The translations under genes and the position numbers were made by a program. DNA of 64,000 nucleotides from contig NZ_JQMV01000003.1 in assembly GCF_000744885.1 (NCBI RefSeq), positions 1,736,001 to 1,800,000 on the forward strand, written 5' to 3'. The notes under the pieces were generated by a model. It was not told where the DNA came from, made no database searches, and worked only from the letters and a program-made list of their open reading frames with translations. This DNA comes from Thermus amyloliquefaciens. GTDB lineage: Bacteria; Deinococcota; Deinococci; Deinococcales; Thermaceae. This document shows, one piece after another, positions 1 through 64,000 of this stretch; within the stretch, counting starts at the first letter, position 1, and every line of letters starts with the position of its first letter.

Positions 1-295
1 AAACCCCAGGGGTTTCCGTAACCCGCTCCGCCTCCCCGCCCCTTACGTCCAGGCGGAAAAGCTCCTGGACCTCCCCCACCCTCCGCAGGAAGTAGATGTA
101 AGGATGGGCGTAGCGGGGCTTTTTGGCCTCCTCCTGGGTGAGAAGGCGCAAGGTGCCGTCAAAAAGGGCGAGCCGGGAACGGTACCGGGGAGGATCCCCT
201 TCCACGATATCCGTGAGAAGGAAGAGGGGAAAGCCTTCAGGACCAGGGGTCAGGTCCGAGAGGAAGCGGAGCTTAAGGAGGATTTCCGGTTCCAT
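1..295 (-). CDS. S9-family (acylaminoacyl-type) peptidase, N-terminal part
   Basis: Reading the minus strand from the ATG at 295 gives an open frame that runs off the window edge (about 98 residues seen). It starts MEPEILLKL and contains a beta-propeller-like blade (YIYFLRRVGE..ELFRLDV followed by GGEAERVT), as in the N-terminal propeller of prolyl-oligopeptidase / acylaminoacyl-peptidase enzymes. The catalytic alpha/beta-hydrolase domain would lie outside the window. A TATCAT -10 box ends six bases before the ATG, which supports this start and a leaderless mRNA. Family assignment rests on the propeller only. Confidence 0.6.
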   Translation of the reverse strand, partial: MEPEILLKLRFLSDLTPGPEGFPLFLLTDIVEGDPPRYRSRLALFDGTLRLLTQEEAKKPRYAHPYIYFLRRVGEVQELFRLDVRGGEAERVTETPGV

Positions 296-301
296 GCCCC
301 C

Positions 302-307
302 ATGATA
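302..307 (-). promoter_or_regulatory. -10 box TATCAT, leaderless start
   Basis: TATCAT on the minus strand, six bases before the ATG at 295 of the S9 peptidase gene. It diverges from the Nif3 promoter at 358. Confidence 0.5.
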
Positions 308-357
308 CTGACCGGTCATTCGCCACGCCCCGCCTGGCATCCCCCGGCCGGGGTGGG

Positions 358-363
358 TAAGCT
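358..363 (+). promoter_or_regulatory. -10 box TAAGCT, leaderless start
   Basis: TAAGCT ends seven bases before the ATG at 371 of the Nif3-like gene. No Shine-Dalgarno sequence is present. Confidence 0.45.
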
Positions 364-370
364 AGGCCCC

Positions 371-1714
<1,344 letters not shown>

Positions 1715-1720
1715 GGCCCC

Positions 1721-2188
1721 ATGGGCCCTTCTTTCGCCCGGTGGCTGGCCCCCTTGGTCCTGGGGCTTGCGGCCCTCGCCCAGGGCTTAACCTTCCCCAA
1801 GAGCACCCTTTACGTGGAGCAAGGGGGAAAACGCCACACCCTGAGGGTGGAGGTGGCCGACACCCCCGAGCGCCAGGCCCAGGGGCTCATGTTCCGCAAG
1901 GCCCTGGCAGAGGACGAAGGCATGGTCTTCCTCTTCCCCACCCCCACCCACGGGGGCTTCTGGATGAAAAACACCCTCATTCCCCTCTCCATCGCCTTCT
2001 TTGACCGGCAGGGGGTCATCCTGCGCATCCTGGACATGGAACCCTGCCGGGCGGACCCCTGCCCCGTCTACTACCCCCTGGTGGTCTACCAGGGCGCCCT
2101 CGAGGTCAACCAAGGCTGGTTCGCCCGGCGCGGCCTCACCCCCGGGGCCCGGGTGGGGGGCGAGGCCCTCAAGCTCTGGCCCAGATAG
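1721..2188 (+). CDS. Exported DUF192 protein (first of a tandem pair)
   Basis: A 155-residue protein with an N-terminal signal peptide (LAPLVLGLAALAQG) followed by a DUF192 domain: VEVADTPERQAQGLMFRK, the aromatic GFWMKNTLIPLSIAF block and a VNQGW..RRGLTPGARV ending. DUF192 proteins are small beta-barrel proteins of unknown function, usually secreted or periplasmic. Its own leaderless -10 sits on the tmk stop. Its TAG stop shares its last base with the GTG of the second DUF192 gene, suggesting translational coupling. Confidence 0.85.
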   Translation: MGPSFARWLAPLVLGLAALAQGLTFPKSTLYVEQGGKRHTLRVEVADTPERQAQGLMFRKALAEDEGMVFLFPTPTHGGFWMKNTLIPLSIAFFDRQGVILRILDMEPCRADPCPVYYPLVVYQGALEVNQGWFARRGLTPGARVGGEALKLWPR

Positions 2189-2637
2189 TGGACCGCAACC
2201 CCCTTTTCCCCCTGGTAGCCTTCGCCCTCCTGGTGGCGCTTTCGGTCTTCTCCTTCATGGGATACCTCCTGGCGGTGCGAAGGTGGCAAACCCCCCCTCC
2301 CCCGCAACGGGTGGTGGTGGAGACGCAAAAAGGCCCCCGCACCCTCCAGGCGCGGCTGGCCCGCACCCCGGAGGCCTGGGCCCGGGGCCTTGGCGTGCGG
2401 AACGAGCCCCTCGAGGCCCTCCTCTACCTCTTCCCCCAGGCCACCGACGCCCCCTTTAGCACCGCAGGCTACCGTTTTCCCGTGACCCTGGCCTTTCTGG
2501 ACGCCCAGGGCCAGGTGCTGAAGGTAATCCGTTTGGAACCCGACAGAACCTACGCCCCCGGCCTTGCCTACCGGGGGGTGCTGGAGGTGCGGGAGGGGGT
2601 TTTAGACCTCTCCCCGGGGGACCGGGTCCTGCCCTAG
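2188..2637 (+). CDS. Membrane-anchored DUF192 protein (second of the pair)
   Basis: A 149-residue protein with a GTG start at 2188 overlapping the previous stop by one base. One N-terminal membrane segment (FPLVAFALLVALSVFSFMGYLL) precedes a divergent DUF192 domain: ARTPEAWARGLGVR, FSTAGYRFPVTLAFLDAQG and a YRGVLEVREG..LSPGDRV ending. Compared with its neighbour it has lost the WMKNT core motif, so it has diverged after duplication. It converges on the SPFH gene with a four-base overlap. Confidence 0.75.
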   Translation: MDRNPLFPLVAFALLVALSVFSFMGYLLAVRRWQTPPPPQRVVVETQKGPRTLQARLARTPEAWARGLGVRNEPLEALLYLFPQATDAPFSTAGYRFPVTLAFLDAQGQVLKVIRLEPDRTYAPGLAYRGVLEVREGVLDLSPGDRVLP

Positions 2638-3569
2638 CGGCCCTGTCCGCCGCCCTGCAGGCCCCTGAGGTCCAGGAGGAAGTTCCCCGTGCTGGGCACG
2701 AAGACCGTCTGCACCCCAGGGGCCAGCTTCTCGGCGAAGGTGAGCTGAACCACCTCGGGGGCGTTCTTCAGGGCCCGGCCGCGAAGCTCTATGGCCTTGG
2801 CCTCCCCCTCCGCCCGCAGGATGGCGGCGTCCCGCTCCCCCTGGGCCTCGATCACCCGCCTTTGGGCGGCGATCTCCGCCTGCTTGCGGCGGTTGATCTC
2901 GATCTGGACCTGCTGCTCCGCGGTCTGCTTCTCCTCGATCACCTTGGCCACGCTCTCCGGGATGCGGATCTCCCTGAGGAGCACGGAGACCAGCTCAATG
3001 TGGTACTGGCGGAGGGTTTCCTCGAGGCCCTGGATCACCGAGGTCTCCAGGGCCGTGCGCTGGGTGCTGATGAGTTCCGCGGCGTTGTACTGCCCCACGG
3101 CGTCCCGCACCTTGGAGCGCACCTGGGGCACGATCAGGGTTTCCAGGTAGCCGGGCCCCACCTCCTGGTGCAGCCTGGGGGCCTGGTCCTTGAGGATGCG
3201 GTATTGCACCGTGACGTCCACCCCGATCTCCAAACCCTCCTTGGAACGGGCGCGGATGGAGGTGTCCGCCCGGCGCTCCCCCTCATGGGGCGCGGACAGG
3301 GTCACCTCCTTCACCCGGGCGTCGTAGAGGATCACCTGCTGCACCCCCGGAAGCACGAAGTGAACCCCCTCCTGCAAAGGGGTGGGTTGCACCCCCCGGA
3401 GCACGTTGAAGACCACCCCCACGTGTCCGGCGGGGACCACCACGAAGCTGTTGGCCAGCACCAGGAGCAGTACGCCCGCCCCCAGGAGGGGAAGGGCGTA
3501 CGCCCGTTTGGGGGTTAAGAACACCGCCACCCCCAGGAGGACGAGCACCAAGGCCGCTAGGTTCAGCAT
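2634..3569 (-). CDS. SPFH/prohibitin-family membrane protein
   Basis: A 311-residue protein with two hydrophobic N-terminal segments (about 1-50), then a Band-7/SPFH domain (FVVVPAGHVGVVFNVLRG onward) and a long charged helix (about 200-260, EEKQTAEQQVQIEINRRKQAEI), as in prohibitin, HflC and stomatin relatives. Such proteins form large membrane rings and often modulate proteases such as FtsH. No NfeD or protease partner is adjacent, so the client is unknown. A TATACT box six bases before the ATG gives a leaderless start. Confidence 0.88.
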   Translation of the reverse strand: MLNLAALVLVLLGVAVFLTPKRAYALPLLGAGVLLLVLANSFVVVPAGHVGVVFNVLRGVQPTPLQEGVHFVLPGVQQVILYDARVKEVTLSAPHEGERRADTSIRARSKEGLEIGVDVTVQYRILKDQAPRLHQEVGPGYLETLIVPQVRSKVRDAVGQYNAAELISTQRTALETSVIQGLEETLRQYHIELVSVLLREIRIPESVAKVIEEKQTAEQQVQIEINRRKQAEIAAQRRVIEAQGERDAAILRAEGEAKAIELRGRALKNAPEVVQLTFAEKLAPGVQTVFVPSTGNFLLDLRGLQGGGQGR

Positions 3570-3575
3570 GAAAAA

Positions 3576-3581
3576 AGTATA
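3576..3581 (-). promoter_or_regulatory. -10 box TATACT, leaderless start of the SPFH gene
   Basis: TATACT on the minus strand with six bases to the ATG at 3569. A near-consensus -10. Confidence 0.6.
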
Positions 3582-3620
3582 AGGCCCAAGGCCTTGGCCT
3601 CGGGCCCGGTGGCTTTCCCC

Positions 3621-3842
3621 TTACTCCTTGGACTCCGAACCCTCGGACTTGGAACCGGAGTCCTTCTTGGCGTAGTCCTTCACGTGCCAGCCCGAACCCT
3701 TGAAGACGATGGCGGGCGGGGTGATCACCCGCTTCAAGGGTTCCCCGGTTTCCGGGTGCGCCTTGAGGGGCTCGTCGTGAAAGCCCTGCTCAAACTCGTA
3801 GTAGTTGCCCGTTTCCAGCCCCTTGTAGACGTAGACCGGCAT
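3621..3842 (-). CDS. FmdB-type small protein lacking its zinc cysteines
   Basis: A 73-residue protein from the ATG at 3842, starting MPVYVYKG. The fold pattern is that of FmdB-family zinc ribbons: aromatic start, EFEQGFHDEPL, HPETGEPLKRVI, PAIVFKGSGWHV. The four cysteines expected of the ribbon are replaced: G8 and T11 in the first knuckle, H29 and T32 in the second. There is no Cys in the protein. It ends in a Ser/Lys/Glu-rich tail. The open frame extends to 3872, but homology starts at MPVYVYK. Function is unknown. A strong palindrome lies in its promoter. Confidence 0.75.
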   Translation of the reverse strand: MPVYVYKGLETGNYYEFEQGFHDEPLKAHPETGEPLKRVITPPAIVFKGSGWHVKDYAKKDSGSKSEGSESKE

Positions 3843-3867
3843 ACCTACCCTCCCGTTGGGCCATTCT

Positions 3868-3890
3868 GACACTCAAATGCCTTGAGTGTC
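3868..3890. promoter_or_regulatory. 9-5-9 inverted repeat, probable operator
   Basis: GACACTCAA, a five-base spacer, then TTGAGTGTC: a perfect 9-bp inverted repeat between the FmdB-like gene (minus) and the cyclo-ligase gene (plus). On the minus strand it lies between a consensus -35 TTGACA (3888-3893) and a CAGAAT -10-like hexamer 18 bases on. This placement is typical of a repressor operator. The cognate regulator is not identified. Confidence 0.55.
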
Positions 3891-3917
3891 AAGAGGGGCG
3901 AATGGTACCCTCCCTCC

Positions 3918-4439
3918 GTGGACAAGCCCACCCTGCGCCGCCGCTGCCTACGCCTCTGGCGGACCCTGGACCGGGAGCGCCTTTCCCGGCAGGTGGCGGA
4001 AGCCCTGGTGCCCTGGCTGAAGCGCCGGGGCTTCCAGGCGATCCTCCTTTACCATCCCCTGCCCCACGAGCTGAACCTCCTTCCCCTCACCCAGCTTTAC
4101 CCTGCCCACTACTACCTGCCCAAGGTGGCCGACCTGGGGCTCACGGTACACCCCCTGGGCCCCTTGGCCCCCGGGCCCTTCGGCCTCCTGGAACCCACCA
4201 CCGAGGCGGTGGACCCTGCGGTGCTGGACCTGGTGGTGGTCCCCGGCCTGGCCTTTGACCGTGAGGGGTACCGTCTGGGGCACGGCAAGGGCTACTACGA
4301 CCGCTTCCTGGCCTCGGTGCGGGCAGAGAGCGTGGGGGTGGTGCCCACGGCCCTGCTTTTCCCCCGTCTCCCCCACGACCCCTGGGACGTGCCCGTGGGC
4401 CACCTGGCCACGGAGGAGGGGGTGCATCGGGTCAGGTGA
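3918..4439 (+). CDS. 5-formyltetrahydrofolate cyclo-ligase
   Basis: A 173-residue enzyme that converts 5-formyl-THF to 5,10-methenyl-THF with ATP. Family marks are the basic N-terminus (KPTLRRRCLRLWR), YHPLPHELN, PLGLLEPT-like and the diagnostic VVPGLAFDREGYRLGHGKGYYDRFL. The GTG at 3918 is preferred over upstream codons because homology begins there. A TACCCT box at 3906-3911 is close to the GTG, so the leader must be very short or absent. The TGA stop is part of a palindrome at 4437. Confidence 0.93.
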   Translation: MDKPTLRRRCLRLWRTLDRERLSRQVAEALVPWLKRRGFQAILLYHPLPHELNLLPLTQLYPAHYYLPKVADLGLTVHPLGPLAPGPFGLLEPTTEAVDPAVLDLVVVPGLAFDREGYRLGHGKGYYDRFLASVRAESVGVVPTALLFPRLPHDPWDVPVGHLATEEGVHRVR

Positions 4440-4450
4440 CCCATGGGTCA
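4437..4450. repeat. 14-bp perfect palindrome TGACCCATGGGTCA
   Basis: A perfect palindrome covering the cyclo-ligase stop codon and lying about 15 bases upstream of the next -10 box (TAGACT, 4465). It could be an operator near the -35 position of the HAD gene, or chance. Confidence 0.35.
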
Positions 4451-4464
4451 TGGGTACCGGGTGC

Positions 4465-4470
4465 TAGACT
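4465..4470 (+). promoter_or_regulatory. -10 box TAGACT, leaderless start
   Basis: TAGACT ends seven bases before the ATG at 4478, which fixes the start of the HAD gene. Confidence 0.5.
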
Positions 4471-4477
4471 TGGCCCT

Positions 4478-5086
4478 ATGCGGGGAGCGCTATTGGACCG
4501 GGACGGGGTCCTCCTCCTCATGGACGAGGAAGCCCTTTACAAGAAGGCCCTGGAGCTTTCCCTCCACGGGGCGGGACTGGAAAAGGCCCTGGCCGTCCTG
4601 GCCCAGGTGGTCCACCAGATCCACGAGGCGGTGCGCACCCTCAAGGTGCGCACCCTGGAGGAGGAGGTCCTTTTTTGGCGGGGCCTGGTGGCCCAAGCCT
4701 CCCGGGAACTCCACGTGCCCAAAGAGCGGCTCCTCCCCTTGCGCTACTACCACTTCCTGCGCAAGGCCCCCGGGGCGGAGGCCCTCCTTCGGCGCCTGAA
4801 AGCCCAAGGGCTCAAGGTGGGCGTCCTCTCCAACACCCTGCCAAGCCTGCGGGAGAGCCTGGCCCACCACGGCTTGGACCGGTACGTGGACGGCTTCTTC
4901 GCCTCCTGCACCCTGGGGGTAGCCAAGCCGGACCCCAGGGCGTTCCAGATGGCCCTCGAGGGCCTGGGCCTACCCCCCCAGGAAACCCTTTACCTGGACG
5001 ACGATCCAGAAAACGTGGAAGCGGCCCGCAGGCTGGGCCTGCGGGCCGAGGTCTATAGCCCTCACCAAAGGGCCGTGGGCAACTGA
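4478..5086 (+). CDS. HAD-superfamily phosphatase
   Basis: A 202-residue soluble protein. HAD motif I is LLDRDGVLL (nucleophile D7, acid/base D9). Motif II lies in VGVLSNT, the lysine motif in GVAKPDPRAFQMAL, and the acidic motif in TLYLDDDPENVEAA. A helical cap is present between motifs I and II, giving subfamily I (phosphoglycolate phosphatase-like). Substrate cannot be inferred. The upstream open frame is ignored because motif I needs the ATG at 4478. Confidence 0.82.
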   Translation: MRGALLDRDGVLLLMDEEALYKKALELSLHGAGLEKALAVLAQVVHQIHEAVRTLKVRTLEEEVLFWRGLVAQASRELHVPKERLLPLRYYHFLRKAPGAEALLRRLKAQGLKVGVLSNTLPSLRESLAHHGLDRYVDGFFASCTLGVAKPDPRAFQMALEGLGLPPQETLYLDDDPENVEAARRLGLRAEVYSPHQRAVGN

Positions 5087-5187
5087 ATCCGCACCAGTTT
5101 CCCGAGGGCTACCGTGAGGAGCCGGTCCGGGGCCTCCACACCTTGGCCACCGGTCGCACCGGCAAGGGGCTCCTCCAGACCCTTTGC

Positions 5188-5715
5188 TTACAGCACGGGA
5201 AGCTCAGCCACCGTCAGCACATCCACGGCAGGCGTACCTTGGCGGAAGGCGGCGATCCGTCCCACCACCTGCCCCCCTGCCCTAAGCACCACCCTCTCCA
5301 TGGCCTTCATGGTCTCCCCGCTGGCAACCACATCGGATACCAGGGTCACCTTCTGGTTGAGAAGCCTCTCGGCAAAACGGCGGTCCAGCCAGAGCACCTC
5401 CCCCACCCCCAGGGTCAGGGTCTGCACCTCCTGGATGATGGGGTCCTCCATGTAAGGGCGGCGGCGCCTCCTTGCCACCACGTAAGGCAGGCCCATCTCC
5501 TCCGCCAGCACGTGGGTGAGGGGGATGGGGCTGGTTTCGGTGGTGAAAAGCACCTCGGTGCCCGCAGGCACCAAGGGCCTTAGGGCCTGGGCCGCAGCCC
5601 GCACCAGCTCAGGATCCCCCAAAAACTCCACCAGGGGGATGCGCCGCCCGGGTAAGGGCTCAATGAGGGGAACGTGGCGGGTAACGCCGCCGATGGTGAT
5701 GGGATAGGTTTCCAT
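5188..5715 (-). CDS. Phosphoribosyltransferase-family protein with degenerate PRPP loop
   Basis: A 175-residue type I PRTase-fold protein, paralogous to the gene just upstream (both start M-x-TYP and share the same layout). The PRPP-binding motif, normally like [11 protein letters not shown], reads LVSDVVASGETM: the first acidic residue and both Thr of the loop are changed. It may therefore have another substrate or a regulatory ligand-sensing role. A strong AGGAGG Shine-Dalgarno lies in the 8-base gap after the upstream paralogue, so the two are co-transcribed. It converges with the HAD gene. Confidence 0.72.
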   Translation of the reverse strand: METYPITIGGVTRHVPLIEPLPGRRIPLVEFLGDPELVRAAAQALRPLVPAGTEVLFTTETSPIPLTHVLAEEMGLPYVVARRRRRPYMEDPIIQEVQTLTLGVGEVLWLDRRFAERLLNQKVTLVSDVVASGETMKAMERVVLRAGGQVVGRIAAFRQGTPAVDVLTVAELPVL

Positions 5716-5723
5716 AAGACCTC

Positions 5724-6260
5724 CTATTCCGGCTTAAAGAGGGGCAGGTGGCCTAGGGCGATGACATCCTGGCGGGGGGTTCCCTCGGTGAAGACCGCCA
5801 GGACCGCCACCACCTGGCCCCCCACGCTCTCAATGAGCTCCCTGAGACCGGAAAGGGTGGACCCGGTGGACACCACGTCGTCCACAATGGCCACCTTGCG
5901 CCCGCGGATGAGGGGGATATCCGCCCCGTCCAGCACCAAAAGCTGGGGCTTGCCCGTGGTGATGGAGAGCACCTGGCGGCTCACGGGGTTGATCATGTAG
6001 GGCTTCTCCGTCTTCCGGGCCACCACGTAGGGCTTCTTGGTGATCCGGGAAAGGGCGTGGGCCAAGGGCACCGCCTTGACCTCAGGGGTAACCAGGGTTT
6101 CCACCTCGGGGGGAAGATGCTTGGCCAGTGCCTCAGCGGCGGCCTCGGTGAGCTCGGTGTCCCCCAGAAGGTTCAAAAGGGCCACCGCCACATCCGGGCC
6201 CACCTGAACGATGGGAAGGTCGCGCCGAACCCCAGCGATCTCCACAGGGTAGGTCCTCAC
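5724..6260 (-). CDS. apt: Adenine phosphoribosyltransferase-like enzyme
   Basis: A 178-residue purine PRTase-type protein. The PRPP loop is intact ([14 protein letters not shown]), with upstream [16 protein letters not shown] and [11 protein letters not shown] as in Apt/Xpt enzymes. It would make a purine nucleotide from free base and PRPP in salvage. Exact base specificity is not readable. The GTG start at 6260 is supported by a minus-strand TAGACT -10 six bases away that overlaps the divergent promoter of the DUF151 gene. Confidence 0.75.
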
Positions 6261-6266
6261 GCCGCT

Positions 6267-6272
6267 AGTCTA
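6267..6272 (-). promoter_or_regulatory. -10 box TAGACT of the phosphoribosyltransferase operon
   Basis: Six bases before the GTG at 6260. It shares two base pairs with the plus-strand TATACT (6271-6276). Confidence 0.55.
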
Positions 6273-6276
6273 TACT
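6271..6276 (+). promoter_or_regulatory. -10 box TATACT of the DUF151 gene
   Basis: Six bases before the ATG at 6283. It overlaps the opposing -10 by two base pairs inside a 22-bp intergenic gap. Confidence 0.6.
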
Positions 6277-6282
6277 CTAGGT

Positions 6283-6711
6283 ATGCTAAGCGCCAAGATC
6301 GAAACCCTGGGCGTGGATCCCCAAAACGGAAGCGTGGTGGTCCTGCTCAGGACGGAAAACGACAAGCTCCTTCCCATCGTCATTGGTCCCCTCGAGGCCC
6401 ACCACATCGTGGTGGCCCTGCAAGGGGAAAAACCCCCCCGCCCCCTCACCCCCGATCTCCTCCTTTCCGTGATGGAAATGCTTCAAGGAAAACTCCTCCG
6501 GGTGGAAATCATTGACCTGCGGGACGGCACCTTCTACGCTCGCCTCATCCTGGAGCACCGGGGCATCGAGCTGGAGGTGGACGCAAGGCCCTCCGACGCC
6601 ATGGCCCTAGCCCTAAGGGCCGGGGCCCCCATCCTGGTGGCGGAGGAGGTGGTGGAGAAGGCCGGGGTGGAGGAGGCCAGCCTCAAACCCCATGGGGCCG
6701 CCGAGGCCTAG
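6283..6711 (+). CDS. Bifunctional nuclease (BFN/DUF151) family protein
   Basis: A 142-residue protein of the DUF151 family, first described as a bifunctional nuclease. Family blocks seen are LPIVIGPLEAHHIVVAL, PLTPDLLLSVMEML, DGTFYARLIL and the strongly conserved DARPSDAMALALRAGAPI. The biochemical role in bacteria is uncertain. The start is fixed by a TATACT -10 six bases upstream. The stop shares one base with the GTG of the following phosphatase gene. Confidence 0.85.
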   Translation: MLSAKIETLGVDPQNGSVVVLLRTENDKLLPIVIGPLEAHHIVVALQGEKPPRPLTPDLLLSVMEMLQGKLLRVEIIDLRDGTFYARLILEHRGIELEVDARPSDAMALALRAGAPILVAEEVVEKAGVEEASLKPHGAAEA

Positions 6712-7475
6712 TGCGGGTCCTTCTCCTCGTCCTCTTCCTGGGGTGGGCCCTCGGCCAGCGCCTGGCGGTCATAGGGGATTGGGGCCAGGACACCCCGGGC
6801 CGGGCCCAGGTGGCCAGCCTGCTTCGGGCCGAGCACGCCCGCAAGCCCATGGCCGCCCTCTTCACCGCGGGGGACAACTTCTATCCCCGGGGGCTGGTGG
6901 TGGAGCGTTTCCTAAGGGAGCTTCCTCCCATACCCCTTTACCCCGCCTTCGGCAACCACGACGCCCCCCACCTCGAGGCCCAGCTCAAGCGCTTCCAGCT
7001 GGAAAGCCCCTATTACCAAGTGCGCCTAGGGGTAATGGCGTTCTTCATCCTCTACACGGAGGGAGACCTAAAGGCCCAGCGGGAATGGCTGGCCCAGGCC
7101 CTTAGCCGAACACAGGCACCATGGCGGGTGGTGATCCTCCACCGCCCCCTATACTCCTCGGGGCTACACGGGGGAAGCCCCAGCCTACGGAGCCTCCTCG
7201 AGCCCCTCTTGCGCCAGCACCGCCTGCCCCTGGTTCTGGCGGGGCACGACCACCACTACGAGCGCCTCCAGGTGGGCCCCACCACCCACCTGGTGGTGGG
7301 CGGGGGTGGGGCGGGCCTCTACCCCACCAAGCCCCCTTCCCCCTATACCCAGGCCCTGGCGGTGGCCCACCACGCCCTTTTCCTGGAGGTGGGCGAGGAG
7401 ACCCTGTTGGGGTACGCCCTGACCCCAGAAGGACGGGTCTTGGACCGCTTCACCCTCAGGAAGGGCTCCCCATGA
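6711..7475 (+). CDS. Exported metallophosphoesterase (purple acid phosphatase-like)
   Basis: A 254-residue protein with a short signal peptide (VLLLVLFLGWALG) and the calcineurin-like set: GDWG, GDNFYPRG, GNHD, HRPLYSSG and GHDHHYERL, which supply the two-metal site. The combination GDNFY plus HRPLYSS resembles tartrate-resistant acid phosphatase type 5. It is probably a periplasmic or secreted phosphatase. It uses a GTG start coupled to the DUF151 gene. The 3' end overlaps the convergent HIT gene by 20 bases. Confidence 0.85.
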   Translation: MRVLLLVLFLGWALGQRLAVIGDWGQDTPGRAQVASLLRAEHARKPMAALFTAGDNFYPRGLVVERFLRELPPIPLYPAFGNHDAPHLEAQLKRFQLESPYYQVRLGVMAFFILYTEGDLKAQREWLAQALSRTQAPWRVVILHRPLYSSGLHGGSPSLRSLLEPLLRQHRLPLVLAGHDHHYERLQVGPTTHLVVGGGGAGLYPTKPPSPYTQALAVAHHALFLEVGEETLLGYALTPEGRVLDRFTLRKGSP

Positions 7476-7779
7476 CGTGCACGTGCACGTGGAAGACCTC
7501 CTGCCCCCCCTTCTCCCCCACGTGCACCTGGAGCTTGTAGCCCTCAAGCCCAAGGGCCTTCGCCACCCGGTTGGCGGTGCGGAAAAGGGCCCCGAGCTTC
7601 CTCTCCCCCTCTTCCGTGTCGGGGTAGTCGGAAAGCTTTTCAATGTGCTCCTTGGGCACCACCAAAACATGCACCGGGGCCCTGGGCCTTATGTCGTGAA
7701 AGGCCACGAAGTCCCGATCCTCGTAGACCTTCCGGGAAGGAAGCTCTCCGGCGATGATGCGGCAGAACACGCACCCCAT
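7456..7779 (-). CDS. HIT-family (HINT-like) nucleotide hydrolase
   Basis: A 107-residue protein with the histidine triad HVHVHV near residues 97-102 and the HINT-type N-terminus CVFCRIIAGELPS (C3 and C6, possible zinc ligands). Such enzymes cleave phosphoramidates such as AMP-lysine or aminoacyl-AMP. Its ATG at 7779 follows a TAGCCT -10 that contains the stop codon of mtaB. Confidence 0.92.
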   Translation of the reverse strand: MGCVFCRIIAGELPSRKVYEDRDFVAFHDIRPRAPVHVLVVPKEHIEKLSDYPDTEEGERKLGALFRTANRVAKALGLEGYKLQVHVGEKGGQEVFHVHVHVMGSPS

Positions 7780-7785
7780 GGGAAA

Positions 7786-7791
7786 AGGCTA
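7786..7791 (-). promoter_or_regulatory. -10 box TAGCCT containing the mtaB stop codon
   Basis: On the minus strand TAGCCT begins with the TAG stop (7789-7791) of mtaB and ends six bases before the HIT ATG. Confidence 0.5.
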
Positions 7792-9105
7792 CCCTAAGGG
7801 GAGGGCCAAGGGAAGCGAAGCCTCCTCCTGCACCCCCTCCACCCGGCCCAAAAGGGTGTACCCCTCCGCCCCCTCCACCCGGGCCCAGACCGTATCCCCT
7901 GGCCGGGCAGGGCCGGAAAGCCGGGCCTCGTAGTAGTCAGGGGTGTGGCCCAAGGCCCATCCATCCTGGAGCCTCTCCACCAAGACCTCCACCTGGCTCC
8001 CCAGCTTGGACCTCATGCGCTCTTCCGCCAGGCGCTGGGCCAGGGCGATGATCTCCTTGGTGCGGCGCTTGCGCACCTCCGGGGGCACCTGGGGCATGGA
8101 AGCCGCCCGGGTCTTGGGGCGGGGGGTGTAGGTGAAGGCGTGGACCCGGGTGGGCCTAAGCTCCTCCAGGAAGGCCAGGGTTTCCCGGTGCTCCTCCTCG
8201 GTCTCCGTGGGTAGGCCGGCGATGACATCCGTGGTGAGGGCAAAGCCGGGGATGAGCTCGTAGGCCCGTTGCACCAGCTGGCGGTAGTAGGCCTTGTCGT
8301 AGCGGCGGCCCATGAGCCTGAGGAGGCGGTCCGAGCCCGTCTGCAGGGAAAGGTGCAGGTGGGGCCTGACCCCAGGGGCGTACCGGGCGATGACCTCAAG
8401 GAGGTCCTCCCCCGTATCCTCGGGTTCAATGGAGGAAAGGCGCACCTTGGCCCCCAGGTGGTGGAGGTCCTCCACCAGACCCGCAAGGCCCTTGGGATGG
8501 CCCCGGTAGCTGCCAAGCCGCACCCCCGTGAGCACGATCTCCTGGATGCCCATCCGGAGAAGGGCCTCGGCTTCCGCCAAGGCATCCCGGTGGTCCCGGT
8601 GCCGCTCCTTGCCCCTGAGCCGGGGGATGATGCAGTAGGCGCACCCCGCCTGGCAGCCATCCTGCACCTTCAAGAAGGCCCGCACCCGGCTATTGAGTAG
8701 CCCCCGCTCCCCCGCCCCCCAGAACTCGTTGGGGGGGGTGGTGACGGGATCCGAAGGGAGGCCGAAGTGTTCCAGGATCACCTTGGGAAGCTCCGCCTTG
8801 CGGGCGTTGGGCACCACGGCGTCGGCCCCCAGTTCCCGCACCGCCTCGGGGGAGAGCTCCGCATAGCACCCCGTGACCACGATGAAGGCCCCAGGGTTGG
8901 CCCGCCTGGCCCGGCGGATCTCCTTGCGGGCGTCGGCCTCGGCGGTGGTGGTCACGGCGCAGGTGTTGATGACCACCAGGTCGGCCCCCGCCTCGAGGGG
9001 GACCACCTCGGGCTCCAGGGCCTTGAGGAAGCCCAACAAGGCCTCGGTTTCCACCTGGTTCACCTTGCACCCCAAGGTGCGAAAGGCCGCGCGCATCCCT
9101 TCCAT
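7789..9105 (-). CDS. mtaB: tRNA t6A37 methylthiotransferase MtaB
   Basis: A radical-SAM enzyme that adds a methylthio group to N6-threonylcarbamoyladenosine-37 of tRNA. Three N-terminal cluster cysteines are seen (C13, C49, C80), then the radical-SAM CxxxCxxC (C151, C155, C158, in CQAGCAYC) and a C-terminal TRAM-like domain ending at residue 438. The N-terminus RTLGCKVNQVETE is typical of MtaB rather than MiaB (which has GCQMN). The start at 9105 is supported by a TAGCCT -10 six bases upstream. Confidence 0.93.
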   Translation of the reverse strand: MEGMRAAFRTLGCKVNQVETEALLGFLKALEPEVVPLEAGADLVVINTCAVTTTAEADARKEIRRARRANPGAFIVVTGCYAELSPEAVRELGADAVVPNARKAELPKVILEHFGLPSDPVTTPPNEFWGAGERGLLNSRVRAFLKVQDGCQAGCAYCIIPRLRGKERHRDHRDALAEAEALLRMGIQEIVLTGVRLGSYRGHPKGLAGLVEDLHHLGAKVRLSSIEPEDTGEDLLEVIARYAPGVRPHLHLSLQTGSDRLLRLMGRRYDKAYYRQLVQRAYELIPGFALTTDVIAGLPTETEEEHRETLAFLEELRPTRVHAFTYTPRPKTRAASMPQVPPEVRKRRTKEIIALAQRLAEERMRSKLGSQVEVLVERLQDGWALGHTPDYYEARLSGPARPGDTVWARVEGAEGYTLLGRVEGVQEEASLPLALPLG

Positions 9106-9111
9106 TCTGGT

Positions 9112-9117
9112 AGGCTA
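9112..9117 (-). promoter_or_regulatory. -10 box TAGCCT, leaderless start of mtaB
   Basis: Six bases before the ATG at 9105, divergent from the nrdJ promoter. Confidence 0.45.
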
Positions 9118-9162
9118 AGGGGGCCCAGTCAACAGCTAAAGCCAGAGTGTGATCCCCCCCAC

Positions 9163-9192
9163 TTGCGGGGCAAACCCCAGGGATTGTAGTAT
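9163..9192 (+). promoter_or_regulatory. nrdJ promoter (TTGCGG, 18 bp, TAGTAT)
   Basis: A -35-like TTGCGG at 9163-9168 and a -10 TAGTAT at 9187-9192. Transcription would begin near 9199, leaving a leader of about 74 bases, unlike the leaderless genes nearby. Confidence 0.45.
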
Positions 9193-9201
9193 CACCCTCG
9201 T

Positions 9202-9240
9202 CCGCCCCAAGATATGGGGGAACGCCCTCGGGGCTGGCGG
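9202..9240 (+). other. Structured 5' leader of nrdJ
   Basis: CCGCC (9202-9206) can pair with GGCGG (9236-9240), enclosing a GCCC-TCG-GGGC hairpin (9224-9234) and a possible C-rich/G-rich hairpin around AAGATAT (9209-9215). It lies between promoter and Shine-Dalgarno. It matches no riboswitch class I recognise; a cobalamin riboswitch would be far larger. Confidence 0.3.
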
Positions 9241-9272
9241 TTCTGTTTGCCCAAAGGGGCGGGGAGGATTTT

Positions 9273-12200
9273 ATGGAGCATTTCTTTGACGAACACGCAC
9301 AGGCCATCGCCAAACGTCAGTATTTGCAGGAAGGAGACGGGGACATCCTGGGCATGTTCCGTCGGGTGGCCCGGGAGATCGCCAAGCCCGAAAAGCCCGA
9401 GGAGCGCTCCCTTTGGGAGGAGCGCTTCTTCCGGCTCATGGCCAGCAAGCGCTTCTCCCCCGGGGGGCGGATCCTGGCGGGGGCGGGCACCCCCCACGGC
9501 AACCTCCTGAACTGCTTCGTGCAAGGGGCCACGGAAAACCCGCCGGAGAGCTTTGCGGGCATCATGGAGGTGGCCAAGAAGCTGGCCCTGGTCACCAAGG
9601 TGGGCGGGGGGAATGGGGTCAACCTGGACCCCTACCGCTCCAAAGGGAACCGCAAGCGCCAGGGGGTGCGGGGGGTGGCCTACCTCTTTGCGGGGCACCC
9701 GGACGTGGAGGACTTCATCCGGGGCCTCATGCGCCCCCCCACCAACCCCGAGGGGCCCAAGGAGGAGATCGCCCTCAAGAACTTCGCACGGGTGGTCTAC
9801 GGGGAGCTGGCCCCTGAGCTGAAGGCCCTGGCAGAGCGCCACGGGGTCCTTACGGTGAAGGAGCCTCCCAAGGAGCGCATCCTGGTGCCGGACGACATGG
9901 GGGGCATCATCGAGGCCGCCAAGGAGGCCGCCGACCTGGCCCGAAAGGGCCAGGAGCCCCACGTGGACTTCAGCCTCCTGCGGCCGGAGGGGGCCCCCAT
10001 CCGGGGCTCCGGGGGGACCAGCTCGGGGCCGGTGAGCTTCCTCTTTGAGATCTTTGACCACTTCCTGGAGTGGGCCGCCCTGGGGGCGGAGGAGGCGGGC
10101 CCGGTGGCCACCCTGCGCTACGTGTACGCCCCGGTCCTCCGGGTGGTGCGCCAAGGGGGATGCCTCCACCCCGACACCCTGGTGCACACCGACCGGGGAA
10201 CCCTCCGGCTTCGGGAAATCGTGGACCCTTTCCGCAAGGGTTGGCAGCGCCATGTCCTAAGCGTGGCCACCGACCAGGGATGGCGCTTTAGCCCCGAGGG
10301 CTACAACAACGGGGTTGCGCCCACGCTCCGGGTGGTCCTGGAAAACGGCCTCGAGGTCCAAGGGACCCCCAACCACAAGCTAAAGGTGCTCCGGGAAGAC
10401 GGCAGCCGGGAATGGGTAGAGCTACAGCACCTGAGGCCGGGGGACTGGGTTATCTGGGTTCTGGACGAGCACACGGGCACGCCGGTTTCGCTGGCCCCTT
10501 TGGATGAGCCCCTCCATCCCAACGCCACCCCCATCCGCACCCCTCACCTGCTGACGGAGGAGCTGGCCTTCCTGTTGGGTTTTCTGTGGGGAGAGGGGTT
10601 TGTCAGCGGGGACCGGGTAGGCCTCTCCCTACACGAGGACGAGCCCATGCGGGAAGAGGCCAAGCGGCTCTTCCGGGAGCTCTTTGGCCTGGAGCTTCGG
10701 GAGGAAAGGAAACCCCAGGACAGGGGTGTGACCCTGGTGGTGCGGAGCGCGCCCCTCGTGGCTTGGCTCCGTAAAAATGGCCTCCTCAAGGGAAAGGCGC
10801 GGGAGCTCGAGGTCCCACGGGCCATCCGGCAAAGCCCCAGGCCCGTCCTAGGTGCCTTCCTGCGGGGGCTCTTCGAGGCGGATGGCTTCATAACCGCAGG
10901 CTACCCCACCCTCACCACCGCCTCCCGGCGCTTGGCCCAGGAGGTCATGGTCCTGTTGGGCGGCCTGGGCATCCCCGCAAAGCTCATGCGCTACAACCCC
11001 TTGCCTGGGCGTTTCTCCAAGGCCGAGCACTACCGGGTGCGGGTGGTGACCGCCAAGGGGCTCGAGCGCTATTTGGAACGGGTGGGCGTCCCCCGGGGGT
11101 CCCGTTTTGAAGCCCTTCTGGCCGGGCAGCCGGACACGCGCAGGGAGTCCAGCTGGCCCCTTCCCCACGCCAAGGGCTTGTTGGAGCCCCTTCTTGGGGC
11201 CACGCAGGCCGGCAAGAGGGGGCACCCTTCGCCCCACGCCCCGCTGCGCAAAGACCTTCTCCGCTACATGCGGGGAGAGAGGCGGCTTACCGCCACGGGG
11301 TACACCCTGGTCCTGGAGAAAGCCCACCACGCGGGTCTTTCCGCCCCAGACTTTGACTTCAAGGAGTACTACGTCCGGGTGGCCTCCGTGGAGGAGGGCG
11401 GCCCCATCCTCACCCTGGACCTGTCCGTGGAGGGCAACCACACCTATCTGGCCAACGGGCTGGTCAGCCATAACACCCGCCGTGGGGCGGGGATGGCCAC
11501 CCTTTCCATAGAGCACCCCGACCTCCTGGACTTCCTCACCGCCAAGGACCTGGACCGGGAAAAGGCCGAGGGGGACATCTCCACCTTCAACATCTCCGTC
11601 CTGGTCACCGAGGCCTTCATGAAGGCCCTCGAGGAGGACGCCCTTTGGCCCGTGACCCCCATTGAGGTGCCGGGGAAGTACTACCCCTACCCCCTGGAAG
11701 GCCCCTACACGGGCCAGATCCCCAACCTCCCCGAGCGGGAGGACGGGGCCAAGGCCGTGCCCCTCTACGGGGGCAAGGTGCCCGCCCGCTGGCTCTGGCA
11801 CGAGATCGCCTGGCACGCCTGGGCCACGGGGGAGCCGGGGCTCATCTTCGTGGACCGGGTGAACGAGCTCTCCGCCCTCAAGGGGCTTGGGCCTAAATAC
11901 TGGATTCGTTCCACTAACCCGTGCGGGGAGATACCCCTCACCACAGGCGAGCCCTGCGACCTGGGGGCCTTGAACCTGGCGGCCTACGTGAAGGACGGGG
12001 AGTTCCAGATGGCGGAGTTCCGGAAGGACGTCCACACCGCCATCCGCTTCCTGGACAACGTCCTGGACGTGAACCGCTTCGCCCTCGAGGACAACGAGGA
12101 GGCGGCCAAGAAGCTTCGCCGCTTGGGCCTCGGGGTCATGGGCCTGGCGGACGCCCTCATCAAGATGGGCCTCCCCTACTCCTCGGAGGCGGCCAGGGAG

Positions 12201-13514
12201 AAGGTCTACGAGATCATGTCCGCCCTGCGGGAGGAGGCCATCCGGGCCTCGGAGGCCCTGGCGGAGGAGCGGGGGGTCTTCCCCCTCTACGAGGAACACC
12301 GGGGGTACTTCCAGGCCCTGGGGGTGCGGCCCAGGCGCAACGTGGCCGTCCTCACCGTGGCCCCCACGGGCACCACCAGCATGCTCATGGGGGTCTCCAG
12401 CGGCATCGAGCCCGTCTTCAGCCCCTTCGTCTGGCGCCGGATCGGGGGGGAGTACAAGCCCCTCCTCCACCCCCTTTTCGTGGAGCTCATGGAGGCCTAC
12501 CCGCCCCATCCCGATTACGCCAAGGACGGGCGATGGGACTGGGACAAGGTGATCGCCGCCATCCAGGAGGACGGGCACGGCTCGGTGAAGGGGCTTTCCT
12601 TCGTGCCCGAAGCCATCCGGCGGGTCTTTGAGTGCGCCCACGACGTCCACCCCTTGGACCATGTGCGCATGCAGGGGGCGGTGCAGCGGGCCTTTGATGC
12701 GGAGGGCTTAGCTGCAAACAGTCTGTCCAAAACGGTGAACCTGCCCAACCACGCCACGGTCTTGGAGGTGGAGGAGGCCTACCTGGAGGCCTACCGCACG
12801 GGGTGCAAGGGCATCACCGTCTACCGGGACGGCTCCAGGGAGTTCCAGGTGCTCACGGTGAAGAAGGAGGAGGGGGTGGAGAAGAAGGCCGAGCCTGCGC
12901 CCGAGCCCAAAGAGGCCAAGGCGCGGGTCTCGCCCGCAACCCAGGCGGCAAGCCCCGCTCCCGGGGGAGAGGCCTCCATGCCCTCCCGGCCCGGCCAGCC
13001 CCTCCACGAGCGCCCAGGGAGGCTTCTCGGCTTCACCGACATGGTGAAGCTCCTCTCCCCGGACGGAGGGAAGCGGAGCTTCCTGGTCACGGTGAACCTG
13101 CTGGGGGACAAACCCATTGAGGTCATCCTCACCTCGGGCAAGGCGGGGGATGAGGCCAACGCCGACTCCGAAGCCCTGGGCCGGGTGGTGTCCATCGCCT
13201 TACAGTACGGGGTGCCCCCCGAGGCCATCATCCGCACCCTCCGGGGCATCAACGGCGGGCTCTACGGCACCTACCAGGGGAGGCTCGTGTCCAGCAAGGC
13301 GGACCTCATCGCCGTGGCCTTGGAGACCATCCCCAAGGACCTCAAGGGGGTCCCGGCGGCCCCATCCCAAGAGGCGGAGCCCCTCCCCAGCCTCTCCGGG
13401 GGCGGGATAGAGCTGGCGGGGGCGGCTCAATGCCCCTCCTGCGGGGAAAAGGCCCTGGTGCGGGAAGAGGGGTGCTGGAAGTGCCAGGTGTGCGGGTACT
13501 CCAAGTGCGGGTAA
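9273..13514 (+). CDS. nrdJ: Class II (B12-dependent) ribonucleotide reductase with intein
   Basis: Reduces ribonucleotides to deoxyribonucleotides using adenosylcobalamin. The primary product is 1413 residues; after removal of a 438-residue intein the host enzyme is 975. Host marks are LLNCFVQG (C81, redox Cys), VGGGNGVNLDP, NPCGEIPL (thiyl-radical Cys, C884 in the precursor) and TVAPTGTTSMLMGVSSGIEP. A linker rich in Pro/Ala/Glu leads to a TSCPD domain (from about 1260) and a C-terminal zinc-ribbon-like tail with CPSC, CWKC and CGYSKCG. A GGAGG Shine-Dalgarno precedes the ATG. A strong terminator hairpin follows the stop. No nrdA/nrdB genes are nearby. Confidence 0.95.
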   Translation: MEHFFDEHAQAIAKRQYLQEGDGDILGMFRRVAREIAKPEKPEERSLWEERFFRLMASKRFSPGGRILAGAGTPHGNLLNCFVQGATENPPESFAGIMEVAKKLALVTKVGGGNGVNLDPYRSKGNRKRQGVRGVAYLFAGHPDVEDFIRGLMRPPTNPEGPKEEIALKNFARVVYGELAPELKALAERHGVLTVKEPPKERILVPDDMGGIIEAAKEAADLARKGQEPHVDFSLLRPEGAPIRGSGGTSSGPVSFLFEIFDHFLEWAALGAEEAGPVATLRYVYAPVLRVVRQGGCLHPDTLVHTDRGTLRLREIVDPFRKGWQRHVLSVATDQGWRFSPEGYNNGVAPTLRVVLENGLEVQGTPNHKLKVLREDGSREWVELQHLRPGDWVIWVLDEHTGTPVSLAPLDEPLHPNATPIRTPHLLTEELAFLLGFLWGEGFVSGDRVGLSLHEDEPMREEAKRLFRELFGLELREERKPQDRGVTLVVRSAPLVAWLRKNGLLKGKARELEVPRAIRQSPRPVLGAFLRGLFEADGFITAGYPTLTTASRRLAQEVMVLLGGLGIPAKLMRYNPLPGRFSKAEHYRVRVVTAKGLERYLERVGVPRGSRFEALLAGQPDTRRESSWPLPHAKGLLEPLLGATQAGKRGHPSPHAPLRKDLLRYMRGERRLTATGYTLVLEKAHHAGLSAPDFDFKEYYVRVASVEEGGPILTLDLSVEGNHTYLANGLVSHNTRRGAGMATLSIEHPDLLDFLTAKDLDREKAEGDISTFNISVLVTEAFMKALEEDALWPVTPIEVPGKYYPYPLEGPYTGQIPNLPEREDGAKAVPLYGGKVPARWLWHEIAWHAWATGEPGLIFVDRVNELSALKGLGPKYWIRSTNPCGEIPLTTGEPCDLGALNLAAYVKDGEFQMAEFRKDVHTAIRFLDNVLDVNRFALEDNEEAAKKLRRLGLGVMGLADALIKMGLPYSSEAAREKVYEIMSALREEAIRASEALAEERGVFPLYEEHRGYFQALGVRPRRNVAVLTVAPTGTTSMLMGVSSGIEPVFSPFVWRRIGGEYKPLLHPLFVELMEAYPPHPDYAKDGRWDWDKVIAAIQEDGHGSVKGLSFVPEAIRRVFECAHDVHPLDHVRMQGAVQRAFDAEGLAANSLSKTVNLPNHATVLEVEEAYLEAYRTGCKGITVYRDGSREFQVLTVKKEEGVEKKAEPAPEPKEAKARVSPATQAASPAPGGEASMPSRPGQPLHERPGRLLGFTDMVKLLSPDGGKRSFLVTVNLLGDKPIEVILTSGKAGDEANADSEALGRVVSIALQYGVPPEAIIRTLRGINGGLYGTYQGRLVSSKADLIAVALETIPKDLKGVPAAPSQEAEPLPSLSGGGIELAGAAQCPSCGEKALVREEGCWKCQVCGYSKCG
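10161..11474 (+). mobile_element. Intein with LAGLIDADG homing endonuclease inside NrdJ
   Basis: 438 residues (297-734 of the precursor) between host residues RQGG and TRRGAG, a conserved active-site stretch. Splicing residues are all present: Cys1 (CLHPDT), block B TPNH, penultimate His and terminal Asn (LVSHN), and Thr as +1 residue. Two LAGLIDADG-type helices are seen, LLGFLWGEGF (about 10570) and FLRGLFEADGF (about 10860), so the homing endonuclease looks intact. Base composition resembles the host. Thermus RNR genes are known intein hosts. Confidence 0.93.
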
Positions 13515-13530
13515 GGCGCTGAGCGCCAGG

Positions 13531-13560
13531 GGCCGGGCCTAAGGGCCCGGCCTTATACTT
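13531..13560 (+). terminator. Terminator of nrdJ
   Basis: GGCCGGGCC (13531-13539) pairs perfectly with GGCCCGGCC (13544-13552) around the loop TAAG, followed by TTATACTT. The T-containing tail doubles as the -10 box of trpF. Confidence 0.75.
13554..13559 (+). promoter_or_regulatory. -10 box TATACT, leaderless start of trpF
   Basis: Six bases before the ATG at 13566 and immediately after the nrdJ terminator stem. Confidence 0.6.
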
Positions 13561-13565
13561 CCCCC

Positions 13566-14183
13566 ATGAGGGTCCGGGTGAAGATCTGCGGCCTTACCCG
13601 CCTCGAGGACGCCCTCTTGGCGGAAGCCCTGGGGGCCTATGCCCTAGGCTTCGTCTTTGCCCCCGCCTCCCGGAGGTGGGTGTCCCCGGAGGCCGCCCGG
13701 AGGATCTCGGAGGCCCTGGGGCCCTTCGTGGTGCGGGTGGGGGTCTTCCAGGACCAGGAGCCTGAGGCGGTGCTAAGGCTCATGGAAAAGGCCCGGCTCC
13801 AGGTGGCCCAGCTCCACGGCCAGGAACCCCCAGAGTGGGCCGAGGCCATCGGCAGGCACTTCCCCGTGATCAAGGCCTTTCCCCTCACGGGGCCCGCGGA
13901 CCCGGGATGGGCCCAGTACCCCGCGGAGGCCCTTCTCCTGGACAGCAAGGCCCCCGGAAGCGGCCAAGCCTACCCCCGGGACTGGGCCAAGCCCCTTTTG
14001 CCAACGGGCAAGCGCATCATCCTGGCCGGGGGGATCACCCCGGAGAACCTCGAGGAGGTCCTGGCCCTCAGGCCCTACGCCATAGACCTGGCCAGCGGGG
14101 TGGAAAGGGCACCGGGGATAAAGGACGAGGCCAAGCTCCGCGCCCTTTTCGCTAAAGTAAGGGCCTGGGATCCCGGCGTATGA
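13566..14183 (+). CDS. trpF: Phosphoribosylanthranilate isomerase
   Basis: Catalyses the Amadori rearrangement of phosphoribosylanthranilate in tryptophan synthesis. A 205-residue TIM barrel with KICGLTRLEDA (catalytic Cys), GFVFAPASRRWV, QLHGQEPPE, LLDSKAPGSGQ (catalytic Asp) and the phosphate-binding IILAGGITPENL and IDLASGVERAPGIKD. It stands apart from other trp genes here. Its TGA stop is inside the -10 box of the next gene. Confidence 0.96.
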   Translation: MRVRVKICGLTRLEDALLAEALGAYALGFVFAPASRRWVSPEAARRISEALGPFVVRVGVFQDQEPEAVLRLMEKARLQVAQLHGQEPPEWAEAIGRHFPVIKAFPLTGPADPGWAQYPAEALLLDSKAPGSGQAYPRDWAKPLLPTGKRIILAGGITPENLEEVLALRPYAIDLASGVERAPGIKDEAKLRALFAKVRAWDPGV

Positions 14184-14184
14184 T
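14179..14184 (+). promoter_or_regulatory. -10 box TATGAT containing the trpF stop codon
   Basis: TATGAT includes the TGA stop (14181-14183) and ends six bases before the GTG at 14191. Confidence 0.5.
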
Positions 14185-14190
14185 GGGGAA

Positions 14191-14985
14191 GTGATTGGCA
14201 GGAAGCATCCCTACTTCCCCTACCTGGAGGCCATGCTGGAAGCCGCCCACCTGGCCCAGGGGATCCACCGCTACTACCTGGAAAAGGGCTTCACCCACAG
14301 CACCAAGTCCGGCCCCACCGACCTGGTCACCCAGGCGGACCGGGAGTCGGAGGAGGCCATCAAGGAGCTCCTCCTCTCCCGCTTCCCCGAGGCGGGCTTC
14401 CTGGGGGAGGAAGGGGGGAGCGAGGGGGGCAAGGCCCTGCGCTTCATCGTGGACCCCCTGGACGGCACGGTGAACTACGCCCACGGCTTCCCCTTTTACG
14501 GGGTCTCCCTGGCCCTCGAGGTGGAGGGGGCCATCCAGGTGGGGGTGGTGCTGGACACCAGCCGGGACGAGGCCTTTTGTGCCGTGCGGGGGGAGGGGGC
14601 CTTCCTGAACGGCCGGCCCATCCGGGTCACGGAACGGAAGGAGCTTTTGGGAAGCCTCCTCGCCACGGGATTTCCCTACGACGTGGCCAAGGACCCGGAG
14701 AACCTCACCTACTTCCACCGGGCCCTGTCCAAGGGGCTCCTGGTGCGCCGTCCCGGGGCGGCGGCCTTGGACCTGGTCTATGTGGCCGCCGGGAGGCTGG
14801 ACGGCTTCTGGGAGGTGAAGCTGAACCCCTGGGATGTGGCCGCGGGCTGGCTCATCGTGGAGGAGGCGGGGGGCCGGGTCACCGACCTGGAGGGGAAGCC
14901 CTACCGCCTGGGCCACCGCTACATCGTGGCCACCAACGGGCACATCCACGAGGCCCTCATCCAGACCCTCTTGGCCCAGGGCTAG
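14191..14985 (+). CDS. Inositol monophosphatase-family phosphatase
   Basis: A 264-residue Mg-dependent sugar/nucleotide phosphatase. Metal-site motifs are GFLGEEGG (Glu), FIVDPLDGTVNYAHGFP (the DPLDGT signature) and NPWDVAAGWLIVEEAGG (C-terminal Asp). It could act on inositol phosphate, fructose-1,6-bisphosphate, PAP or histidinol phosphate; the sequence alone does not decide. The GTG start is supported by a TATGAT -10 six bases upstream. Confidence 0.88.
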   Translation: MIGRKHPYFPYLEAMLEAAHLAQGIHRYYLEKGFTHSTKSGPTDLVTQADRESEEAIKELLLSRFPEAGFLGEEGGSEGGKALRFIVDPLDGTVNYAHGFPFYGVSLALEVEGAIQVGVVLDTSRDEAFCAVRGEGAFLNGRPIRVTERKELLGSLLATGFPYDVAKDPENLTYFHRALSKGLLVRRPGAAALDLVYVAAGRLDGFWEVKLNPWDVAAGWLIVEEAGGRVTDLEGKPYRLGHRYIVATNGHIHEALIQTLLAQG

Positions 14986-14988
14986 AAT
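14983..14988 (+). promoter_or_regulatory. -10 box TAGAAT containing an upstream stop codon
   Basis: TAGAAT starts with the TAG stop (14983-14985) of the phosphatase gene and lies ten bases before the ATG at 14999, so the leader would be only a few bases. Confidence 0.35.
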
Positions 14989-14998
14989 GAAAGCCGGT

Positions 14999-15478
14999 AT
15001 GGACCTCGAGGCCAAAAAGAAAGTCCTCCGGAGCTTCACCTACGGCCTGTACATCCTGACCGCGAAGGACGGCGAGGAGTACGCCGCCGGCACGGTGAAC
15101 TGGGTCACCCAGGCCTCCTTCACCCCACCCCTCATCGCCCTGGGCGTGAAGCGGGATAGCCGCCTGCACGAGCTGATTGGGCGCACGGGGAAGCTGGCCC
15201 TCATGACCCTGGCCCAGGACCAGAAGGCCATCGCCCAGGATTTCTTCAAGCCCACCCAGAGGGAGGGGAACACCCTGAACGGCCACCCCTTTGAGCCCTC
15301 CCCCATCCTCGGCCTTCCCCTTCTCCGCGAGCTCCCCTACTGGCTGGAGGCGGAGGTGCGCCACATCTACGAAGGTGGGGACCACAGCGTGGTGGTGGCG
15401 GAGGTGGTGGGGGCGGGGGTGCGCTTTGAGGCCAAGCCCCTAGTGATGTGGGACACGGGCTGGTTCTACGGGGGCTAG
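14999..15478 (+). CDS. Flavin reductase-like, FMN-binding protein
   Basis: A 159-residue split-barrel protein of the flavin reductase-like domain: RSFTYGLYILTAKDG..AAGTVNWVTQASFTPPLIALGVKRDS is the standard FMN-binding N-terminal half, with the HSVVVAEVV block near the C-terminus. It probably reduces or binds FMN with NAD(P)H; the partner oxygenase, if any, is not in the window. ATG codons occur at 14987 and 14999. The second is chosen because the family homology starts with DLEAKKKVLRSF. Confidence 0.82.
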   Translation: MDLEAKKKVLRSFTYGLYILTAKDGEEYAAGTVNWVTQASFTPPLIALGVKRDSRLHELIGRTGKLALMTLAQDQKAIAQDFFKPTQREGNTLNGHPFEPSPILGLPLLRELPYWLEAEVRHIYEGGDHSVVVAEVVGAGVRFEAKPLVMWDTGWFYGG

Positions 15479-15511
15479 TCCTAACTTCCTCCTCCTTTTC
15501 TTAAGGCATGC

Positions 15512-15534
15512 TATTATAGTTAGTCTCAAGGAGG
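15512..15534 (+). promoter_or_regulatory. Promoter and Shine-Dalgarno of the AT-rich gene
   Basis: AT-rich TATTATAGT (15512-15520) gives -10 candidates, followed by AAGGAGG (15528-15534), five bases before the ATG at 15540. This is a conventional leadered start, unlike most native genes here. Confidence 0.45.
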
Positions 15535-15539
15535 AACTC

Positions 15540-16349
15540 ATGACCTTTTCCAAAAGGACGATTGATCGCGTCATAACCGGGCTTAAGCGTTTTCTTCCTG
15601 TCTTAGATGCGGCCTACGCAAAAGACGTTAACGAGGCTGACACGGTGCGGATTGTCGCAGACATGTTAAGCGACGTATTTGGCTATGATAAATGGAACGA
15701 AATCACCTCTGAGCTCGCTATCCGTGGAACTTATTGCGACTTGGCCGTTCTTCACAAAGGAGTTGTCAAATACCTTGTTGAGGTCAAAGCGATTGGCTCT
15801 GAGTTGAAGGATGCTCACTTAAAGCAAGCTGTGGACTACGGAGCCAATCAAGGAGTGGAGTGGGTCATGCTTACAAATGGCCGCATCTGGCGTGTTTACC
15901 GCATTGTTTTTTCGAAGCCCATTGGGCAGGAACTTGTTTTAGATATAGATTTGTTTAACTTGGGCAATCGCAAAGGTGCTTTAACAAAGACAATACAGGA
16001 TCTTCTTCTCCTTACCAAGGAGGCTTTGCTCAAAGGCCTTCTTGAACAGTATTACGTGCAACAACAGCTCTCGAATCGTTTCGTATTGGCCGCGCTCTTA
16101 CAAACACCTCCTGTGCTTAAGACGCTTCGCAAGCTCTTTCGTCAACTCAATCCCGAATTAAAGCTAGAAATCGAGGAAATCAAAGACTTGCTTACGGCCG
16201 AGGTCATCAAACGAGAAGCCTTAGAGGGAGAACGGGCAGCGATGGCGGCAAAACTTGTTAAAAAGTTATTTCAACCCAAAAAAGCCGCAAAATCCAAAGG
16301 GGCCAAAGAACAACCTGCTCCCGGGGAAAACCCCTCTAGCGATTTATAG
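15540..16349 (+). CDS. Orphan HsdR_N-type (PD-(D/E)xK) nuclease, AT-rich, foreign
   Basis: A 269-residue protein resembling the N-terminal nuclease domain of type I restriction HsdR subunits. Core residues are D67 (CDLAVL), E81-V-K83 (LVEVKA) and Q96 (LKQAVDYG), followed by GVEWVMLTNGRIWRVY. The rest (about 150-230) is helical. The tail is Lys/Pro-rich (KKLFQPKKAAKSKGAK). No helicase, HsdM or HsdS is encoded nearby. Sampled lines are 43-47% GC against about 70% around it, and codon usage is different, indicating recent transfer. A defence or phage-linked role is plausible but unproven. Confidence 0.78.
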   Translation: MTFSKRTIDRVITGLKRFLPVLDAAYAKDVNEADTVRIVADMLSDVFGYDKWNEITSELAIRGTYCDLAVLHKGVVKYLVEVKAIGSELKDAHLKQAVDYGANQGVEWVMLTNGRIWRVYRIVFSKPIGQELVLDIDLFNLGNRKGALTKTIQDLLLLTKEALLKGLLEQYYVQQQLSNRFVLAALLQTPPVLKTLRKLFRQLNPELKLEIEEIKDLLTAEVIKREALEGERAAMAAKLVKKLFQPKKAAKSKGAKEQPAPGENPSSDL

Positions 16350-16358
16350 GCAGCCGCT

Positions 16359-16748
16359 TCAACCTTCACTTACATGGATTTCCACCTCCTGACCTTCTGG
16401 GAGTAGGAAGGCCCTGACCCCATCGGTGCCGAAGATCACGTAGGGCACCCGCCAGCGGGCCTCGCGGAGGTCGGTGGGGCTGGGAAAGGCGGGCCCCCTG
16501 GGGTGGGAGTGGTAGATGGCCAGGAGGCTTAGGCCCTCTCTTTCCAGCTCCTTCAGGGCCCGAAGCAGGGCCAAGGGTTCGGCCAGGTAACCCGTGAGGG
16601 GCTGGGGGTGGGCGTTGGGCAGGGGGATGACCCGCTCCACCTCCCGCCTACCCGCCCATAGCCCCACCCCCTCCCTGGGCGCCTCCCCCTGCAGGTGGGC
16701 GCGGGTTTCCTCCAGAAGCCTCCTGGGCACGTAGAGCACTTGGGACAA
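16359..16748 (-). CDS. JAMM/MPN+ metalloprotease
   Basis: A 129-residue stand-alone JAMM-domain protein. The zinc site is complete: E26 (REGVGLWAG), H80-S-H82 (YHSHP), S90 and D93 (PSPTD), matching EXnHXHX7SXXD. Such bacterial enzymes cut after Gly-Gly of ubiquitin-like sulfur carriers or their conjugates; Thermus is known to conjugate the ubiquitin-like TtuB to proteins. The start is TTG at 16748 with AAGGAGG seven bases upstream. Its promoter overlaps that of the EF-G-2 gene. Confidence 0.82.
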   Translation of the reverse strand: MSQVLYVPRRLLEETRAHLQGEAPREGVGLWAGRREVERVIPLPNAHPQPLTGYLAEPLALLRALKELEREGLSLLAIYHSHPRGPAFPSPTDLREARWRVPYVIFGTDGVRAFLLPEGQEVEIHVSEG

Positions 16749-16766
16749 TCGCCCCCTCCTTGGGCC

Positions 16767-16773
16767 TATACTA
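16767..16773. promoter_or_regulatory. Overlapping divergent -10 boxes
   Basis: Plus-strand TATACT (16767-16772, towards EF-G-2) and minus-strand TAGTAT (16768-16773, towards the JAMM gene) share five base pairs. Confidence 0.45.
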
Positions 16774-16795
16774 TGGGCACCAAGAAGGAGGGAAG

Positions 16796-18793
16796 ATGAT
16801 CCCAGGAACCTCTCCCATCCGAACCGTGGCCCTGGTGGGCCATGCGGGTAGCGGCAAAACCACCCTGGTCGAGGCCCTTCTTTTCCGAACCGGCGCCAAG
16901 GAGCGCATGGGCCGCGTGGAGGACGGCACCACCACCACCGACTACACCCCCGAGGCCAAGCTCCACCGCACCACGGTGCGCACCGGGGTGGCCCCCCTGC
17001 GCCACCAGGACCACCGCATCTTCCTCCTGGACGCCCCCGGCTACGGGGATTTCGTGGGGGAGATCAGGGGGGCTTTGGAGGCCGCGGACGCCGCCCTGGT
17101 GGCCGTGTCCGCGGAAAGCGGGGTGCAGGTGGGCACGGAAAGGGCCTGGACCGTGGCGGAAAGGCTGGGCTTGGCCCGCATGGTGGTGGTGACCAAGCTG
17201 GACAAGGGGGGGGATTACTACGCCCTCCTGGAGGACCTCCGGGCCACCCTGGGCCACATCCTGCCCATAGACTTGCCCCTTTACGAGGGCGGGCGCTGGG
17301 TGGGGCTCATTGACGTCTTCCACGGCAAGGCTTACCGCTACCAGAACGGGGGCGAGGTGGAGGTGCCCCTGCCGGCGGAGGAAAAGGAAAGGGCCGAGCG
17401 CTTCCGCCAGGAGGTCCTCGAGGCCATCGTGGAGACCGACGAAGCCCTTCTGGAAAAGTACCTGGAAGGGGAGGAGGTCACCGGGGAGGCCCTGGAGAAG
17501 GCCTTCCACGAGGCGGTGCGCAAAGGGCTCCTCTTTCCCGTGGCCCTGGCCTCGGGCACCGAGGGGATCGGCATTTTGCCCCTTCTGGACCTGATCCTGG
17601 AGGCCCTGCCCTCCCCCAAGGAGCGCTTCGGGGAAGGCCCCGCCCTGGGGAAGGTCTTCAAGGTGCAGGTGGACCCCTTCATGGGCCAGGTGGCCTACGT
17701 GCGCCTTTACCGGGGCCGGTTGAAGCCGGGGGACACCTTGCAAAGCGAGGCGGGCCCCGTCCGCCTTCCCCACCTCTACGTGCCCATGGGCAAGGACCTC
17801 CTGGAGGTGGAGGAGGCGGAAGGGGGCTACATCCTGGGCCTGCCCAAGGCGGAGGGGCTCCACCGGGGCATGGTGCTTTGGCAAGGGGAGAGGCCGGAAA
17901 GCGAGGCGGTGCCCTTCGCCCGCCTGCCCGAGCCCAACGTGCCCGTGGCCATCAAGCCCAAGGGCAGAACCGACGAGGCCAAGCTGGGGGAAGCCCTGAG
18001 GAAGCTTCTGGAGGAGGACCCGAGCCTCAAGCTGGAGCGCCAGGAGGAAACCGGGGAGTTCCTCCTTTGGGGCCACGGGGAGCTTCATCTCACCACCGCC
18101 AAGGAGCGCCTAGCGGACTACGGGGTGGAGGTGGACTACAGCGTCCCCAAGGTGCCCTACCGGGAGACCATCCGCAAGGTGGCCGAGGGCCAAGGCAAGT
18201 ACAAGAAGCAGACCGGGGGGCACGGCCAGTACGGGGATGTGTGGCTTAGGCTGGAACCTGCCCCGGAGTACAGCTTTGAGTGGCGCATCACCGGCGGGGT
18301 GATCCCCAGCAAGTACCAGGAGGCCATTGAGGAGGGGATCCTCGAGGCGGCCAAAAAGGGGGTCCTGGCGGGCTATCCGGTGATGGGCTTTAAGGCCATC
18401 GTCTTTAACGGCTCCTACCACGAGGTGGACTCCTCCGACCTCGCCTTCCAGATCGCCGCCAGCATGGCCTTCAAAAAGGTGATGGAACAGGCAAGCCCCG
18501 TCCTCCTGGAACCCATCTACCAGATCAAGGTGATCGCCCCCCAGGAGCGGGTGGGGGATATCCTCTCCGACCTCCAGGCCCGCAGGGGGCGCATCCTGGG
18601 CATGGAGCAGGAGGGGGCCCTGGCGGCGGTGCGGGCCGAGGTGCCCCTGGCGGAGGTCCTGGAGTACTACAAGGCCTTGCCCAGCCTCACCGGGGGAGCC
18701 GGGGCCTACACCCTGGAGTTCAGCCACTACGCGGAGGTGCCCCCCCACCTGGCCCAGAAGGTGATCCAGGAGCGCAAGGCCACGGAGGAATGA
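16796..18793 (+). CDS. Elongation factor G-like GTPase (EF-G-2 type)
   Basis: A 665-residue translational GTPase with EF-G architecture: G domain with P-loop GHAGSGKT (about 15-22), DAPGYGD, and TKLDKG in place of the usual NKxD. Then domain II (GKVFKVQVDPFMGQVAYVRLYRG), domains III to V (KYKKQTGGHGQYGDVWL, YQIKVIAPQERVGDILSDLQARRG). Somewhat shorter than canonical EF-G and not next to rpsL/rpsG/tuf, so it is the second paralogue known in T. thermophilus as EF-G-2. The ATG at 16796 has an AAGGAGGGA Shine-Dalgarno. Confidence 0.9.
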   Translation: MIPGTSPIRTVALVGHAGSGKTTLVEALLFRTGAKERMGRVEDGTTTTDYTPEAKLHRTTVRTGVAPLRHQDHRIFLLDAPGYGDFVGEIRGALEAADAALVAVSAESGVQVGTERAWTVAERLGLARMVVVTKLDKGGDYYALLEDLRATLGHILPIDLPLYEGGRWVGLIDVFHGKAYRYQNGGEVEVPLPAEEKERAERFRQEVLEAIVETDEALLEKYLEGEEVTGEALEKAFHEAVRKGLLFPVALASGTEGIGILPLLDLILEALPSPKERFGEGPALGKVFKVQVDPFMGQVAYVRLYRGRLKPGDTLQSEAGPVRLPHLYVPMGKDLLEVEEAEGGYILGLPKAEGLHRGMVLWQGERPESEAVPFARLPEPNVPVAIKPKGRTDEAKLGEALRKLLEEDPSLKLERQEETGEFLLWGHGELHLTTAKERLADYGVEVDYSVPKVPYRETIRKVAEGQGKYKKQTGGHGQYGDVWLRLEPAPEYSFEWRITGGVIPSKYQEAIEEGILEAAKKGVLAGYPVMGFKAIVFNGSYHEVDSSDLAFQIAASMAFKKVMEQASPVLLEPIYQIKVIAPQERVGDILSDLQARRGRILGMEQEGALAAVRAEVPLAEVLEYYKALPSLTGGAGAYTLEFSHYAEVPPHLAQKVIQERKATEE

Positions 18794-18806
18794 GGGAGGG
18801 GGCGGG

Positions 18807-19712
18807 GTGAGGGAAGGGCCTTCGGCCATCTCCCAGCTAAAGGAGGCGCTGGCCCAGGTCCTTTTTGGCCAGGAGGAGGTGATTGAGGCCCTCCTGGCCA
18901 CGGTCTTGGCCCGGGGGCACGCCCTCTTGGAGGGGGTGCCGGGCTTGGGGAAAACCCTCCTGGCGGAGGGCTTCGCCAAGGGGAGCGGGCTTAGCTACAA
19001 GCGCATCCAGTTCACCCCCGACCTCCTCCCCCAGGACCTCACGGGGAGCGAGGTCTTTCGGGAAGGGCGGTTTGAGTTCGTGAAGGGCCCCCTCTTCGCC
19101 CAGGTGGTCCTGGCGGACGAGATCAACCGGGCCCCGCCCAAGGTGCAGTCGGCCCTCCTCGAGGCCATGCAGGAACGGGCGGTGACCGCGGGGGGGGTGC
19201 GCCACCCCCTGCCCGAGCCCTTCTTCGTGGTGGCCACGCAAAACCCCCTGGAGCTGGAGGGCACCTACCCCCTGCCCGAGGCCCAGCTGGACCGGTTCAC
19301 CGCTAAAATCCCCTTCCGCCCCCCCAGGCGGGAGGTCTGGCTCAGGATCCTCACGGAGGAACCAAGGCTTCCCGAACCCTTGCCGGTGGACTTCCCTAGG
19401 GCGCAAAAGGAGGTGCAGGAGATCCGGGTGGCCAGGGAAGCCCTGGAGGCCATCACCCACGTGGCCTTCCTGAGCGGGGAGGATGGCCGCCTGCGCATGG
19501 GCCTCTCCCCCCGGGGGGCCAAGGCCTGGCTGGCCCTGGCCCGGGCCCTGGCCTACCTGAGGGGCAAACCCCTGGTGGACTGGAAGGAGCTCAAGGATGC
19601 CGCCTTCCTGGCCCTCCCCCACCGGCTTTTCCTCACGGAGGAGGCCCTTTACGAGGGGGAAAGCCCCGAGGAAATCCTCAAGCAGCTTCTCAAAAAGGGG
19701 GGGATCCCCTAG
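18807..19712 (+). CDS. MoxR-family AAA+ ATPase
   Basis: A 301-residue chaperone-like ATPase. Walker A GVPGLGKT, pore-region FTPDLLPQDLTGSEV, Walker B VVLADEINRAPPKVQSALLEAMQE, sensor 1 VATQNPLELEGTYPLPEAQLDRF, and a helical lid domain. MoxR proteins usually work with VWA-domain proteins, but no such partner is adjacent here. GTG start 13 bases after the EF-G-2 gene with a G-rich ribosome site, so probably co-transcribed. Confidence 0.92.
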   Translation: MREGPSAISQLKEALAQVLFGQEEVIEALLATVLARGHALLEGVPGLGKTLLAEGFAKGSGLSYKRIQFTPDLLPQDLTGSEVFREGRFEFVKGPLFAQVVLADEINRAPPKVQSALLEAMQERAVTAGGVRHPLPEPFFVVATQNPLELEGTYPLPEAQLDRFTAKIPFRPPRREVWLRILTEEPRLPEPLPVDFPRAQKEVQEIRVAREALEAITHVAFLSGEDGRLRMGLSPRGAKAWLALARALAYLRGKPLVDWKELKDAAFLALPHRLFLTEEALYEGESPEEILKQLLKKGGIP

Positions 19713-19726
19713 GAAGGAGGAAGGGT

Positions 19727-22120
19727 ATGCGCTGGATACGGTTTTTCCACGAGGTGGGCCTCGAGGACGTCCCCCTGGTGGGGGGCAAGAACGCCTCCTT
19801 GGGGGAGATGCTCCGGGAGCTCTCCCCTTTGGGGGTGAAGGTGCCCGGGGGGTTCGCCACCACCAGCGAGGCCTACAGGTACTTCCTGGAGGCCAACGGG
19901 CTCAAGGAGGCCATCGCCAAGGAGCTCAAGGACCTGGACCCCGACAACCCCACCCTCCTGGCCCAGGCCAGCCGCCGCCTGAGGAACCTGATCCTCAAGG
20001 GGGCCTACCCCCCGGACCTGGAGGAGGAGATCCGCCTGGCCTACCGGCGGCTTTCCGAGGAGGCTGGGGAGGAGGCCCTCCCCGTGGCCGTGCGCAGTAG
20101 CGCCACCGCCGAGGACCTCCCCACCGCCAGCTTCGCGGGACAGCAGGAAAGTTACCTCCATGTGCAAGGGGAAGAGGACCTCCTCCTCCACGTGAAACGG
20201 GCCATGGCCAGCCTCTTCACGGCGAGGGCCATCAGCTACCGGGCCCACATGGGCTTTGACCACCTGAAGGTGGCCCTCTCCGTGGGGGTCCAGCGCATGG
20301 TGCGGGCGGATACCGGGGCCAGCGGGGTGATCTTCACCCTGGACCCCGACACCGGGCACCGGGGCTTTGTCTACATCACCGCCATCTACGGCCTTGGGGA
20401 AAACATCGTCCAGGGACGGGTGGGGCCCGACGCCTACTACGTGCACAAGGAGGCCCGGAAGGCGGGCTACCGGGCCCTGGTCCACAAAAAGCTGGGCCCC
20501 AAGGAGCTCACCTTGGCCTTTGACCCTAGGGAGGGGCGCCTAAGAAACCGCCCCACGCCCCCCTACCTCCGCAAGCAGTTCGCCCTTTCCGATGACGAGG
20601 CCCTCCTCCTGGCCGACTGGTCCATCCGGATTGAGGCGCACTACAGCCAGAAGCGGGGGGTCCCCACCCCCATGGACATCGAGTGGGCCAAGGACGGGCC
20701 CACGGGGGAGCTTTTCATCCTGCAGGCCCGCCCCGAAACCGTCCATTCCCAAAAGGCCCCGGTGCTCCGCCTCTACCGCCTGCGGGAAAGGGGCGAGGTC
20801 CTGGCTGAGGGCCTGGCGGTGGGCGAGGCCATCGCCGCGGGTAGGGCCCGGGTGCTCCGGGACCCCAAGGAGATGGATCGTTTCCAGGAGGGCGAGGTGC
20901 TGGTCACCGAGACCACCAACCCCGACTGGGAACCCATCATGAAGCGGGCCTCGGCCATCGTCACCGAACGGGGTGGGCGCACCTCCCACGCGGCCATCGT
21001 GGCCCGGGAACTGGGGGTGCCGGCGGTGGTGGGGGCCGTGGGGGCTACCCGCCTCATCCCCGAGGGGGAGACGGTCACGGTCTCCTGCGCCGAGGGGGAG
21101 GTGGGCCGGGTCTACCGGGGGGCCCTGCCCTTTGAGGTGGAGGAGGTCCGCCCCGAAACCCTCCCCAGAACCCGCACCCGGATCATGGTGAACGTGGGCA
21201 CCCCGGAGGAGGCCCTAAGGGTAAGCCTCCTGCCCACCGACGGGGTGGGGCTTTTGCGCATGGAGTTCGTCTTCGCCAGCCACGTGCGCATCCACCCCTT
21301 GGCCTTAACCCGCTTTGAGACCCTCCCTAAGGAGGTGCAACGCCAGGTGGAGGAACTCACCGAGGCCTACCCCGACAAGAAGGCCTACTTCGTGGACACC
21401 CTGGCCCAGGGGATCGGCCTCATCGCCGCCGCCTTCTACCCAAGGCCCGTCCTCCTCCGCTTCTCCGACTTCAAGACCAACGAGTACGCCCGCCTCCTCG
21501 GGGGCCACCTCTTTGAGCCCAAGGAGGAAAACCCCATGCTGGGCTGGCGGGGGGCGAGCCGCTACTACCACCCCGACTACAAGGAGGGCTTTGCCCTGGA
21601 GGTGGCGGCGGTGAGGAAGGTGCGGGAGGAGATGGGCCTGAAAAACCTCATGGTGATGGTGCCCTTCTGCCGCACCCCGGAGGAGGGGGCCAAGGTCTTG
21701 GAGGCCATGGCGGAGGGGGGGCTTAGGCGGGAAGAGGGCCTCGAGGTTTACGTGATGGCGGAGATCCCCTCCAACATCCTGGAGGCCGAGGCCTTCGCCG
21801 AGCTCTTTGACGGGTTTTCCATCGGCTCCAACGACCTGACCCAGCTCGCCCTCGGCCTGGACCGGGACTCCGAGCGGGTGGCCGCCCTCTTTGACGAGCG
21901 CAGGCCCACGGTGCAAGCCCTCTCTGCCATGCTGATTGAGAAGGCCCACGCCAAAGGGAAAAAGGTGGGCATCTGCGGCCAGGCCCCCTCCGATTACCCG
22001 GAGTTCGCCGCCTTTCTGGTGGAAAAGGGCATAGACTCCCTAAGCCTCAACCCCGACGCCCTCTTGCGCACGGTGAAGAGGGTGGCGGAGCTCGAGGCCG
22101 CCTTGGGCCTGGTAGGCTAG
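19727..22120 (+). CDS. ppsA: Phosphoenolpyruvate synthase
   Basis: Makes phosphoenolpyruvate from pyruvate and ATP for gluconeogenesis. The 797 residues hold an N-terminal ATP-grasp domain (VGGKNASLGEMLREL; AVRSSATAEDLPTASFAGQQ), the phosphohistidine swivelling domain (ERGGRTSHAAIVARELGVP, phospho-His) and the C-terminal PEP-binding barrel (GSNDLTQLALGLDRDS; CGQAPSDYPEFA). Length and order fit PpsA rather than pyruvate phosphate dikinase. AAGGAGGAAGG precedes the ATG, 14 bases after moxR. Confidence 0.96.
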   Translation: MRWIRFFHEVGLEDVPLVGGKNASLGEMLRELSPLGVKVPGGFATTSEAYRYFLEANGLKEAIAKELKDLDPDNPTLLAQASRRLRNLILKGAYPPDLEEEIRLAYRRLSEEAGEEALPVAVRSSATAEDLPTASFAGQQESYLHVQGEEDLLLHVKRAMASLFTARAISYRAHMGFDHLKVALSVGVQRMVRADTGASGVIFTLDPDTGHRGFVYITAIYGLGENIVQGRVGPDAYYVHKEARKAGYRALVHKKLGPKELTLAFDPREGRLRNRPTPPYLRKQFALSDDEALLLADWSIRIEAHYSQKRGVPTPMDIEWAKDGPTGELFILQARPETVHSQKAPVLRLYRLRERGEVLAEGLAVGEAIAAGRARVLRDPKEMDRFQEGEVLVTETTNPDWEPIMKRASAIVTERGGRTSHAAIVARELGVPAVVGAVGATRLIPEGETVTVSCAEGEVGRVYRGALPFEVEEVRPETLPRTRTRIMVNVGTPEEALRVSLLPTDGVGLLRMEFVFASHVRIHPLALTRFETLPKEVQRQVEELTEAYPDKKAYFVDTLAQGIGLIAAAFYPRPVLLRFSDFKTNEYARLLGGHLFEPKEENPMLGWRGASRYYHPDYKEGFALEVAAVRKVREEMGLKNLMVMVPFCRTPEEGAKVLEAMAEGGLRREEGLEVYVMAEIPSNILEAEAFAELFDGFSIGSNDLTQLALGLDRDSERVAALFDERRPTVQALSAMLIEKAHAKGKKVGICGQAPSDYPEFAAFLVEKGIDSLSLNPDALLRTVKRVAELEAALGLVG

Positions 22121-22123
22121 GGC

Positions 22124-22741
22124 ATGGTCCGCGAACCCTTCAACGCCCTGAGCCACGCCCTGGGGGTACCCTTGGCCCTCTTGGGAAGCCTCCTTCTCCT
22201 CCTCCTGGCCCCCAGGGCCTCCTGGCCTGCCCTCCTCCTCTTCGGCCTGACCATGGCCCTCATGTTCGCCGCCAGCGCCCTCTACCACGCCCTGAGGGTG
22301 GAGGAGCGGGCCTTGGCCTGGCTTCGGCGCCTGGACCACGCCGCCATCTTCCTCTTCATCGCCGGGAGCTACACCCCCTTCCTGGTGGAAGGCCTCCAGG
22401 AGAGCTGGAAGCCCTTCGCCATGGGCCTGGTGTGGGGCCTGGCCCTCCTGGGGGTAGGCTTCCGCCTCTTTTTCCTGAAGGCCCCCCGCTGGCTCTACAC
22501 CCTGGCCTACCTGGCCCTGGGGTGGCTTTCCGTCCTCTTCCTCCCCAAGCTCCACCTGCCCCTCTCCACCCTCGCCCTCATGGCCACCTCCGGGGCCTTC
22601 TACACCCTGGGGGCCCTCGTGTACGCCCGCAAAAGACCCAACCCTTGGCCGGAGAAGGTGGGCTTCCACGGCCTGTGGCACCTCCTGGTCCTCCTGGGGA
22701 GCCTTTGTATGTACCTGGCGGTGCTGAGCCTGTACACCTAG
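22124..22741 (+). CDS. Hemolysin III / PAQR-family membrane protein
   Basis: A 205-residue integral membrane protein with about seven hydrophobic helices. Family marks are the N-terminal EPFNALSHALG, SALYHAL (Ser and His of the metal site), LRRLDHAAIFLFIAGSYTPF (Asp) and the final GFHGLWHLLVLLGS (two His). The Ser/Asp/His set matches PAQR-type zinc hydrolase folds; substrate unknown. It starts three bases after ppsA, so it is in the same transcript. Confidence 0.88.
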   Translation: MVREPFNALSHALGVPLALLGSLLLLLLAPRASWPALLLFGLTMALMFAASALYHALRVEERALAWLRRLDHAAIFLFIAGSYTPFLVEGLQESWKPFAMGLVWGLALLGVGFRLFFLKAPRWLYTLAYLALGWLSVLFLPKLHLPLSTLALMATSGAFYTLGALVYARKRPNPWPEKVGFHGLWHLLVLLGSLCMYLAVLSLYT

Positions 22742-22757
22742 CTTTCTCATGAGAAAG
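22742..22757. promoter_or_regulatory. 16-bp perfect palindrome CTTTCTCATGAGAAAG, probable operator
   Basis: It lies directly after the hemolysin-III stop and immediately upstream of the TATCCT -10 box (22762) of the response regulator, covering the -35 region. The position suits an operator, possibly for autoregulation. Confidence 0.5.
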
Positions 22758-22761
22758 TGAG

Positions 22762-22767
22762 TATCCT
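22762..22767 (+). promoter_or_regulatory. -10 box TATCCT, leaderless start
   Basis: Seven bases before the ATG at 22775 of the response regulator. Confidence 0.5.
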
Positions 22768-22774
22768 GGGGGGT

Positions 22775-23449
22775 ATGGAACCCCCCCTCATCCTGATCAT
22801 TGAGGACGAGAAAGACATCGCCCGCTTCATTGAGCTGGAACTCCAAGCCGAGGGCTACCGCACCGAGGTGGCCTACGACGGCATCACCGGGCTTTCCCGC
22901 TTCCGGGAGGTGAACCCCAACCTGGTCATCCTGGACCTGATGCTCCCCGTCATGGACGGGATCGAGGTGGCGAAGCGCATAAGAAAGACCTCCAACGTCC
23001 CCATCCTCATCCTCACCGCCAAGGACCGCATTGAGGACAAGGTGGAGGGGCTGGATGCCGGGGCGGACGACTACCTGGTGAAGCCCTTTTCCATTGAGGA
23101 GCTCCTGGCCCGGGTGCGGGCCCACCTGCGCCGGGTGAGCCCCGCCATCACCGGGGAGATCCGGGTGGCGGACCTCATCATCAACCTGGAGGGGCGGGAG
23201 GTCTTCCGAAGCGGGCGGCGCATTGAGCTATCCAACAAGGAGTTTGAGCTTTTGGAGCTCCTCGCCAAGAACCCGGGAAAGGTCTTCAGCCGCTACGAGA
23301 TCGAGGAGAAGGTCTGGCCCGGCTACCAGGGGGGAAGCAACGTGGTGGACGTCTACATCGGCTACCTGCGCAAGAAGCTGGAGGCCGCGGGGGAAAGGCG
23401 CCTGATCCACACGGTGCGGGGCGTGGGGTACGTGCTCCGGGAGGACTGA
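22775..23449 (+). CDS. OmpR/PhoB-family response regulator
   Basis: A 224-residue two-component regulator. Receiver domain: acidic pocket E10/D11, phospho-acceptor D54 (VILDLMLP), LTAKD and LVKPF. The winged-helix DNA-binding domain spans about 130-224 ([46 protein letters not shown]). The ATG at 22775 fits the leaderless promoter; an upstream in-frame codon at 22757 lies within the palindrome and is unlikely. The partner kinase follows after a 103-base gap that holds a strong hairpin. Confidence 0.93.
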
Positions 23450-23494
23450 GGGCCGAAGCCACCATGCCCCTGGACCTCCGGTGCCCCCTTGGGT

Positions 23495-23526
23495 CCCATC
23501 CCGACCCCATCCGGGGTCGGGATGGG
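23495..23526 (+). terminator. 14-bp perfect hairpin between response regulator and kinase
   Basis: CCCATCCCGACCCC (23495-23508), loop ATCC, then its exact complement (23513-23526). There is no T-tract, so it may be an attenuator, an mRNA stability element or an intergenic repeat unit rather than a simple terminator. Confidence 0.5.
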
Positions 23527-23552
23527 GCTGGCTCGCCCGTCTGCCCGCATCG

Positions 23553-24958
23553 ATGACCCTCCGCTCCCGCATCACCCTTCTAACCGCAAGCCTTCTCCTG
23601 GTGGCCCTTCTGGTTCTGGGGCTTGCCCTGGAGGGCCTTTTAAGGAACTTCCTCTACCGCTCCCTGCGCCAAGAGCTCCAGGAGGCCAGCAACCAGGTGG
23701 CCCGTCTTTTGAACCTGGGTGGGCAAGCGCTTCTGGAGGCTGGCCTGCCCGCCAGCTTGTATGCCGAGCTCATCCTCATCCCCGAGGAAAACCCCGCCCT
23801 CCTGGCCCAGGAAGGGGGGATCAGCCTCCAGAAAAGCCCCGCCCTGGGAAGCCAGCGCCTCCTTCTCCCCGAGGCCCAATACCGCACCCTGCTGGAGCGG
23901 GGAGAGGCTTGGGCCTACGCCGAGCTACCCCGGGAAGGAACCCCCCTGAGGCTTCTGGTCTACGCCCGAAGGGTGGAGGTGAACCTGGGGGGAACCGTGT
24001 GGAAAGGCGCCCTCCTGGTGGGAAGGCCCGTGGAAGACCTGGAAGGCACCCTCACCCAGTTCGCCCGCATCTATGCGGGGACGGCGCTTCTGGTCCTCCT
24101 CCTCTCCATCCTCCTGGCCAGGAGCCTGGTGGCCCGGGCCCTGGAGCCTCTGGAATGGGTGGCCCGGCGAGCCGAAGCCATCACCGCCCGCCCCGAACCC
24201 TTGCCCGAGCCCGAGGGGCGGGACGAGGTGTCCACCCTGGTGCGGGCCCTGAACGGGATGCTTTCCCGGATGCAACAGGCCTTCCTGGCTCAGACCCGCT
24301 TTCTCCAGGACGCCTCCCACGAGCTCCGAACCCCCATCACCGCCATCCTGGGCCACGTGGGCTTCCTTCTGCGCCGCACCCCCCTCACCGAGGCCCAGCG
24401 GGAGAGCCTCGAGGTGGTCAAGCGGGAGGCGGAGCGCATGGGGAAACTGGTCTCCGACCTCCTGGAACTCTCCCAAAGCGGCACCTGGCGCATGGAACCG
24501 GTACCGGTGCGGGTCCTGGACCTCTTGGAGGAGGTCAAGGAGGAGTTCGCCAAAAGCTTTGAGGGGGAGATCCAGGTGGAGGCCCCCCCGGAGCTTTGGG
24601 TGCAGGGGGACCCGGACCGGCTCCACCAGGTCCTGGCCAACCTTCTCACCAACGCCATCAAGGCCAGGGCCCAGCGCATCTGGCTTAGGGCCTTTGATCT
24701 CGGGGAGAAGGTGGTGGTGCGGGTGGAGGACGATGGGGAAGGCATCCCCGAGGAGCACCTCCCCCACCTCTTTGAGCGCTTCTACCGGGTGGACAAGGCC
24801 CGGGACCGGGAGCGGGGGGGTCGGGGCTGGGCCTGGCCATCGTGAAGGCCATCCTCGAGGCCCACGGAGGGGAGATCTGGGTGGAAAGCGAGGTGGGCAA
24901 GGGAACCGCCTTCAGCTTTTCCCTCCCCTCAGCCGCGCCACCGCCTCCTCCAGGCTGA
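23553..24958 (+). pseudogene. Sensor histidine kinase, frameshifted in the ATPase domain
   Basis: Partner of the response regulator. Two membrane helices (about 8-28 and near 175-195) flank an extracytoplasmic sensor. Then HAMP, HisKA with H256 (DASHELRTPITAILGH), the N box (VLANLLTNAIKA) and G1 (VEDDGEGIP). In frame the protein stops at 24845 just after [15 protein letters not shown]. In the next frame the missing G2 box and tail continue ([29 protein letters not shown]) to a stop at 24956-24958. One extra G in the G7 run at 24814-24820 would restore the kinase. It may be a sequencing undercall, a real mutation, or slippage-corrected expression. Confidence 0.8.
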
Positions 24959-25060
24959 TCTCCCCCCGGCGCAAGGCCTCCAGAACCTCCCCCAGCGGGG
25001 TGTATGCAGGGGGATGCGGGCCATCTTGGCGGAAAGCCCCTTGGCCGCGGGGTACACCAC
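24912..25060 (-). pseudogene. Small SHOCT-like ORF, apparently frameshifted
   Basis: From a GTG at 25060 the minus strand reads VYPAAKGLSAKMARIPLHTP. In the adjoining frame it then reads [23 protein letters not shown] and ends at 24912, resembling short helical SHOCT-like modules (L..G.IS.EEA). Joining them needs one extra C in the C4 run at 24997-25000. It overlaps the 3' end of the kinase antisense. Weak evidence; it might not be a gene. Confidence 0.25.
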
Positions 25061-25079
25061 CCAACCTGGAGAAAAGGGA

Positions 25080-25832
25080 TCAGAAACCCAACCCCGAGGG
25101 GTGGCGGGAGCCCAGGAAGGGAGCCCCCAGGAAGGCGAAGAGGAGAAGGGCATAGGAAAGGAGGAGCAGGGCCATGCGCGGGTAGCCCCGGAGCTTCTCC
25201 TCCAACAGGAAGTACAGGGTGAGGCCCAGCCAGCCCAGGAGCACGGACACCTCCTTGGGGTCCAGGGCCAAGGGGCTACCGAAATACCCCCAGGCCCAGG
25301 CCATGCCGCTTCCCAGCCCCAGGGTGGTGGCCAGGTACCCCACCCGCAGGTAGCCTTGCTCCAGCCGCTTCAGGCTCCAAAGGGGGGCGGAAAGCAGGGC
25401 CTTTTCCGGTACCGACCGCAAGCGCAGGTCCTGCAGGGCGCACATCGCCCCCGCCCCCACCCCCACCGCCAGGGCCAGGTAGGCCACCAGGAAAGCCCCC
25501 GCATGCAACAAGGTGAGAAGGAGGGGCAGGTTCCCACCCGGATGGGGCAAGGCCTTGAGGGCGAAGAGGCCCAGCCCCATGGCCAGGAGGACCAGGTAAC
25601 GGCGCAAGGCGGCAAGCCTCGGCCGGAGGAAAAGGCTCTCGCTCCTTAGGGCCAAAAGCCCCCCCAGGACCAGGGCGGGCTGGGCCGGACCCGAGAAAAA
25701 ACCCTTTGCCAAGGCATCGGCCAAGGCGGCCCCCAGGTAAAGGAAAGCCCCCAGGAAAAGCCCTCGAGGCCAGAACAACCCCAAGGCCAGGAGGACGACC
25801 CCCACCAGGGCCAGCAGGGAAGCCACGGTCAT
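25080..25832 (-). CDS. HemX/CcsA-like cytochrome c assembly membrane protein
   Basis: A 250-residue protein with about eight membrane helices and the haem-handling motif GMAWAWGYFGSPLALDPKEV, related to the WG..W.WDPKE region of CcsA/HemX proteins. Lying directly after hemA with a four-base overlap, it matches the hemX position of other bacteria, where HemX affects glutamyl-tRNA reductase abundance. It could alternatively act in cytochrome c biogenesis. The two roles cannot be separated from sequence. Confidence 0.8.
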   Translation of the reverse strand: MTVASLLALVGVVLLALGLFWPRGLFLGAFLYLGAALADALAKGFFSGPAQPALVLGGLLALRSESLFLRPRLAALRRYLVLLAMGLGLFALKALPHPGGNLPLLLTLLHAGAFLVAYLALAVGVGAGAMCALQDLRLRSVPEKALLSAPLWSLKRLEQGYLRVGYLATTLGLGSGMAWAWGYFGSPLALDPKEVSVLLGWLGLTLYFLLEEKLRGYPRMALLLLSYALLLFAFLGAPFLGSRHPSGLGF

Positions 25833-27007
25833 AGCCTAGGGGGACGGAAGGCCAAAAGCGGGCACTCCCCCGGGCAGGGGGGACCTTGGAGGAAGGCCTG
25901 GGTGCGCGCCTTCACCGCCACAATCCAGGGATGGGCCCTGCGCCCCGCCTCCTTGTGCCAGGTAAGGGGATCGGCCCCAGGGTACTCCCGCATCACCTCT
26001 TTAAAGGCCAAGCCCTCCAGGGCCCGGATGGCCTCCCGCACCCGGTGGCCCGCGTACCACTCCAGGTAATCCCCCACGGCCCTTTGGATCAGGGCCTCCA
26101 CCTTGGGCACCTCCCCCTTGCGGGCCTCGAGGTTCTTCTCCACCACCCGCTCCAGGTCGTCCAGGTTGTAGAGGTAGGCCTGGGGCAGGCGGCCCACCCG
26201 GGGGTCAATGTTGCGGGGCAGGGCGATGTCAATGAGGAAAAGGGGTTTGGCCCGCCGGGGCAGGTCCCCGGGGCCCACCAGGTAGTGGGGGGCGGCGGCC
26301 GAGGCCACCACCAGGTCCACCTGGCGCAGGACCTGGGGCAGGGCCGCGAGGGGGTAGGCCTCCCCCCCGAAGCGCTCCGCCAGGGCCTTAGCCCTCTCAA
26401 GGGTGCGGTTCACCACCAAAACCCGGCCCACCCCATGGGCCTTCAGGTGGGTGAGGAAGAGCTCCGCCATCTCCCCCGCCCCCAGGACGGCCACGGCAAG
26501 CCCCGTGAGGTCCCCATAGACGGCCAGGGCCAGGTCCAAGGCGGCATAGGCCACGCTCACCGCCCCCGCCCCGATGGCGGTCTCGCTCCGGGCCCGCTTC
26601 CCCAGGGCGATGGCGGACTGAAAGGCCTTCTCCAAAAGGCTTTCCGTGGCCCCGTGTCGGCGGGCCAGGAAAAGGGCCTCCCGCACCTGCCCCAAGATCT
26701 GCGCCTCCCCCACCACCAAGGAATCCAACCCCGCCGCCACCCGAAAGAGGTGCCGCAGGGCCTCCACACCCTCCTTCAGGTAGAGGTGATGGGCCTCCAC
26801 CCCCCGGGCAAGGAGGAGGGCTTGGGCCTCTTTGGGGCTTCCCACCCCGTAGATCTCCGTGCGGTTGCAGGTGGAAAGCACCACCGCCTTGCCCAGGGCG
26901 GAAAGGGCCGCGGGCAGGGCCACGGCAGGGTCTAGGGCGGCCCTCTCCCGCACCTTTAGGGGAGCGGTCTTGTGGGAAAGGCCCACCAGGTAAAGGGGCA
27001 GGGCCAT
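25829..27007 (-). CDS. hemA: Glutamyl-tRNA reductase
   Basis: First enzyme of C5 tetrapyrrole synthesis: reduces glutamyl-tRNA to glutamate-1-semialdehyde with NADPH. 392 residues with the catalytic VLSTCNRTEIYGV (active Cys), SLVVGEAQILGQVREA, the NADPH fold (AVLGAGEMAELFLTHL, VNRTLERA) and the C-terminal dimerisation helix. The -10 TATACT at 27019-27024 lies 11 bases before the ATG, giving a very short leader. It overlaps the hemX-like gene by four bases. Confidence 0.95.
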   Translation of the reverse strand: MALPLYLVGLSHKTAPLKVRERAALDPAVALPAALSALGKAVVLSTCNRTEIYGVGSPKEAQALLLARGVEAHHLYLKEGVEALRHLFRVAAGLDSLVVGEAQILGQVREALFLARRHGATESLLEKAFQSAIALGKRARSETAIGAGAVSVAYAALDLALAVYGDLTGLAVAVLGAGEMAELFLTHLKAHGVGRVLVVNRTLERAKALAERFGGEAYPLAALPQVLRQVDLVVASAAAPHYLVGPGDLPRRAKPLFLIDIALPRNIDPRVGRLPQAYLYNLDDLERVVEKNLEARKGEVPKVEALIQRAVGDYLEWYAGHRVREAIRALEGLAFKEVMREYPGADPLTWHKEAGRRAHPWIVAVKARTQAFLQGPPCPGECPLLAFRPPRL

Positions 27008-27018
27008 AGGCTTCCGCC

Positions 27019-27024
27019 AGTATA
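27019..27024 (-). promoter_or_regulatory. -10 box TATACT of hemA
   Basis: Eleven bases before the ATG at 27007, so the mRNA leader would be only about five bases. It separates hemA from the hemD unit upstream. Confidence 0.45.
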
Positions 27025-27070
27025 CGCCACCTGGGTAGGGACAAGCGTCCCCCCACCCTTAACCGAAGGC

Positions 27071-27745
27071 CTATGGGAGCGCCCGCAAGATGGCGTGGAA
27101 AAGGCCCTCCAGGCCGGGCACCTCCGCCTCCACCACGGGGAAACCCGCGGCCAAGGCCTCCTTGGCGGTGCTGGGACCCATGCAAGCCGCCTTGGGCCGC
27201 CGCTCGGTCCAACGGGCATAGGCCCGGACGCCGCTTGGGCTGAAGAAGGCCACCACCTGGGCCGCCCGCAAAAGGCCCACCTCCTCCGGGGAAAGCTCCC
27301 GCTCCCGGGTGGCGTAAACCTCCAGCCGCTCCACCTCCATCCCCCGGTCCCTCAGGCCCTCCTCCAGGTCCTTCCCCGCCAGGTCCCCCGCCACAAAGAG
27401 CACCCTTTGCGCCTGGGGAAACCCCAAGGCCAGGTCCTTGGCCGTGGCCCTGGGAGGGAGGAAGGCGGGGGATAGCCCCCCCCGGCGCAACACCTCCCCC
27501 GTCCCCTCCCCCACCGCCGCCACCTTTAAAGGGGGCCTTCCCGCCCGCTCCCAAGCCCAAAGAAGCCTTTTCGCCCCCTCCTTGGAGGTGACGGCCACCC
27601 AGTCGGCGGCGCGCAACCTGCCCGGAAGCGCCTGCAGGCCCGGCAGATCCACCTGCTCCAGCAGGGCCACCTCCGCCGCCTCTATGCCCAAGGCGGCAAG
27701 CCGTTCCAAAAGCGCCCTATCCTTCCCCCGCGTCAGCAGGACCAC
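27071..27745 (-). CDS. hemD: Uroporphyrinogen-III synthase
   Basis: Closes and inverts ring D of hydroxymethylbilane to give uroporphyrinogen III. 224 residues in the two-lobe HemD pattern: VLLTRGKD at the N-terminus, WVAVTSKEGAKRL, AAVGEGTGEVLRRGG, LFVAGDLAGKDLEEGL, and FFSPSGVRAYARWT..AACMGPSTAKEAL in the second lobe. HemD is poorly conserved, but these loops and the hemA neighbourhood agree. It uses a GTG start and overlaps the AhpD-like gene by 29 bases. Confidence 0.88.
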   Translation of the reverse strand: MVLLTRGKDRALLERLAALGIEAAEVALLEQVDLPGLQALPGRLRAADWVAVTSKEGAKRLLWAWERAGRPPLKVAAVGEGTGEVLRRGGLSPAFLPPRATAKDLALGFPQAQRVLFVAGDLAGKDLEEGLRDRGMEVERLEVYATRERELSPEEVGLLRAAQVVAFFSPSGVRAYARWTERRPKAACMGPSTAKEALAAGFPVVEAEVPGLEGLFHAILRALP

Positions 27746-28082
27746 GGCCCCTGAGCACCTTGTGGAAAAGCTTCATGGCGGCCAAGGCCCGGGGAAAGCC
27801 CAGGAAGAGGGCGGACTGCAGGATGGCCTCCCGCACCTCCTCCTCGGTGGCCCCCACCCGTAACGCCCCCTCCAAATGGGTGGCCAGCTCCTTGGGGCTA
27901 CCCAGGGCGATGAGGGCGGTGATGGCAAGGAGCTCCCGGGTCTTCAGGTCCAGCCCCGGCCGGGCCAGAACCTCCTCGTAGGCGAAGTCGCGGATGTAGC
28001 GGAAAAGGTCCTCGTCCACCTCCTTGAGGCTGGCCTCAATGGCCTCCTGCTTCTCCCCCCATATGGCCCGCCGCACGCTCAT
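27717..28082 (-). CDS. Carboxymuconolactone decarboxylase/AhpD-like protein without CxxC
   Basis: A 121-residue all-helical protein with the CMD core KTRELLAITALIALGSPKELATHLEGALRVGATEEEVREAI. The redox CxxC of AhpD is absent and there is no Cys at all, so it is not a thiol peroxidase partner of the AhpD type. It may be a decarboxylase-like or structural member. It overlaps the HAD gene (four bases) and hemD. Confidence 0.85.
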   Translation of the reverse strand: MSVRRAIWGEKQEAIEASLKEVDEDLFRYIRDFAYEEVLARPGLDLKTRELLAITALIALGSPKELATHLEGALRVGATEEEVREAILQSALFLGFPRALAAMKLFHKVLRGRGPADAGEG

Positions 28083-28738
28083 GGCAGGTAGTCTAGCACC
28101 CTCTCCAGCTTGGGAAGGGCCTCGGGGTTCTCCCCCAAGGGATCAAAGAGGAGGGGCTTAACCCCGGCCCCCTGGGCCCCGGCCACGTCCGCCTCCGAAT
28201 CCCCCACGTGCACCGCCTCCTCCGGCCTAACCCCAAGGGCCGAAAGGGCCTCCTGGAAGAGCCTAGGATCCGGCTTGGCCACCCCGGAAAGGGCGCTCAC
28301 CGCCAAGTGCTGGAAGTAGGGCCTCAGGCCCACCACCTCCAGGATCTCGGGCAGGGTGGCGTCCCAGTTGGAGACCACCGCCAGGAGGTAGCCCCGCTCC
28401 TTCAGGGCCTGGAGGGTGGCCTGGGCCCCAGGCACCACGGGCCAGAACCGGGGGTTCTTCCAGTTGGCCACCAGCTCCCGGCTCAGGGCCTCCGCGTGCT
28501 CCTCGAGGCCCATGCCCGTGAAAAGCCTGCGGTGGAACTCCCGCCAAAGCCCCAAGGCGGTTTCCAGATCCCGGGCCTCCAGGTGGTGGTCCTCATAAAA
28601 GCGAAAGGCCGCCAAGGCCGCCCCCTTGGGGTCTTTCCTCGGCCTTAGCCCCCTTTCCTCCAAAAAGGGCAGAAGCCAAAACCGGGGGCTTGCCAGGATC
28701 AGGGTATTCCCCACGTCAAAGAGCACCGCCCGGGTCAT
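28079..28738 (-). CDS. HAD-superfamily hydrolase
   Basis: A 219-residue HAD protein: motif I VLFDVGNTLI (nucleophile Asp; the second Asp of DxD is replaced by Gly), motif II VVSNWD, lysine in GVAKPDPRLFQEAL, acidic motif AVHVGDSEADVAGAQGAG, with a helical cap. The DVGNT variant of motif I lacks the usual acid/base Asp, which may weaken phosphatase activity or indicate a dehalogenase-like branch. Leaderless promoter TACACT. First gene of the HAD, CMD, hemD set. Confidence 0.85.
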   Translation of the reverse strand: MTRAVLFDVGNTLILASPRFWLLPFLEERGLRPRKDPKGAALAAFRFYEDHHLEARDLETALGLWREFHRRLFTGMGLEEHAEALSRELVANWKNPRFWPVVPGAQATLQALKERGYLLAVVSNWDATLPEILEVVGLRPYFQHLAVSALSGVAKPDPRLFQEALSALGVRPEEAVHVGDSEADVAGAQGAGVKPLLFDPLGENPEALPKLERVLDYLP

Positions 28739-28744
28739 GAACCC

Positions 28745-28750
28745 AGTGTA
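28745..28750 (-). promoter_or_regulatory. -10 box TACACT, leaderless start
   Basis: Six bases before the ATG at 28738 of the HAD gene, divergent from yceI. Confidence 0.45.
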
Positions 28751-28822
28751 TACCCTGGCCCTTCTAACAGGGGTCTAACCTTCGCCTGCTATGCCCTTTA
28801 TGGCAAAGGGAGGTGGTGAGGC

Positions 28823-29383
28823 ATGCGATGGCTGGTATGGCTTTGGGTATTGCTGGTTCCTGTCCTGGCCCAGAGTTTTGAGGTGGTTTCCGGGGAGGCC
28901 CGCTACCGGGTGCGGGAGCAGCTGGTCCAGATCGGCATCGCCGAGGCCGTGGGCACCACGGGGGCGGTGAAGGGGCTGGTGGTTCTGCAAGGGGGCAAGG
29001 CCAGCGGGGAGTTCGTGGTGGACCTGAGGGAGCTAAAGAGCGACCAGGCGCGGCGGGACAACTACCTCCGGCAAAACACCCTGCAGACCGACCGCTTCCC
29101 CACCGCCACCTTCCGGCCCAAGGCGGTGGAGGGCCTGCCCAACCCCTTGCCCCAAGGCGGCAAGTTCCCCGTGCGGGTGGTGGGGGACCTCACCATACGG
29201 GACGTCACCGAGGAGGTGGTCTGGGAGGGGGAGGCGGAGTTCAGGGGCCAGGAGGTGCGGGTGGTCCTCAAGACGGAGTTCCCCTTTGAGAAGTTCCAGC
29301 TGGTCCAGCCCCGGGTGCCCATCCTCCTCAGCGTGGAAAACCGCATCCGGCTGGAGGTGGACCTTCGCCTGAGGCGGAAATGA
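28823..29383 (+). CDS. YceI-like exported lipid/isoprenoid-binding protein
   Basis: A 186-residue protein with a signal peptide (MRWLVWLWVLLVPVLAQ) and a YceI lipocalin-like barrel: SGEFVVDLRELKSDQARRD, TDRFPTATFRP, VVGDLTIRDVTEEVVWEGE. T. thermophilus YceI homologues bind polyisoprenoids. It sits in a GGGAGGTGGTGA ribosome-site context. The stop overlaps the dioxygenase ATG by four bases (ATGA), so both exported proteins are made together. Confidence 0.88.
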   Translation: MRWLVWLWVLLVPVLAQSFEVVSGEARYRVREQLVQIGIAEAVGTTGAVKGLVVLQGGKASGEFVVDLRELKSDQARRDNYLRQNTLQTDRFPTATFRPKAVEGLPNPLPQGGKFPVRVVGDLTIRDVTEEVVWEGEAEFRGQEVRVVLKTEFPFEKFQLVQPRVPILLSVENRIRLEVDLRLRRK

Positions 29384-29955
29384 AGCGGCGCGCCCTCCTC
29401 GGCCTTTTCCTTTACCCTCTGGCCCGGGCCCAGTGCCCGCCGACCCCCGCCCTAACCGAAGGCCCCTACTTCCTGCGGGAGGTGCCCAGGCGGCAGGACC
29501 TGCGGGAGGGGCTTCCTGGGGTTCTCCTGCGGCTTACCTTGCGGGTGCAGGACCGCACCTGCCAGCCCCTTGGGGGCCTGCGGGTGGACCTCTGGCACAC
29601 GGACGCCCTGGGGCGCTACTCCGGGGTGAACGCCCCCGGGGTCTTCTGCCGGGGCTGGCAGGCCACGGACGGCCAGGGAAGGGTGGAGTTCCGCACCCTC
29701 TTCCCCGGCTGGTACCCAAGCCGCACCCCCCACCTGCACCTGCGGGTGGAAGCGGGAGGGAGAAGCTTCGCCACCCAGCTCTTCTTCCCCGAGGAAATCC
29801 AGCAAAGGGTCTACGCCAGGCCCCCCTACGCCGAAAGGGGGATGCCCCGCATCGGCAACCGCCAAGACGGCCTCTTCCGGGCCGACCTGCTCCTCAGCCC
29901 CAAGCCGGAAGGGGAGGGGTATGGGGCGGACTTCGTCCTCACCCTGCCCTTTTAG
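29380..29955 (+). CDS. Exported intradiol ring-cleavage dioxygenase-like protein
   Basis: A 191-residue protein: signal peptide (RRALLGLFLYPLARAQ), then the intradiol dioxygenase core LTEGPYFLRE, DLWHTDALGRYSG (Tyr ligand) and FPGWYPSRTPHLHLRV (Tyr plus His-x-His ligands of Fe3+). Cytoplasmic catechol dioxygenases are longer and lack a signal. This short secreted type is common but its substrate is unknown. Coupled to yceI. Its TAG stop is directly followed by the purB -10 box. Confidence 0.85.
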   Translation: MKRRALLGLFLYPLARAQCPPTPALTEGPYFLREVPRRQDLREGLPGVLLRLTLRVQDRTCQPLGGLRVDLWHTDALGRYSGVNAPGVFCRGWQATDGQGRVEFRTLFPGWYPSRTPHLHLRVEAGGRSFATQLFFPEEIQQRVYARPPYAERGMPRIGNRQDGLFRADLLLSPKPEGEGYGADFVLTLPF

Positions 29956-29961
29956 TACCCT
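29956..29961 (+). promoter_or_regulatory. -10 box TACCCT, leaderless start of purB
   Basis: Begins on the base after the dioxygenase stop codon and ends six bases before the ATG at 29968. Confidence 0.5.
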
Positions 29962-29967
29962 TAAGGC

Positions 29968-31278
29968 ATGGTCCCCCGTTACCAGACCCCGGAGATGGCC
30001 GCGCTATGGTCGGAGGAAAACCGCTACCGCACCTGGGCCCGGGTGGAGGCCTACGCCCTCGAGGCCTGGGAGGCCCTGGGCCAGGTGCCCCAAGGCCTTG
30101 CCCAGAAGCTTCTTGAGCACCTAAAGGAGCATCCCCTAGACGCCCGCTTCGCCCAAAGGGTGGCGGAGCTGGAGGAAATCACCCGCCACGACCTGGTGGC
30201 CTTCACCCGGGCCCTGGTGGAGTGGACGAAAGACGAGGAGGTGGGGCGGTACCTGCACCTGGGCCTCACCAGCTCGGACGTGGTGGACACCGCCCAAAAC
30301 GCCCTTCTGGTGCAGGCCCTGGACCTCATCCTGGCGGAGCTCAAGGGGGTGCAGGAGGAGCTCAAGCGCCTGGCCCTCCGCTACCGGCGCACCCCGGCCA
30401 TCGCCCGCACCCACGGGGTCCACGCGGAGCCCACCAGCTTCGGCCTCCGTTTCCTGAGCTTTTACGCCGCCTTCCAGCGGGACGAGGAGAGGCTAGGGCG
30501 GGCCAAGGAGGCCATCGGGGTGGCCATGCTTTCGGGCTCGGTGGGGAACTACGCCCACGTGCCCCCGGAGGTGGAGGCCCACGTGGCCCGGCGGCTTGGC
30601 CTAAAGCCCGAACCCCTCTCCACCCAGGTGGTGCCCCGGGACCGGCATGCGGAGGTGCTGGCCGCCTTGGCCATCCTGGGGGGGAACCTGGAACGGGTGG
30701 CGGTGGAGCTACGCCACCTCCAGCGCACGGAGGTCCTCGAGGCCCAGGAACCCTTCAGGGAAGGGCAGACGGGAAGCTCCAGCATGCCCCACAAGAAAAA
30801 CCCCGTGGGCCTGGAAAACCTCACCGGCATGGCCAGGCTCCTCCGGGGCTACCTGGGGCCCGCCTTGGAAAACATCGCCCTCTGGCACGAGCGGGACATC
30901 TCCCACTCCTCCGTGGAGCGCGTCATCCTCCCCGACGCCACCACCGTAGCCCACTATGCCCTGAGGCGGCTTAGGGGCATCCTGGCGGGCCTGGTGGTCT
31001 TTGAGGAAAATCTCCAGAAAAACCTGGACCTCACCCGGGGCCTGGTTTACTCCCAACAGGTGCTCAACGCCCTCATCGCCCAGGGCCTTCCCCGGGATAA
31101 GGCCTACGCCATCGTGCAACGGAACGCGCTGCGGAGCTGGGAGGAGGGCCGAAGCTTCCCCGAGCTCCTAGAGGAAGACCCGGAAAACCCCCTCAAGGGG
31201 GAAAGGCTCAAGGCCCTCTTTGACCCAAGCCCCTTCCTCCAGCACGTGGACGCCATCTACGCCCGCTTTGGGCTTTAG
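29968..31278 (+). CDS. purB: Adenylosuccinate lyase
   Basis: Removes fumarate from SAICAR and from adenylosuccinate. 436 residues of the fumarase/aspartase superfamily: TSSDVVDTAQN, ARTHGVHAEPTSFG (catalytic His), and the signature loop GSSSMPHKKNPVGLEN (catalytic Ser). It is separated from the purC operon by 160 bases and has its own leaderless promoter. Confidence 0.96.
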   Translation: MVPRYQTPEMAALWSEENRYRTWARVEAYALEAWEALGQVPQGLAQKLLEHLKEHPLDARFAQRVAELEEITRHDLVAFTRALVEWTKDEEVGRYLHLGLTSSDVVDTAQNALLVQALDLILAELKGVQEELKRLALRYRRTPAIARTHGVHAEPTSFGLRFLSFYAAFQRDEERLGRAKEAIGVAMLSGSVGNYAHVPPEVEAHVARRLGLKPEPLSTQVVPRDRHAEVLAALAILGGNLERVAVELRHLQRTEVLEAQEPFREGQTGSSSMPHKKNPVGLENLTGMARLLRGYLGPALENIALWHERDISHSSVERVILPDATTVAHYALRRLRGILAGLVVFEENLQKNLDLTRGLVYSQQVLNALIAQGLPRDKAYAIVQRNALRSWEEGRSFPELLEEDPENPLKGERLKALFDPSPFLQHVDAIYARFGL

Positions 31279-31438
31279 GTACCCCGCTTTGAGCACCGTC
31301 CTTCTTCCTTGCCTATTGCGGCCACCTCCAGGCATCGGCACTTAGGAAAGGGGCCGCACCCCTGCCCAAGGGGCTCCCAGGCCTCCCCCCTGGCATTAAA
31401 ATGAAGGCGAGGCGGGGCTAAGGTCCCTAAGGAGGCAC
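31279..31438. other. Intergenic region upstream of the purine operon
   Basis: 160 bases without a gene. It holds a possible -10 TAAAAT at 31397-31402, a CCAGG...CCTGG inverted repeat about 15 bases upstream of it, and AAGGAGG before purC, giving a leader of about 30 bases. I see no match to a purine, PRPP or guanidine riboswitch. Confidence 0.4.
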
Positions 31439-32134
31439 ATGGAAAAGCTCTACGAGGGCAAGGCAAAGGTTCTTTTTCCCGAGGGACCGGACACCCTTCG
31501 GGTCTACTTCAAGGACGAAGCCACGGCCTTCAACGCCAGGAAGCGGGGCATCATCCCCGGGAAAGGGGTGGTGAACAACAAGGTCTCGGCGGCCCTCTTC
31601 CGCCACCTGGAGGCCCACGGGATCAAAACCCACTTCCTGGAGGAGCTCTCCGACCGGGAGATGCGGGTGTTACGGGTGGAGATCCTCCCCCTGGAGGTCA
31701 TCCTCCGCTTCCGGGCGGCGGGAAGCTTCGCCAAGCGGTACGGGGTGAAGGAGGGCACCCCCCTGAAAGCCCCCCTGGTGGAGTTCTCCCTAAAAAGCGA
31801 CGCCCTGGGCGACCCCCTCATCTGCCCTGAGGCCATCCTGGCCCTGGACCTGGCCGGGGAAGAGGAGCTTTCCCAGGTGAAGGCCACCACCCTGAGGGTG
31901 GGGGAGCTGTTGCGGGATTTCTTTGCCCAAAGGGGCCTGGACCTGATTGACTTCAAGCTGGAGTTCGGCAAAAGGAATGGGGAGATCCTCCTCGCCGACG
32001 AGATCTCCCCTGATACCATGCGCCTTTGGGACCAGAGGACGGGTGAACCCATGGACAAGGACCGTTTCCGCAAAGACCTGGGGGGCGAGGCGGAGGCCTA
32101 CCAGGAGGTCCTAAGGCGGGTTCTCAAGGGGTAG
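31439..32134 (+). CDS. purC: SAICAR synthetase
   Basis: Joins aspartate to CAIR with ATP in purine synthesis. 231 residues: LYEGKAKVLF, FKDEATAFNA, the PurC signature VEILPLEVILRFRAAGS, and LADEISPDTMRLWD. First gene of the operon purC-purS-purQ-HAD-purL-purF. AAGGAGG ends four bases before the ATG. Confidence 0.97.
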   Translation: MEKLYEGKAKVLFPEGPDTLRVYFKDEATAFNARKRGIIPGKGVVNNKVSAALFRHLEAHGIKTHFLEELSDREMRVLRVEILPLEVILRFRAAGSFAKRYGVKEGTPLKAPLVEFSLKSDALGDPLICPEAILALDLAGEEELSQVKATTLRVGELLRDFFAQRGLDLIDFKLEFGKRNGEILLADEISPDTMRLWDQRTGEPMDKDRFRKDLGGEAEAYQEVLRRVLKG

Positions 32135-32136
32135 CC

Positions 32137-32391
32137 ATGCCCAGGTACCAAGCCACCCTGCTCATTGAGTTAAAAGACGGCATCCTGGACCCCCAGGGCC
32201 GGGCGGTGGAAGGGGTCTTGAGGGACCTGGGCCATCCCGTGGACTCGGTGCGGGTAGGGAAGGTCCTGGAGGTGGTCTTCCCCGCGGAAACCCTCCTGGA
32301 GGCGGAGGAAAAAGCCAAGGCCATGGGCAGACTCCTCACCAACCCGGTGATGGAGGTCTTCACCCTGGAGGCCATAAAGGAACTCCCATGA
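32137..32391 (+). CDS. purS: FGAM synthase subunit PurS
   Basis: An 84-residue small subunit that holds PurL and PurQ together in Bacillus-type FGAM synthase. Typical sequence: ATLLIELKDGILDPQGRAVEGVLRDLGHPVDSVRVGK. It starts two bases after purC and overlaps purQ by four bases. Confidence 0.95.
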   Translation: MPRYQATLLIELKDGILDPQGRAVEGVLRDLGHPVDSVRVGKVLEVVFPAETLLEAEEKAKAMGRLLTNPVMEVFTLEAIKELP

Positions 32392-33071
32392 AGTGGGCCA
32401 TCGTCCGCTTTCCCGGCTCCAACTGCGACGAGGACGCCCGCTTCGCCTTGGAGAAGGCGGGCATCAAGGCGGCGTACGTCTGGCACACGGAAACCAGCCT
32501 AAAGGGCTTTGACGGGGTATTCCTGCCGGGAGGCTTCAGCTACGGGGATTACCTGCGGGCCGGGGCCCTGGCGGCCAAGAGCCCGGTGATGGAGGAGGTG
32601 AGGCGCTTCGCCCGGGAGGGCCGCTTGGTGATTGGGGTCTGCAACGGCTTCCAGGTGCTCACCGAGGCCGGCATCCTCCCCGGGGCCCTGCTGGCCAACC
32701 TGAACCTGCACTTCACCTGCAAGGAGGTGGGGGTGCGGGTGGAACGCACGGACCTCCCCTTCACCCGGCGCTATGGGAAGGGGCAGGTCCTGCGCCTGCC
32801 CATCGCCCATGCGGAAGGGCGGTACTACGCGGACCCCAAGACCCTTGAATGGCTGGAAGGGGAGGGGCTGGTGGTCTTCCGCTACGCCCCCTTAGGGGGG
32901 GAAGGGGATTACAACCCTAACGGAAGCCTCCGCGACATCGCCGGCATCGTGAGCGAGAAGGGCAACGTCCTCGGCATGATGCCCCACCCCGAGCGGGCGG
33001 TGGATGAGGTTTTGGGCAGTACGGACGGGCTCCCTTTGTTCCTGGGGCTTTTGGAGGAGGTAAACGCATGA
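32388..33071 (+). CDS. purQ: FGAM synthase glutaminase subunit
   Basis: A 227-residue class I amidotransferase that supplies ammonia to PurL. VRFPGSNCDEDA, the nucleophile in VIGVCNGFQVLTEAG, and MMPHPERAVDE (catalytic His and Glu). Overlaps purS and the HAD gene by four bases each (ATGA). Confidence 0.97.
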   Translation: MKWAIVRFPGSNCDEDARFALEKAGIKAAYVWHTETSLKGFDGVFLPGGFSYGDYLRAGALAAKSPVMEEVRRFAREGRLVIGVCNGFQVLTEAGILPGALLANLNLHFTCKEVGVRVERTDLPFTRRYGKGQVLRLPIAHAEGRYYADPKTLEWLEGEGLVVFRYAPLGGEGDYNPNGSLRDIAGIVSEKGNVLGMMPHPERAVDEVLGSTDGLPLFLGLLEEVNA

Positions 33072-33781
33072 AACCCAAGGCCATCACCTTTGACTTCTGG
33101 GGCACCCTCTTCACCGAGGGGCAGGCGTTTTTGGAAAAGGTCATGCCCGCCCGGTACGAGATCCTCCTGGACGCTCTTTCCGAGGCCGGGCATCCCGCGG
33201 AGGAGCACGAGGTGCGGGAGGCCTACCGCCAGGCGGCCATCGCCTTTGAGGAGGCATGGAAGGCCGGGGAGCACATGTCCGTATACGACCGGGTGGCCCG
33301 CATCTTCTCCCTCCTGGGAGCCCCCTACGACCCCGGGCTCATCGCCCTCACGGCCAGGCGGCTGGAGGAGAGCTCCCTTTTGGTGGACCTCGAGCCCCTT
33401 CCGGGGCTGGAGGTCCTGAAGGAGCTGGCCCGCAAATACCCCCTGGCCCTGGTTTCCGACACCGGCCTCACCCCGGGCCGCCTCTTGCGGGAGCACCTGA
33501 GGCGGCAGGGGCTGGACGTCTTCCAGGCCTACAGCTTCTCCGACGAGACGGGGTTCGTGAAGCCTAGGCCTGAGGCCTTCCGGGTGGCCCTCGAGGCCCT
33601 GGGGGTGGCCCCGGAGGAGGCCCTGCACGTGGGCGACCTGCCCCAGACCGATATCCGGGGGGCCTTCGCCACCGGCTACCCCTGGGCGGTGCAGTACGTG
33701 GGCTTGAGGGAGGTGAACGGGGAGGTCAAGCCCACGGCCAAGGTGAAAAGCCATCGGGAGCTCCTTCCCCTTCTGGAGTGA
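33068..33781 (+). CDS. HAD-superfamily phosphatase inside the purine operon
   Basis: A 237-residue HAD hydrolase: motif I ITFDFWGTLFTEG (nucleophile Asp; Trp in place of the second Asp), motif II LVSDTG, lysine in GFVKPRPEAFRVAL, acidic motif LHVGDLPQTDIRGA, with a helical cap. It overlaps purQ by four bases and abuts purL, so it is expressed with them. A house-cleaning or nucleotide/PRPP-related phosphatase role is a guess from context. Confidence 0.83.
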   Translation: MKPKAITFDFWGTLFTEGQAFLEKVMPARYEILLDALSEAGHPAEEHEVREAYRQAAIAFEEAWKAGEHMSVYDRVARIFSLLGAPYDPGLIALTARRLEESSLLVDLEPLPGLEVLKELARKYPLALVSDTGLTPGRLLREHLRRQGLDVFQAYSFSDETGFVKPRPEAFRVALEALGVAPEEALHVGDLPQTDIRGAFATGYPWAVQYVGLREVNGEVKPTAKVKSHRELLPLLE

Positions 33782-35964
33782 TGGAAAGCCTGGCCCAGGA
33801 AATCGGCATCCCGGACACCGAGTACCGGGAGATGGTGAAGCGGCTGGGGCGGGAGCCCAACCGGGTGGAGCTCTTCCTCTTCAAGGTGATGTGGAGCGAG
33901 CACTGCGCCTACAAGAACTCCCGCCCCCTCTTGAAGGACCTCCCCAAGGAAGGGGAGGCGGTTTTGCAGGGACCCGGGGAAAACGCGGGCGTGGTGTGCA
34001 TCGGGGAAGGCTTCGCCGTGGCCTTCAAGATAGAAAGCCATAACCACCCCTCCGCGGTGGAGCCCTTCCAGGGGGCTGCCACCGGGGTGGGGGGGATCAT
34101 CCGGGACATCATGAGCATGGGGGCCCGGCCCATCGCCCTCCTGGACTCCCTGCGCTTTGGCCCTCCGGAAGACGCCCGAAGCCGCTACCTGCTCAAGGGG
34201 GTGGTTTCCGGCATCGCCCACTACGGCAACGCCATCGGGGTGCCCACGGTGGGCGGGGACCTCTACTTCCACGAGGGCTACCGGGAAAACCCCCTGGTGA
34301 ACGCCATGTGCCTGGGCCTCCTCCGGGAGGAGCACCTGAGGCGGAGCCGGGCCTCCCTGGGCCGGCCCATCTACTACGCCGGGGCCAAGACGGGGCGGGA
34401 CGGGATTGGGGGGGCGGCCTTCGCCAGCCGGGAGCTTTCCGAGGACAAGGAGGAGGACCGGCCGGCGGTGCAGGTGGGGGACCCCTTCCTGGGGAAGCTC
34501 CTTTTGGAGGCCACCCTCGAGGCCATCGAAAAGGACCTGGTGGAGGGCGTGCAGGACATGGGGGCGGCGGGGCTCACCAGTAGCCTCTCGGAGCTGGCCT
34601 TCAAGTCGGGCCTGGGGGTGGAACTCCACTTGGACCAGGTCCCCACCCGGGAAAGCGGCATGGGGCCCATAGAACTCCTCCTCTCGGAAAGCCAGGAGCG
34701 CATGGTCCTGGTGCCCAAGGAGGGCAAGGAAAAGGAGCTGGAGGAGGTCTTTAGGAGGTGGGGCCTGGACTGCGTGAGGGTGGCCCGCACCATCCCCGAG
34801 AGGGTCTTCCGCGTCCTTTTCCGGGGCGAGGTGGTGGCCGAGGTCCCCACCGAGGCCCTGGCGGAAGCCCCCACCTACGTGCGCCTAGCCAGGGAAGACC
34901 CCGAGATCCAAAGGCTCCGGGAGATGCCCCTTCCCCCCCTCGAGGCCAACCCCCAGGAGGTCCTCCCCAGGCTCCTCGCCTCCCCCAACCTGGCCAGCCG
35001 GGAGGCGGTCTACGAGCGCTACGACCACCAGGTGGGCACCCGCACCGCCCTCCTTCCCGGCAAGGGGGATGCGGCGGTCTTGTGGGTGAAGGGCACCAGC
35101 CTAGGCATCGCCGCCAAGGTGGACCAGAACCCCCGCTACAGCCGCCTCCATCCCCGGCTTGGCGCCATGCACGCCCTGGCCGAGGCCTGCCGCAACGTGA
35201 GCGTGGTGGGGGCAAGGCCCCTGGCCTACACCGACGGCCTAAACCTGGGAAGCCCGGAGACCCCGGAGGGCTACTTTGAGCTAAGGGAGACCATCGCGGG
35301 CCTTAGGGAGGCCAGCGAGGCCCTGGGGGTGCCGGTGGTCTCCGGAAACGTCTCCCTCTACAACGAAAGCGGGGGCCGGCGCATCCCCCCCACGGCCATG
35401 GTGGGGGTGGTGGGGGTCTTGGACATCCGCAAGCGGGCGGAGATGGGCTTTTCGCGCCCCGGGGAGGTCATCGTCCTCATGGGGGAGGAGGCGGGGGAGC
35501 TGGGGGGAAGCGAGGTGCTTTACCTCCTTGCGGGCCTCGAGGCGGGCCATCCCCCCAGGCTGGACCTGGAGCTGGAAAAGCGGGTGCAGGAGGCCATCCG
35601 GGAGCTCATCGCCTTGGGGCTCACCCGCACCGCCCACGACCTGGCGGAGGGGGGGCTTTTGGTGGCCTTGGCGGAGATGACCTTCCCCTATGGCCTGGGG
35701 GCCACGGTGGAGGTGCGCACCCCCGGCCTGGCCGCCCTCTTTGGCGAGGCCCCAAGCCGCATCCTCTTCACCGTGGCCAAGGAGGACCTCAAGGAGGCCA
35801 CCTTCCGCCTGGAGGAAAGGGGTCTTCCCTACCGCATCCTAGGAGAGACCGGAGGGCACACCCTCACGGTCCTCACCCCGGAAGGGGTGCTAGAGTGGGA
35901 GGTACAAGAACTCCTCGCCGCCTGGAAGCGGCCCCTACGGGAGGTGCTGGATGGACAAGCCTAG
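33781..35964 (+). CDS. purL: FGAM synthase large subunit
   Basis: ATP-dependent amidation of FGAR to FGAM. 727 residues with duplicated AIR-synthase-like halves: MWSEHCAYKNSRPLL, VCIGEGFAVAFKIESHNHPSAVEPFQGAATGVGG, AKTGRDGIGGAAFASR, then GTSLGIAAKVDQNPRYSRLHPRLGAMHALAEA in the second half. Bacillus-type short PurL, which needs PurS and PurQ. Adjacent GTG (33778) and ATG (33781) are both possible starts; the ATG is chosen. It overlaps purF by 14 bases. Confidence 0.97.
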   Translation: MESLAQEIGIPDTEYREMVKRLGREPNRVELFLFKVMWSEHCAYKNSRPLLKDLPKEGEAVLQGPGENAGVVCIGEGFAVAFKIESHNHPSAVEPFQGAATGVGGIIRDIMSMGARPIALLDSLRFGPPEDARSRYLLKGVVSGIAHYGNAIGVPTVGGDLYFHEGYRENPLVNAMCLGLLREEHLRRSRASLGRPIYYAGAKTGRDGIGGAAFASRELSEDKEEDRPAVQVGDPFLGKLLLEATLEAIEKDLVEGVQDMGAAGLTSSLSELAFKSGLGVELHLDQVPTRESGMGPIELLLSESQERMVLVPKEGKEKELEEVFRRWGLDCVRVARTIPERVFRVLFRGEVVAEVPTEALAEAPTYVRLAREDPEIQRLREMPLPPLEANPQEVLPRLLASPNLASREAVYERYDHQVGTRTALLPGKGDAAVLWVKGTSLGIAAKVDQNPRYSRLHPRLGAMHALAEACRNVSVVGARPLAYTDGLNLGSPETPEGYFELRETIAGLREASEALGVPVVSGNVSLYNESGGRRIPPTAMVGVVGVLDIRKRAEMGFSRPGEVIVLMGEEAGELGGSEVLYLLAGLEAGHPPRLDLELEKRVQEAIRELIALGLTRTAHDLAEGGLLVALAEMTFPYGLGATVEVRTPGLAALFGEAPSRILFTVAKEDLKEATFRLEERGLPYRILGETGGHTLTVLTPEGVLEWEVQELLAAWKRPLREVLDGQA

Positions 35965-37342
35965 GGAAGAGTGCGGGGTCTTGGGGCTTTGGAGCGAAGA
36001 ACCCCTGGACGCCCCGGGGCTTTTGCACCTGGGCCTCCTCGCCCTCCAGCACCGGGGACAGGAGGCGGCGGGCATCGCCGTATCCGATGGCAAGGAGTTC
36101 CTGGTGGAAAAGGACCTGGGGCTCGTGCACCAGGTCTTCACCGAGGAAAGGCTTTCCCGCCTGAGGCTTCCCGAGGCACGGCTGGGCTTGGCCCACACCC
36201 GCTACTCCACCACGGGCTCCAACCTGCGCTTCAACGCCCAACCCCTCACCGCCCGCACCGCCCACGGGGTTCTGGCCATCGCCCACAACGGCAACTTCAC
36301 CAACGCCAAGCCCCTCCGCGACCGGCTCCTTAAGGAAGGGGCCACCTTCCAGAGCACCTCGGACACCGAGGTGATGCTCCTCCTCCTGGCCCGCCTGGGC
36401 CACCTCCCTCTTCCCCAGGCGGCCGCCGAGGCCATGAAGGCCCTGGAAGGGGGGTATGCCATCCTCCTCATGGACCGCAGGACCCTGGTGGCCCTCCGGG
36501 ATCCCCACGGGGTGCGGCCCCTGGCCATCGGAAGGCTCCCAAAGGGCTACGCCTTCGCCTCCGAGCCCCCGGCCCTGGAGCTCATCGGGGCCCGGTACCT
36601 CCGGGATGTGCGCCCGGGGGAGGTGGTCTGGGTGGAGGAGGGCGAGCTCAAAAGCCTCCAGGCCCTCCCCCCCAACCCTGCCCCTTGCGCCTTTGAGTGG
36701 ATCTACTTCGCCAGGCCCGACAGCCTGCTGGACGGGGTGGAGGCCTACGAGGCCCGGGTGCGCATGGGTATGGAGCTTTTCCGGGAGGCCCCGGCGGAGG
36801 CGGACATGGTGGTACCCGTGCCCGACTCCGGCATCGGGGCCGCGGTGGGCTACGCCAAGGCCTCGGGCCTCCCCCTGGAGTACGGGCTCTACAAGAACCC
36901 CTATGCCGGCCGCACCTTCATCCAACCCACCCAGGCGCTGCGGGACCTGAAGACCCGCCTGAAGCTCTCCCCCACCTCTGCGGTGCGGGGCAAGCGGGTG
37001 GTGCTCATCGACGACTCCATCGTGCGGGGCACCACCAGCCGCCGCATCGTGGCCATGCTGAAGGAGGCCGGGGCCCGGGAGGTCCACTTCCGGGTCTCCA
37101 GCCCCCCCATCCGCTTCCCCTGCTACTACGGCATCGACACCGCCGCCCGCAAGGAGCTCATCGCCGCCGAGAAGAGCCTGGAGGAGATCCGGGCCTACAT
37201 CGGGGCGGACAGCCTGGCCTTCCTTTCCGAGGAAGGGGTGAAGAAGGCCATAGGAGGCCCGGTATGCCTGGCCTGCTTCAACGGCCGCTACCCTGCGGGG
37301 GTGCCGGCGGAAGGGGAAAAACTGGCCTTGGAGATTTTCTAG
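35951..37342 (+). CDS. purF: Amidophosphoribosyltransferase
   Basis: Commits PRPP to purine synthesis. 463 residues; the propeptide MDKPREE precedes C8 (ECGVLGLW), the N-terminal nucleophile after processing. The PRTase loop VVLIDDSIVRGTTSRRIV follows. Four Cys in the expected places (PAPCAF, FPCYYGIDTA, VCLACFNG) indicate the Bacillus-type [4Fe-4S] enzyme, which is oxygen-sensitive in that genus. Last gene of the operon; a small hairpin follows at 37364. Confidence 0.96.
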   Translation: MDKPREECGVLGLWSEEPLDAPGLLHLGLLALQHRGQEAAGIAVSDGKEFLVEKDLGLVHQVFTEERLSRLRLPEARLGLAHTRYSTTGSNLRFNAQPLTARTAHGVLAIAHNGNFTNAKPLRDRLLKEGATFQSTSDTEVMLLLLARLGHLPLPQAAAEAMKALEGGYAILLMDRRTLVALRDPHGVRPLAIGRLPKGYAFASEPPALELIGARYLRDVRPGEVVWVEEGELKSLQALPPNPAPCAFEWIYFARPDSLLDGVEAYEARVRMGMELFREAPAEADMVVPVPDSGIGAAVGYAKASGLPLEYGLYKNPYAGRTFIQPTQALRDLKTRLKLSPTSAVRGKRVVLIDDSIVRGTTSRRIVAMLKEAGAREVHFRVSSPPIRFPCYYGIDTAARKELIAAEKSLEEIRAYIGADSLAFLSEEGVKKAIGGPVCLACFNGRYPAGVPAEGEKLALEIF

Positions 37343-37363
37343 GCACCGCCCCCTAGGCTTCCA

Positions 37364-37378
37364 GAAGCCCCGGGCTTC
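37364..37378 (+). terminator. Possible terminator hairpin after purF
   Basis: GAAGCCC, one base, GGGCTTC: a perfect short hairpin 22 bases after the purF stop, without a T-tract. The minus-strand gene ends at 37429, so it may serve both directions. Confidence 0.3.
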
Positions 37379-37428
37379 GCCCAGGGCCATGGGGCAAGGA
37401 AGGGTGTCGTGGCTTGAGGGCGGGGTGC

Positions 37429-37701
37429 TTAGCCCCTCCTGGCCATCCACCGGCTCAGGGCAAACCCCGCCCCGAGGCCCAGAAGAAGCCCCAGCAGCAA
37501 GAAAATAAAGGCGAAGGCGCCCGTGGAAGCCAGGTGCCAGCCGAAGAACCAGTAGCTGCACACCGCATACCGCTCCACCTGCACCCGGACCAGCTCCGGC
37601 AGGTCGCGGCTAGAGGTGAAGTTGATGAGGATGATGGTCAAGAGCAGAATGGCCAGGGTCAGCGCCAGCCCCCACTTCAAAATCGGAAGAGCCCTTCTCA
37701 T
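37429..37701 (-). CDS. Small two-helix membrane protein, unknown function
   Basis: A 90-residue protein with two hydrophobic segments (about 9-27 and 58-82, the latter Gly/Leu-rich) and a basic C-terminus (SRWMARRG). Between them lies an aromatic Cys-containing stretch (RYAVCSYWFFGWHLAS). Layout recalls LapA-type proteins, but no family can be assigned. A leaderless TAAGCT promoter six bases from the ATG supports it being a real gene. Confidence 0.6.
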   Translation of the reverse strand: MRRALPILKWGLALTLAILLLTIILINFTSSRDLPELVRVQVERYAVCSYWFFGWHLASTGAFAFIFLLLGLLLGLGAGFALSRWMARRG

Positions 37702-37707
37702 ACCCCA

Positions 37708-37713
37708 AGCTTA
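37708..37713 (-). promoter_or_regulatory. -10 box TAAGCT, leaderless start
   Basis: Six bases before the ATG at 37701 of the small membrane protein. Confidence 0.45.
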
Positions 37714-37775
37714 CCAAGGGAAGCGCCTTCCTTAGGGCCCATCCACGAGGAAAAACCTGTCCCCAAGGGGCCTAG

Positions 37776-39053
<1,278 letters not shown>

Positions 39054-39066
39054 CTTCCGCACCCAG

Positions 39067-39084
39067 GCCCCTCCCGCCAGGGGC
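39067..39084 (+). terminator. Possible glyA terminator hairpin
   Basis: GCCCCT (39067-39072), loop CCCGCC, AGGGGC (39079-39084), directly followed by TTAGAATT, whose TAGAAT is the recN -10 box. Confidence 0.45.
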
Positions 39085-39085
39085 T

Positions 39086-39091
39086 TAGAAT
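39086..39091 (+). promoter_or_regulatory. -10 box TAGAAT, leaderless start of recN
   Basis: Seven bases before the ATG at 39099 and touching the glyA hairpin. Confidence 0.5.
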
Positions 39092-39098
39092 TAAGGGG

Positions 39099-40703
39099 AT
39101 GCTAAAGCGCCTCGAGGTGCGCAACCTCGCCGTCATCCGCGAGGCCACCCTGGAGCTGGGCCCTGGGCTGAACGTCCTCACCGGGGAAACCGGGGCGGGG
39201 AAAAGCCTCCTGGTGGACGCCTTGGCCCTCCTCCTTGGGGCCAGGTCCGAAGGGCTCTTGGGGCCCTTTGGCGATAGCCTCCTGGTGACCGCCTTCCTCC
39301 AGGGTGAGGGGGAGGAGCGCATCCTTTCCCGCCGCATCGGGAGCCGCTCCACCCCGCGGATCGACGGGGAGGTGGTAAGCCTCAAGGAGCTCCAAGAGGA
39401 GGCGGAAAGGTGGCTTTCCCTTCACGCCCAGCACACCGCCATGGCCCTCCTCTCCCCCAAGCGGCAGCGGGAGCTTCTGGATGCCCTTCTGCCCCCAAGC
39501 CTCCTGGAGGGCTACGGGGAAGCCTACAGGCGACACCAGGCCCTCCTTCAGGAAAAAAGAGCCCTGGAGGAGGCCCTAAGGGCCAAGGCGGAGCGGGAGG
39601 ACCTCCTCCGCTTCCAGCTTAGGGAGATCCAGGAGGCGAACCCCAGGCCCAAGGAGGATGAGGAGCTGGAGGCCGAGGCGCAAAGGCTTCGCCATCTGGA
39701 AGCCCTGAGGGAGCGCTCGGGCAAAGCCTACGCCCTCCTGGCGGAGGGGGGGGCCTTGGACCTCCTGCAGGCGGCCCTGCGGGAGCTGAGGGGGGGAAGC
39801 CGCTTTGACCCGGCCCTCGAGGCCCTGGCCCGGGACCTGGAGGCGGCGCTGGAGGGAGGCCGGGCCGTGGCCCAGGAGCTGGAGGACTACCTGGAAAGCC
39901 TGGAGGGAGACCCAGGCCGCCTGGCCCAGCTGGAGGAACGCCTTTCCCTCCTGGAGAGGCTCAAGCGCAAGTACGGGCCCACCTTGGAGGAGGTCCTGCG
40001 CTACGGGGAAAGGGCCCAGGAGGAGCTCAAGGCCCTGGAGGGAGGGGAAGAGCGGCTTTTGGCCCTGGAAAGGGCGTTGAAAGCGGCCTCGGAGGCCCTC
40101 TTGGAGGCGGGGGAGCGCCTTTCCCAAGCCCGCCTCGAGGCGGCACGCAGGCTGGAAAGGGAGATGGCGGGGGAGCTTTCCGCCTTGGGTTTTCCCAAGG
40201 CCCGCTTCCAGGTGGAACTGAAGCCCCTCCCCGAACCCGGACCCCAGGGCCTGGAAGAGGTCCAGTTCCGCTTCTCCGCCAACCCCCACCTCCCCCCCGC
40301 CCCCCTTTCCGCGGCCAGCGGGGGGGAGCTCTCCCGCATCGCCCTGGCCCTCGCCCTCCTCACCGGGGCCGAGGCCCCCACCGTGGTCTTTGACGAGGTG
40401 GACGCCGGCATAGGGGGGGAGACCGCCTGGAAGGTGGCGGAAAGGCTGGCCCGCCTGGGCCAGGTCCGGCAGGTGCTGGTGGTCACCCACCTGCCCCAGA
40501 TCGCCGCCCGGGCGACAAGGCACCTGCGGGTGGCGAAGGAGGGAGAGGAGGTGCGGGTGGAGACCCTGGAGGGGGAGAAGCGGATCCGGGAACTGGCCCG
40601 CCTCCTCTCCGGCCAGTACACCGAGGCCGCCCTGGCCCACGCCCGCCTCCTTCTGGAAGGGAGCGGCCAGGCTGCCCAGGGCTGGGTGGAGGCCCAGGAA
40701 TGA
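39099..40703 (+). CDS. recN: DNA repair protein RecN
   Basis: SMC-like ATPase acting in double-strand break repair. 534 residues: Walker A GETGAGKSLLVDALALLLG, central long coiled coils (about 130-220 and 260-370), the ABC signature AASGGELSRIALALALL, Walker B PTVVFDEVDAGIGG, and VVTHLPQIAARA. Full length. The stop overlaps the start of the GGDEF remnant. Confidence 0.96.
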   Translation: MLKRLEVRNLAVIREATLELGPGLNVLTGETGAGKSLLVDALALLLGARSEGLLGPFGDSLLVTAFLQGEGEERILSRRIGSRSTPRIDGEVVSLKELQEEAERWLSLHAQHTAMALLSPKRQRELLDALLPPSLLEGYGEAYRRHQALLQEKRALEEALRAKAEREDLLRFQLREIQEANPRPKEDEELEAEAQRLRHLEALRERSGKAYALLAEGGALDLLQAALRELRGGSRFDPALEALARDLEAALEGGRAVAQELEDYLESLEGDPGRLAQLEERLSLLERLKRKYGPTLEEVLRYGERAQEELKALEGGEERLLALERALKAASEALLEAGERLSQARLEAARRLEREMAGELSALGFPKARFQVELKPLPEPGPQGLEEVQFRFSANPHLPPAPLSAASGGELSRIALALALLTGAEAPTVVFDEVDAGIGGETAWKVAERLARLGQVRQVLVVTHLPQIAARATRHLRVAKEGEEVRVETLEGEKRIRELARLLSGQYTEAALAHARLLLEGSGQAAQGWVEAQE

Positions 40704-40877
40704 ATCCCCCGGAGGCCGCCCGCACCGACCCCCTCACCGGCCTGGACAACCGCCGGGCCTTGGAGGAGGCCTTTCCCCTGGTCCTCCGGGAGGCCCGGAG
40801 CCTGGGGAAGCCCCATCCACCTGAAGGAGGCCTACGGGCGCATGTACCGGGCCAAGAGGGCTAAAAAAGGGCTTTAA
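40700..40877 (+). pseudogene. GGDEF (diguanylate cyclase) remnant with internal deletion
   Basis: From an ATG overlapping the recN stop, 54 codons read the opening of a GGDEF domain (RTDPLTGLDNRRALEEAFPLVLREARS..). At about 40812 the sequence jumps: in another frame the typical end of the same domain follows (LKEAYGRMYRAKRAKKGL, stop 40875-40877). The middle, with the GGDEF loop itself, is gone. This is a truncated, non-functional gene. Its tail overlaps the convergent marC gene. Confidence 0.75.
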
Positions 40878-41472
40878 CCCCGTCGGCCACGTACTGCACC
40901 GCCAAGGCGGCCAGGAGGATCCCCAGGACCCGGGTCACCACGTTCACCCCCGTGCGCCCCAGGGCTCGGCGCACCTGGACCGCAAGCCGAAGGAACACGT
41001 AGGCCAGGGCCAGGACGAGAACCACCGTGGAAAGCACCACAGCGTAGCCCAGGGGCTCCTTCCGGGCCTCCAGGGCCAGGATGAGGACGCTGGCCAAGGC
41101 TCCAGGGCCCGCGATCAAAGGGATGGCCAGGGGAAAGACGGAGATGTCCGCCCGGAGGCGGGCCTCGTCCTTCTCCTCCTCGGTCTCCCGCTCATGGTGG
41201 GCAAACACCATCTCGGTGGCGATGCGGAAAAGGAGGATCCCCCCGGCGATGCGCAGGGCCTCGAGGCTGATCCCCAGGTACTCCAGAAGCCCCCGGCCGA
41301 AGAAGAAAAAGGAGACCATCAACCCCCCCGCCACCAACACCGCCTTCCTGGCGATCTGGGCCTGCTTCCTGGGGGGACGATCCCCGGCCAGGGCCAGGAA
41401 AACCGGCACCAGCCCCACCGGGTCCACCACCACGAAGAGGGTGAGGAAGGACTTGAGGAAAAGCTCCAGCAC
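40861..41472 (-). CDS. MarC-family integral membrane protein
   Basis: A 203-residue protein with about six membrane helices: SFLTLFVVVDPVGLVPVFLALAGD, GGILLFRIATEMVFAH, and FPLAIPLIAGPGALASVLIL, which carry the conserved DPxG and IPL..GPG motifs of UPF0056/MarC. Function is unknown in general. Downstream of argR in a minus-strand run. Confidence 0.9.
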   Translation of the reverse strand: MLELFLKSFLTLFVVVDPVGLVPVFLALAGDRPPRKQAQIARKAVLVAGGLMVSFFFFGRGLLEYLGISLEALRIAGGILLFRIATEMVFAHHERETEEEKDEARLRADISVFPLAIPLIAGPGALASVLILALEARKEPLGYAVVLSTVVLVLALAYVFLRLAVQVRRALGRTGVNVVTRVLGILLAALAVQYVADGVKALF

Positions 41473-41478
41473 GAAAGC

Positions 41479-41955
41479 CTAGGGGCGCGCCTTTCCCGCC
41501 ACGAGGAGTTCCCCGAACTCCTGCTCCAGGGCCTTGGCCCCCTCCTCGCTCCGGGCCACCACCAGGATGGTATCCTCCCCCGCCAGGGTACCCACGATCT
41601 CGTCCCGCTTGAGGCGGTCCATCAACAGGGCGATCCCCGAGGCGTGGCCCTCCGCGGTCTTCACCACCAGGATATTCTCCCCCCGGTCCACATCCTTGAC
41701 AAAGAGGCCAAACTGCCGCTTCAGCTCCTCATACACGTCCTCGGGGAGCTCCACGGAGGGGAGGGCGTACTTGTGCCGCCCCTTGCCCAGGGAAACCCGG
41801 GCCAGCCTCAGCTCGGCGATGTCCCGGCTCACCGTGGCCTGGGTCACCTCAAAACCCAGTTGCTTCAGGCGTTCCACCAGCTCCTTCTGCGTGCCGATCT
41901 CCTCCCGGCTCACGATCTCCTGAATGGCGCGGTGCCGCTCCGCTTTGCTCCGCAT
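41479..41955 (-). CDS. argR: Arginine repressor
   Basis: A 158-residue regulator of arginine genes. Winged-helix DNA-binding N-terminus ([36 protein letters not shown]) and a C-terminal hexamerisation/arginine-binding domain ([31 protein letters not shown]). Starts are possible at a GTG (41961) and the ATG (41955). The ATG is preferred because an AGAGGGG ribosome site is well spaced and ArgR homology begins there. Five bases after the coaBC stop on the same strand. Confidence 0.95.
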
Positions 41956-41966
41956 AGACACCCCTC

Positions 41967-43157
41967 TTAGCCTCGCCAGAATTCTTTAACCCAATCCAGT
42001 ATACGGTGGGCCACCTGCCGCTTCTTCATACGGGGAAGCTCCTGTACCCGGCCATCCCGGAGGAGGAGCACCACCTCGTTCTCCGCGCTGCCGAAACCCA
42101 CCCCCTCCCGGTTCACCCAGTTGAGGACGATGAGGTCCAGGTTCTTGCGGTGGAGTTTTTCCCTGGCCCGCTCCAAGCCCTCCTTGGTTTCCATGGCAAA
42201 GCCCACCAGGACTTTGTCCCCTTTGTTCTCCCCCAGCTCCTTCAGGATGTCGGGGTTGGGAAGGAGGCGGAGGACCTTCTCCGCCGCCACCTTGGGCTCC
42301 TTCTCCCGGCTCACCTCCGCCGGGCGGTAATCGGCCACCGCCGCCGCCATCACCACCGCCTGGGCCCAAGGGTAGCGCTCCAGGATGGCCTGGCGCATCT
42401 CCAGGGCGCTTTCCACCTCCACCCTCTCCACCCCCCAGGGGGCGGGCAAGGCGGTGGGCCCGGAGACCAGGACCACCTCCGCCCCCCGATCGCGGGCGGC
42501 CTCGGCCACGGCGTAGCCCATGCGGCCTGAGGAGGGGTTGGAAAGGAAGCGCACCGGGTCCAGGTACTCCCGGGTGGGGCCGGCGGAGACCAGAAGCCTC
42601 AGGCCCTCCAGGTCCTTGGGGGTGAGGAAGGCCTCCAGCCTCTCCACAAGCTCCTCCGGCTCCAGCATCCTTCCCCACCCCTCCCCCTCCCCCACCGCCG
42701 CCAAGGGGCCGTACCCGGGGCCAAAGAGGGCGTGGCCCAGGGCCTCGAGGGTCCGGGCATGCTCCTGGGTCTTGGGGGCAAGCCACATGGCCTCGTTCAT
42801 GGCCGGGGCCCAGGCCACCCGCTTGGCCCCCGCCAAGAGGGTGGCGGAGAGGAGATCGTCCGCCAGGCCCAAGGCGGCCTTGGCCATGGCATCCGCGGTG
42901 GCGGGAGCCACCAGGACCACCTCGGCCCAGCGGGCGAGCTCTATGTGCAAGGCCCGGCCATCGGGCCTGAACCAGGCCTCCTCCGTGGCCACCTCCCCCC
43001 CGGCGGCTACCGCCAGGGAAAGGGGGGTGATGAACTCCAGGGCCCTGGGGGTGGCCAGGACCCGCACCTCGTGTCCCTGGGCCCTGAGGAGGCGGAGGAG
43101 GTGGGGGGCCTTGATGGCCGCCACCCCCCCCGTCACCGCCACCAGGACCCGGGCCAC
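41967..43157 (-). CDS. coaBC: CoaBC: phosphopantothenoylcysteine synthetase/decarboxylase
   Basis: A bifunctional enzyme of coenzyme A synthesis. 396 residues. The N-terminal CoaC flavoprotein domain shows [19 protein letters not shown], a catalytic-His region ([25 protein letters not shown]) and APAMNEAMW. The C-terminal CoaB ligase domain shows [26 protein letters not shown] and VLVGFAMET. The GTG start follows rpoZ directly. The gmk-rpoZ-coaBC order is widespread in bacteria. Confidence 0.96.
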
Positions 43158-43457
43158 CTACGCCTCCTCCTCCACCGGGTAAAGCCTCTCCATCTCCCGC
43201 TGCAGCCGGTCCTCGGGCACCAGGTTCTCCCCGAAGACCAGCCGCCCCGTGAGGAGCTCCTTCATGGCCCAGGTCACGGGGTTGGGGTCGTCAAAGAGGC
43301 CCTCGAGGGTCCGCATCTTGGGCCTCTCCTCCGGCTCCAGGACGGTGTTCTTGAAGCGGTGGCGGAGAAGCTGCTCCGCCCGCTTGGCCACCACCACGGT
43401 GAGCCGGTACTTGGAATCCACCATGCCAAAAAGCTTGTCAATCCCGGGTTCCGCCAT
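43158..43457 (-). CDS. rpoZ: RNA polymerase omega subunit
   Basis: A 99-residue RNA polymerase assembly subunit. [30 protein letters not shown] and the Thermus-type C-terminal extension ([25 protein letters not shown]..). Overlaps the end of gmk by 20 bases and abuts coaBC. Confidence 0.95.
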
Positions 43458-44109
43458 AACTCCTCCGCAAAATCTCGTCCAACTCGGCTTCTAAGTCCTT
43501 ATCCCGTTTAAGGGCCCTCTCCAAGGCGGCGCCCATCCTGGGGGTGCGCAACCTCTCCGCGGTCAGGATGGCCAGGAAATCGGCCACCGCCTCCTCCAGC
43601 ACCTCGTTCACCACCACGTAATCAAAGAGGTGGGCGTTTTGGATCTCCCACTCCGCCTGCTTGAGCCGTTTCTCGATCTTCTCGGGGCTATCCTTGCCCC
43701 GGTAGACCAGGCGCCGCTTCAGCTCGGAAAGGGAAGGGGGCAGGAGGAAGATGAGGACCGCCTCGGGGACCTTGGCGCGCACCTGCAGGGCCCCCTGCAC
43801 CTCGATCTCCAGAAGAACGTCCTCCCCCCGGGCCAAGGCCCGTTCCACCGGGGCCCTTGGGGTTCCGTAGAGGTGGCCCACGTACTCGGCATGCTCCAAA
43901 AACCCATCCTCCCGCAACAGGGCCTCAAAGGTGCCCCTATCCACGAAGTAGTAGTCCACCCCGTCCCGTTCCCCCGGGCGTGGGGGGCGGGTAGTCATGG
44001 AGATGGAGTAGAAGAGGCGGGTGCGTTCCAGCACCTTGGCCCGCACCGTACCCTTCCCCACCCCGCTGGCCCCGGTCATGACGAAAAGCCGCCCCCTCAT
44101 ACCCCTCAC
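43438..44109 (-). CDS. gmk: Guanylate kinase
   Basis: Phosphorylates GMP to GDP. P-loop [32 protein letters not shown] (GMP-binding), [17 protein letters not shown], and a lid with [14 protein letters not shown]. The open frame is longer, but the GTG at 44109 has a TATCCT -10 six bases upstream, giving 223 residues. An ATG at 44100 is an alternative. First gene of gmk-rpoZ-coaBC-argR-marC. Confidence 0.95.
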
Positions 44110-44115
44110 CCCGGG

Positions 44116-44121
44116 AGGATA
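44116..44121 (-). promoter_or_regulatory. -10 box TATCCT, leaderless start of gmk
   Basis: Six bases before the GTG at 44109, pointing to GTG rather than the ATG three codons later. Confidence 0.45.
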
Positions 44122-44179
44122 CCAGAACCCTGGGTCTGGGAACAAGGATTTTTGTGATCTAGGCACCTTCCGCCCGTGG

Positions 44180-44185
44180 TACACT
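44180..44185 (+). promoter_or_regulatory. -10 box TACACT, leaderless start
   Basis: Seven bases before the GTG at 44193 of the GH13 gene, divergent from gmk. Confidence 0.45.
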
Positions 44186-44192
44186 TGGGCCC

Positions 44193-45620
44193 GTGGCCTG
44201 GTACGAGGGCGCCTTCTTCTATCAGATCTTTCCCGACCGTTACTTCCGGGCAGGCCCCCCGGGCAAGCCCGCCCCCAGCGGTCCCTTTGAACCCTGGGAA
44301 GCCCCGCCCACCCTGCGGGGCTTCAAGGGGGGCACCCTCTGGGGGATCGCGGAGAAAATCCCCTACCTCAAGGACCTGGGGGTGGAGGCCCTCTACCTGA
44401 ACCCCATCTTCGCCTCCACCGCCAACCACCGCTACCACACCACGGACTACCTCCAGGTGGACCCCGTCCTGGGGGGGAACGCCGCCTTGCGCCACCTGCT
44501 GGAGGTGGCCCACGCCCACGGCATGCGCGTCATCCTGGACGGGGTTTTCAACCACACGGGGAGGGGGTTTTTCGCCTTCCAGCACCTTTTGGAAAACGGG
44601 GAGGCGAGCCCCTATCGGGACTGGTACCACGTGAAGGGCTTCCCCCTAAACCCCTACGGGCGGAACCCCAACTACGAGGCCTGGTGGGGCAACCCCGAGC
44701 TCCCCAAGCTCCGGGTGGAGACCCCGGCGGTGCGGGAGTACCTCCTGGAGGTGGCGGAGTACTGGATCCGCTTTGGGGCCGACGGCTGGCGGCTGGATGT
44801 ACCCAACGAGATCCCGGACCCCGAGTTCTGGCGGGCCTTCCGCCGCCGGGTGAAAGGGGCCAACCCCGAGGCCTACCTCGTGGGGGAGATCTGGGAAGAG
44901 GCCGACCCCTGGCTCCAGGGGGATATGTTTGACGCCACCATGAACTACCCCCTCTCCCGGGCCATCCTGGGCTTCGTGGGAGGGGAGGCCCTGGACCAGG
45001 AGCTGGCCGCCCGGTCGGGCCTGGGGCGGGTGGAGCCCCTCCAGGCCTTGGCCTTCAGCCACCGTCTGGAAAACCTCTTCAGCCGCTACCGGGAGGAGGT
45101 GGTGCGCTCCCAGATGAACCTCCTCACCTCCCACGACACCCCCCGCCTCCTCACCCTCTTTAAGGGGAAGGTGGAGCGGGCCAGGCTCGCCCTCTCCCTC
45201 CTCTTCCTCTTGCCCGGTAACCCCACGGTCTACTACGGGGAGGAGATCGGCATGGAGGGCGGCCACGACCCGGAAAACCGCGGGGGAATGGTGTGGGAGG
45301 AGGCCCGCTGGAGGCGGGAGATCCTCGAGGCGGTCCGCCGCATGGCCCGCCTGCGCCGCGAGCACCCCCTCCTCCGCACCGCCCCCTACGGACGGATCTA
45401 CGCCGCGGACGGCCACCTGGCCTTCACCCGCGGCCCCTACCTGGTGGTGGTGAACGCCAGCCCCGAGCCCTTTCGGCAGGACTTTCCCCTGCATGGGGCC
45501 CTACCCCGGGGGGCCCAGGCGGTGGACCTGCTCTCCGGTAGCCTCTGCACCCCCATGGGGGGCAGGCTTTGCGGCCCCGAGCTTCCGCCCTTTTCCGTGG
45601 CGGTCTGGACCGAGGTCTAA
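44193..45620 (+). CDS. GH13 alpha-glucan hydrolase (cyclomaltodextrinase/neopullulanase-like)
   Basis: A 475-residue cytoplasmic GH13 enzyme without a signal peptide. Conserved regions are DGVFNHTG, GADGWRLDVPNE (catalytic Asp nucleophile), YLVGEIWEEAD (acid/base Glu) and NLLTSHDTPRLLT (third acid). The start AWYEGAFFYQIFPDRYF without the large N-terminal dimerisation domain suggests a compact cyclomaltodextrinase/alpha-glucosidase-like enzyme acting on imported maltodextrins. Exact specificity is not readable. Confidence 0.9.
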   Translation: MAWYEGAFFYQIFPDRYFRAGPPGKPAPSGPFEPWEAPPTLRGFKGGTLWGIAEKIPYLKDLGVEALYLNPIFASTANHRYHTTDYLQVDPVLGGNAALRHLLEVAHAHGMRVILDGVFNHTGRGFFAFQHLLENGEASPYRDWYHVKGFPLNPYGRNPNYEAWWGNPELPKLRVETPAVREYLLEVAEYWIRFGADGWRLDVPNEIPDPEFWRAFRRRVKGANPEAYLVGEIWEEADPWLQGDMFDATMNYPLSRAILGFVGGEALDQELAARSGLGRVEPLQALAFSHRLENLFSRYREEVVRSQMNLLTSHDTPRLLTLFKGKVERARLALSLLFLLPGNPTVYYGEEIGMEGGHDPENRGGMVWEEARWRREILEAVRRMARLRREHPLLRTAPYGRIYAADGHLAFTRGPYLVVVNASPEPFRQDFPLHGALPRGAQAVDLLSGSLCTPMGGRLCGPELPPFSVAVWTEV

Positions 45621-46060
45621 AGGGCCCCTTCAAAGCGGAGGAGCCAAAGCTTTAGCCCCTCCTGCCCGGCGAAGCCCCCAAGCCGGCCATCCTGGTGGAT
45701 GACCCGGTGGGCGGGCACCAGGAGGAAGAAGGGAGAGGCCCGAAGCCCCGCCCCCACCGCCCGGGGGGAAAGCCCCAGTTCCCGGGCGAGGGCCCCGTAG
45801 CTCGTGGTCTTGCCGTAGGGGATGCGGCGTACCCTCTCGTAAAGGCGGATGCGCTCCGGGGAAAGCCCGCTATAGTCTAGGGGGATGTCCAAAAAGTCCG
45901 GGCGTTTTCCGGCGAAGTAGGCGGCGAGGCTTTCCCGCACCCTTTCGGCCAAGGGACCTTGCGCCTCCTTGCCCCGGGGAAAAAGGGCGGGCTCTAGGCA
46001 CGCCACCCCCACGGGGGAAACCGCCAGCCAAAGGGGGCCTAGGGGGGTGGAAAGGAGCAC
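45617..46060 (-). CDS. Alkyltransferase-like protein (ATL), Ala in place of active Cys
   Basis: A 147-residue relative of O6-alkylguanine-DNA alkyltransferase. The helix-turn-helix and recognition region are intact (RIPYGKTTSYGALARELGLSPRAVGAGLRASP). The normal PCHR site reads PAHR (VPAHRVIHQDGRLGGFAG), so it cannot accept alkyl groups. T. thermophilus has such an ATL; in ATL systems the protein binds O6-alkylguanine and hands damage to nucleotide excision repair. The GTG start follows the upstream TAG directly. Confidence 0.92.
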   Translation of the reverse strand: MLLSTPLGPLWLAVSPVGVACLEPALFPRGKEAQGPLAERVRESLAAYFAGKRPDFLDIPLDYSGLSPERIRLYERVRRIPYGKTTSYGALARELGLSPRAVGAGLRASPFFLLVPAHRVIHQDGRLGGFAGQEGLKLWLLRFEGAL

Positions 46061-47122
46061 CTAGGGCACCCCCGCCAGGAGGAGCTCGGAGAGGAAGGTG
46101 CCGGGGAAGTAGTGGCCCAGGATCTCCCGGTGGTCAAAGCCCGCCTCCGCCATCCCCTTGGCCCCCCACTGGGAAAGCCCCACCCCGTGCCCCGCCCCCC
46201 GGCCCACCGCCTCAAAGCCTTGGAACTCGGCCAAGGCGGAGGGAAGGCCCATGAGGCGGAGGAGGCGCTGGGCCTCCGGACCCCATACCTCCACCCCCAT
46301 AAGCCGCACCCGCCAGGCCCGGCCCGAGGGGCTACGCTCCAACACCTGGGGCGCCTCCTCCCCTTTAGGGGTGTAGCCCAAGGCCCTGAGGGCCTGCTCC
46401 GCCGCCTCCTTGGACACGGAAACCCGCCAGGCGCTCTTGGGCCCCTTGGCGTAGGGGTCGGGCCGGGGGCGGAGGTAGGGAAGAGCCTTTTGGAACACCT
46501 CCTCGCTCCCCGCCGTCATGCCTCCAGAGTCGGCGTGGTACAGGGCGGAGATGGCCTTGCCCCCGTAGCTCAGGACCTGGCCACGGGTGGCGGCCACCGC
46601 CTGGGCGTGCTTGGGCTTCTCGGCGGCGAAGCCCAGGTAGACCTGGCAGAGCTCGCTCGCGCAGAGGTCGTAGGGCGCCTTGGGGTTCAGGCGGTTCACG
46701 GCGAAGGTGCGGGCCAGGACCGCCTGGGCCTTCAGGGCCTCCAGGGGAAAGCCCTCGGGCATCTCCCCCGGTAGGACCCCGAGGAGGTAGTCCTCCAGGA
46801 GGACCAAGTTGATCACAAGGAGCTTGCCTCCCTGGGCGAGAAGCCGCACCCCACCCCGGTAAGGGCGGCCCTCGAGGCGGAAATAGGGCCCGGGGAACTC
46901 CCAAAAGGGCTGGACCTTGCCCTCCACCCAGACCCCCTGGGCCTCCCCCCGGGCCCGCACCGTTCCCTGGCCCTCCGGCAGGAGGAGGGAGACCTCCTGC
47001 CCCTCCGGCACCTCCTTCAGGAGCACCCTGAGGAGCAGGTCCCCCCCTTGGCCGCGGGAAGGCAGGAGCCACAAGGGAAAAAGGAGGCAGAAGAGAAGGA
47101 GGCCCTTTAACCCGTACCGCAT
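46061..47122 (-). CDS. SpoIID/LytB-domain protein
   Basis: A 353-residue exported protein from the ATG at 47122: signal peptide (GLKGLLLFCLLFPLWLLPSRG), beta-rich linker, and a SpoIID/LytB domain (LEDYLLGVLPGEMPEGFPLEALKAQAVLARTFA; DSGGMTAGSEEVF; GAGHGVGLSQWGAKGMAEAG). SpoIID is a peptidoglycan lytic transglycosylase in sporulation. Thermus does not sporulate, so a general cell-wall role is likely. The upstream part of the open frame overlaps bshC and is not part of the gene. Confidence 0.88.
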   Translation of the reverse strand: MRYGLKGLLLFCLLFPLWLLPSRGQGGDLLLRVLLKEVPEGQEVSLLLPEGQGTVRARGEAQGVWVEGKVQPFWEFPGPYFRLEGRPYRGGVRLLAQGGKLLVINLVLLEDYLLGVLPGEMPEGFPLEALKAQAVLARTFAVNRLNPKAPYDLCASELCQVYLGFAAEKPKHAQAVAATRGQVLSYGGKAISALYHADSGGMTAGSEEVFQKALPYLRPRPDPYAKGPKSAWRVSVSKEAAEQALRALGYTPKGEEAPQVLERSPSGRAWRVRLMGVEVWGPEAQRLLRLMGLPSALAEFQGFEAVGRGAGHGVGLSQWGAKGMAEAGFDHREILGHYFPGTFLSELLLAGVP

Positions 47123-47183
47123 ACCGCGCCCCCATCCTACCACGGGGGGAGCCCCCCAAAGGCCTTGGGCCCGGCCTCGGCCC

Positions 47184-48638
47184 TCAGCCCAAAACCAGGG
47201 TGGCCCTTCCCAGGATGGGGGCCTCCTCAAGCCTTTGGAGGGCTTCCGGATGGCGCAAGGCGTACATGGCGAAGGGGTAAACCCGTTCCTGAGGCAGGCC
47301 CCTCGGCAAAAGGTGCCGCCTGAGGCGCTCCAGATGGTGGAGGAGGACCGCATCCCGCCCCATGCGGGCGCGGAGAAGCTTCTTCAAAAGCCTTTCCCCC
47401 TCCCCCCTGAGCCGGGCCTGGAAGCGGCGGAAGGGCCTTTCCAAGGTGGGCTCCAGGGCGCGGGCCTTCTGGCCCAGGGCCTCCACCCCCTCCAAGAGGT
47501 GGGAGAGCTCCGCCTCGAGGTCCCCAAACCCCTCCAGCACCCCCTTGACCGCCTCCAGGAAGGCATCCTCCCCCCCTTCCACGAACGCCCAGGGGTCCAG
47601 GCGGTACCCCTGCACAATGCGGTGGATGGGGGGCTCCAAAACCAAAGCCCCCAGGCGGAGAAACAAGGCGGGCATGGGGATGCGGTAAAGGGCGTAGACC
47701 CCGGAGAGCTCGGCCACATACCGGAACTCGTTGGGGCCCACCACAAAGCCTGCCGTGGGCAAAACCAGGTCCTGGAACACCGGCCTTAGACCCGCGGCCG
47801 GGGTGAGGCGGCTGGGATCAGTCCGCAGGATCTCCAGAAGCTCCCCTTTGCTATAGCGCCGCACCCCGTCGGTAAAGGCCCCTTCCTGGTAAAAAAGGAG
47901 CCTTCTTTGATCTGTTTCCAGAAAAAGATTGGTGGCCCCCGGTTTGCGCTTCAAGGGAGGCTTGCCCCCTAGGGCACGGATGCGCTCCGCCTCCCGGTTG
48001 ATGGCCCCGGCGCTGGCCAGGGGATCCTCCAGCTCCCGCTCCACGGCCTCCTGAAAGAGGAAGGCCAGCTCCTCGGCCATGGGGTCAAAGGGGATGAGGC
48101 CCCGCTCCCCCAGGAAGGCCAAGAGGGTGCGGGCGAAAAACTCGGCCAGGGTTTCCCCCTCCAGGGCGTAAGCCACCCGGGGGTCCCGGGACCAAGGCCC
48201 CAGGAACTCCGCCACCGCCTGCCGGTAGGGGGCAAGGGGGATCCGCCCCGCGGGCAGGGGAGGCAGGGGTAGGGATAGGGAGCGCACCTCCTCCTCCACC
48301 AGGAGATGGAGATGGCGCACCTCCTCCACGTCATGGTCCTGGGAGGCCACCCAGAAGACGGGCGCCGCCCCCACCCTTGCTGCCAGGCCCAAGGCGGTGT
48401 GGGCCTTGTAGAAGGTGAGGGCGGGCCCCCCCAGAAGCCCCGCCTGCTGGCCCGTGACCACCGCACCCCGCCCCAGGCCCTCGAGGGCGGCCAAGGCCTC
48501 CCGCGGAGCCTGGAGGCGCTTCAGGTAGGCGGCAAGCGCCGAGGAGAGACGGGGATGACCCTCCCGGCCCAGGCGCTCTTTAAGGGCCTCTTCCCCCTGG
48601 GGTAGGCCCAAAAGGTGGGCCAGGACCTGGGTTTCCAT
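47184..48638 (-). CDS. bshC: Putative cysteine ligase BshC (bacillithiol synthesis)
   Basis: Adds cysteine to GlcN-malate to finish bacillithiol, the low-molecular-weight thiol of Bacillus and Deinococcus-Thermus. 484 residues: VVTGQQAGLLGGPALTFYKA, PVFWVASQDHDVEEVRH, Rossmann-like core and a C-terminal coiled coil (about 400-450), as in the crystallised family. Minus-strand run with the SpoIID-like gene and ATL downstream. Confidence 0.93.
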   Translation of the reverse strand: METQVLAHLLGLPQGEEALKERLGREGHPRLSSALAAYLKRLQAPREALAALEGLGRGAVVTGQQAGLLGGPALTFYKAHTALGLAARVGAAPVFWVASQDHDVEEVRHLHLLVEEEVRSLSLPLPPLPAGRIPLAPYRQAVAEFLGPWSRDPRVAYALEGETLAEFFARTLLAFLGERGLIPFDPMAEELAFLFQEAVERELEDPLASAGAINREAERIRALGGKPPLKRKPGATNLFLETDQRRLLFYQEGAFTDGVRRYSKGELLEILRTDPSRLTPAAGLRPVFQDLVLPTAGFVVGPNEFRYVAELSGVYALYRIPMPALFLRLGALVLEPPIHRIVQGYRLDPWAFVEGGEDAFLEAVKGVLEGFGDLEAELSHLLEGVEALGQKARALEPTLERPFRRFQARLRGEGERLLKKLLRARMGRDAVLLHHLERLRRHLLPRGLPQERVYPFAMYALRHPEALQRLEEAPILGRATLVLG

Positions 48639-48648
48639 GCCTCAAAGC

Positions 48649-49274
48649 CTAAAGCGCCTCGGCCAGGCGGGCAAGGGCCTCGGGCTCCCGGACCTCCACC
48701 CGGCGGTAACCCAGGTCCACCAGGCCCGAAAGGGCCCACTCCCCTAGGAGCTTGGTCACGGTCTCCCGGGTGGCCCCCACCATGCGGGCCAGGTCCTGGT
48801 GGGAAAAGGCCACCTCCCCCGCCCGGCCCAGTTTGAGGAGAAGCCGGGCCAAGCGCTGGCTCACGGAGAGGTGGTGCAACTCCCAAAGCCGCTCCTCCGC
48901 CTCCTTCAGCCGGGCGTAGAGGACCTCCAGGAGGAAGCGCTCCACCTCGGGAAAGCGCGCCCGCAAGGAGTCCAGGCCTTCCCGGGGAGCGAAGAGGAGC
49001 TCGGCGTAGGTCAAGGCGGTGGCCCCGGAGGTGCGCCTATTCCCCCCCACCAGGGCCTCCTCCCCAAAAAGCCCCCGGGCCCCACCACCCCCAAGGTGGC
49101 GGGCTCCCCTTCCGCCGAACGGGGCCCCTCCAGCCAGATCAGCCCTTCCCGCACCAGGTACACCCCATCCACCCGCTGCCCCGGGGCGTAGAGGGGGGCG
49201 CCCCGCAAGACCCTTTTGGGCTGGAACACCCTGGCCGCCTCCCGCCGGGCCTCGAGGGAAAGTTCCTGGAACAT
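48649..49274 (-). pseudogene. Crp/Fnr-family regulator, frameshifted
   Basis: Two frames make one Crp-type protein of about 208 residues. From the ATG at 49274: a cyclic-nucleotide-binding-like domain (RVFQPKRVLRGAPLYAPGQRVDGVYLVREG..GVVGPGGFLG). In the next frame: EEALVGGNRRTSGATALTYAELL, the dimer helix and the HTH (FSHQDLARMVGATRETVTKLLGEW), ending at 48649. The shift lies at the T5/G4 run (plus-strand 49062-49070), where one extra base would give the usual GFFGEEAL. T. thermophilus has a Crp-family gene at this locus. Whether the shift is real is unknown. Confidence 0.8.
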
Positions 49275-49283
49275 GCCCCGAGT

Positions 49284-50107
49284 CTACAGGAAGAGGGGAG
49301 CCGGGGACGGAGGTAGAAGCCCCCGGGCCTCGGCCTCGGCGAAGAGCCTCTCCACCGCCTTTTCCCCCTCCTCGCCCACGTCCAGGCTGAACCCGTTCAC
49401 ATAGGTCCTCACGTGGGCCCAGATGACCTCCTCCGAAAGCTCCTGGGCGTGGGCCTTCAGGTAGGGGAGGGTTTCCTCGGGGTGGGCCCAGGCGTACTCC
49501 AGGCTCCGCCGCACCGCTTCATCCAGGGCCCGGATGAGCCCCTCCCCCAGGTCCCGCCGGGCCAGGATGGCCCCCAGGGGCAGGGGCAGGCCCGTCTCCC
49601 CCTCCCACCACTCCCCCAGGTCCAGAAGCCTCACCAACCCGTACTGGGGGTAGGTGAAGCGGCTTTCGTGGATGATGAGGCCCGCCTCCACCTCCCCCTG
49701 GGCCACCAGGGGCAGGATTTGGTCGTAGCGGACCTCCACGGGCTCAAACCCCTCCGCATACAGGGATAGGAGCAAAAAGGCGGTGGTGTTCCGCCCGGGG
49801 ATGGCCACCCTAGCCCCCTCGAGGCGCTTTAGGGGCCTCTTGGCCACCACCAAAGGGCCCACGCCCCTGCCCAAGGCCCCCCGCTCCGCAGGGCCACGTA
49901 CCGGTCCCTAACCCTCCCATAGGCGGCATAGGAGAGCTTGGTGAGGGGAAGCCTCCCCTCCAGGGCCCAGCGGTTTAGGGTCTCCACGTCCTCCAAAACC
50001 TCCTCCACCGGAAGGGGGCTCGCCACCCGGCCGTGGGTCAGGGCGTAAAAGATGAAGGTGTCGTTGGGGCAAGGCGAATAGCCCAGCCGCAAAACCTGCG
50101 CTTCCAT
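49284..50107 (-). pseudogene. mqnD: 1,4-dihydroxy-6-naphthoate synthase MqnD, frameshifted
   Basis: MqnD acts in the futalosine menaquinone pathway on cyclic de-hypoxanthinyl futalosine. From the ATG at 50107: LRLGYSPCPNDTFIFYAL..KLSYAAYGRVRDRYVALRSGG; the frame then breaks. The neighbouring frame continues LGRGVGPLVVAKRPL..PGRNTTAFLLL..EAGLIIHESRFTYPQYGL to 49284. One extra G in the G6 run (plus-strand C6 at 49877-49882) restores about 274 residues, the family's length. Because the pathway is needed for respiration, a sequencing undercall is the leading explanation. Confidence 0.85.
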
Positions 50108-50112
50108 GAAAC

Positions 50113-52881
50113 CTACTGTACCCCCTTGAGGGCCCGCTTAAACAGCTCGGGGGCAAAGGCCTTGAGGGCCCTGAGAAACCCCGTGGCCCCCCGGGCCCGC
50201 CCGGGGATCACATGGACCGGAACCCCCAGGCGCTCCGCCTCGAGGCGCACGGGCTCGGAGAAGTCGTGGCCCACGTAGCTGGAGACGATCATGAGGCCAT
50301 GGGCCTTTTCCAGGCGGTTCTGGATCCGCCTTAGGGCCTCCTTCCCCACCCCCGCGGTATCCGCATCAAACCAGTCCACCCTGAGGCCCCGGGCCTCGAG
50401 GAGGGGCACAAGCCGGCTTCTCAGCTGGGTGTGCCCACCCACCACCAGAAGGTGCTCCCCGTGGAACTGGGGGAGGCCCTCCTGCAAAAGCTCCTCCTTG
50501 GTCTCGGGCAGGGCTTTGGGGCTTTCCCCCAGGGCCTCCAGGCCCCGGCTCACCGCCTTAAGCTCCTCCAGGTACAGGGAGAGGCTCTCGTCGTGGGGCC
50601 TGAGGAAGAGGAGGTTACGGAGCACCTCCCGGGCAAGCTCCAGGTCCTTCTCCCGGTAAAGCGCCACCTCCAGGGCCTTCTGCCACTGCTCCGCCGCCTG
50701 CCGCCAGTCCCCTTTGGCCTCGTAGTGCTCCGCCAGATCAAAGAGCACCTCCAGGGCCTGGGGGTGGGCCCTCAGTTCCTCCAGCAGAAGCCGCTCCACC
50801 TCCTCCCCCCGCCCCTCGGCGTAAAGGGCCGCCAGGTACTGCCCCCGCACCGCCTCCGCCTCGGGGCTTTCCCGAAAGGCGCGGGAAAGGCGGTAGGCCA
50901 TGGCCAGAAGCTCCAAGGGAGGCCTGGGGGTACGGCCTAGGGCCTGGTAGAGGACGTTAAAGGCCGCCCAGGGGCCCTCCAGCCTCTCCACCAGGGAGAG
51001 CAAGCCCATGAGGTCGGCCTCGGCCACCTCGGCAAGCCCCGCATCCCGGGCCCGGGAAAGGAGCTCCCGCGCCAGGACCTCCTCTCCCCCCTTCAAGGCC
51101 TCCTGGGCCAGCTGGAAAAGGTAGGGGGCGGGGTAGGCCCTAAGGGCGTGGGCCCGCTTGTGGTCCCCCAGGACCTCCCGCAGGGGCCGCCTCAGGGCCC
51201 GCTTCACCTGGGCCAGGTGGTGGTAGGCCAGGCCCGCCACCTCCCCCTCCCCCCGCTCTGCGGAGCGCTCCAAAAGGCGGAGGGCCTCGGCATACCGCCC
51301 CTCCCGCTCCCTCAGCATCCCCAAAAGGAGCAGGGCCTCGGGGATTTCCGCCCGGGCCAAGGCCTCGGTGAGATAGGGTTCCACGGACTTGAGGTCGTCC
51401 AAGGGCCGCACCTCCAAGGGGGAGCGCACCCGGAGGGCCACCAGGGCCAGCCCCAGGAAGCCCTCGGCCTCGTCCAGGTCCGCCAGCCTGCGGGCGTACC
51501 GCTCCGCCCGGGCAAAAAGCCCCTGGATCAGGGCCGCCTTCAGGCCAAGCCGGAGCATCTCCCGGGTCAGGAGGCCGGGGGCGAGGTCCTCCACGAACTC
51601 CGCCCGGCGGCTTACCTCCGCCCACTCCCCTTCCCGGGCAAAGCGGCGCATGCGCTCGGTGATCCTTTCCAAGGCCTCCCGCACGTACCCTTCCGCCTCG
51701 GGCAGGCCCGATTCCACAAACTGCCTGAGGGCGTCCGCATACCGGCCCAGGCTCAGGTAGACCCGGCCCAGGTAGAGCCGGTAGCGGCCGCCCCGGCCTG
51801 CCAGGGCCTCGAGGCGGGGCCTGGCCCGCTCGTACTCCCCAAGCTCCACCAAAACCATGGCCCTCAGGTCCTCCGCCTCCTCGGAAAGGGCCCGCCTCAG
51901 GACCTCCTCCGCCTCGGCGTAGCGGGAAAGGGCAAAAAGGGCCCGTCCCCTGAGGCAGGCCGCCTCCCCTTCCACCCCCTCGGGCAGATGGGCCAACACC
52001 TCCGCATACCGCCCCGCGGCCAGAAGCTCCCGCACCTCGGCGAGATCCCGCGCCTGGGCCAAAACGGGAACCCGCAAGGGGGCCTCCTCCGGAGGGGCCT
52101 CCGCCTCCCAGGCCTCCTCCTGGACCGCCAGCACCTCGGGCCTCCTGGCCAACACCAAAAAATACTCCCCCTCCCCCACCCGCTCCACCTGGTAAAACCC
52201 CAGCCGCCGCAACCCCTCCTCCACCCCTTCCGGGCTCTTGCCCAGGAAGGGCCCGTGGCCGTAAACCAAAAGCCCACCGGGCTGCAAAAGCCGGGCGAAG
52301 CGGGGAAGGCGCTCAAAGAAAGCGAATTGCTTCCAAAAAGAAGGGGCCTCCAGGCGGCTTTCCAGCCCCTGGTCCACCAAGCCCTCGGGGAAGACGGAAA
52401 GGAGGAGCAGGGTGTCAAAGGGGGGAAGCTCCGCCTCCTCCGCCCAGGCGGCGTGCCAGACCACCTCCGGCACCCGTTTTTTACCCAGCTCCACCGCCTC
52501 CTCCACCCCCTCCAAGGCGTGGAAGGAAAGCTCGGGCCGCTTCCTTTGCAAATAGCCCACCAAGGCCCCCGTGAAGGCCCCCACCTCCAAAACCCGCCCC
52601 TCGAGGCGGGAGGGCACCTCCCGGGCGTAAAACTCCAAGAAGGGGAGGTGCATGCCGTAGACCAGGGCCTCCCCCTTGGGCACCCGGAGGATCTCCCGGT
52701 AAAAACTTCGCACCGCCTCCCTCCCCCCACCCGAGAGGTAGGCCCGCCAGGCCCTGAGGACCGGCTCCCGCTTGGCGGGGCTCCCCACCCGCTTGGCCAA
52801 CTCCGCCTCAAAACGCCCTGGGGACACCGGCCCCAGGACGGCAAACCGCTCCTTCAGGTATAGCCTTAGCTCATCGGGCAT
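50113..52881 (-). CDS. Methyltransferase-like, TPR and DUF2325 multidomain protein
   Basis: A 922-residue soluble protein. N-terminal class I methyltransferase-like domain (about 60-270; motif I VLEVGAFTGALVGYL; LLQPGGLLVYGHGPFLG). A long helical array of TPR-like repeats follows (about 290-790). A C-terminal DUF2325-like domain (about 805-905) carries HLLVVGGHTQLRSRLVPLL, DWFDADTAG and MIVSSYVGHDFSE. No substrate is known. The start at ATG 52881 is supported by a TAGACT -10 eight bases upstream and by poor upstream sequence. It precedes mqnD by five bases on the same strand. Confidence 0.75.
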   Translation of the reverse strand: MPDELRLYLKERFAVLGPVSPGRFEAELAKRVGSPAKREPVLRAWRAYLSGGGREAVRSFYREILRVPKGEALVYGMHLPFLEFYAREVPSRLEGRVLEVGAFTGALVGYLQRKRPELSFHALEGVEEAVELGKKRVPEVVWHAAWAEEAELPPFDTLLLLSVFPEGLVDQGLESRLEAPSFWKQFAFFERLPRFARLLQPGGLLVYGHGPFLGKSPEGVEEGLRRLGFYQVERVGEGEYFLVLARRPEVLAVQEEAWEAEAPPEEAPLRVPVLAQARDLAEVRELLAAGRYAEVLAHLPEGVEGEAACLRGRALFALSRYAEAEEVLRRALSEEAEDLRAMVLVELGEYERARPRLEALAGRGGRYRLYLGRVYLSLGRYADALRQFVESGLPEAEGYVREALERITERMRRFAREGEWAEVSRRAEFVEDLAPGLLTREMLRLGLKAALIQGLFARAERYARRLADLDEAEGFLGLALVALRVRSPLEVRPLDDLKSVEPYLTEALARAEIPEALLLLGMLREREGRYAEALRLLERSAERGEGEVAGLAYHHLAQVKRALRRPLREVLGDHKRAHALRAYPAPYLFQLAQEALKGGEEVLARELLSRARDAGLAEVAEADLMGLLSLVERLEGPWAAFNVLYQALGRTPRPPLELLAMAYRLSRAFRESPEAEAVRGQYLAALYAEGRGEEVERLLLEELRAHPQALEVLFDLAEHYEAKGDWRQAAEQWQKALEVALYREKDLELAREVLRNLLFLRPHDESLSLYLEELKAVSRGLEALGESPKALPETKEELLQEGLPQFHGEHLLVVGGHTQLRSRLVPLLEARGLRVDWFDADTAGVGKEALRRIQNRLEKAHGLMIVSSYVGHDFSEPVRLEAERLGVPVHVIPGRARGATGFLRALKAFAPELFKRALKGVQ

Positions 52882-52889
52882 TTGCCGGC

Positions 52890-52895
52890 AGTCTA
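52890..52895 (-). promoter_or_regulatory. -10 box TAGACT, leaderless start
   Basis: Eight bases before the ATG at 52881 of the methyltransferase-TPR gene. Confidence 0.4.
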
Positions 52896-52970
52896 CCAAA
52901 GGGTAGGGGGGTTGGTCCAGCAAAGACCCCCCGCCCGGGCATAACCCCAAGCGGGGGAGGCCAAAGGCCC

Positions 52971-53993
52971 CTAGGCGGGAACCCCTTGGGCGAAGAGGTC
53001 GGCGTAACGCCGCTTGGCCCGCATGGGAGCCCGGTGATACACGTAGGAGGCCAGGAGGGGGAAGGCCAGGGTGGCCTCGGCGAAGACCATCTGGGAAAGG
53101 GCGGCGTCCACCTTGCCCCAGCTTTGCGCCTCGGAAAGGGTGGAGCCGGAAAGCCCCCCGTCCCGCTCGTCGGCCACGGTGATCTGGATGGCGTACTTGT
53201 GCATCTCCACCTGGTGGCCCAGGACCTCCGCGGCCACCACGATGTCCTGGGCGAAGTTCTTGGGCACCCCGCCCCCCAGCATCACCAGCCCCGTGGTGCC
53301 CGCCTTGAGCTTGATCTCGGTGAGCTCGCGGAAGTCGGCCACGGAGTCAATGGTCACGTGGGCCTTGGGGTTTTTCACCTGGTGGTAGACCAGGCCGAAG
53401 CCGGCGGAGGAGTCGGAGAAGGCGGGGACGAAGATGGGCACCCCCTCCTCGTAGGCGGCCCGCACGATGCTCTTCTCCCCCAGGCCCCTCTCCGCCAGGT
53501 AGCGGCCCATGTGCCAGAGGAACTCCCGGCTGGAGTAGGGGCGGGGCTCCAGGGCGTCGGCGATCTCCGCCACCGTGTAGTCGGTGTGGCGGAGCTCCTC
53601 CTCGTCGATGTAGGTGTCGTAGATGCGGTCAATCCAAAGCCGCCTTAGGGTTTCGTCGTCCGCCTTGGGGTCCCCCTGGTAGTGGCGGTGGCCCAGGGCC
53701 TCAAAGAAGTCCTGGTCCACGATGTTGGCCCCGGTGGCCACGATGACGTCCACCAGGCCCTTGCGGATCAGGTCGTGGACGATGAGGCCTTGGCCGGCAG
53801 AGACCAGGCTCCCCGCCAGGGTGAGGATGACGGCGGCGTCGTCCTCCAGCATCCTCAGGTAGATCTCCGCCGCCCGGTGGAGGTTCCTCGCCTGGAAGGC
53901 GGTCTTGCCCATGGCCTCGAGGATGGGCCCGGCGTCAAAGGCCTTGATGTCTATGGGGACCACGGGCGTAGAGAGGAGTTGCTTCTTCTCCAT
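52971..53993 (-). CDS. Deoxyhypusine synthase-like protein
   Basis: A 340-residue NAD-dependent deoxyhypusine-synthase fold protein: AGSLVSAGQGLIVHDLIRKG, VDVIVATGANIVDQDF, VMLGGGVPKNFAQD and the catalytic-lysine motif SWGKVD (K294). Bacteria lack eIF5A. Homologues such as homospermidine synthase transfer the same aminobutyl group to a polyamine, which suits Thermus, known for unusual long polyamines. AAAGGAG precedes the ATG. The upstream -10 TATACT lies inside the MoaD-like gene. Confidence 0.85.
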   Translation of the reverse strand: MEKKQLLSTPVVPIDIKAFDAGPILEAMGKTAFQARNLHRAAEIYLRMLEDDAAVILTLAGSLVSAGQGLIVHDLIRKGLVDVIVATGANIVDQDFFEALGHRHYQGDPKADDETLRRLWIDRIYDTYIDEEELRHTDYTVAEIADALEPRPYSSREFLWHMGRYLAERGLGEKSIVRAAYEEGVPIFVPAFSDSSAGFGLVYHQVKNPKAHVTIDSVADFRELTEIKLKAGTTGLVMLGGGVPKNFAQDIVVAAEVLGHQVEMHKYAIQITVADERDGGLSGSTLSEAQSWGKVDAALSQMVFAEATLAFPLLASYVYHRAPMRAKRRYADLFAQGVPA

Positions 53994-54047
53994 CCTTCTC
54001 CTTTCTACGCGGGGTGGGCGTCGGGCGGCTCCCCCCCTTTCGCGCCC

Positions 54048-54064
54048 CCTGCCTTTAGGGCAGG
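54048..54064. repeat. Hairpin CCTGCC-TTTAG-GGCAGG covering a stop codon
   Basis: A 6-bp perfect inverted repeat whose loop holds the minus-strand TAA stop of the MoaD-like gene. It lies in the presumed 5' leader of the deoxyhypusine synthase-like gene. Confidence 0.35.
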
Positions 54065-54276
54065 ATTTTCAGTATACCACCCCCGGCGATGGGGGGGTAG
54101 ACCTCCAGGGGGCCCTCCACGGGGTCGTCGGGGCCCACCGCCTTCTTCCCCACCGCCAAAAGCCAGGCCTCCTCCAAGGGGATGCCAAGCTTCTCCAAGG
54201 CCTCCCGGGGCGTCTTGGCCTCCACCTCTAGGCGCTCGCCAAAGCGCCGCAGGTCGCCGTGCAGGATCACCTCCAT
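54055..54276 (-). CDS. MoaD/ThiS-like beta-grasp protein with residues beyond Gly-Gly
   Basis: A 73-residue ubiquitin-like sulfur-carrier-type protein: MEVILHGDLRRFGERLEV, TPREALEKLGIPLEEAWLLAVG, PLEVYPPIAGGG. MoaD, ThiS and TtuB normally end at the Gly-Gly, but here ILKILP follows G65-G67, so activation would need trimming. The start is the ATG at 54276 after AGGGGAG. It does not match TtuB closely. The extra codons coincide with a TATACT box at 54071, which may explain them. Confidence 0.7.
   Translation of the reverse strand: MEVILHGDLRRFGERLEVEAKTPREALEKLGIPLEEAWLLAVGKKAVGPDDPVEGPLEVYPPIAGGGILKILP
54071..54076 (-). promoter_or_regulatory. -10 box TATACT inside the MoaD-like gene
   Basis: A consensus-like -10 located in the last codons of the MoaD-like gene, probably driving the deoxyhypusine synthase-like gene with a leader of about 70 bases. 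Confidence 0.4.
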
Positions 54277-54322
54277 CTCCCCTCCCTTTGGGGTCCCCAC
54301 GCGGAAAAGTCCTGGGGCGGTA

Positions 54323-55234
54323 TCAGTACCCCTCCCGCACCACGTTCAAAAGGGGCTCCCCCCGCAGGTAGCGCAGGACCTGCTCCGCCAAAAACCGGCC
54401 CGCCCGGCGGGGAAAGCCCTCGGAGAGGCCGGCCACGTGGGGGGTGAGGAGGAGCCCGGGGGCCCGCCAAAGGGGGTGGCCCTCGGGCAGGGGCTCGGGG
54501 TCGGTGACGTCCAAAGCCGCCCGCACCCTCCCCTCCCGCAGCGCCTCGAGGAGCGCTTCCGTGTCCACCACCGCCCCCCGGCCCGCGTTGAGGAGAAGCG
54601 CCCCCGGCTTCATCCGGGCCAGAAACCCCCGGTCCACCAACCCCCGGGTCTCCGGGGTGAGGGGGAGGAGGACCACCACCGCGTCCGCCTGGGGCAGGAG
54701 GTGGGGGAGGTCTTGCGGGGTGTAGACCCCGGGACGGGCGTGCCGGGCCACGGGAAGCACCTCCACCCCAAAGGGCCTTAGCCTGGCCTCCACCGCCTTC
54801 CCGATGGACCCGTAGCCCAGGAGGAGGACGACCCGGCCCTCCAAGTCGGGAAGCCTTCTTGGGGCCCAACGCCCTTCCCGCTGGGCCTCGAGGAAGCTGG
54901 GAAGTTCCTTCAGGAGGGCCAAAAGGGCCATCACCACCCACTCGGCCACGGGGACATCGTGGATGCCGGAGCCATCGCAGAGCACCACCCCCTCCGGCAC
55001 GAGGGGCAGGATCCAGTCCACCCCGGCGGAGAGGGTCTGGACCACCTTGACCTCCACCCTTTCCAGGACCTGCCGCACCACCTCCTCCTGGCCAAAGGGG
55101 GGTAGGAAAAAGTCCACCGCCTCGGGCCAGGGCTCGTCCAGGTGGCGCACCTCCACCCCCTCGGGCAAAAGGGCGAAGACCTCCTCCCTAAGCCTTGGGC
55201 TCAAGATGCGCAAGCTAGCCTTCCGGCTGGTCAC
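54323..55234 (-). CDS. D-isomer-specific 2-hydroxyacid dehydrogenase
   Basis: A 303-residue NAD(P)-dependent dehydrogenase. GxGxxG motif VVLLLGYGSIGKAVE, VVLLPLTPETRGLVD, NAGRGAVVDTEAL (catalytic Arg region), DVTDPEPLPEGHPLW (Glu) and LLTPHVAGLSEGF (catalytic His). Substrate could be glyoxylate, hydroxypyruvate or phosphoglycerate. No serine-pathway neighbour decides. GTG start overlaps the GNAT gene by 20 bases. Confidence 0.9.
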   Translation of the reverse strand: MTSRKASLRILSPRLREEVFALLPEGVEVRHLDEPWPEAVDFFLPPFGQEEVVRQVLERVEVKVVQTLSAGVDWILPLVPEGVVLCDGSGIHDVPVAEWVVMALLALLKELPSFLEAQREGRWAPRRLPDLEGRVVLLLGYGSIGKAVEARLRPFGVEVLPVARHARPGVYTPQDLPHLLPQADAVVVLLPLTPETRGLVDRGFLARMKPGALLLNAGRGAVVDTEALLEALREGRVRAALDVTDPEPLPEGHPLWRAPGLLLTPHVAGLSEGFPRRAGRFLAEQVLRYLRGEPLLNVVREGY

Positions 55235-55736
55235 GGCTCACCTCCATGTACACGTCCTCCCTGCCCCCAGGCCCTGGGCCCAGGCCCACCTCCCGGAAGC
55301 CCGCCTTCTGGAAGGCCCGCCGGGCCCTAAGGTTGTGGGCAAAGGTGCGGAGCCTCACCCGCTTGAGCCCCAGGGGGCCAAAGGCGTAGGCCAGGGCCGC
55401 CCGCACCGCCTCGGTGCCGTACCCCTGGCCCCAGCGGTCCTTCCTCCCGATGAGGATACCCAAGGTGGCCTCCTCGGGGGTGAGGTCATAGAGCTCCAGG
55501 GTACCCAGGTACTCCCCCCCCTCGTCCAGGATGACGAAGGCCAGGCGGTCCTTGCGGCGCATCTCCGCCTGGACGAGGCGCTTGAAAAGCCAAAAGGGGG
55601 AGCGCAAGGGGCTTGAGCCGTTCCACTCCGCCACCTCGGGGTCGCGGAAGGTCTCATAAAGGCCCTTCCACTCCCCCTCGGTAAGCCCCGCGTGGAAGGG
55701 CTTCAGGGTTACCCGGCCATAGCGGGGCCAGTCCAC
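55215..55736 (-). CDS. GNAT-family (RimJ/RimL-like) acetyltransferase
   Basis: A 173-residue acetyl-CoA-dependent N-acyltransferase: FVILDEGGEYLGTLELYDLTP, acetyl-CoA loop ILIGRKDRWGQGYGTEAV, and LRTFAHNLRARRAFQKAGFREVG. Target may be a ribosomal or other protein N-terminus, or a small molecule. The GTG at 55736 has a TAGGCT -10 six bases upstream. Confidence 0.9.
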   Translation of the reverse strand: MDWPRYGRVTLKPFHAGLTEGEWKGLYETFRDPEVAEWNGSSPLRSPFWLFKRLVQAEMRRKDRLAFVILDEGGEYLGTLELYDLTPEEATLGILIGRKDRWGQGYGTEAVRAALAYAFGPLGLKRVRLRTFAHNLRARRAFQKAGFREVGLGPGPGGREDVYMEVSRDQPEG

Positions 55737-55742
55737 AGGGAT

Positions 55743-55748
55743 AGCCTA
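55743..55748 (-). promoter_or_regulatory. -10 box TAGGCT, leaderless start
   Basis: Six bases before the GTG at 55736 of the GNAT gene, just past the gdh terminator. Confidence 0.45.
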
Positions 55749-55763
55749 CCGGGAAACGGAAAG

Positions 55764-55789
55764 CCCGGGCGGGGGTAAGCCCGCCCGGG
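55764..55789 (-). terminator. Terminator of the gdhA-gdhB operon
   Basis: CCCGGGCGGG and CCCGCCCGGG form a perfect 10-bp stem around a six-base loop, followed on the minus strand by CTTTCCGTTT. It sits 15 bases after the gdhB stop. Confidence 0.7.
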
Positions 55790-55803
55790 AAGGGGGAAGG
55801 GCC

Positions 55804-57078
55804 TCAGGGGTAAAGCCCCCGGAGGGCCCGGGCCTCGAGGACCCGGGTGGCCGCCACCACATAGGCGGCGGTGCGCAGGGGGATCCTCTTCTCCTGGCTC
55901 ACCTGCCACACCGCCTCAAAGGCGTTGCGGAGAACCCTCTCCAGACGGGCGTTGATCTCCTCCTCCGTCCAGAAGTAGGAGTTAAAGTCCTGCACCCACT
56001 CAAAGTAGCTCACCGTCACGCCCCCCGCGTTGGCGATCACGTCGGGAACCACCAGAATGCCCTTCTCCTGCAGGATGTCGTCCGCGGCCGGGGTGGTGGG
56101 GCCGTTGGCCCCCTCGGCGATGATCTTGGCTTGGATCCGCCAGGCGTTTTGCTCGGTGATCTGCTTCTCCAAGGCGGCGGGGATGAGGAACTCCGTGGGC
56201 ACCGCCCAGAACTCCGGGTTGGGCAGGGGCTCGGCCTTGGGGTAGCCCCGCACCCCCCCGTATTCCGCCACGTGCTTAAGGAGGTCATAGGGGTCAATCC
56301 CCGCCTCGTTGTAGATGGTGCCCGTGTGGTCCTGGACGGCGATGACCCGGGCCCCGTGGTCGTGGAAGATGCGGGCGGCGGCGTTCCCCACATTGCCGAA
56401 GCCCTGGAGGGTTACCCGGCTCCCCTCAATGGGGAGGCCGATCTTCTCCGCCGCCGCCCTGGCGGTCACGAACACCCCCCGCCCCGTGGCGTCCCGCCGC
56501 CCCAGGGAACCCCCCAGGGCGATGGGCTTCCCCGTCACCACCCCGGGCACGGTGCGGCCCACGTTCATGGAGAAGGTGTCCATCATCCAGGCCATCTCCC
56601 GCTCCCCGGTGTTCACGTCGGGGGCGGGGATGTCCCGGTCCGGCCCCAGGAGGATGCCCACCTCCGAGGTGTAGCGCCGGGTGAGCCGCTCCAACTCCCG
56701 CGCGGAAAGCTTTTTGGGGTCCACCCGCACCCCCCCCTTGCCCCCCCCGTAGGGTAGGCCCACGGCGGCGTTCTTGATGGTCATCCAGGCCGCCAGGGCC
56801 ATGACCTCCGAAAGGGTGACCTCGGGGTGGTAGCGCACCCCGCCCTTGGCGGGACCCCGGGCGGTGTTGTGGTGGACCCGGTAGCCCTCAAAGTGGGCCA
56901 CGGTGCCGTCGTCCAGATGGATGGGCACGTCCACGATCAGGACCCGCTTGGGCCTCTTGAGGCTTTCCGCCAAGGGCGCATACCGCCCCAGGTAGGGGAC
57001 CACCCGGTCCACCTGTTCCACGAAGATCTCCCAAGGTCCGCCGTCCTTGCCCAAGTAGGAAAGGGGTTCGCTCTTCAT
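55804..57078 (-). CDS. gdhB: Glutamate dehydrogenase, catalytic subunit GdhB
   Basis: NAD(P)-linked oxidative deamination of glutamate. 424 residues from the ATG at 57078: [16 protein letters not shown], the catalytic lysine motif [15 protein letters not shown] (K114), [20 protein letters not shown] and the Rossmann [14 protein letters not shown]. In T. thermophilus GdhB is catalytic and pairs with GdhA in a leucine-responsive complex. A GTG six bases upstream is an alternative start, but AAGGAG spacing favours the ATG. It lies nine bases after gdhA. Confidence 0.95.
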
Positions 57079-57087
57079 AGACACTCC

Positions 57088-58347
57088 TTAGGGGTAAACG
57101 CCCCTTAGCCGCGTGGCCTCGTTCACCCGTTCCAGGGCCAGGGCCATGGCCCCGGTGCGCAGATCGCTGGAAAGGTGCTCGGCCCTGTCGCACACCTCCG
57201 CCACCGCCCTGGCCACGCTCTTGGCGAAGCTTTGCCGCACCTCCTCCTCGCTCCAGAAGAACATGTTAAGGTCCTGCACCCATTCCAGGTAACTTGCCAG
57301 AAGCCCCCCGCCCCCCGTGAGGAGGTCCGGCACCACCAAAACCCCCTTGCCCAGAAGGTAGGCCTCGGCCTCCTGGGTCAGGCCGAAGTTGGCGGCCTCC
57401 AGCACCACCTTGGCCCGCACCGCCTTGGCCGTCTCCCCGTCTAGGGCCCCCTCGAGGGCCGCCAGGACCAGGTAGTCCACATCCAAGGCGAAAAGCTCCT
57501 CCGGGGCAAGGTCGTAGCGGGGAAGCTCCCCCGTGGCCTCGTAATGGCGCAGGGCCCCGGCCACCTCGAGCCCCTCCGCCTGGTACATGCTCCCCCGGCG
57601 CGTGGACACCGCCACCACCTTGAGGCCCATCCTTTCCGCGTGGAGGGCAAAGCTTCCCCCCACCTGGCCGAAGCCCTGCACCGCCACCCTGGCCCCCTCC
57701 AGGGGAAGCCCCCGGCGCCGGGCCAGCTCCTTCAGGACCAAAGCCACCCCAAGCCCGGCGGCGTCGTCCCGGCCCTCCGTGCCCCCCAGGGCGTGGGGCT
57801 TGCCCGTGACCACCCCGGGCACCGTGGAACCCACGGTCATGGAGTAGGTGTCCATGATCCAGGCCATCACCTGCTGGTCCGTGCCCAGGTCGGGGCCCAG
57901 GATGTCCATGTCTGGGCCGATCAGGTTGACGAGCTCAGCGGTGTAACGGCGTACCAACCGCTCCAGCTCCCTAGGGGAAAGCCCCTCGGGATCGGCGGCA
58001 ATCCCCCCCGCTGCCCCACCGAAGGGGAGGTCGTAAATGGCGGCCTTCAGGGTCATCCAGGCGGCCAGGCCCGCGGTCTGGCCCAGGGTGACCCCGGGGT
58101 GGATCCGCACCCCCCCCTTGGCCGGCCCCCGGGCGATGTCGTGCACCACCCGGTAGCCCTGGAAAACCCGCACCTTGCCGTCGTCCATGATCACGGGCAG
58201 GGAGACCGTGACCAGGCGCTTGGGGTGGACCAGGTACTCCACCGTGGTGGGATGGATCTCCGCCACCTTCAAGGTTCTTTCCAGCCGCTCCAGGAAGGCC
58301 TCCCAGAGGCCAGGGTCCTCCGGAGGCCGATAGGCGGGAAGGCTCAT
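57088..58347 (-). CDS. gdhA: Glutamate dehydrogenase, regulatory subunit GdhA
   Basis: A 419-residue paralogue of GdhB. The first lysine motif is kept ([16 protein letters not shown]) but the catalytic GGGKGG is GGAAGG (A113 in place of Lys), so it should be inactive alone. This matches the known regulatory GdhA of T. thermophilus, which confers leucine activation. The start is the ATG at 58347; a TATAAT lies 16 bases upstream, leaving a short leader. The upstream open frame has no homology. Confidence 0.94.
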   Translation of the reverse strand: MSLPAYRPPEDPGLWEAFLERLERTLKVAEIHPTTVEYLVHPKRLVTVSLPVIMDDGKVRVFQGYRVVHDIARGPAKGGVRIHPGVTLGQTAGLAAWMTLKAAIYDLPFGGAAGGIAADPEGLSPRELERLVRRYTAELVNLIGPDMDILGPDLGTDQQVMAWIMDTYSMTVGSTVPGVVTGKPHALGGTEGRDDAAGLGVALVLKELARRRGLPLEGARVAVQGFGQVGGSFALHAERMGLKVVAVSTRRGSMYQAEGLEVAGALRHYEATGELPRYDLAPEELFALDVDYLVLAALEGALDGETAKAVRAKVVLEAANFGLTQEAEAYLLGKGVLVVPDLLTGGGGLLASYLEWVQDLNMFFWSEEEVRQSFAKSVARAVAEVCDRAEHLSSDLRTGAMALALERVNEATRLRGVYP

Positions 58348-58363
58348 ACCATCACCGAAGGGG

Positions 58364-58369
58364 ATTATA
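58364..58369 (-). promoter_or_regulatory. -10 box TATAAT of gdhA-gdhB
   Basis: A consensus -10 on the minus strand, 16 bases before the ATG, so the leader would be about ten bases. The 133-base gap up to 58480 shows no other gene. Confidence 0.5.
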
Positions 58370-58480
58370 CCCCGCGCCAAAGCCCAGTCCCCCAGGACCA
58401 GCACCCCATGGGCCCATGCGTGGAGGATTGCCGCAATATACCCGGGAAGAAGAGCGAGGCCCAAAGCCTTTCCGGGGCAC

Positions 58481-59428
58481 TTAGGAGAGCCTCTCCGCCT
58501 CCTTCAGGGCCAAGGCCTCGAGGGCCTCCTTGTAGGGGGAAGGGGGCAGGGGCCGAAGCGCCTCCGCTGCCAGGTGGGCCCTTTCCCGGATGCGCGCCTC
58601 CACCTCCTCCGCCACCCCGCTTTCCCGGGCCAGGAGGCGCAGGCGCTCCAAATCCCCCTCCTCCCTCCCCCTGCGCCTCAGCACCTCCCGCACCTCGGGG
58701 AAGCGCTCCATGAGGAGGAGGGTGATGAGGGTGGCCTTGCCCTCCCGCACATCCCCGCCCACCGGCTTGCCCAGGCGCTCAGGGGTGCCCATGAGGTCCA
58801 GGTAATCGTCCCGCATCTGGAAGGCCTGGCCGTAGAGAAGACCGAAGCGGGCCAGGGCCTGGCGCACCTCCCCATCCGCGCCCTGGAGGAGGGCGGGGCC
58901 CTCCGTGCAGAGTTCCATGAGCACCGCCGTCTTGGCGGTGATGATCCTCTCGTAGTTCCCCAGGGAGTAGTCCTCCAAAGCCGCCACCTGGAACTGCAAA
59001 ACCTCCCCTTCGCTCAAGGTTTTGGCCACCTGGGCAAAGCGCTCCACCAGCTCCATCCTTCCCGTCTTGGCGATCACATGGAGGAGCCTGGAGAGCAGGA
59101 AATCCCCCGAGAGAACCGAAACCGCATTCCCGTACCGCCGGAAGGCCGCCTCCTTGCCCCGGCGGGTCTCGGCGTCGTCAATGAGGTCGTCGTGGAGGAG
59201 GGTGGCGGAGTGCAAAAGCTCCACCGCCAGGGCCAGCTCCATCTCGTGGGGCGCCCCCCCAAGGGCCCTCGAGGCCAGGAAGACCAGCCGGGGCCGAATG
59301 CGCTTCCCCCCAGCCGTCACCAGGTCTTGGTGGATGAGGCGGACGAAGAGGACGTCCGACTGAACAAGCTCAGAAAGGGCCTCCTCAAACTGAAGGAGGG
59401 GGGCCTCGAGGTCGGCAAGGACCGTCAC
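58481..59428 (-). CDS. Long-chain polyprenyl diphosphate synthase
   Basis: Adds isopentenyl diphosphate units to make the menaquinone side chain or other polyprenyls. 315 residues: first Asp-rich motif LLHDDLIDDAETRRG (D80, D81, D84), GKRIRPRLV, GDFLLSRLL and second motif MRDDYLDLMG. The absence of bulky residues next to the first motif suggests a long product (hepta/octaprenyl class); length cannot be fixed by eye. GTG start with TATACT seven bases upstream. Confidence 0.92.
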   Translation of the reverse strand: MTVLADLEAPLLQFEEALSELVQSDVLFVRLIHQDLVTAGGKRIRPRLVFLASRALGGAPHEMELALAVELLHSATLLHDDLIDDAETRRGKEAAFRRYGNAVSVLSGDFLLSRLLHVIAKTGRMELVERFAQVAKTLSEGEVLQFQVAALEDYSLGNYERIITAKTAVLMELCTEGPALLQGADGEVRQALARFGLLYGQAFQMRDDYLDLMGTPERLGKPVGGDVREGKATLITLLLMERFPEVREVLRRRGREEGDLERLRLLARESGVAEEVEARIRERAHLAAEALRPLPPSPYKEALEALALKEAERLS

Positions 59429-59435
59429 GCCCCCC

Positions 59436-59441
59436 AGTATA
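59436..59441 (-). promoter_or_regulatory. -10 box TATACT, leaderless start of the polyprenyl synthase gene
   Basis: Seven bases before the GTG at 59428. Confidence 0.55.
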
Positions 59442-59453
59442 GCCCTTGGGGCC

Positions 59454-59891
59454 TCAGTAAACCTCTATGGGAGCCGGCAAACGGACCACCTTGGCTTGGC
59501 CGCCCAGGGAAACTGTTCGGTAGCTCACTACTTGAGTGGGGGCAAGGGGTGATGCAGAGCTCTTGCTTATGGTTCGGGAAACCGGGGGACAGGACTGGGC
59601 CTGAGCCAGGCAGGGCTCGGAAAAAGTAAAAGGTGCCTCCACAGGGTTGCCGCTCTCATCCAAGAGCACCACATACCCCCTGCCCGAGCCCGGCAGGGGA
59701 TAGAGGAGCAGGGTGTAGGCGTAGTTATAGGCCACCACGTTGCCGTTTTGGTCACGCTCAAAGGTCAAAGAAAAGTTCTCCCGGGCCACCTGAACAGTGG
59801 GAGCACCCACCACAAGACCTCCCTCGAAGAAGGAACTACAACCGGACAAGCCCAGGAGCAGGATCAGCACCGGCAAAAACACCTTTCGCAT
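59454..59891 (-). CDS. Lipoprotein of unknown function
   Basis: A 145-residue protein from the ATG at 59891: MRKVFLPVLILLLGLSGCSS is a lipoprotein signal with lipobox LSGC. The mature part is beta-rich with a YAYTLLLYPLPGSGRGYVVLLDESGNPV stretch and two further Cys. No family recognised. It follows rex on the same strand after 14 bases, so it may be co-expressed. GC is lower than its neighbours in places. Confidence 0.65.
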   Translation of the reverse strand: MRKVFLPVLILLLGLSGCSSFFEGGLVVGAPTVQVARENFSLTFERDQNGNVVAYNYAYTLLLYPLPGSGRGYVVLLDESGNPVEAPFTFSEPCLAQAQSCPPVSRTISKSSASPLAPTQVVSYRTVSLGGQAKVVRLPAPIEVY

Positions 59892-59905
59892 CCACCTCAC
59901 CCCCT

Positions 59906-60541
59906 TCACCCCATCATCTCCTCGCGCCACTTGGGATTAAGTATAGCAAAGCTGAGGCGGGTTAGGCCCGCCAGGAAGTCCACGTTCTCCACCGCCACCT
60001 CCTTGGGCACCTCCAGCACCACGGGGGCGAAGTTCAGTATGCCCTTCACCCCAGCGGCCACCAAGAGGTCGGCAGCCCCTTGGGCCGCCTCCCGGGGCAC
60101 GGTGAGGAGGGCGATCTCTATGCGCCCCGGGACCCTCTGGGGCAAGAGCTCTAGGGGCTCAATCACCCCGCCCCGCACCGGTCGGCCGATCTTCTCCGGA
60201 TCCACGTCAAAGAAGCCCCGGAGTTCAAAGCTCTCCCCAAACCCAGGGTAGTCGGCCAGGGCGCTTCCCAAACGGCCCATCCCCACGATGCAAAGCCCCC
60301 AGCGGCGGTTTAGGCCCAGGATGTGGCGGAGTTCCCGCTTCAGGACCGGCACCGTGTACCCCACCCCCCGGGTGCCGTAGGAGCCAAAGTAGGAAAGGTC
60401 CTTGCGCACCTGGAAGGCCGTAACCTGGGCCTCCTCCGCCAACTGTTCGGAGCTGGTGCGGTGAACCCCCTTGGCCTCCAGTTCCTCCAGGATGCGCAGA
60501 TACGTGACCAACCGGCTGATGGCAGCGCTGGGAACCTTCAT
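59906..60541 (-). CDS. rex: Redox-sensing repressor Rex
   Basis: A 211-residue NADH/NAD-sensing repressor. N-terminal winged helix (KVPSAAISRLVTYLRILEEL..SSEQLAEEAQVTAFQVRKDLSYFGSYGTRGVGY) and Rossmann domain (LCIVGMGRLGSALADYPGF, FFDVDPEKIGRPVRGG). It is the family of the crystallised Thermus T-Rex. Upstream overlap of four bases with the SPOR gene indicates one operon. Confidence 0.96.
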   Translation of the reverse strand: MKVPSAAISRLVTYLRILEELEAKGVHRTSSEQLAEEAQVTAFQVRKDLSYFGSYGTRGVGYTVPVLKRELRHILGLNRRWGLCIVGMGRLGSALADYPGFGESFELRGFFDVDPEKIGRPVRGGVIEPLELLPQRVPGRIEIALLTVPREAAQGAADLLVAAGVKGILNFAPVVLEVPKEVAVENVDFLAGLTRLSFAILNPKWREEMMG

Positions 60542-61350
60542 CGCACCTCCAAGGCCTCGAGGCCCAAGGCCTGTAGCTTGGCCTTGGTGGCCTCCTTTTC
60601 CCCCTCGGCCACCGGGCCCACCCGCACCCGGTAGACCCCGTCCTTCACCAAAACCACCGGGAGGCCCATCCCCTTAAGCTTCCCCACCAGGGCCAGGGCG
60701 TTTTCCTCCTTCTGGAAGGCCCCCACCTGGAGGTAGAGGGTGCCCGAGGCGGGCGGGGCCGCCCCCTGGCCCCGGTACACCTGGGCCCCGTAGGAGGCCA
60801 GGGCCTGCGCCACCCGGCGGGCCTCGGCCTCGGTGGCATACGGGCCCACCACCACCCGGGTGAGGCCTCCCGAAGGCTCCAGGCGGGCCGGGTACCCCTT
60901 CTGGACCAGCTCCTGGCGAAGCCGGGCGGCATTCTCCGGGTTGGCGAAAGCCCCCACCGCCACCCGGTAAGCCCCGCTGGGGGTAGGGCTGGGAGGGGAA
61001 GGAGGCGGGGAGGAGGAGCTGGACCCAGTGGGGGCCTTGGGCTTGGCTTCCGTGGCGGGCCTGGTGGGGGCCGGCTCCGCCGGGGCCTGCGGCAAGGGAA
61101 GCACGGTAACCACGGGCTCAGGAGGCTTGGCCTCGGAAGGGGAAGGCTGGGGGGTGGGCGCCCCCTGGGGCGGAGGAGCCGAAGAGGGCGCGGATGGGGA
61201 GGTCACCGCAGGTTCAGGTAGGGAAGAAGCGCCCACCTTGGGCCGGGCAAAGGGATTGATCCCGGTGAGGTAAAGGACGATGCCCGCCGCCACCAGGGCG
61301 ATCAGGAGGAAGATGAGGAAATCCAGCCAGTTTTCCCGTAGCCAGCGCAT
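60538..61350 (-). CDS. Membrane-anchored protein with two SPOR domains
   Basis: A 270-residue protein: one N-terminal helix (about 9-29), a long Pro/Ser/Ala-rich linker (about 40-125), then two SPOR domains (YRVAVGAFANPENAARLRQEL, about 127-195; LYLQVGAFQKEENALALVGKL, about 205-268). SPOR domains bind denuded glycan at the septum, so a cell-division or cell-wall role is likely. It overlaps rex by four bases. Confidence 0.88.
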   Translation of the reverse strand: MRWLRENWLDFLIFLLIALVAAGIVLYLTGINPFARPKVGASSLPEPAVTSPSAPSSAPPPQGAPTPQPSPSEAKPPEPVVTVLPLPQAPAEPAPTRPATEAKPKAPTGSSSSSPPPSPPSPTPSGAYRVAVGAFANPENAARLRQELVQKGYPARLEPSGGLTRVVVGPYATEAEARRVAQALASYGAQVYRGQGAAPPASGTLYLQVGAFQKEENALALVGKLKGMGLPVVLVKDGVYRVRVGPVAEGEKEATKAKLQALGLEALEVR

Positions 61351-61351
61351 C

Positions 61352-62701
61352 CTACCTCCGAAGCAAGGCCTGGGCCTCCCTTGAGCCCAAGGCGGCCGCC
61401 TGGGCCAAGGCCCGCTCCGCCTCCGCCTGCCGGCCCAGGCCCCTCAGGGCCAGGGCCAGGTTGTACCAGGCCGCCGCCTGCTTAGGCGCCTTGGCCAGCA
61501 CCTCCCTTAGCACCATCTCCGCCTCTCCAAAGCGGCCAAGGCCCACCAGGGCCGCCGCCAGGTTTACCCCCACCCCTGGATCGCGGCCGGACGCGTAGAG
61601 GGGGCGGAGGAGGGCCAAGGCCTCCTCCAGACGGCCCATCTCCAAAAGCAGGGTACCCCTAAGGGCCTGGGCCTCTGGGGAGCTCATCCCCTCGAGGAGC
61701 CCCAACGCCTCCTCCCGCCGGCCCAAGGCGTAGGCGGCCTGGGCTTTGAGGAAGCCACCCGGCGGACCCGCCTCCTCCGCATACCGGTAGGCGTTCCGGT
61801 AATCCTTAAGCCGCAGGTAGGCCACCGCCAAGGCCAAGGCCACCTGGGGCTCGGGGCTTGTCCTGTAGGCGGAAAGCAGAAAACCCAAGGCCCCCTTGGG
61901 GTCCCCCGCCTCGAGGCGGGCCTGCCCCAAGAGGTAGGCGGCCTCCCACAGGGAAGGGTCCAGGGCATAGGCCTCCCGCAACAGGGGCTCGGGGCGGGGG
62001 GAAAGGAGGGCCTTGCGCAGGAGGAGCCTGGCCCTGGCCTTCCCCTCCACCGCCCCAAGCCCCCGGTCCAGCTCCCTGAGGGCCCGTTCCCTCAGCCCCT
62101 CCTCCGCCAGGATGCGGGCCAGAAGGTCCCAGCCCTCGGCCATCCTGGGCTCCCGGTTCAAAAGGCCATAGAGCACCGGCACCGCCTCCGCCCTCCGCCC
62201 CGCGGCGTAAAGGGCCTGGGCCAGGGCCAGGTGGTAGGCGGGGCTCCGCTCCGGGGTAAGCCCCCTCCGCAAAACCTCCGCCGCCTCCTTGGCCTGCTCC
62301 GCTTGGGTGAGGGCGGTGGCCCATCCTAAGTAGGCCTCCTCCGTGGGGGAAAGCTCCGCGGCCTTGGCGAAGGCCTCCGCCGCCTCCTTGGGCTTGCCCA
62401 GGCGCAGGTAGACCTGGCCCAGGTTGTAGTGGCCCTCGTAGCGGTCGGGGAAGACCCGGACCATCTGGTCAAAGGCGAAGCGGGCCTCCTCGAGGCGGCC
62501 CAGGCGGAAGAGGCTCACCCCCAGGCCCAGGTGGGCTGCAAAACGGCCATAGTCCTGGGCCAGGACCTCCTCGTAGGCCAGGGCCGCTTGGGCATACTCC
62601 CCCGCCTTGAACAAGGACTCCGCCCGCTCCCAAGCGGGTTGCGCCAAAGCCAGTCCAAGCCCCAGGAGAAGGGTTAAGGCTTTGGGAAAAGGTCTCGTCA
62701 T
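61352..62701 (-). CDS. Exported TPR protein
   Basis: A 449-residue protein from the ATG at 62701, which has GGAGG five bases upstream: signal peptide (FPKALTLLLGLGLALAQ) and about ten TPR units with the typical pattern (AHLGLGVSLFRLGRLEEARFAF, YNLGQVYLRLGKPKEAAEAFAKA, AWYNLALALRGLGRQAEAERAL). A scaffold, partner unknown. An upstream in-frame ATG at 62734 lies within the presumed promoter (TATGCT, 62730-62735) and is rejected. The SPOR gene starts one base after its stop, so SPOR, rex and the lipoprotein are probably in the same operon. Confidence 0.85.
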   Translation of the reverse strand: MTRPFPKALTLLLGLGLALAQPAWERAESLFKAGEYAQAALAYEEVLAQDYGRFAAHLGLGVSLFRLGRLEEARFAFDQMVRVFPDRYEGHYNLGQVYLRLGKPKEAAEAFAKAAELSPTEEAYLGWATALTQAEQAKEAAEVLRRGLTPERSPAYHLALAQALYAAGRRAEAVPVLYGLLNREPRMAEGWDLLARILAEEGLRERALRELDRGLGAVEGKARARLLLRKALLSPRPEPLLREAYALDPSLWEAAYLLGQARLEAGDPKGALGFLLSAYRTSPEPQVALALAVAYLRLKDYRNAYRYAEEAGPPGGFLKAQAAYALGRREEALGLLEGMSSPEAQALRGTLLLEMGRLEEALALLRPLYASGRDPGVGVNLAAALVGLGRFGEAEMVLREVLAKAPKQAAAWYNLALALRGLGRQAEAERALAQAAALGSREAQALLRR

Positions 62702-62762
62702 AAGGGCCTCCAAACCCGTCGTTGCCTTTAGCATAGCACAGCTCCAGGGGAAGAGCCTTTGC

Positions 62763-62768
62763 TATCCT
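62763..62768 (+). promoter_or_regulatory. -10 box TATCCT, leaderless start of the HNH gene
   Basis: Six bases before the GTG at 62775, in the gap divergent from the TPR gene. Confidence 0.5.
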
Positions 62769-62774
62769 AAGGGC

Positions 62775-63308
62775 GTGGGTCCTCCCGGCAAGGCCCTGGA
62801 CCTGGATGCCCCCAGGGTGCTGGTCCTGAACGCCGCCTACGAGGTCTTGGGGCTGGCCAGCATCAAGCGTAGCGTCCTCCTGGTGCTCTCCGGGGGAGCG
62901 GAGATGCTTTCGGAAAGCGGGCGCCACCTGCACACCCCCTCCACCCAGATCCCCGTCCCCAGCGTCATCCGCCTCAAGCGCCTGGTAAGGCGGGGGCCAA
63001 GCCGCATCCCCCTAAACCGCCGCAACGTCCTGAGGCGGGACCGTTACACCTGCCAGTACTGCGGCCGCCAAGGGGGGGACCTCACTGTGGACCATGTCCT
63101 CCCCAAAAGCCGCGGGGGCAAGAGCACCTGGGAAAACCTGGTGGCCGCCTGCCGCCCCTGCAACCTGAAGAAGGGGGACCGCACCCCCGAGGAGGCGGGG
63201 ATGCGCCTTTTAAAGCCCCCTCGGGCGCCCAGGGCGCCCCTTTTTCTTTCCGATTTGAAGGAGATCCCCGAGGACTGGCAGCCCTACCTCCAGGCGTGGC
63301 TAACCTAA
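62775..63308 (+). CDS. HNH endonuclease-domain protein
   Basis: A 177-residue protein. N-terminal half: RVLVLNAAYEVLGLASIKRSVLLVL, a conserved extension of this HNH subgroup. C-terminal HNH: RDRYTCQYCGRQGGDLTVDHVLPKSRGGKSTWENLVAACRPCNLKKGDR, with two CxxC zinc knuckles, the catalytic DH and the N of the motif. It is not flanked by phage or intron sequences and has native base composition, so it is probably a housekeeping nuclease of unknown target. Confidence 0.88.
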   Translation: MGPPGKALDLDAPRVLVLNAAYEVLGLASIKRSVLLVLSGGAEMLSESGRHLHTPSTQIPVPSVIRLKRLVRRGPSRIPLNRRNVLRRDRYTCQYCGRQGGDLTVDHVLPKSRGGKSTWENLVAACRPCNLKKGDRTPEEAGMRLLKPPRAPRAPLFLSDLKEIPEDWQPYLQAWLT

Positions 63309-63312
63309 CGCC

Positions 63313-64000
63313 CTAGCGCCGCACCGTGAGGAGCACCGCCAGGAGCACTAGGCCCGCCCCCAGGTAGGCCCAAGGGGAAAGCACCTCCCGGAAGAGGAGG
63401 AAGGCGAACAGGTTGGCCACCACGGGCTCCAAGGTGGCCACCACGCTGGCCCGGGTGGCGGGAAGGTGCCTTAAACCCGCATAGTAGGCCAGATAGGCCC
63501 CGTACGTGGAAAAGGTTCCCAAGAACAGCAAGGCCCCCATGGCCTTTGGGCTGAGCGGGGTGAACCCCACCCAGGGCAAAAGCCCCAAGGCCCCCACGGG
63601 TAGGGCGTAGAGGAAGAGGGTGGGGGTGGGGTAGCGGGGGAGGTAAAGCTTGCCGAAGATGTAGTAAAGCGCGTAGGTAAACCCGGAAAGGAGCCCGAAG
63701 AAAAGGGCCGGGTACAGGGCCCGCACCCCACTCCCCCCTCCCGCCCCCATGAGCCCCACCCCCAGAAGGGTCAGGGCCACCGCCCAAAGCCCCCTGGGGT
63801 CCAGGGGTTCCCTTAAGACCCCCAGGGAAAGGAGGGCCACCCAGGCTGGGGCCGTGTACAAAAGGACGGAGGCCAGGGATGCCCCCCCGTAGACCACCGC
63901 CAGCTGGTAGGAGCCGTAGAAAAGGGAAACCCCCACCAGACCGAAAAGAAGGAGGGGCAGGGCGTCCCGGCCCTCCACCCTCACCTGGCGCAGGAGGAGG
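63313..64000 (-). CDS. EamA/DMT-family transporter, 5' end outside window
   Basis: The minus-strand frame stays open to the window edge. About 228 residues are seen with seven to eight membrane helices and the EamA repeat ([63 protein letters not shown]-like). Full EamA proteins have ten helices and about 280-300 residues, so the N-terminus is missing. Probably a metabolite exporter; substrate unknown. Confidence 0.85.

What the first reader, a model, noticed from the sequence alone, without database searches (positions are those of the whole stretch)
15479..16349. AT-rich orphan HsdR_N-type nuclease in a 70% GC chromosome
Composition drops to about 45% GC exactly over one gene and its promoter, and returns at once on both sides. 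The protein has the full PD-(D/E)xK core of HsdR N-terminal domains (D67, E81-V-K83, Q96) but no helicase, methylase or specificity partner. It also has a conventional promoter and AAGGAGG leader, unlike the native genes. This is a recent single-gene acquisition and could be a stand-alone defence or anti-plasmid nuclease, or a phage moron.
Basis: partly seen in the sequence, partly recalled or inferred. Interest (0 to 1): 0.62.

Follow-up and report, generated by a model that had tools for sequence, protein, structure and literature searches.

The report
Prophage-type stand-alone nuclease in Thermus
A hot-spring bacterium carries a single AT-rich gene for a predicted DNA-cutting enzyme related to genes that temperate viruses carry next to their dormancy switch; it is probably a one-protein shield against other viruses, kept for a long time at a spot on the chromosome where different single genes get inserted.

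Summary
The dip is real: window 15540-16349 (269 aa) is 46% GC in a 67.6% GC window, bounded exactly by two conserved genes. The protein is an HSDR_N_2/PD-(D/E)xK nuclease with a complete catalytic set (D67, E81-x-K83, Q96-x3-Y100), invariant or nearly so in 91 relatives. It has no helicase, methylase or specificity domain, and the genome has no HsdM.

Two of 27 held Thermus genomes have it, at the same site with the same junctions; 9 have the empty site. Two others carry an unrelated AT-rich gene there and one a ~100-bp insert: a hotspot. The two copies differ more at synonymous sites (dS 0.63) than flanking genes (0.34-0.42), with dN/dS 0.09: an old, selected gene, so 'recent' is wrong. One copy is now broken by an IS.

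Its nearest kin is a Thermaceae prophage gene (58%) between repressor and integrase; Thermus phage Riverbug has the same layout, already proposed as lysogen-expressed defence. At least 165 genome loci from many phyla have the family; it is AT-richer than its surroundings in 70/76. Best reading: a prophage defence nuclease stranded in the chromosome. Activity, protection and targeting are untested.

The parts
14987..15478 (+). Flavin-reductase-like gene (163 aa), left flank; its stop codon is the left edge of the insertion
   Evidence: matched at length in 24 of 27 Thermus genomes; in the occupied sites the variable part starts right after its stop codon
15479..16358 (.). Inserted AT-rich segment, absent from 9 empty-site Thermus genomes (right edge approximate: the last codons of the convergent JAMM gene are also altered)
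15528..15534 (+). AAGGAGG ribosome-binding leader
   Evidence: Direct reading; such leaders are not rare in this genome
15540..16349 (+). 269-aa stand-alone HSDR_N-type PD-(D/E)xK nuclease
   Evidence: phrog_17239 E=4.7e-78 over residues 2-256; AlphaFold mean pLDDT 93.9
15738..15740 (+). Predicted catalytic D67
   Evidence: 90 of 91 family members
15780..15788 (+). Predicted catalytic E81-V-K83
   Evidence: E81 and K83 91 of 91
15825..15839 (+). QxxxY motif, Q96 to Y100
   Evidence: Q96 in all 90 rows with a letter, Y100 91 of 91
15972..16271 (+). C-terminal all-helical domain (residues 145-244) with K224-R225 in 90 of 91; role unknown
16359..16748 (-). JAMM-type gene (129 aa), right flank; in empty-site genomes such as G017 its stop codon overlaps that of the flavin reductase

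Best explanation
A prophage-type, stand-alone restriction-like nuclease that now sits alone in a Thermus chromosome. Its closest kin is the lysogeny-module gene of a Thermaceae temperate phage, next to an S24/LexA-like repressor and upstream of the integrase, where it would be made while the phage is dormant. One copy landed between two convergent housekeeping genes at a spot that tolerates insertion, and was then inherited, spread, lost or replaced, most simply by homologous recombination through the flanks. Inferred function: the PD-(D/E)xK domain with its QxxxY motif, aided by the helical C-terminal domain and basic tail, cuts incoming phage (or plasmid) DNA without a methylase. Shown here: fold prediction, conservation of catalytic residues, prophage kinship, module layout, site history, purifying selection. 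Inferred: nuclease activity, antiphage effect, and how self DNA is spared (a DNA-end, replication-structure or modification cue is more likely than recognition sequence plus methylation, since there is no methylase).
For: HSDR_N_2 match; complete catalytic set in 91 family members that were picked by motifs outside the active site; confident alpha-beta core with E81/K83 at a strand end and Q96-Y100 on the next helix; weak but consistent fold hits to DrdV, an HsdR fragment (3h1t) and BpuSI. The closest relative is a Thermaceae prophage gene (58%; 100% SH-aLRT for the clade of four) between an S24 repressor and an integrase. Riverbug gp55 lies in the same layout, Lalka phages have the repressor and integrase without this gene, and PMC11437467 proposes the Riverbug module as lysogen-expressed defence. 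Among viral neighbours, HTH/S24 repressors and integrases/recombinases are the commonest. dN/dS 0.09. No HsdM in the genome.
Against: No activity or phage-plating data. Neighbours of the family are not enriched in defence systems (methylase models hit single neighbours, GajB one, of 118). Fold matches to solved structures are weak (best E=0.025). No promoter was recognised. Most chromosomal relatives have no repressor or integrase beside them.
Confidence: 0.62

Rival explanations
1. Same nuclease, but its main job is not antiphage defence: it serves the phage or plasmid that carries it (replication, recombination, or removal of competing plasmids).
For: Relatives sit on Leptospira plasmids and on many viral contigs; related nuclease folds often act in recombination (established knowledge of RecB-like nucleases).
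Against: The Riverbug and Thermaceae prophage copies lie in the repressor-integrase (lysogeny) segment, not in the replication module, and a gene serving only its element would hardly stay under selection alone in a chromosome (dN/dS 0.09).
Confidence: 0.17
2. A nuclease subunit that works in trans with a partner encoded elsewhere in the genome or with a host factor.
For: Conserved helical domain with near-invariant K224-R225 and no known target-recognition part; in 7 genome loci of several phyla a small ion-channel gene lies within two genes on the same strand, on either side.
Against: No HsdM anywhere in this genome; no constant neighbour across the family; membrane neighbours not enriched overall.
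Confidence: 0.1
3. A free-standing homing-type selfish nuclease that cuts the empty site between the two convergent genes and copies itself in.
For: A lone nuclease gene exactly at one site with empty alleles in close relatives; patchy presence across the Thermus tree.
Against: An unrelated gene lacking any nuclease match occupies the same site in two species; the family's neighbours elsewhere are unrelated, so there is no shared target site; no excess identity of the flanks between G000 and G007 that co-conversion would leave.
Confidence: 0.06
4. A decaying remnant of a type I or type IIG/IIL restriction enzyme without function.
For: Only the nuclease part of such enzymes is present; one of the two Thermus copies is broken by an IS.
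Against: The 250-300 aa architecture is the standard form in about 90 of 109 loci called, catalytic residues are invariant and selection is strong.
Confidence: 0.05

Closest known systems
Thermus phage Riverbug gp55 (XKB90104.1, annotated 'restriction endonuclease'; PMC11437467)
   Same: Same length, 42% identity over 92% of the protein, same catalytic set; module proposed by its discoverers as lysogen-expressed defence
   Different: [quoted passage not shown] the window copy is alone in a chromosome and closer to another prophage gene (58%)
PHROG 17239 (phage protein family, unknown function)
   Same: Full-length match, E=4.7e-78
   Different: No function assigned; the window copy is not in a phage
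HsdR N-terminal nuclease domain of type I restriction enzymes (Pfam HSDR_N_2 / HSDR_N)
   Same: PD-(D/E)xK core with QxxxY
   Different: No helicase motor, no HsdM
Type IIG/IIL restriction-modification enzymes (DrdV, BpuSI), nuclease part
   Same: Weak fold similarity; the Riverbug authors call gp55 homologous to type IIL enzymes
   Different: No methylase or target-recognition domain
Shedu (one-component nuclease defence; DNA-end sensing, PMC12904381)
   Same: A nuclease system without methylase, used here only as a working model
   Different: No match to PADLOC models; different family

Membership tests
Type I restriction enzyme R subunit (HsdR) | HSDR_N PD-(D/E)xK nuclease domain | tested here: met
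   (HSDR_N_2 28.9 bits, cut-off 25)
Type I restriction enzyme R subunit (HsdR) | Superfamily 2 helicase/translocase domains in the same chain | tested here: not met
   269 aa, no helicase match; the remainder is helical
Type I restriction enzyme R subunit (HsdR) | HsdM and HsdS partners | tested here: not met
   No HsdM_N in the genome; none adjacent. HsdS not searched genome-wide
Type IIG/IIL restriction-modification enzyme | Nuclease fused to methylase and target-recognition domain | tested here: not met
   only weak fold similarity of the nuclease part
Shedu | Match to Shedu models | tested here: not met
   only a weak MTase_II hit in PADLOC; none in Pfam
PHROG 17239 / Riverbug gp55-like family | Full-length homology and same catalytic residues | tested here: met
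Prophage lysogeny-module gene | Lies between repressor and integrase of a temperate phage | tested here: not met
   True of Riverbug and the Thermaceae prophage, not of the window copy; kinship with such genes is supported by the tree
Antiphage defence gene | Protects the cell against phage | not testable with these tools
   Needs plating assays
Free-standing homing endonuclease | Cuts the empty allele of its own site | not testable with these tools
   Indirect evidence is against

The most novel reading that the evidence does not exclude
The whole family (about 270 aa, invariant active site, spread over many phyla, phages and plasmids, no methylase, no fixed partner) is an unnamed one-protein antiphage nuclease system that tells foreign from own DNA by a cue other than methylation, and Thermus species swap it with other single-gene modules at one chromosomal landing site.
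Probability: 0.33. Interest if true: 0.65.

Novelty: new member of a known kind. Interest (0 to 1): 0.42.

Why it matters
Riverbug gp55 has been proposed as lysogen defence without a test. The window gene is a chromosomal member of the same wider family that has stayed under selection away from any phage, in a naturally transformable genus with workable genetics, so it can be deleted cleanly and tested. The family is widespread and uncharacterised, absent from the PADLOC models used here, and poses a clear question: how does a lone PD-(D/E)xK nuclease without a methylase spare its own chromosome? The flavin reductase-JAMM junction is also a ready place to look for further single-gene modules in Thermus. 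The composition result is a caution: low GC here is a family trait, not a clock.

Tried and rejected
A recurring membrane partner: adjacent same-strand neighbours have no more predicted transmembrane segments than genes further off (14/46 against 67/180); rejected as a rule. A defence-island context: PADLOC tallies of neighbours gave little beyond repressor-like HTH models. An intact Riverbug-like prophage in this genome as source: only a lone integrase relative at 578 kb with unrelated neighbours. Relatives by single-sequence pattern scans: none; an alignment query was needed. The second hotspot gene: no Pfam, PHROG, phage or viral match, only a weak partial plasmid match. Sequence search of solved structures: nothing useful. 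The careful family tree did not finish; the quick one is quoted.

Full report
Observation. The ORF at 15540-16349 (269 aa, ATG) is 46.5% GC in a 67.6% GC window; the change is sharp on both sides. In 464 kb sampled from the same genome, 400-bp windows average 0.676 with sd 0.033, and only four islands fall below 0.55. The protein matches Pfam HSDR_N_2 and, over residues 2-256, the phage family phrog_17239 at E=4.7e-78.

Protein. AlphaFold with an alignment of 91 sequences gives mean pLDDT 93.9: two N-terminal helices, a PD-(D/E)xK core, then an all-helical domain of about 100 residues and a low-confidence tail. D67 (90/91), E81 and K83 (91/91), Q96 (all 90 rows with a letter), Y100 (91/91) and E58 (91/91) are kept. 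The relatives were picked by motifs around D29-V36 and S44-K51 in genomes, and D29-D34 and E107-N113 in viral contigs, so conservation of those motifs is partly a product of the search, but that of the catalytic residues is not. Fold hits are weak but point to nuclease domains of DrdV (E 0.025), an HsdR fragment (3h1t) and BpuSI. The one solid match among predicted viral structures is an uncharacterised phage HsdR-N protein. There is no helicase or methylase part, and the genome holds no HsdM_N match, while nine control genomes, Thermus composti among them, do.

Site history. Of 27 Thermus genomes, only G000 (window) and G007 hold the gene. By my tally have the flavin reductase and JAMM genes side by side or with one insert: 9 are empty (G001-G005, G013, G017, G020, G023; G020 cut by a contig end), G000 and G007 carry the nuclease, G022 and G014 carry an unrelated AT-rich gene (272 aa in G022, with CxxC and HxxC near its start, 44% GC), and G008 an insert of about 100 bp. 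In G017 and close relatives the two convergent stop codons overlap in CTAG (direct reading). All inserts start right after the flavin reductase stop codon. G000 and G007 share the same right junction. The tree of flanking genes does not make G000 and G007 sisters; empty-site species and G014 with the other gene lie between (some forks weakly supported). So either one old gain was followed by several replacements with empty or other alleles, or the alleles moved between species by recombination in the flanks; these data do not decide.

Age and selection. Between G000 and G007 the gene has dS 0.63, dN 0.059, dN/dS 0.09; flanking genes have dS 0.34-0.42 and dN/dS 0.10-0.13. The gene copies are therefore no more recently parted than their flanks and have been under purifying selection. 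In G007 an insertion sequence of about 1.2 kb with a transposase now splits the gene after codon 45, with the rest of the frame still open, so that break looks recent.

Composition. Across 76 callable genome loci the gene is AT-richer than its locus in 70 (median 7.4 points), and in 33 of 33 viral loci; neighbouring genes over 200 aa are AT-richer than their locus in 34%. In Riverbug it is 52.6% GC in a 68.7% phage. Low GC is thus a family trait and cannot date the insertion.

Family and phage context. An alignment search found 165 genome loci from many phyla (80 kept) and 38 viral contigs; in the phylum of this genome 4 of 111 genomes match. The nearest relative of the Thermus pair is L119/G050, a prophage in a genome of the same family, with 100% SH-aLRT for the clade of four (quick tree). 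There the order is S24 repressor, nuclease, PEGA-domain protein, another gene, tyrosine integrase. Riverbug has LexA-like repressor, nuclease, periplasmic-domain protein, integrase, while Lalka27a has repressor, a hypothetical gene and integrase without the nuclease. The Riverbug authors propose such genes as lysogen-expressed defence that moves between unrelated phages (PMC11437467). Among viral neighbours, Cro/CI-type HTH and S24 repressors and integrases or recombinases are the most frequent. Leptospira weilii plasmids carry it too.

Mechanism. I read it as a prophage-type defence nuclease that lives on in the chromosome. Nuclease activity and antiphage action are inferred from fold, residues, kinship and selection. 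How it spares its own DNA is open; without a methylase, a cue such as DNA ends, replication structures or modified bases is the natural guess (compare Shedu in PMC12904381). A small ion-channel gene is near it in 7 genome loci and one viral contig, upstream or downstream, which may be a pairing in a subset; no general membrane partner was found.

Verdict. The finding is sound in its core, wrong on 'recent', and its kind has a published proposal in Riverbug. The added points are the hotspot with a second cargo gene, the age and selection, the family-wide AT bias, and the breadth of an uncharacterised family.

Noticed in passing
window 9273-13514 (+): A 1413-aa ribonucleotide reductase ORF appears to contain an intein: an insert beginning CLHPDTLVHTDRG and ending HTYLANGLVSHN interrupts the reductase sequence.
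   Followed up: no
L010 1998-2816 and L015 (complement, up to about 680): An unrelated AT-rich gene (272 aa in L010, CxxC/HxxC near the start, no Pfam or PHROG match) occupies the same site in two other Thermus genomes (53% identical) and was found nowhere else in the genus or family genomes held.
   Followed up: partly
L009 1985-2082: An insert of about 100 bp with a strong hairpin (CCCCGTCGTGG...CCACGACGGGG) sits at the same junction in G008 and leaves the JAMM tail intact.
   Followed up: no
L002 301-1505: An insertion sequence with CTCAAAACTTGCAC/GTGCAAGTTTTGAG ends and an apparent GTGA duplication splits the nuclease gene in G007.
   Followed up: partly
L059, L075, L077, L087, L092, L100, L109 (neighbours of the nuclease gene): A small ion-channel-like protein is encoded within two genes, same strand, on either side of the nuclease in several phyla; possible functional pair in a subset.
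   Followed up: partly
L003 1435-2595 (+) and 2470-3336 (-): In Thermus genome G026 a different, 386-aa HsdR_N-like protein (31% identity to the query) overlaps tail-to-tail with a DNA-methylase-like ORF (SPPYW motif).
   Followed up: no
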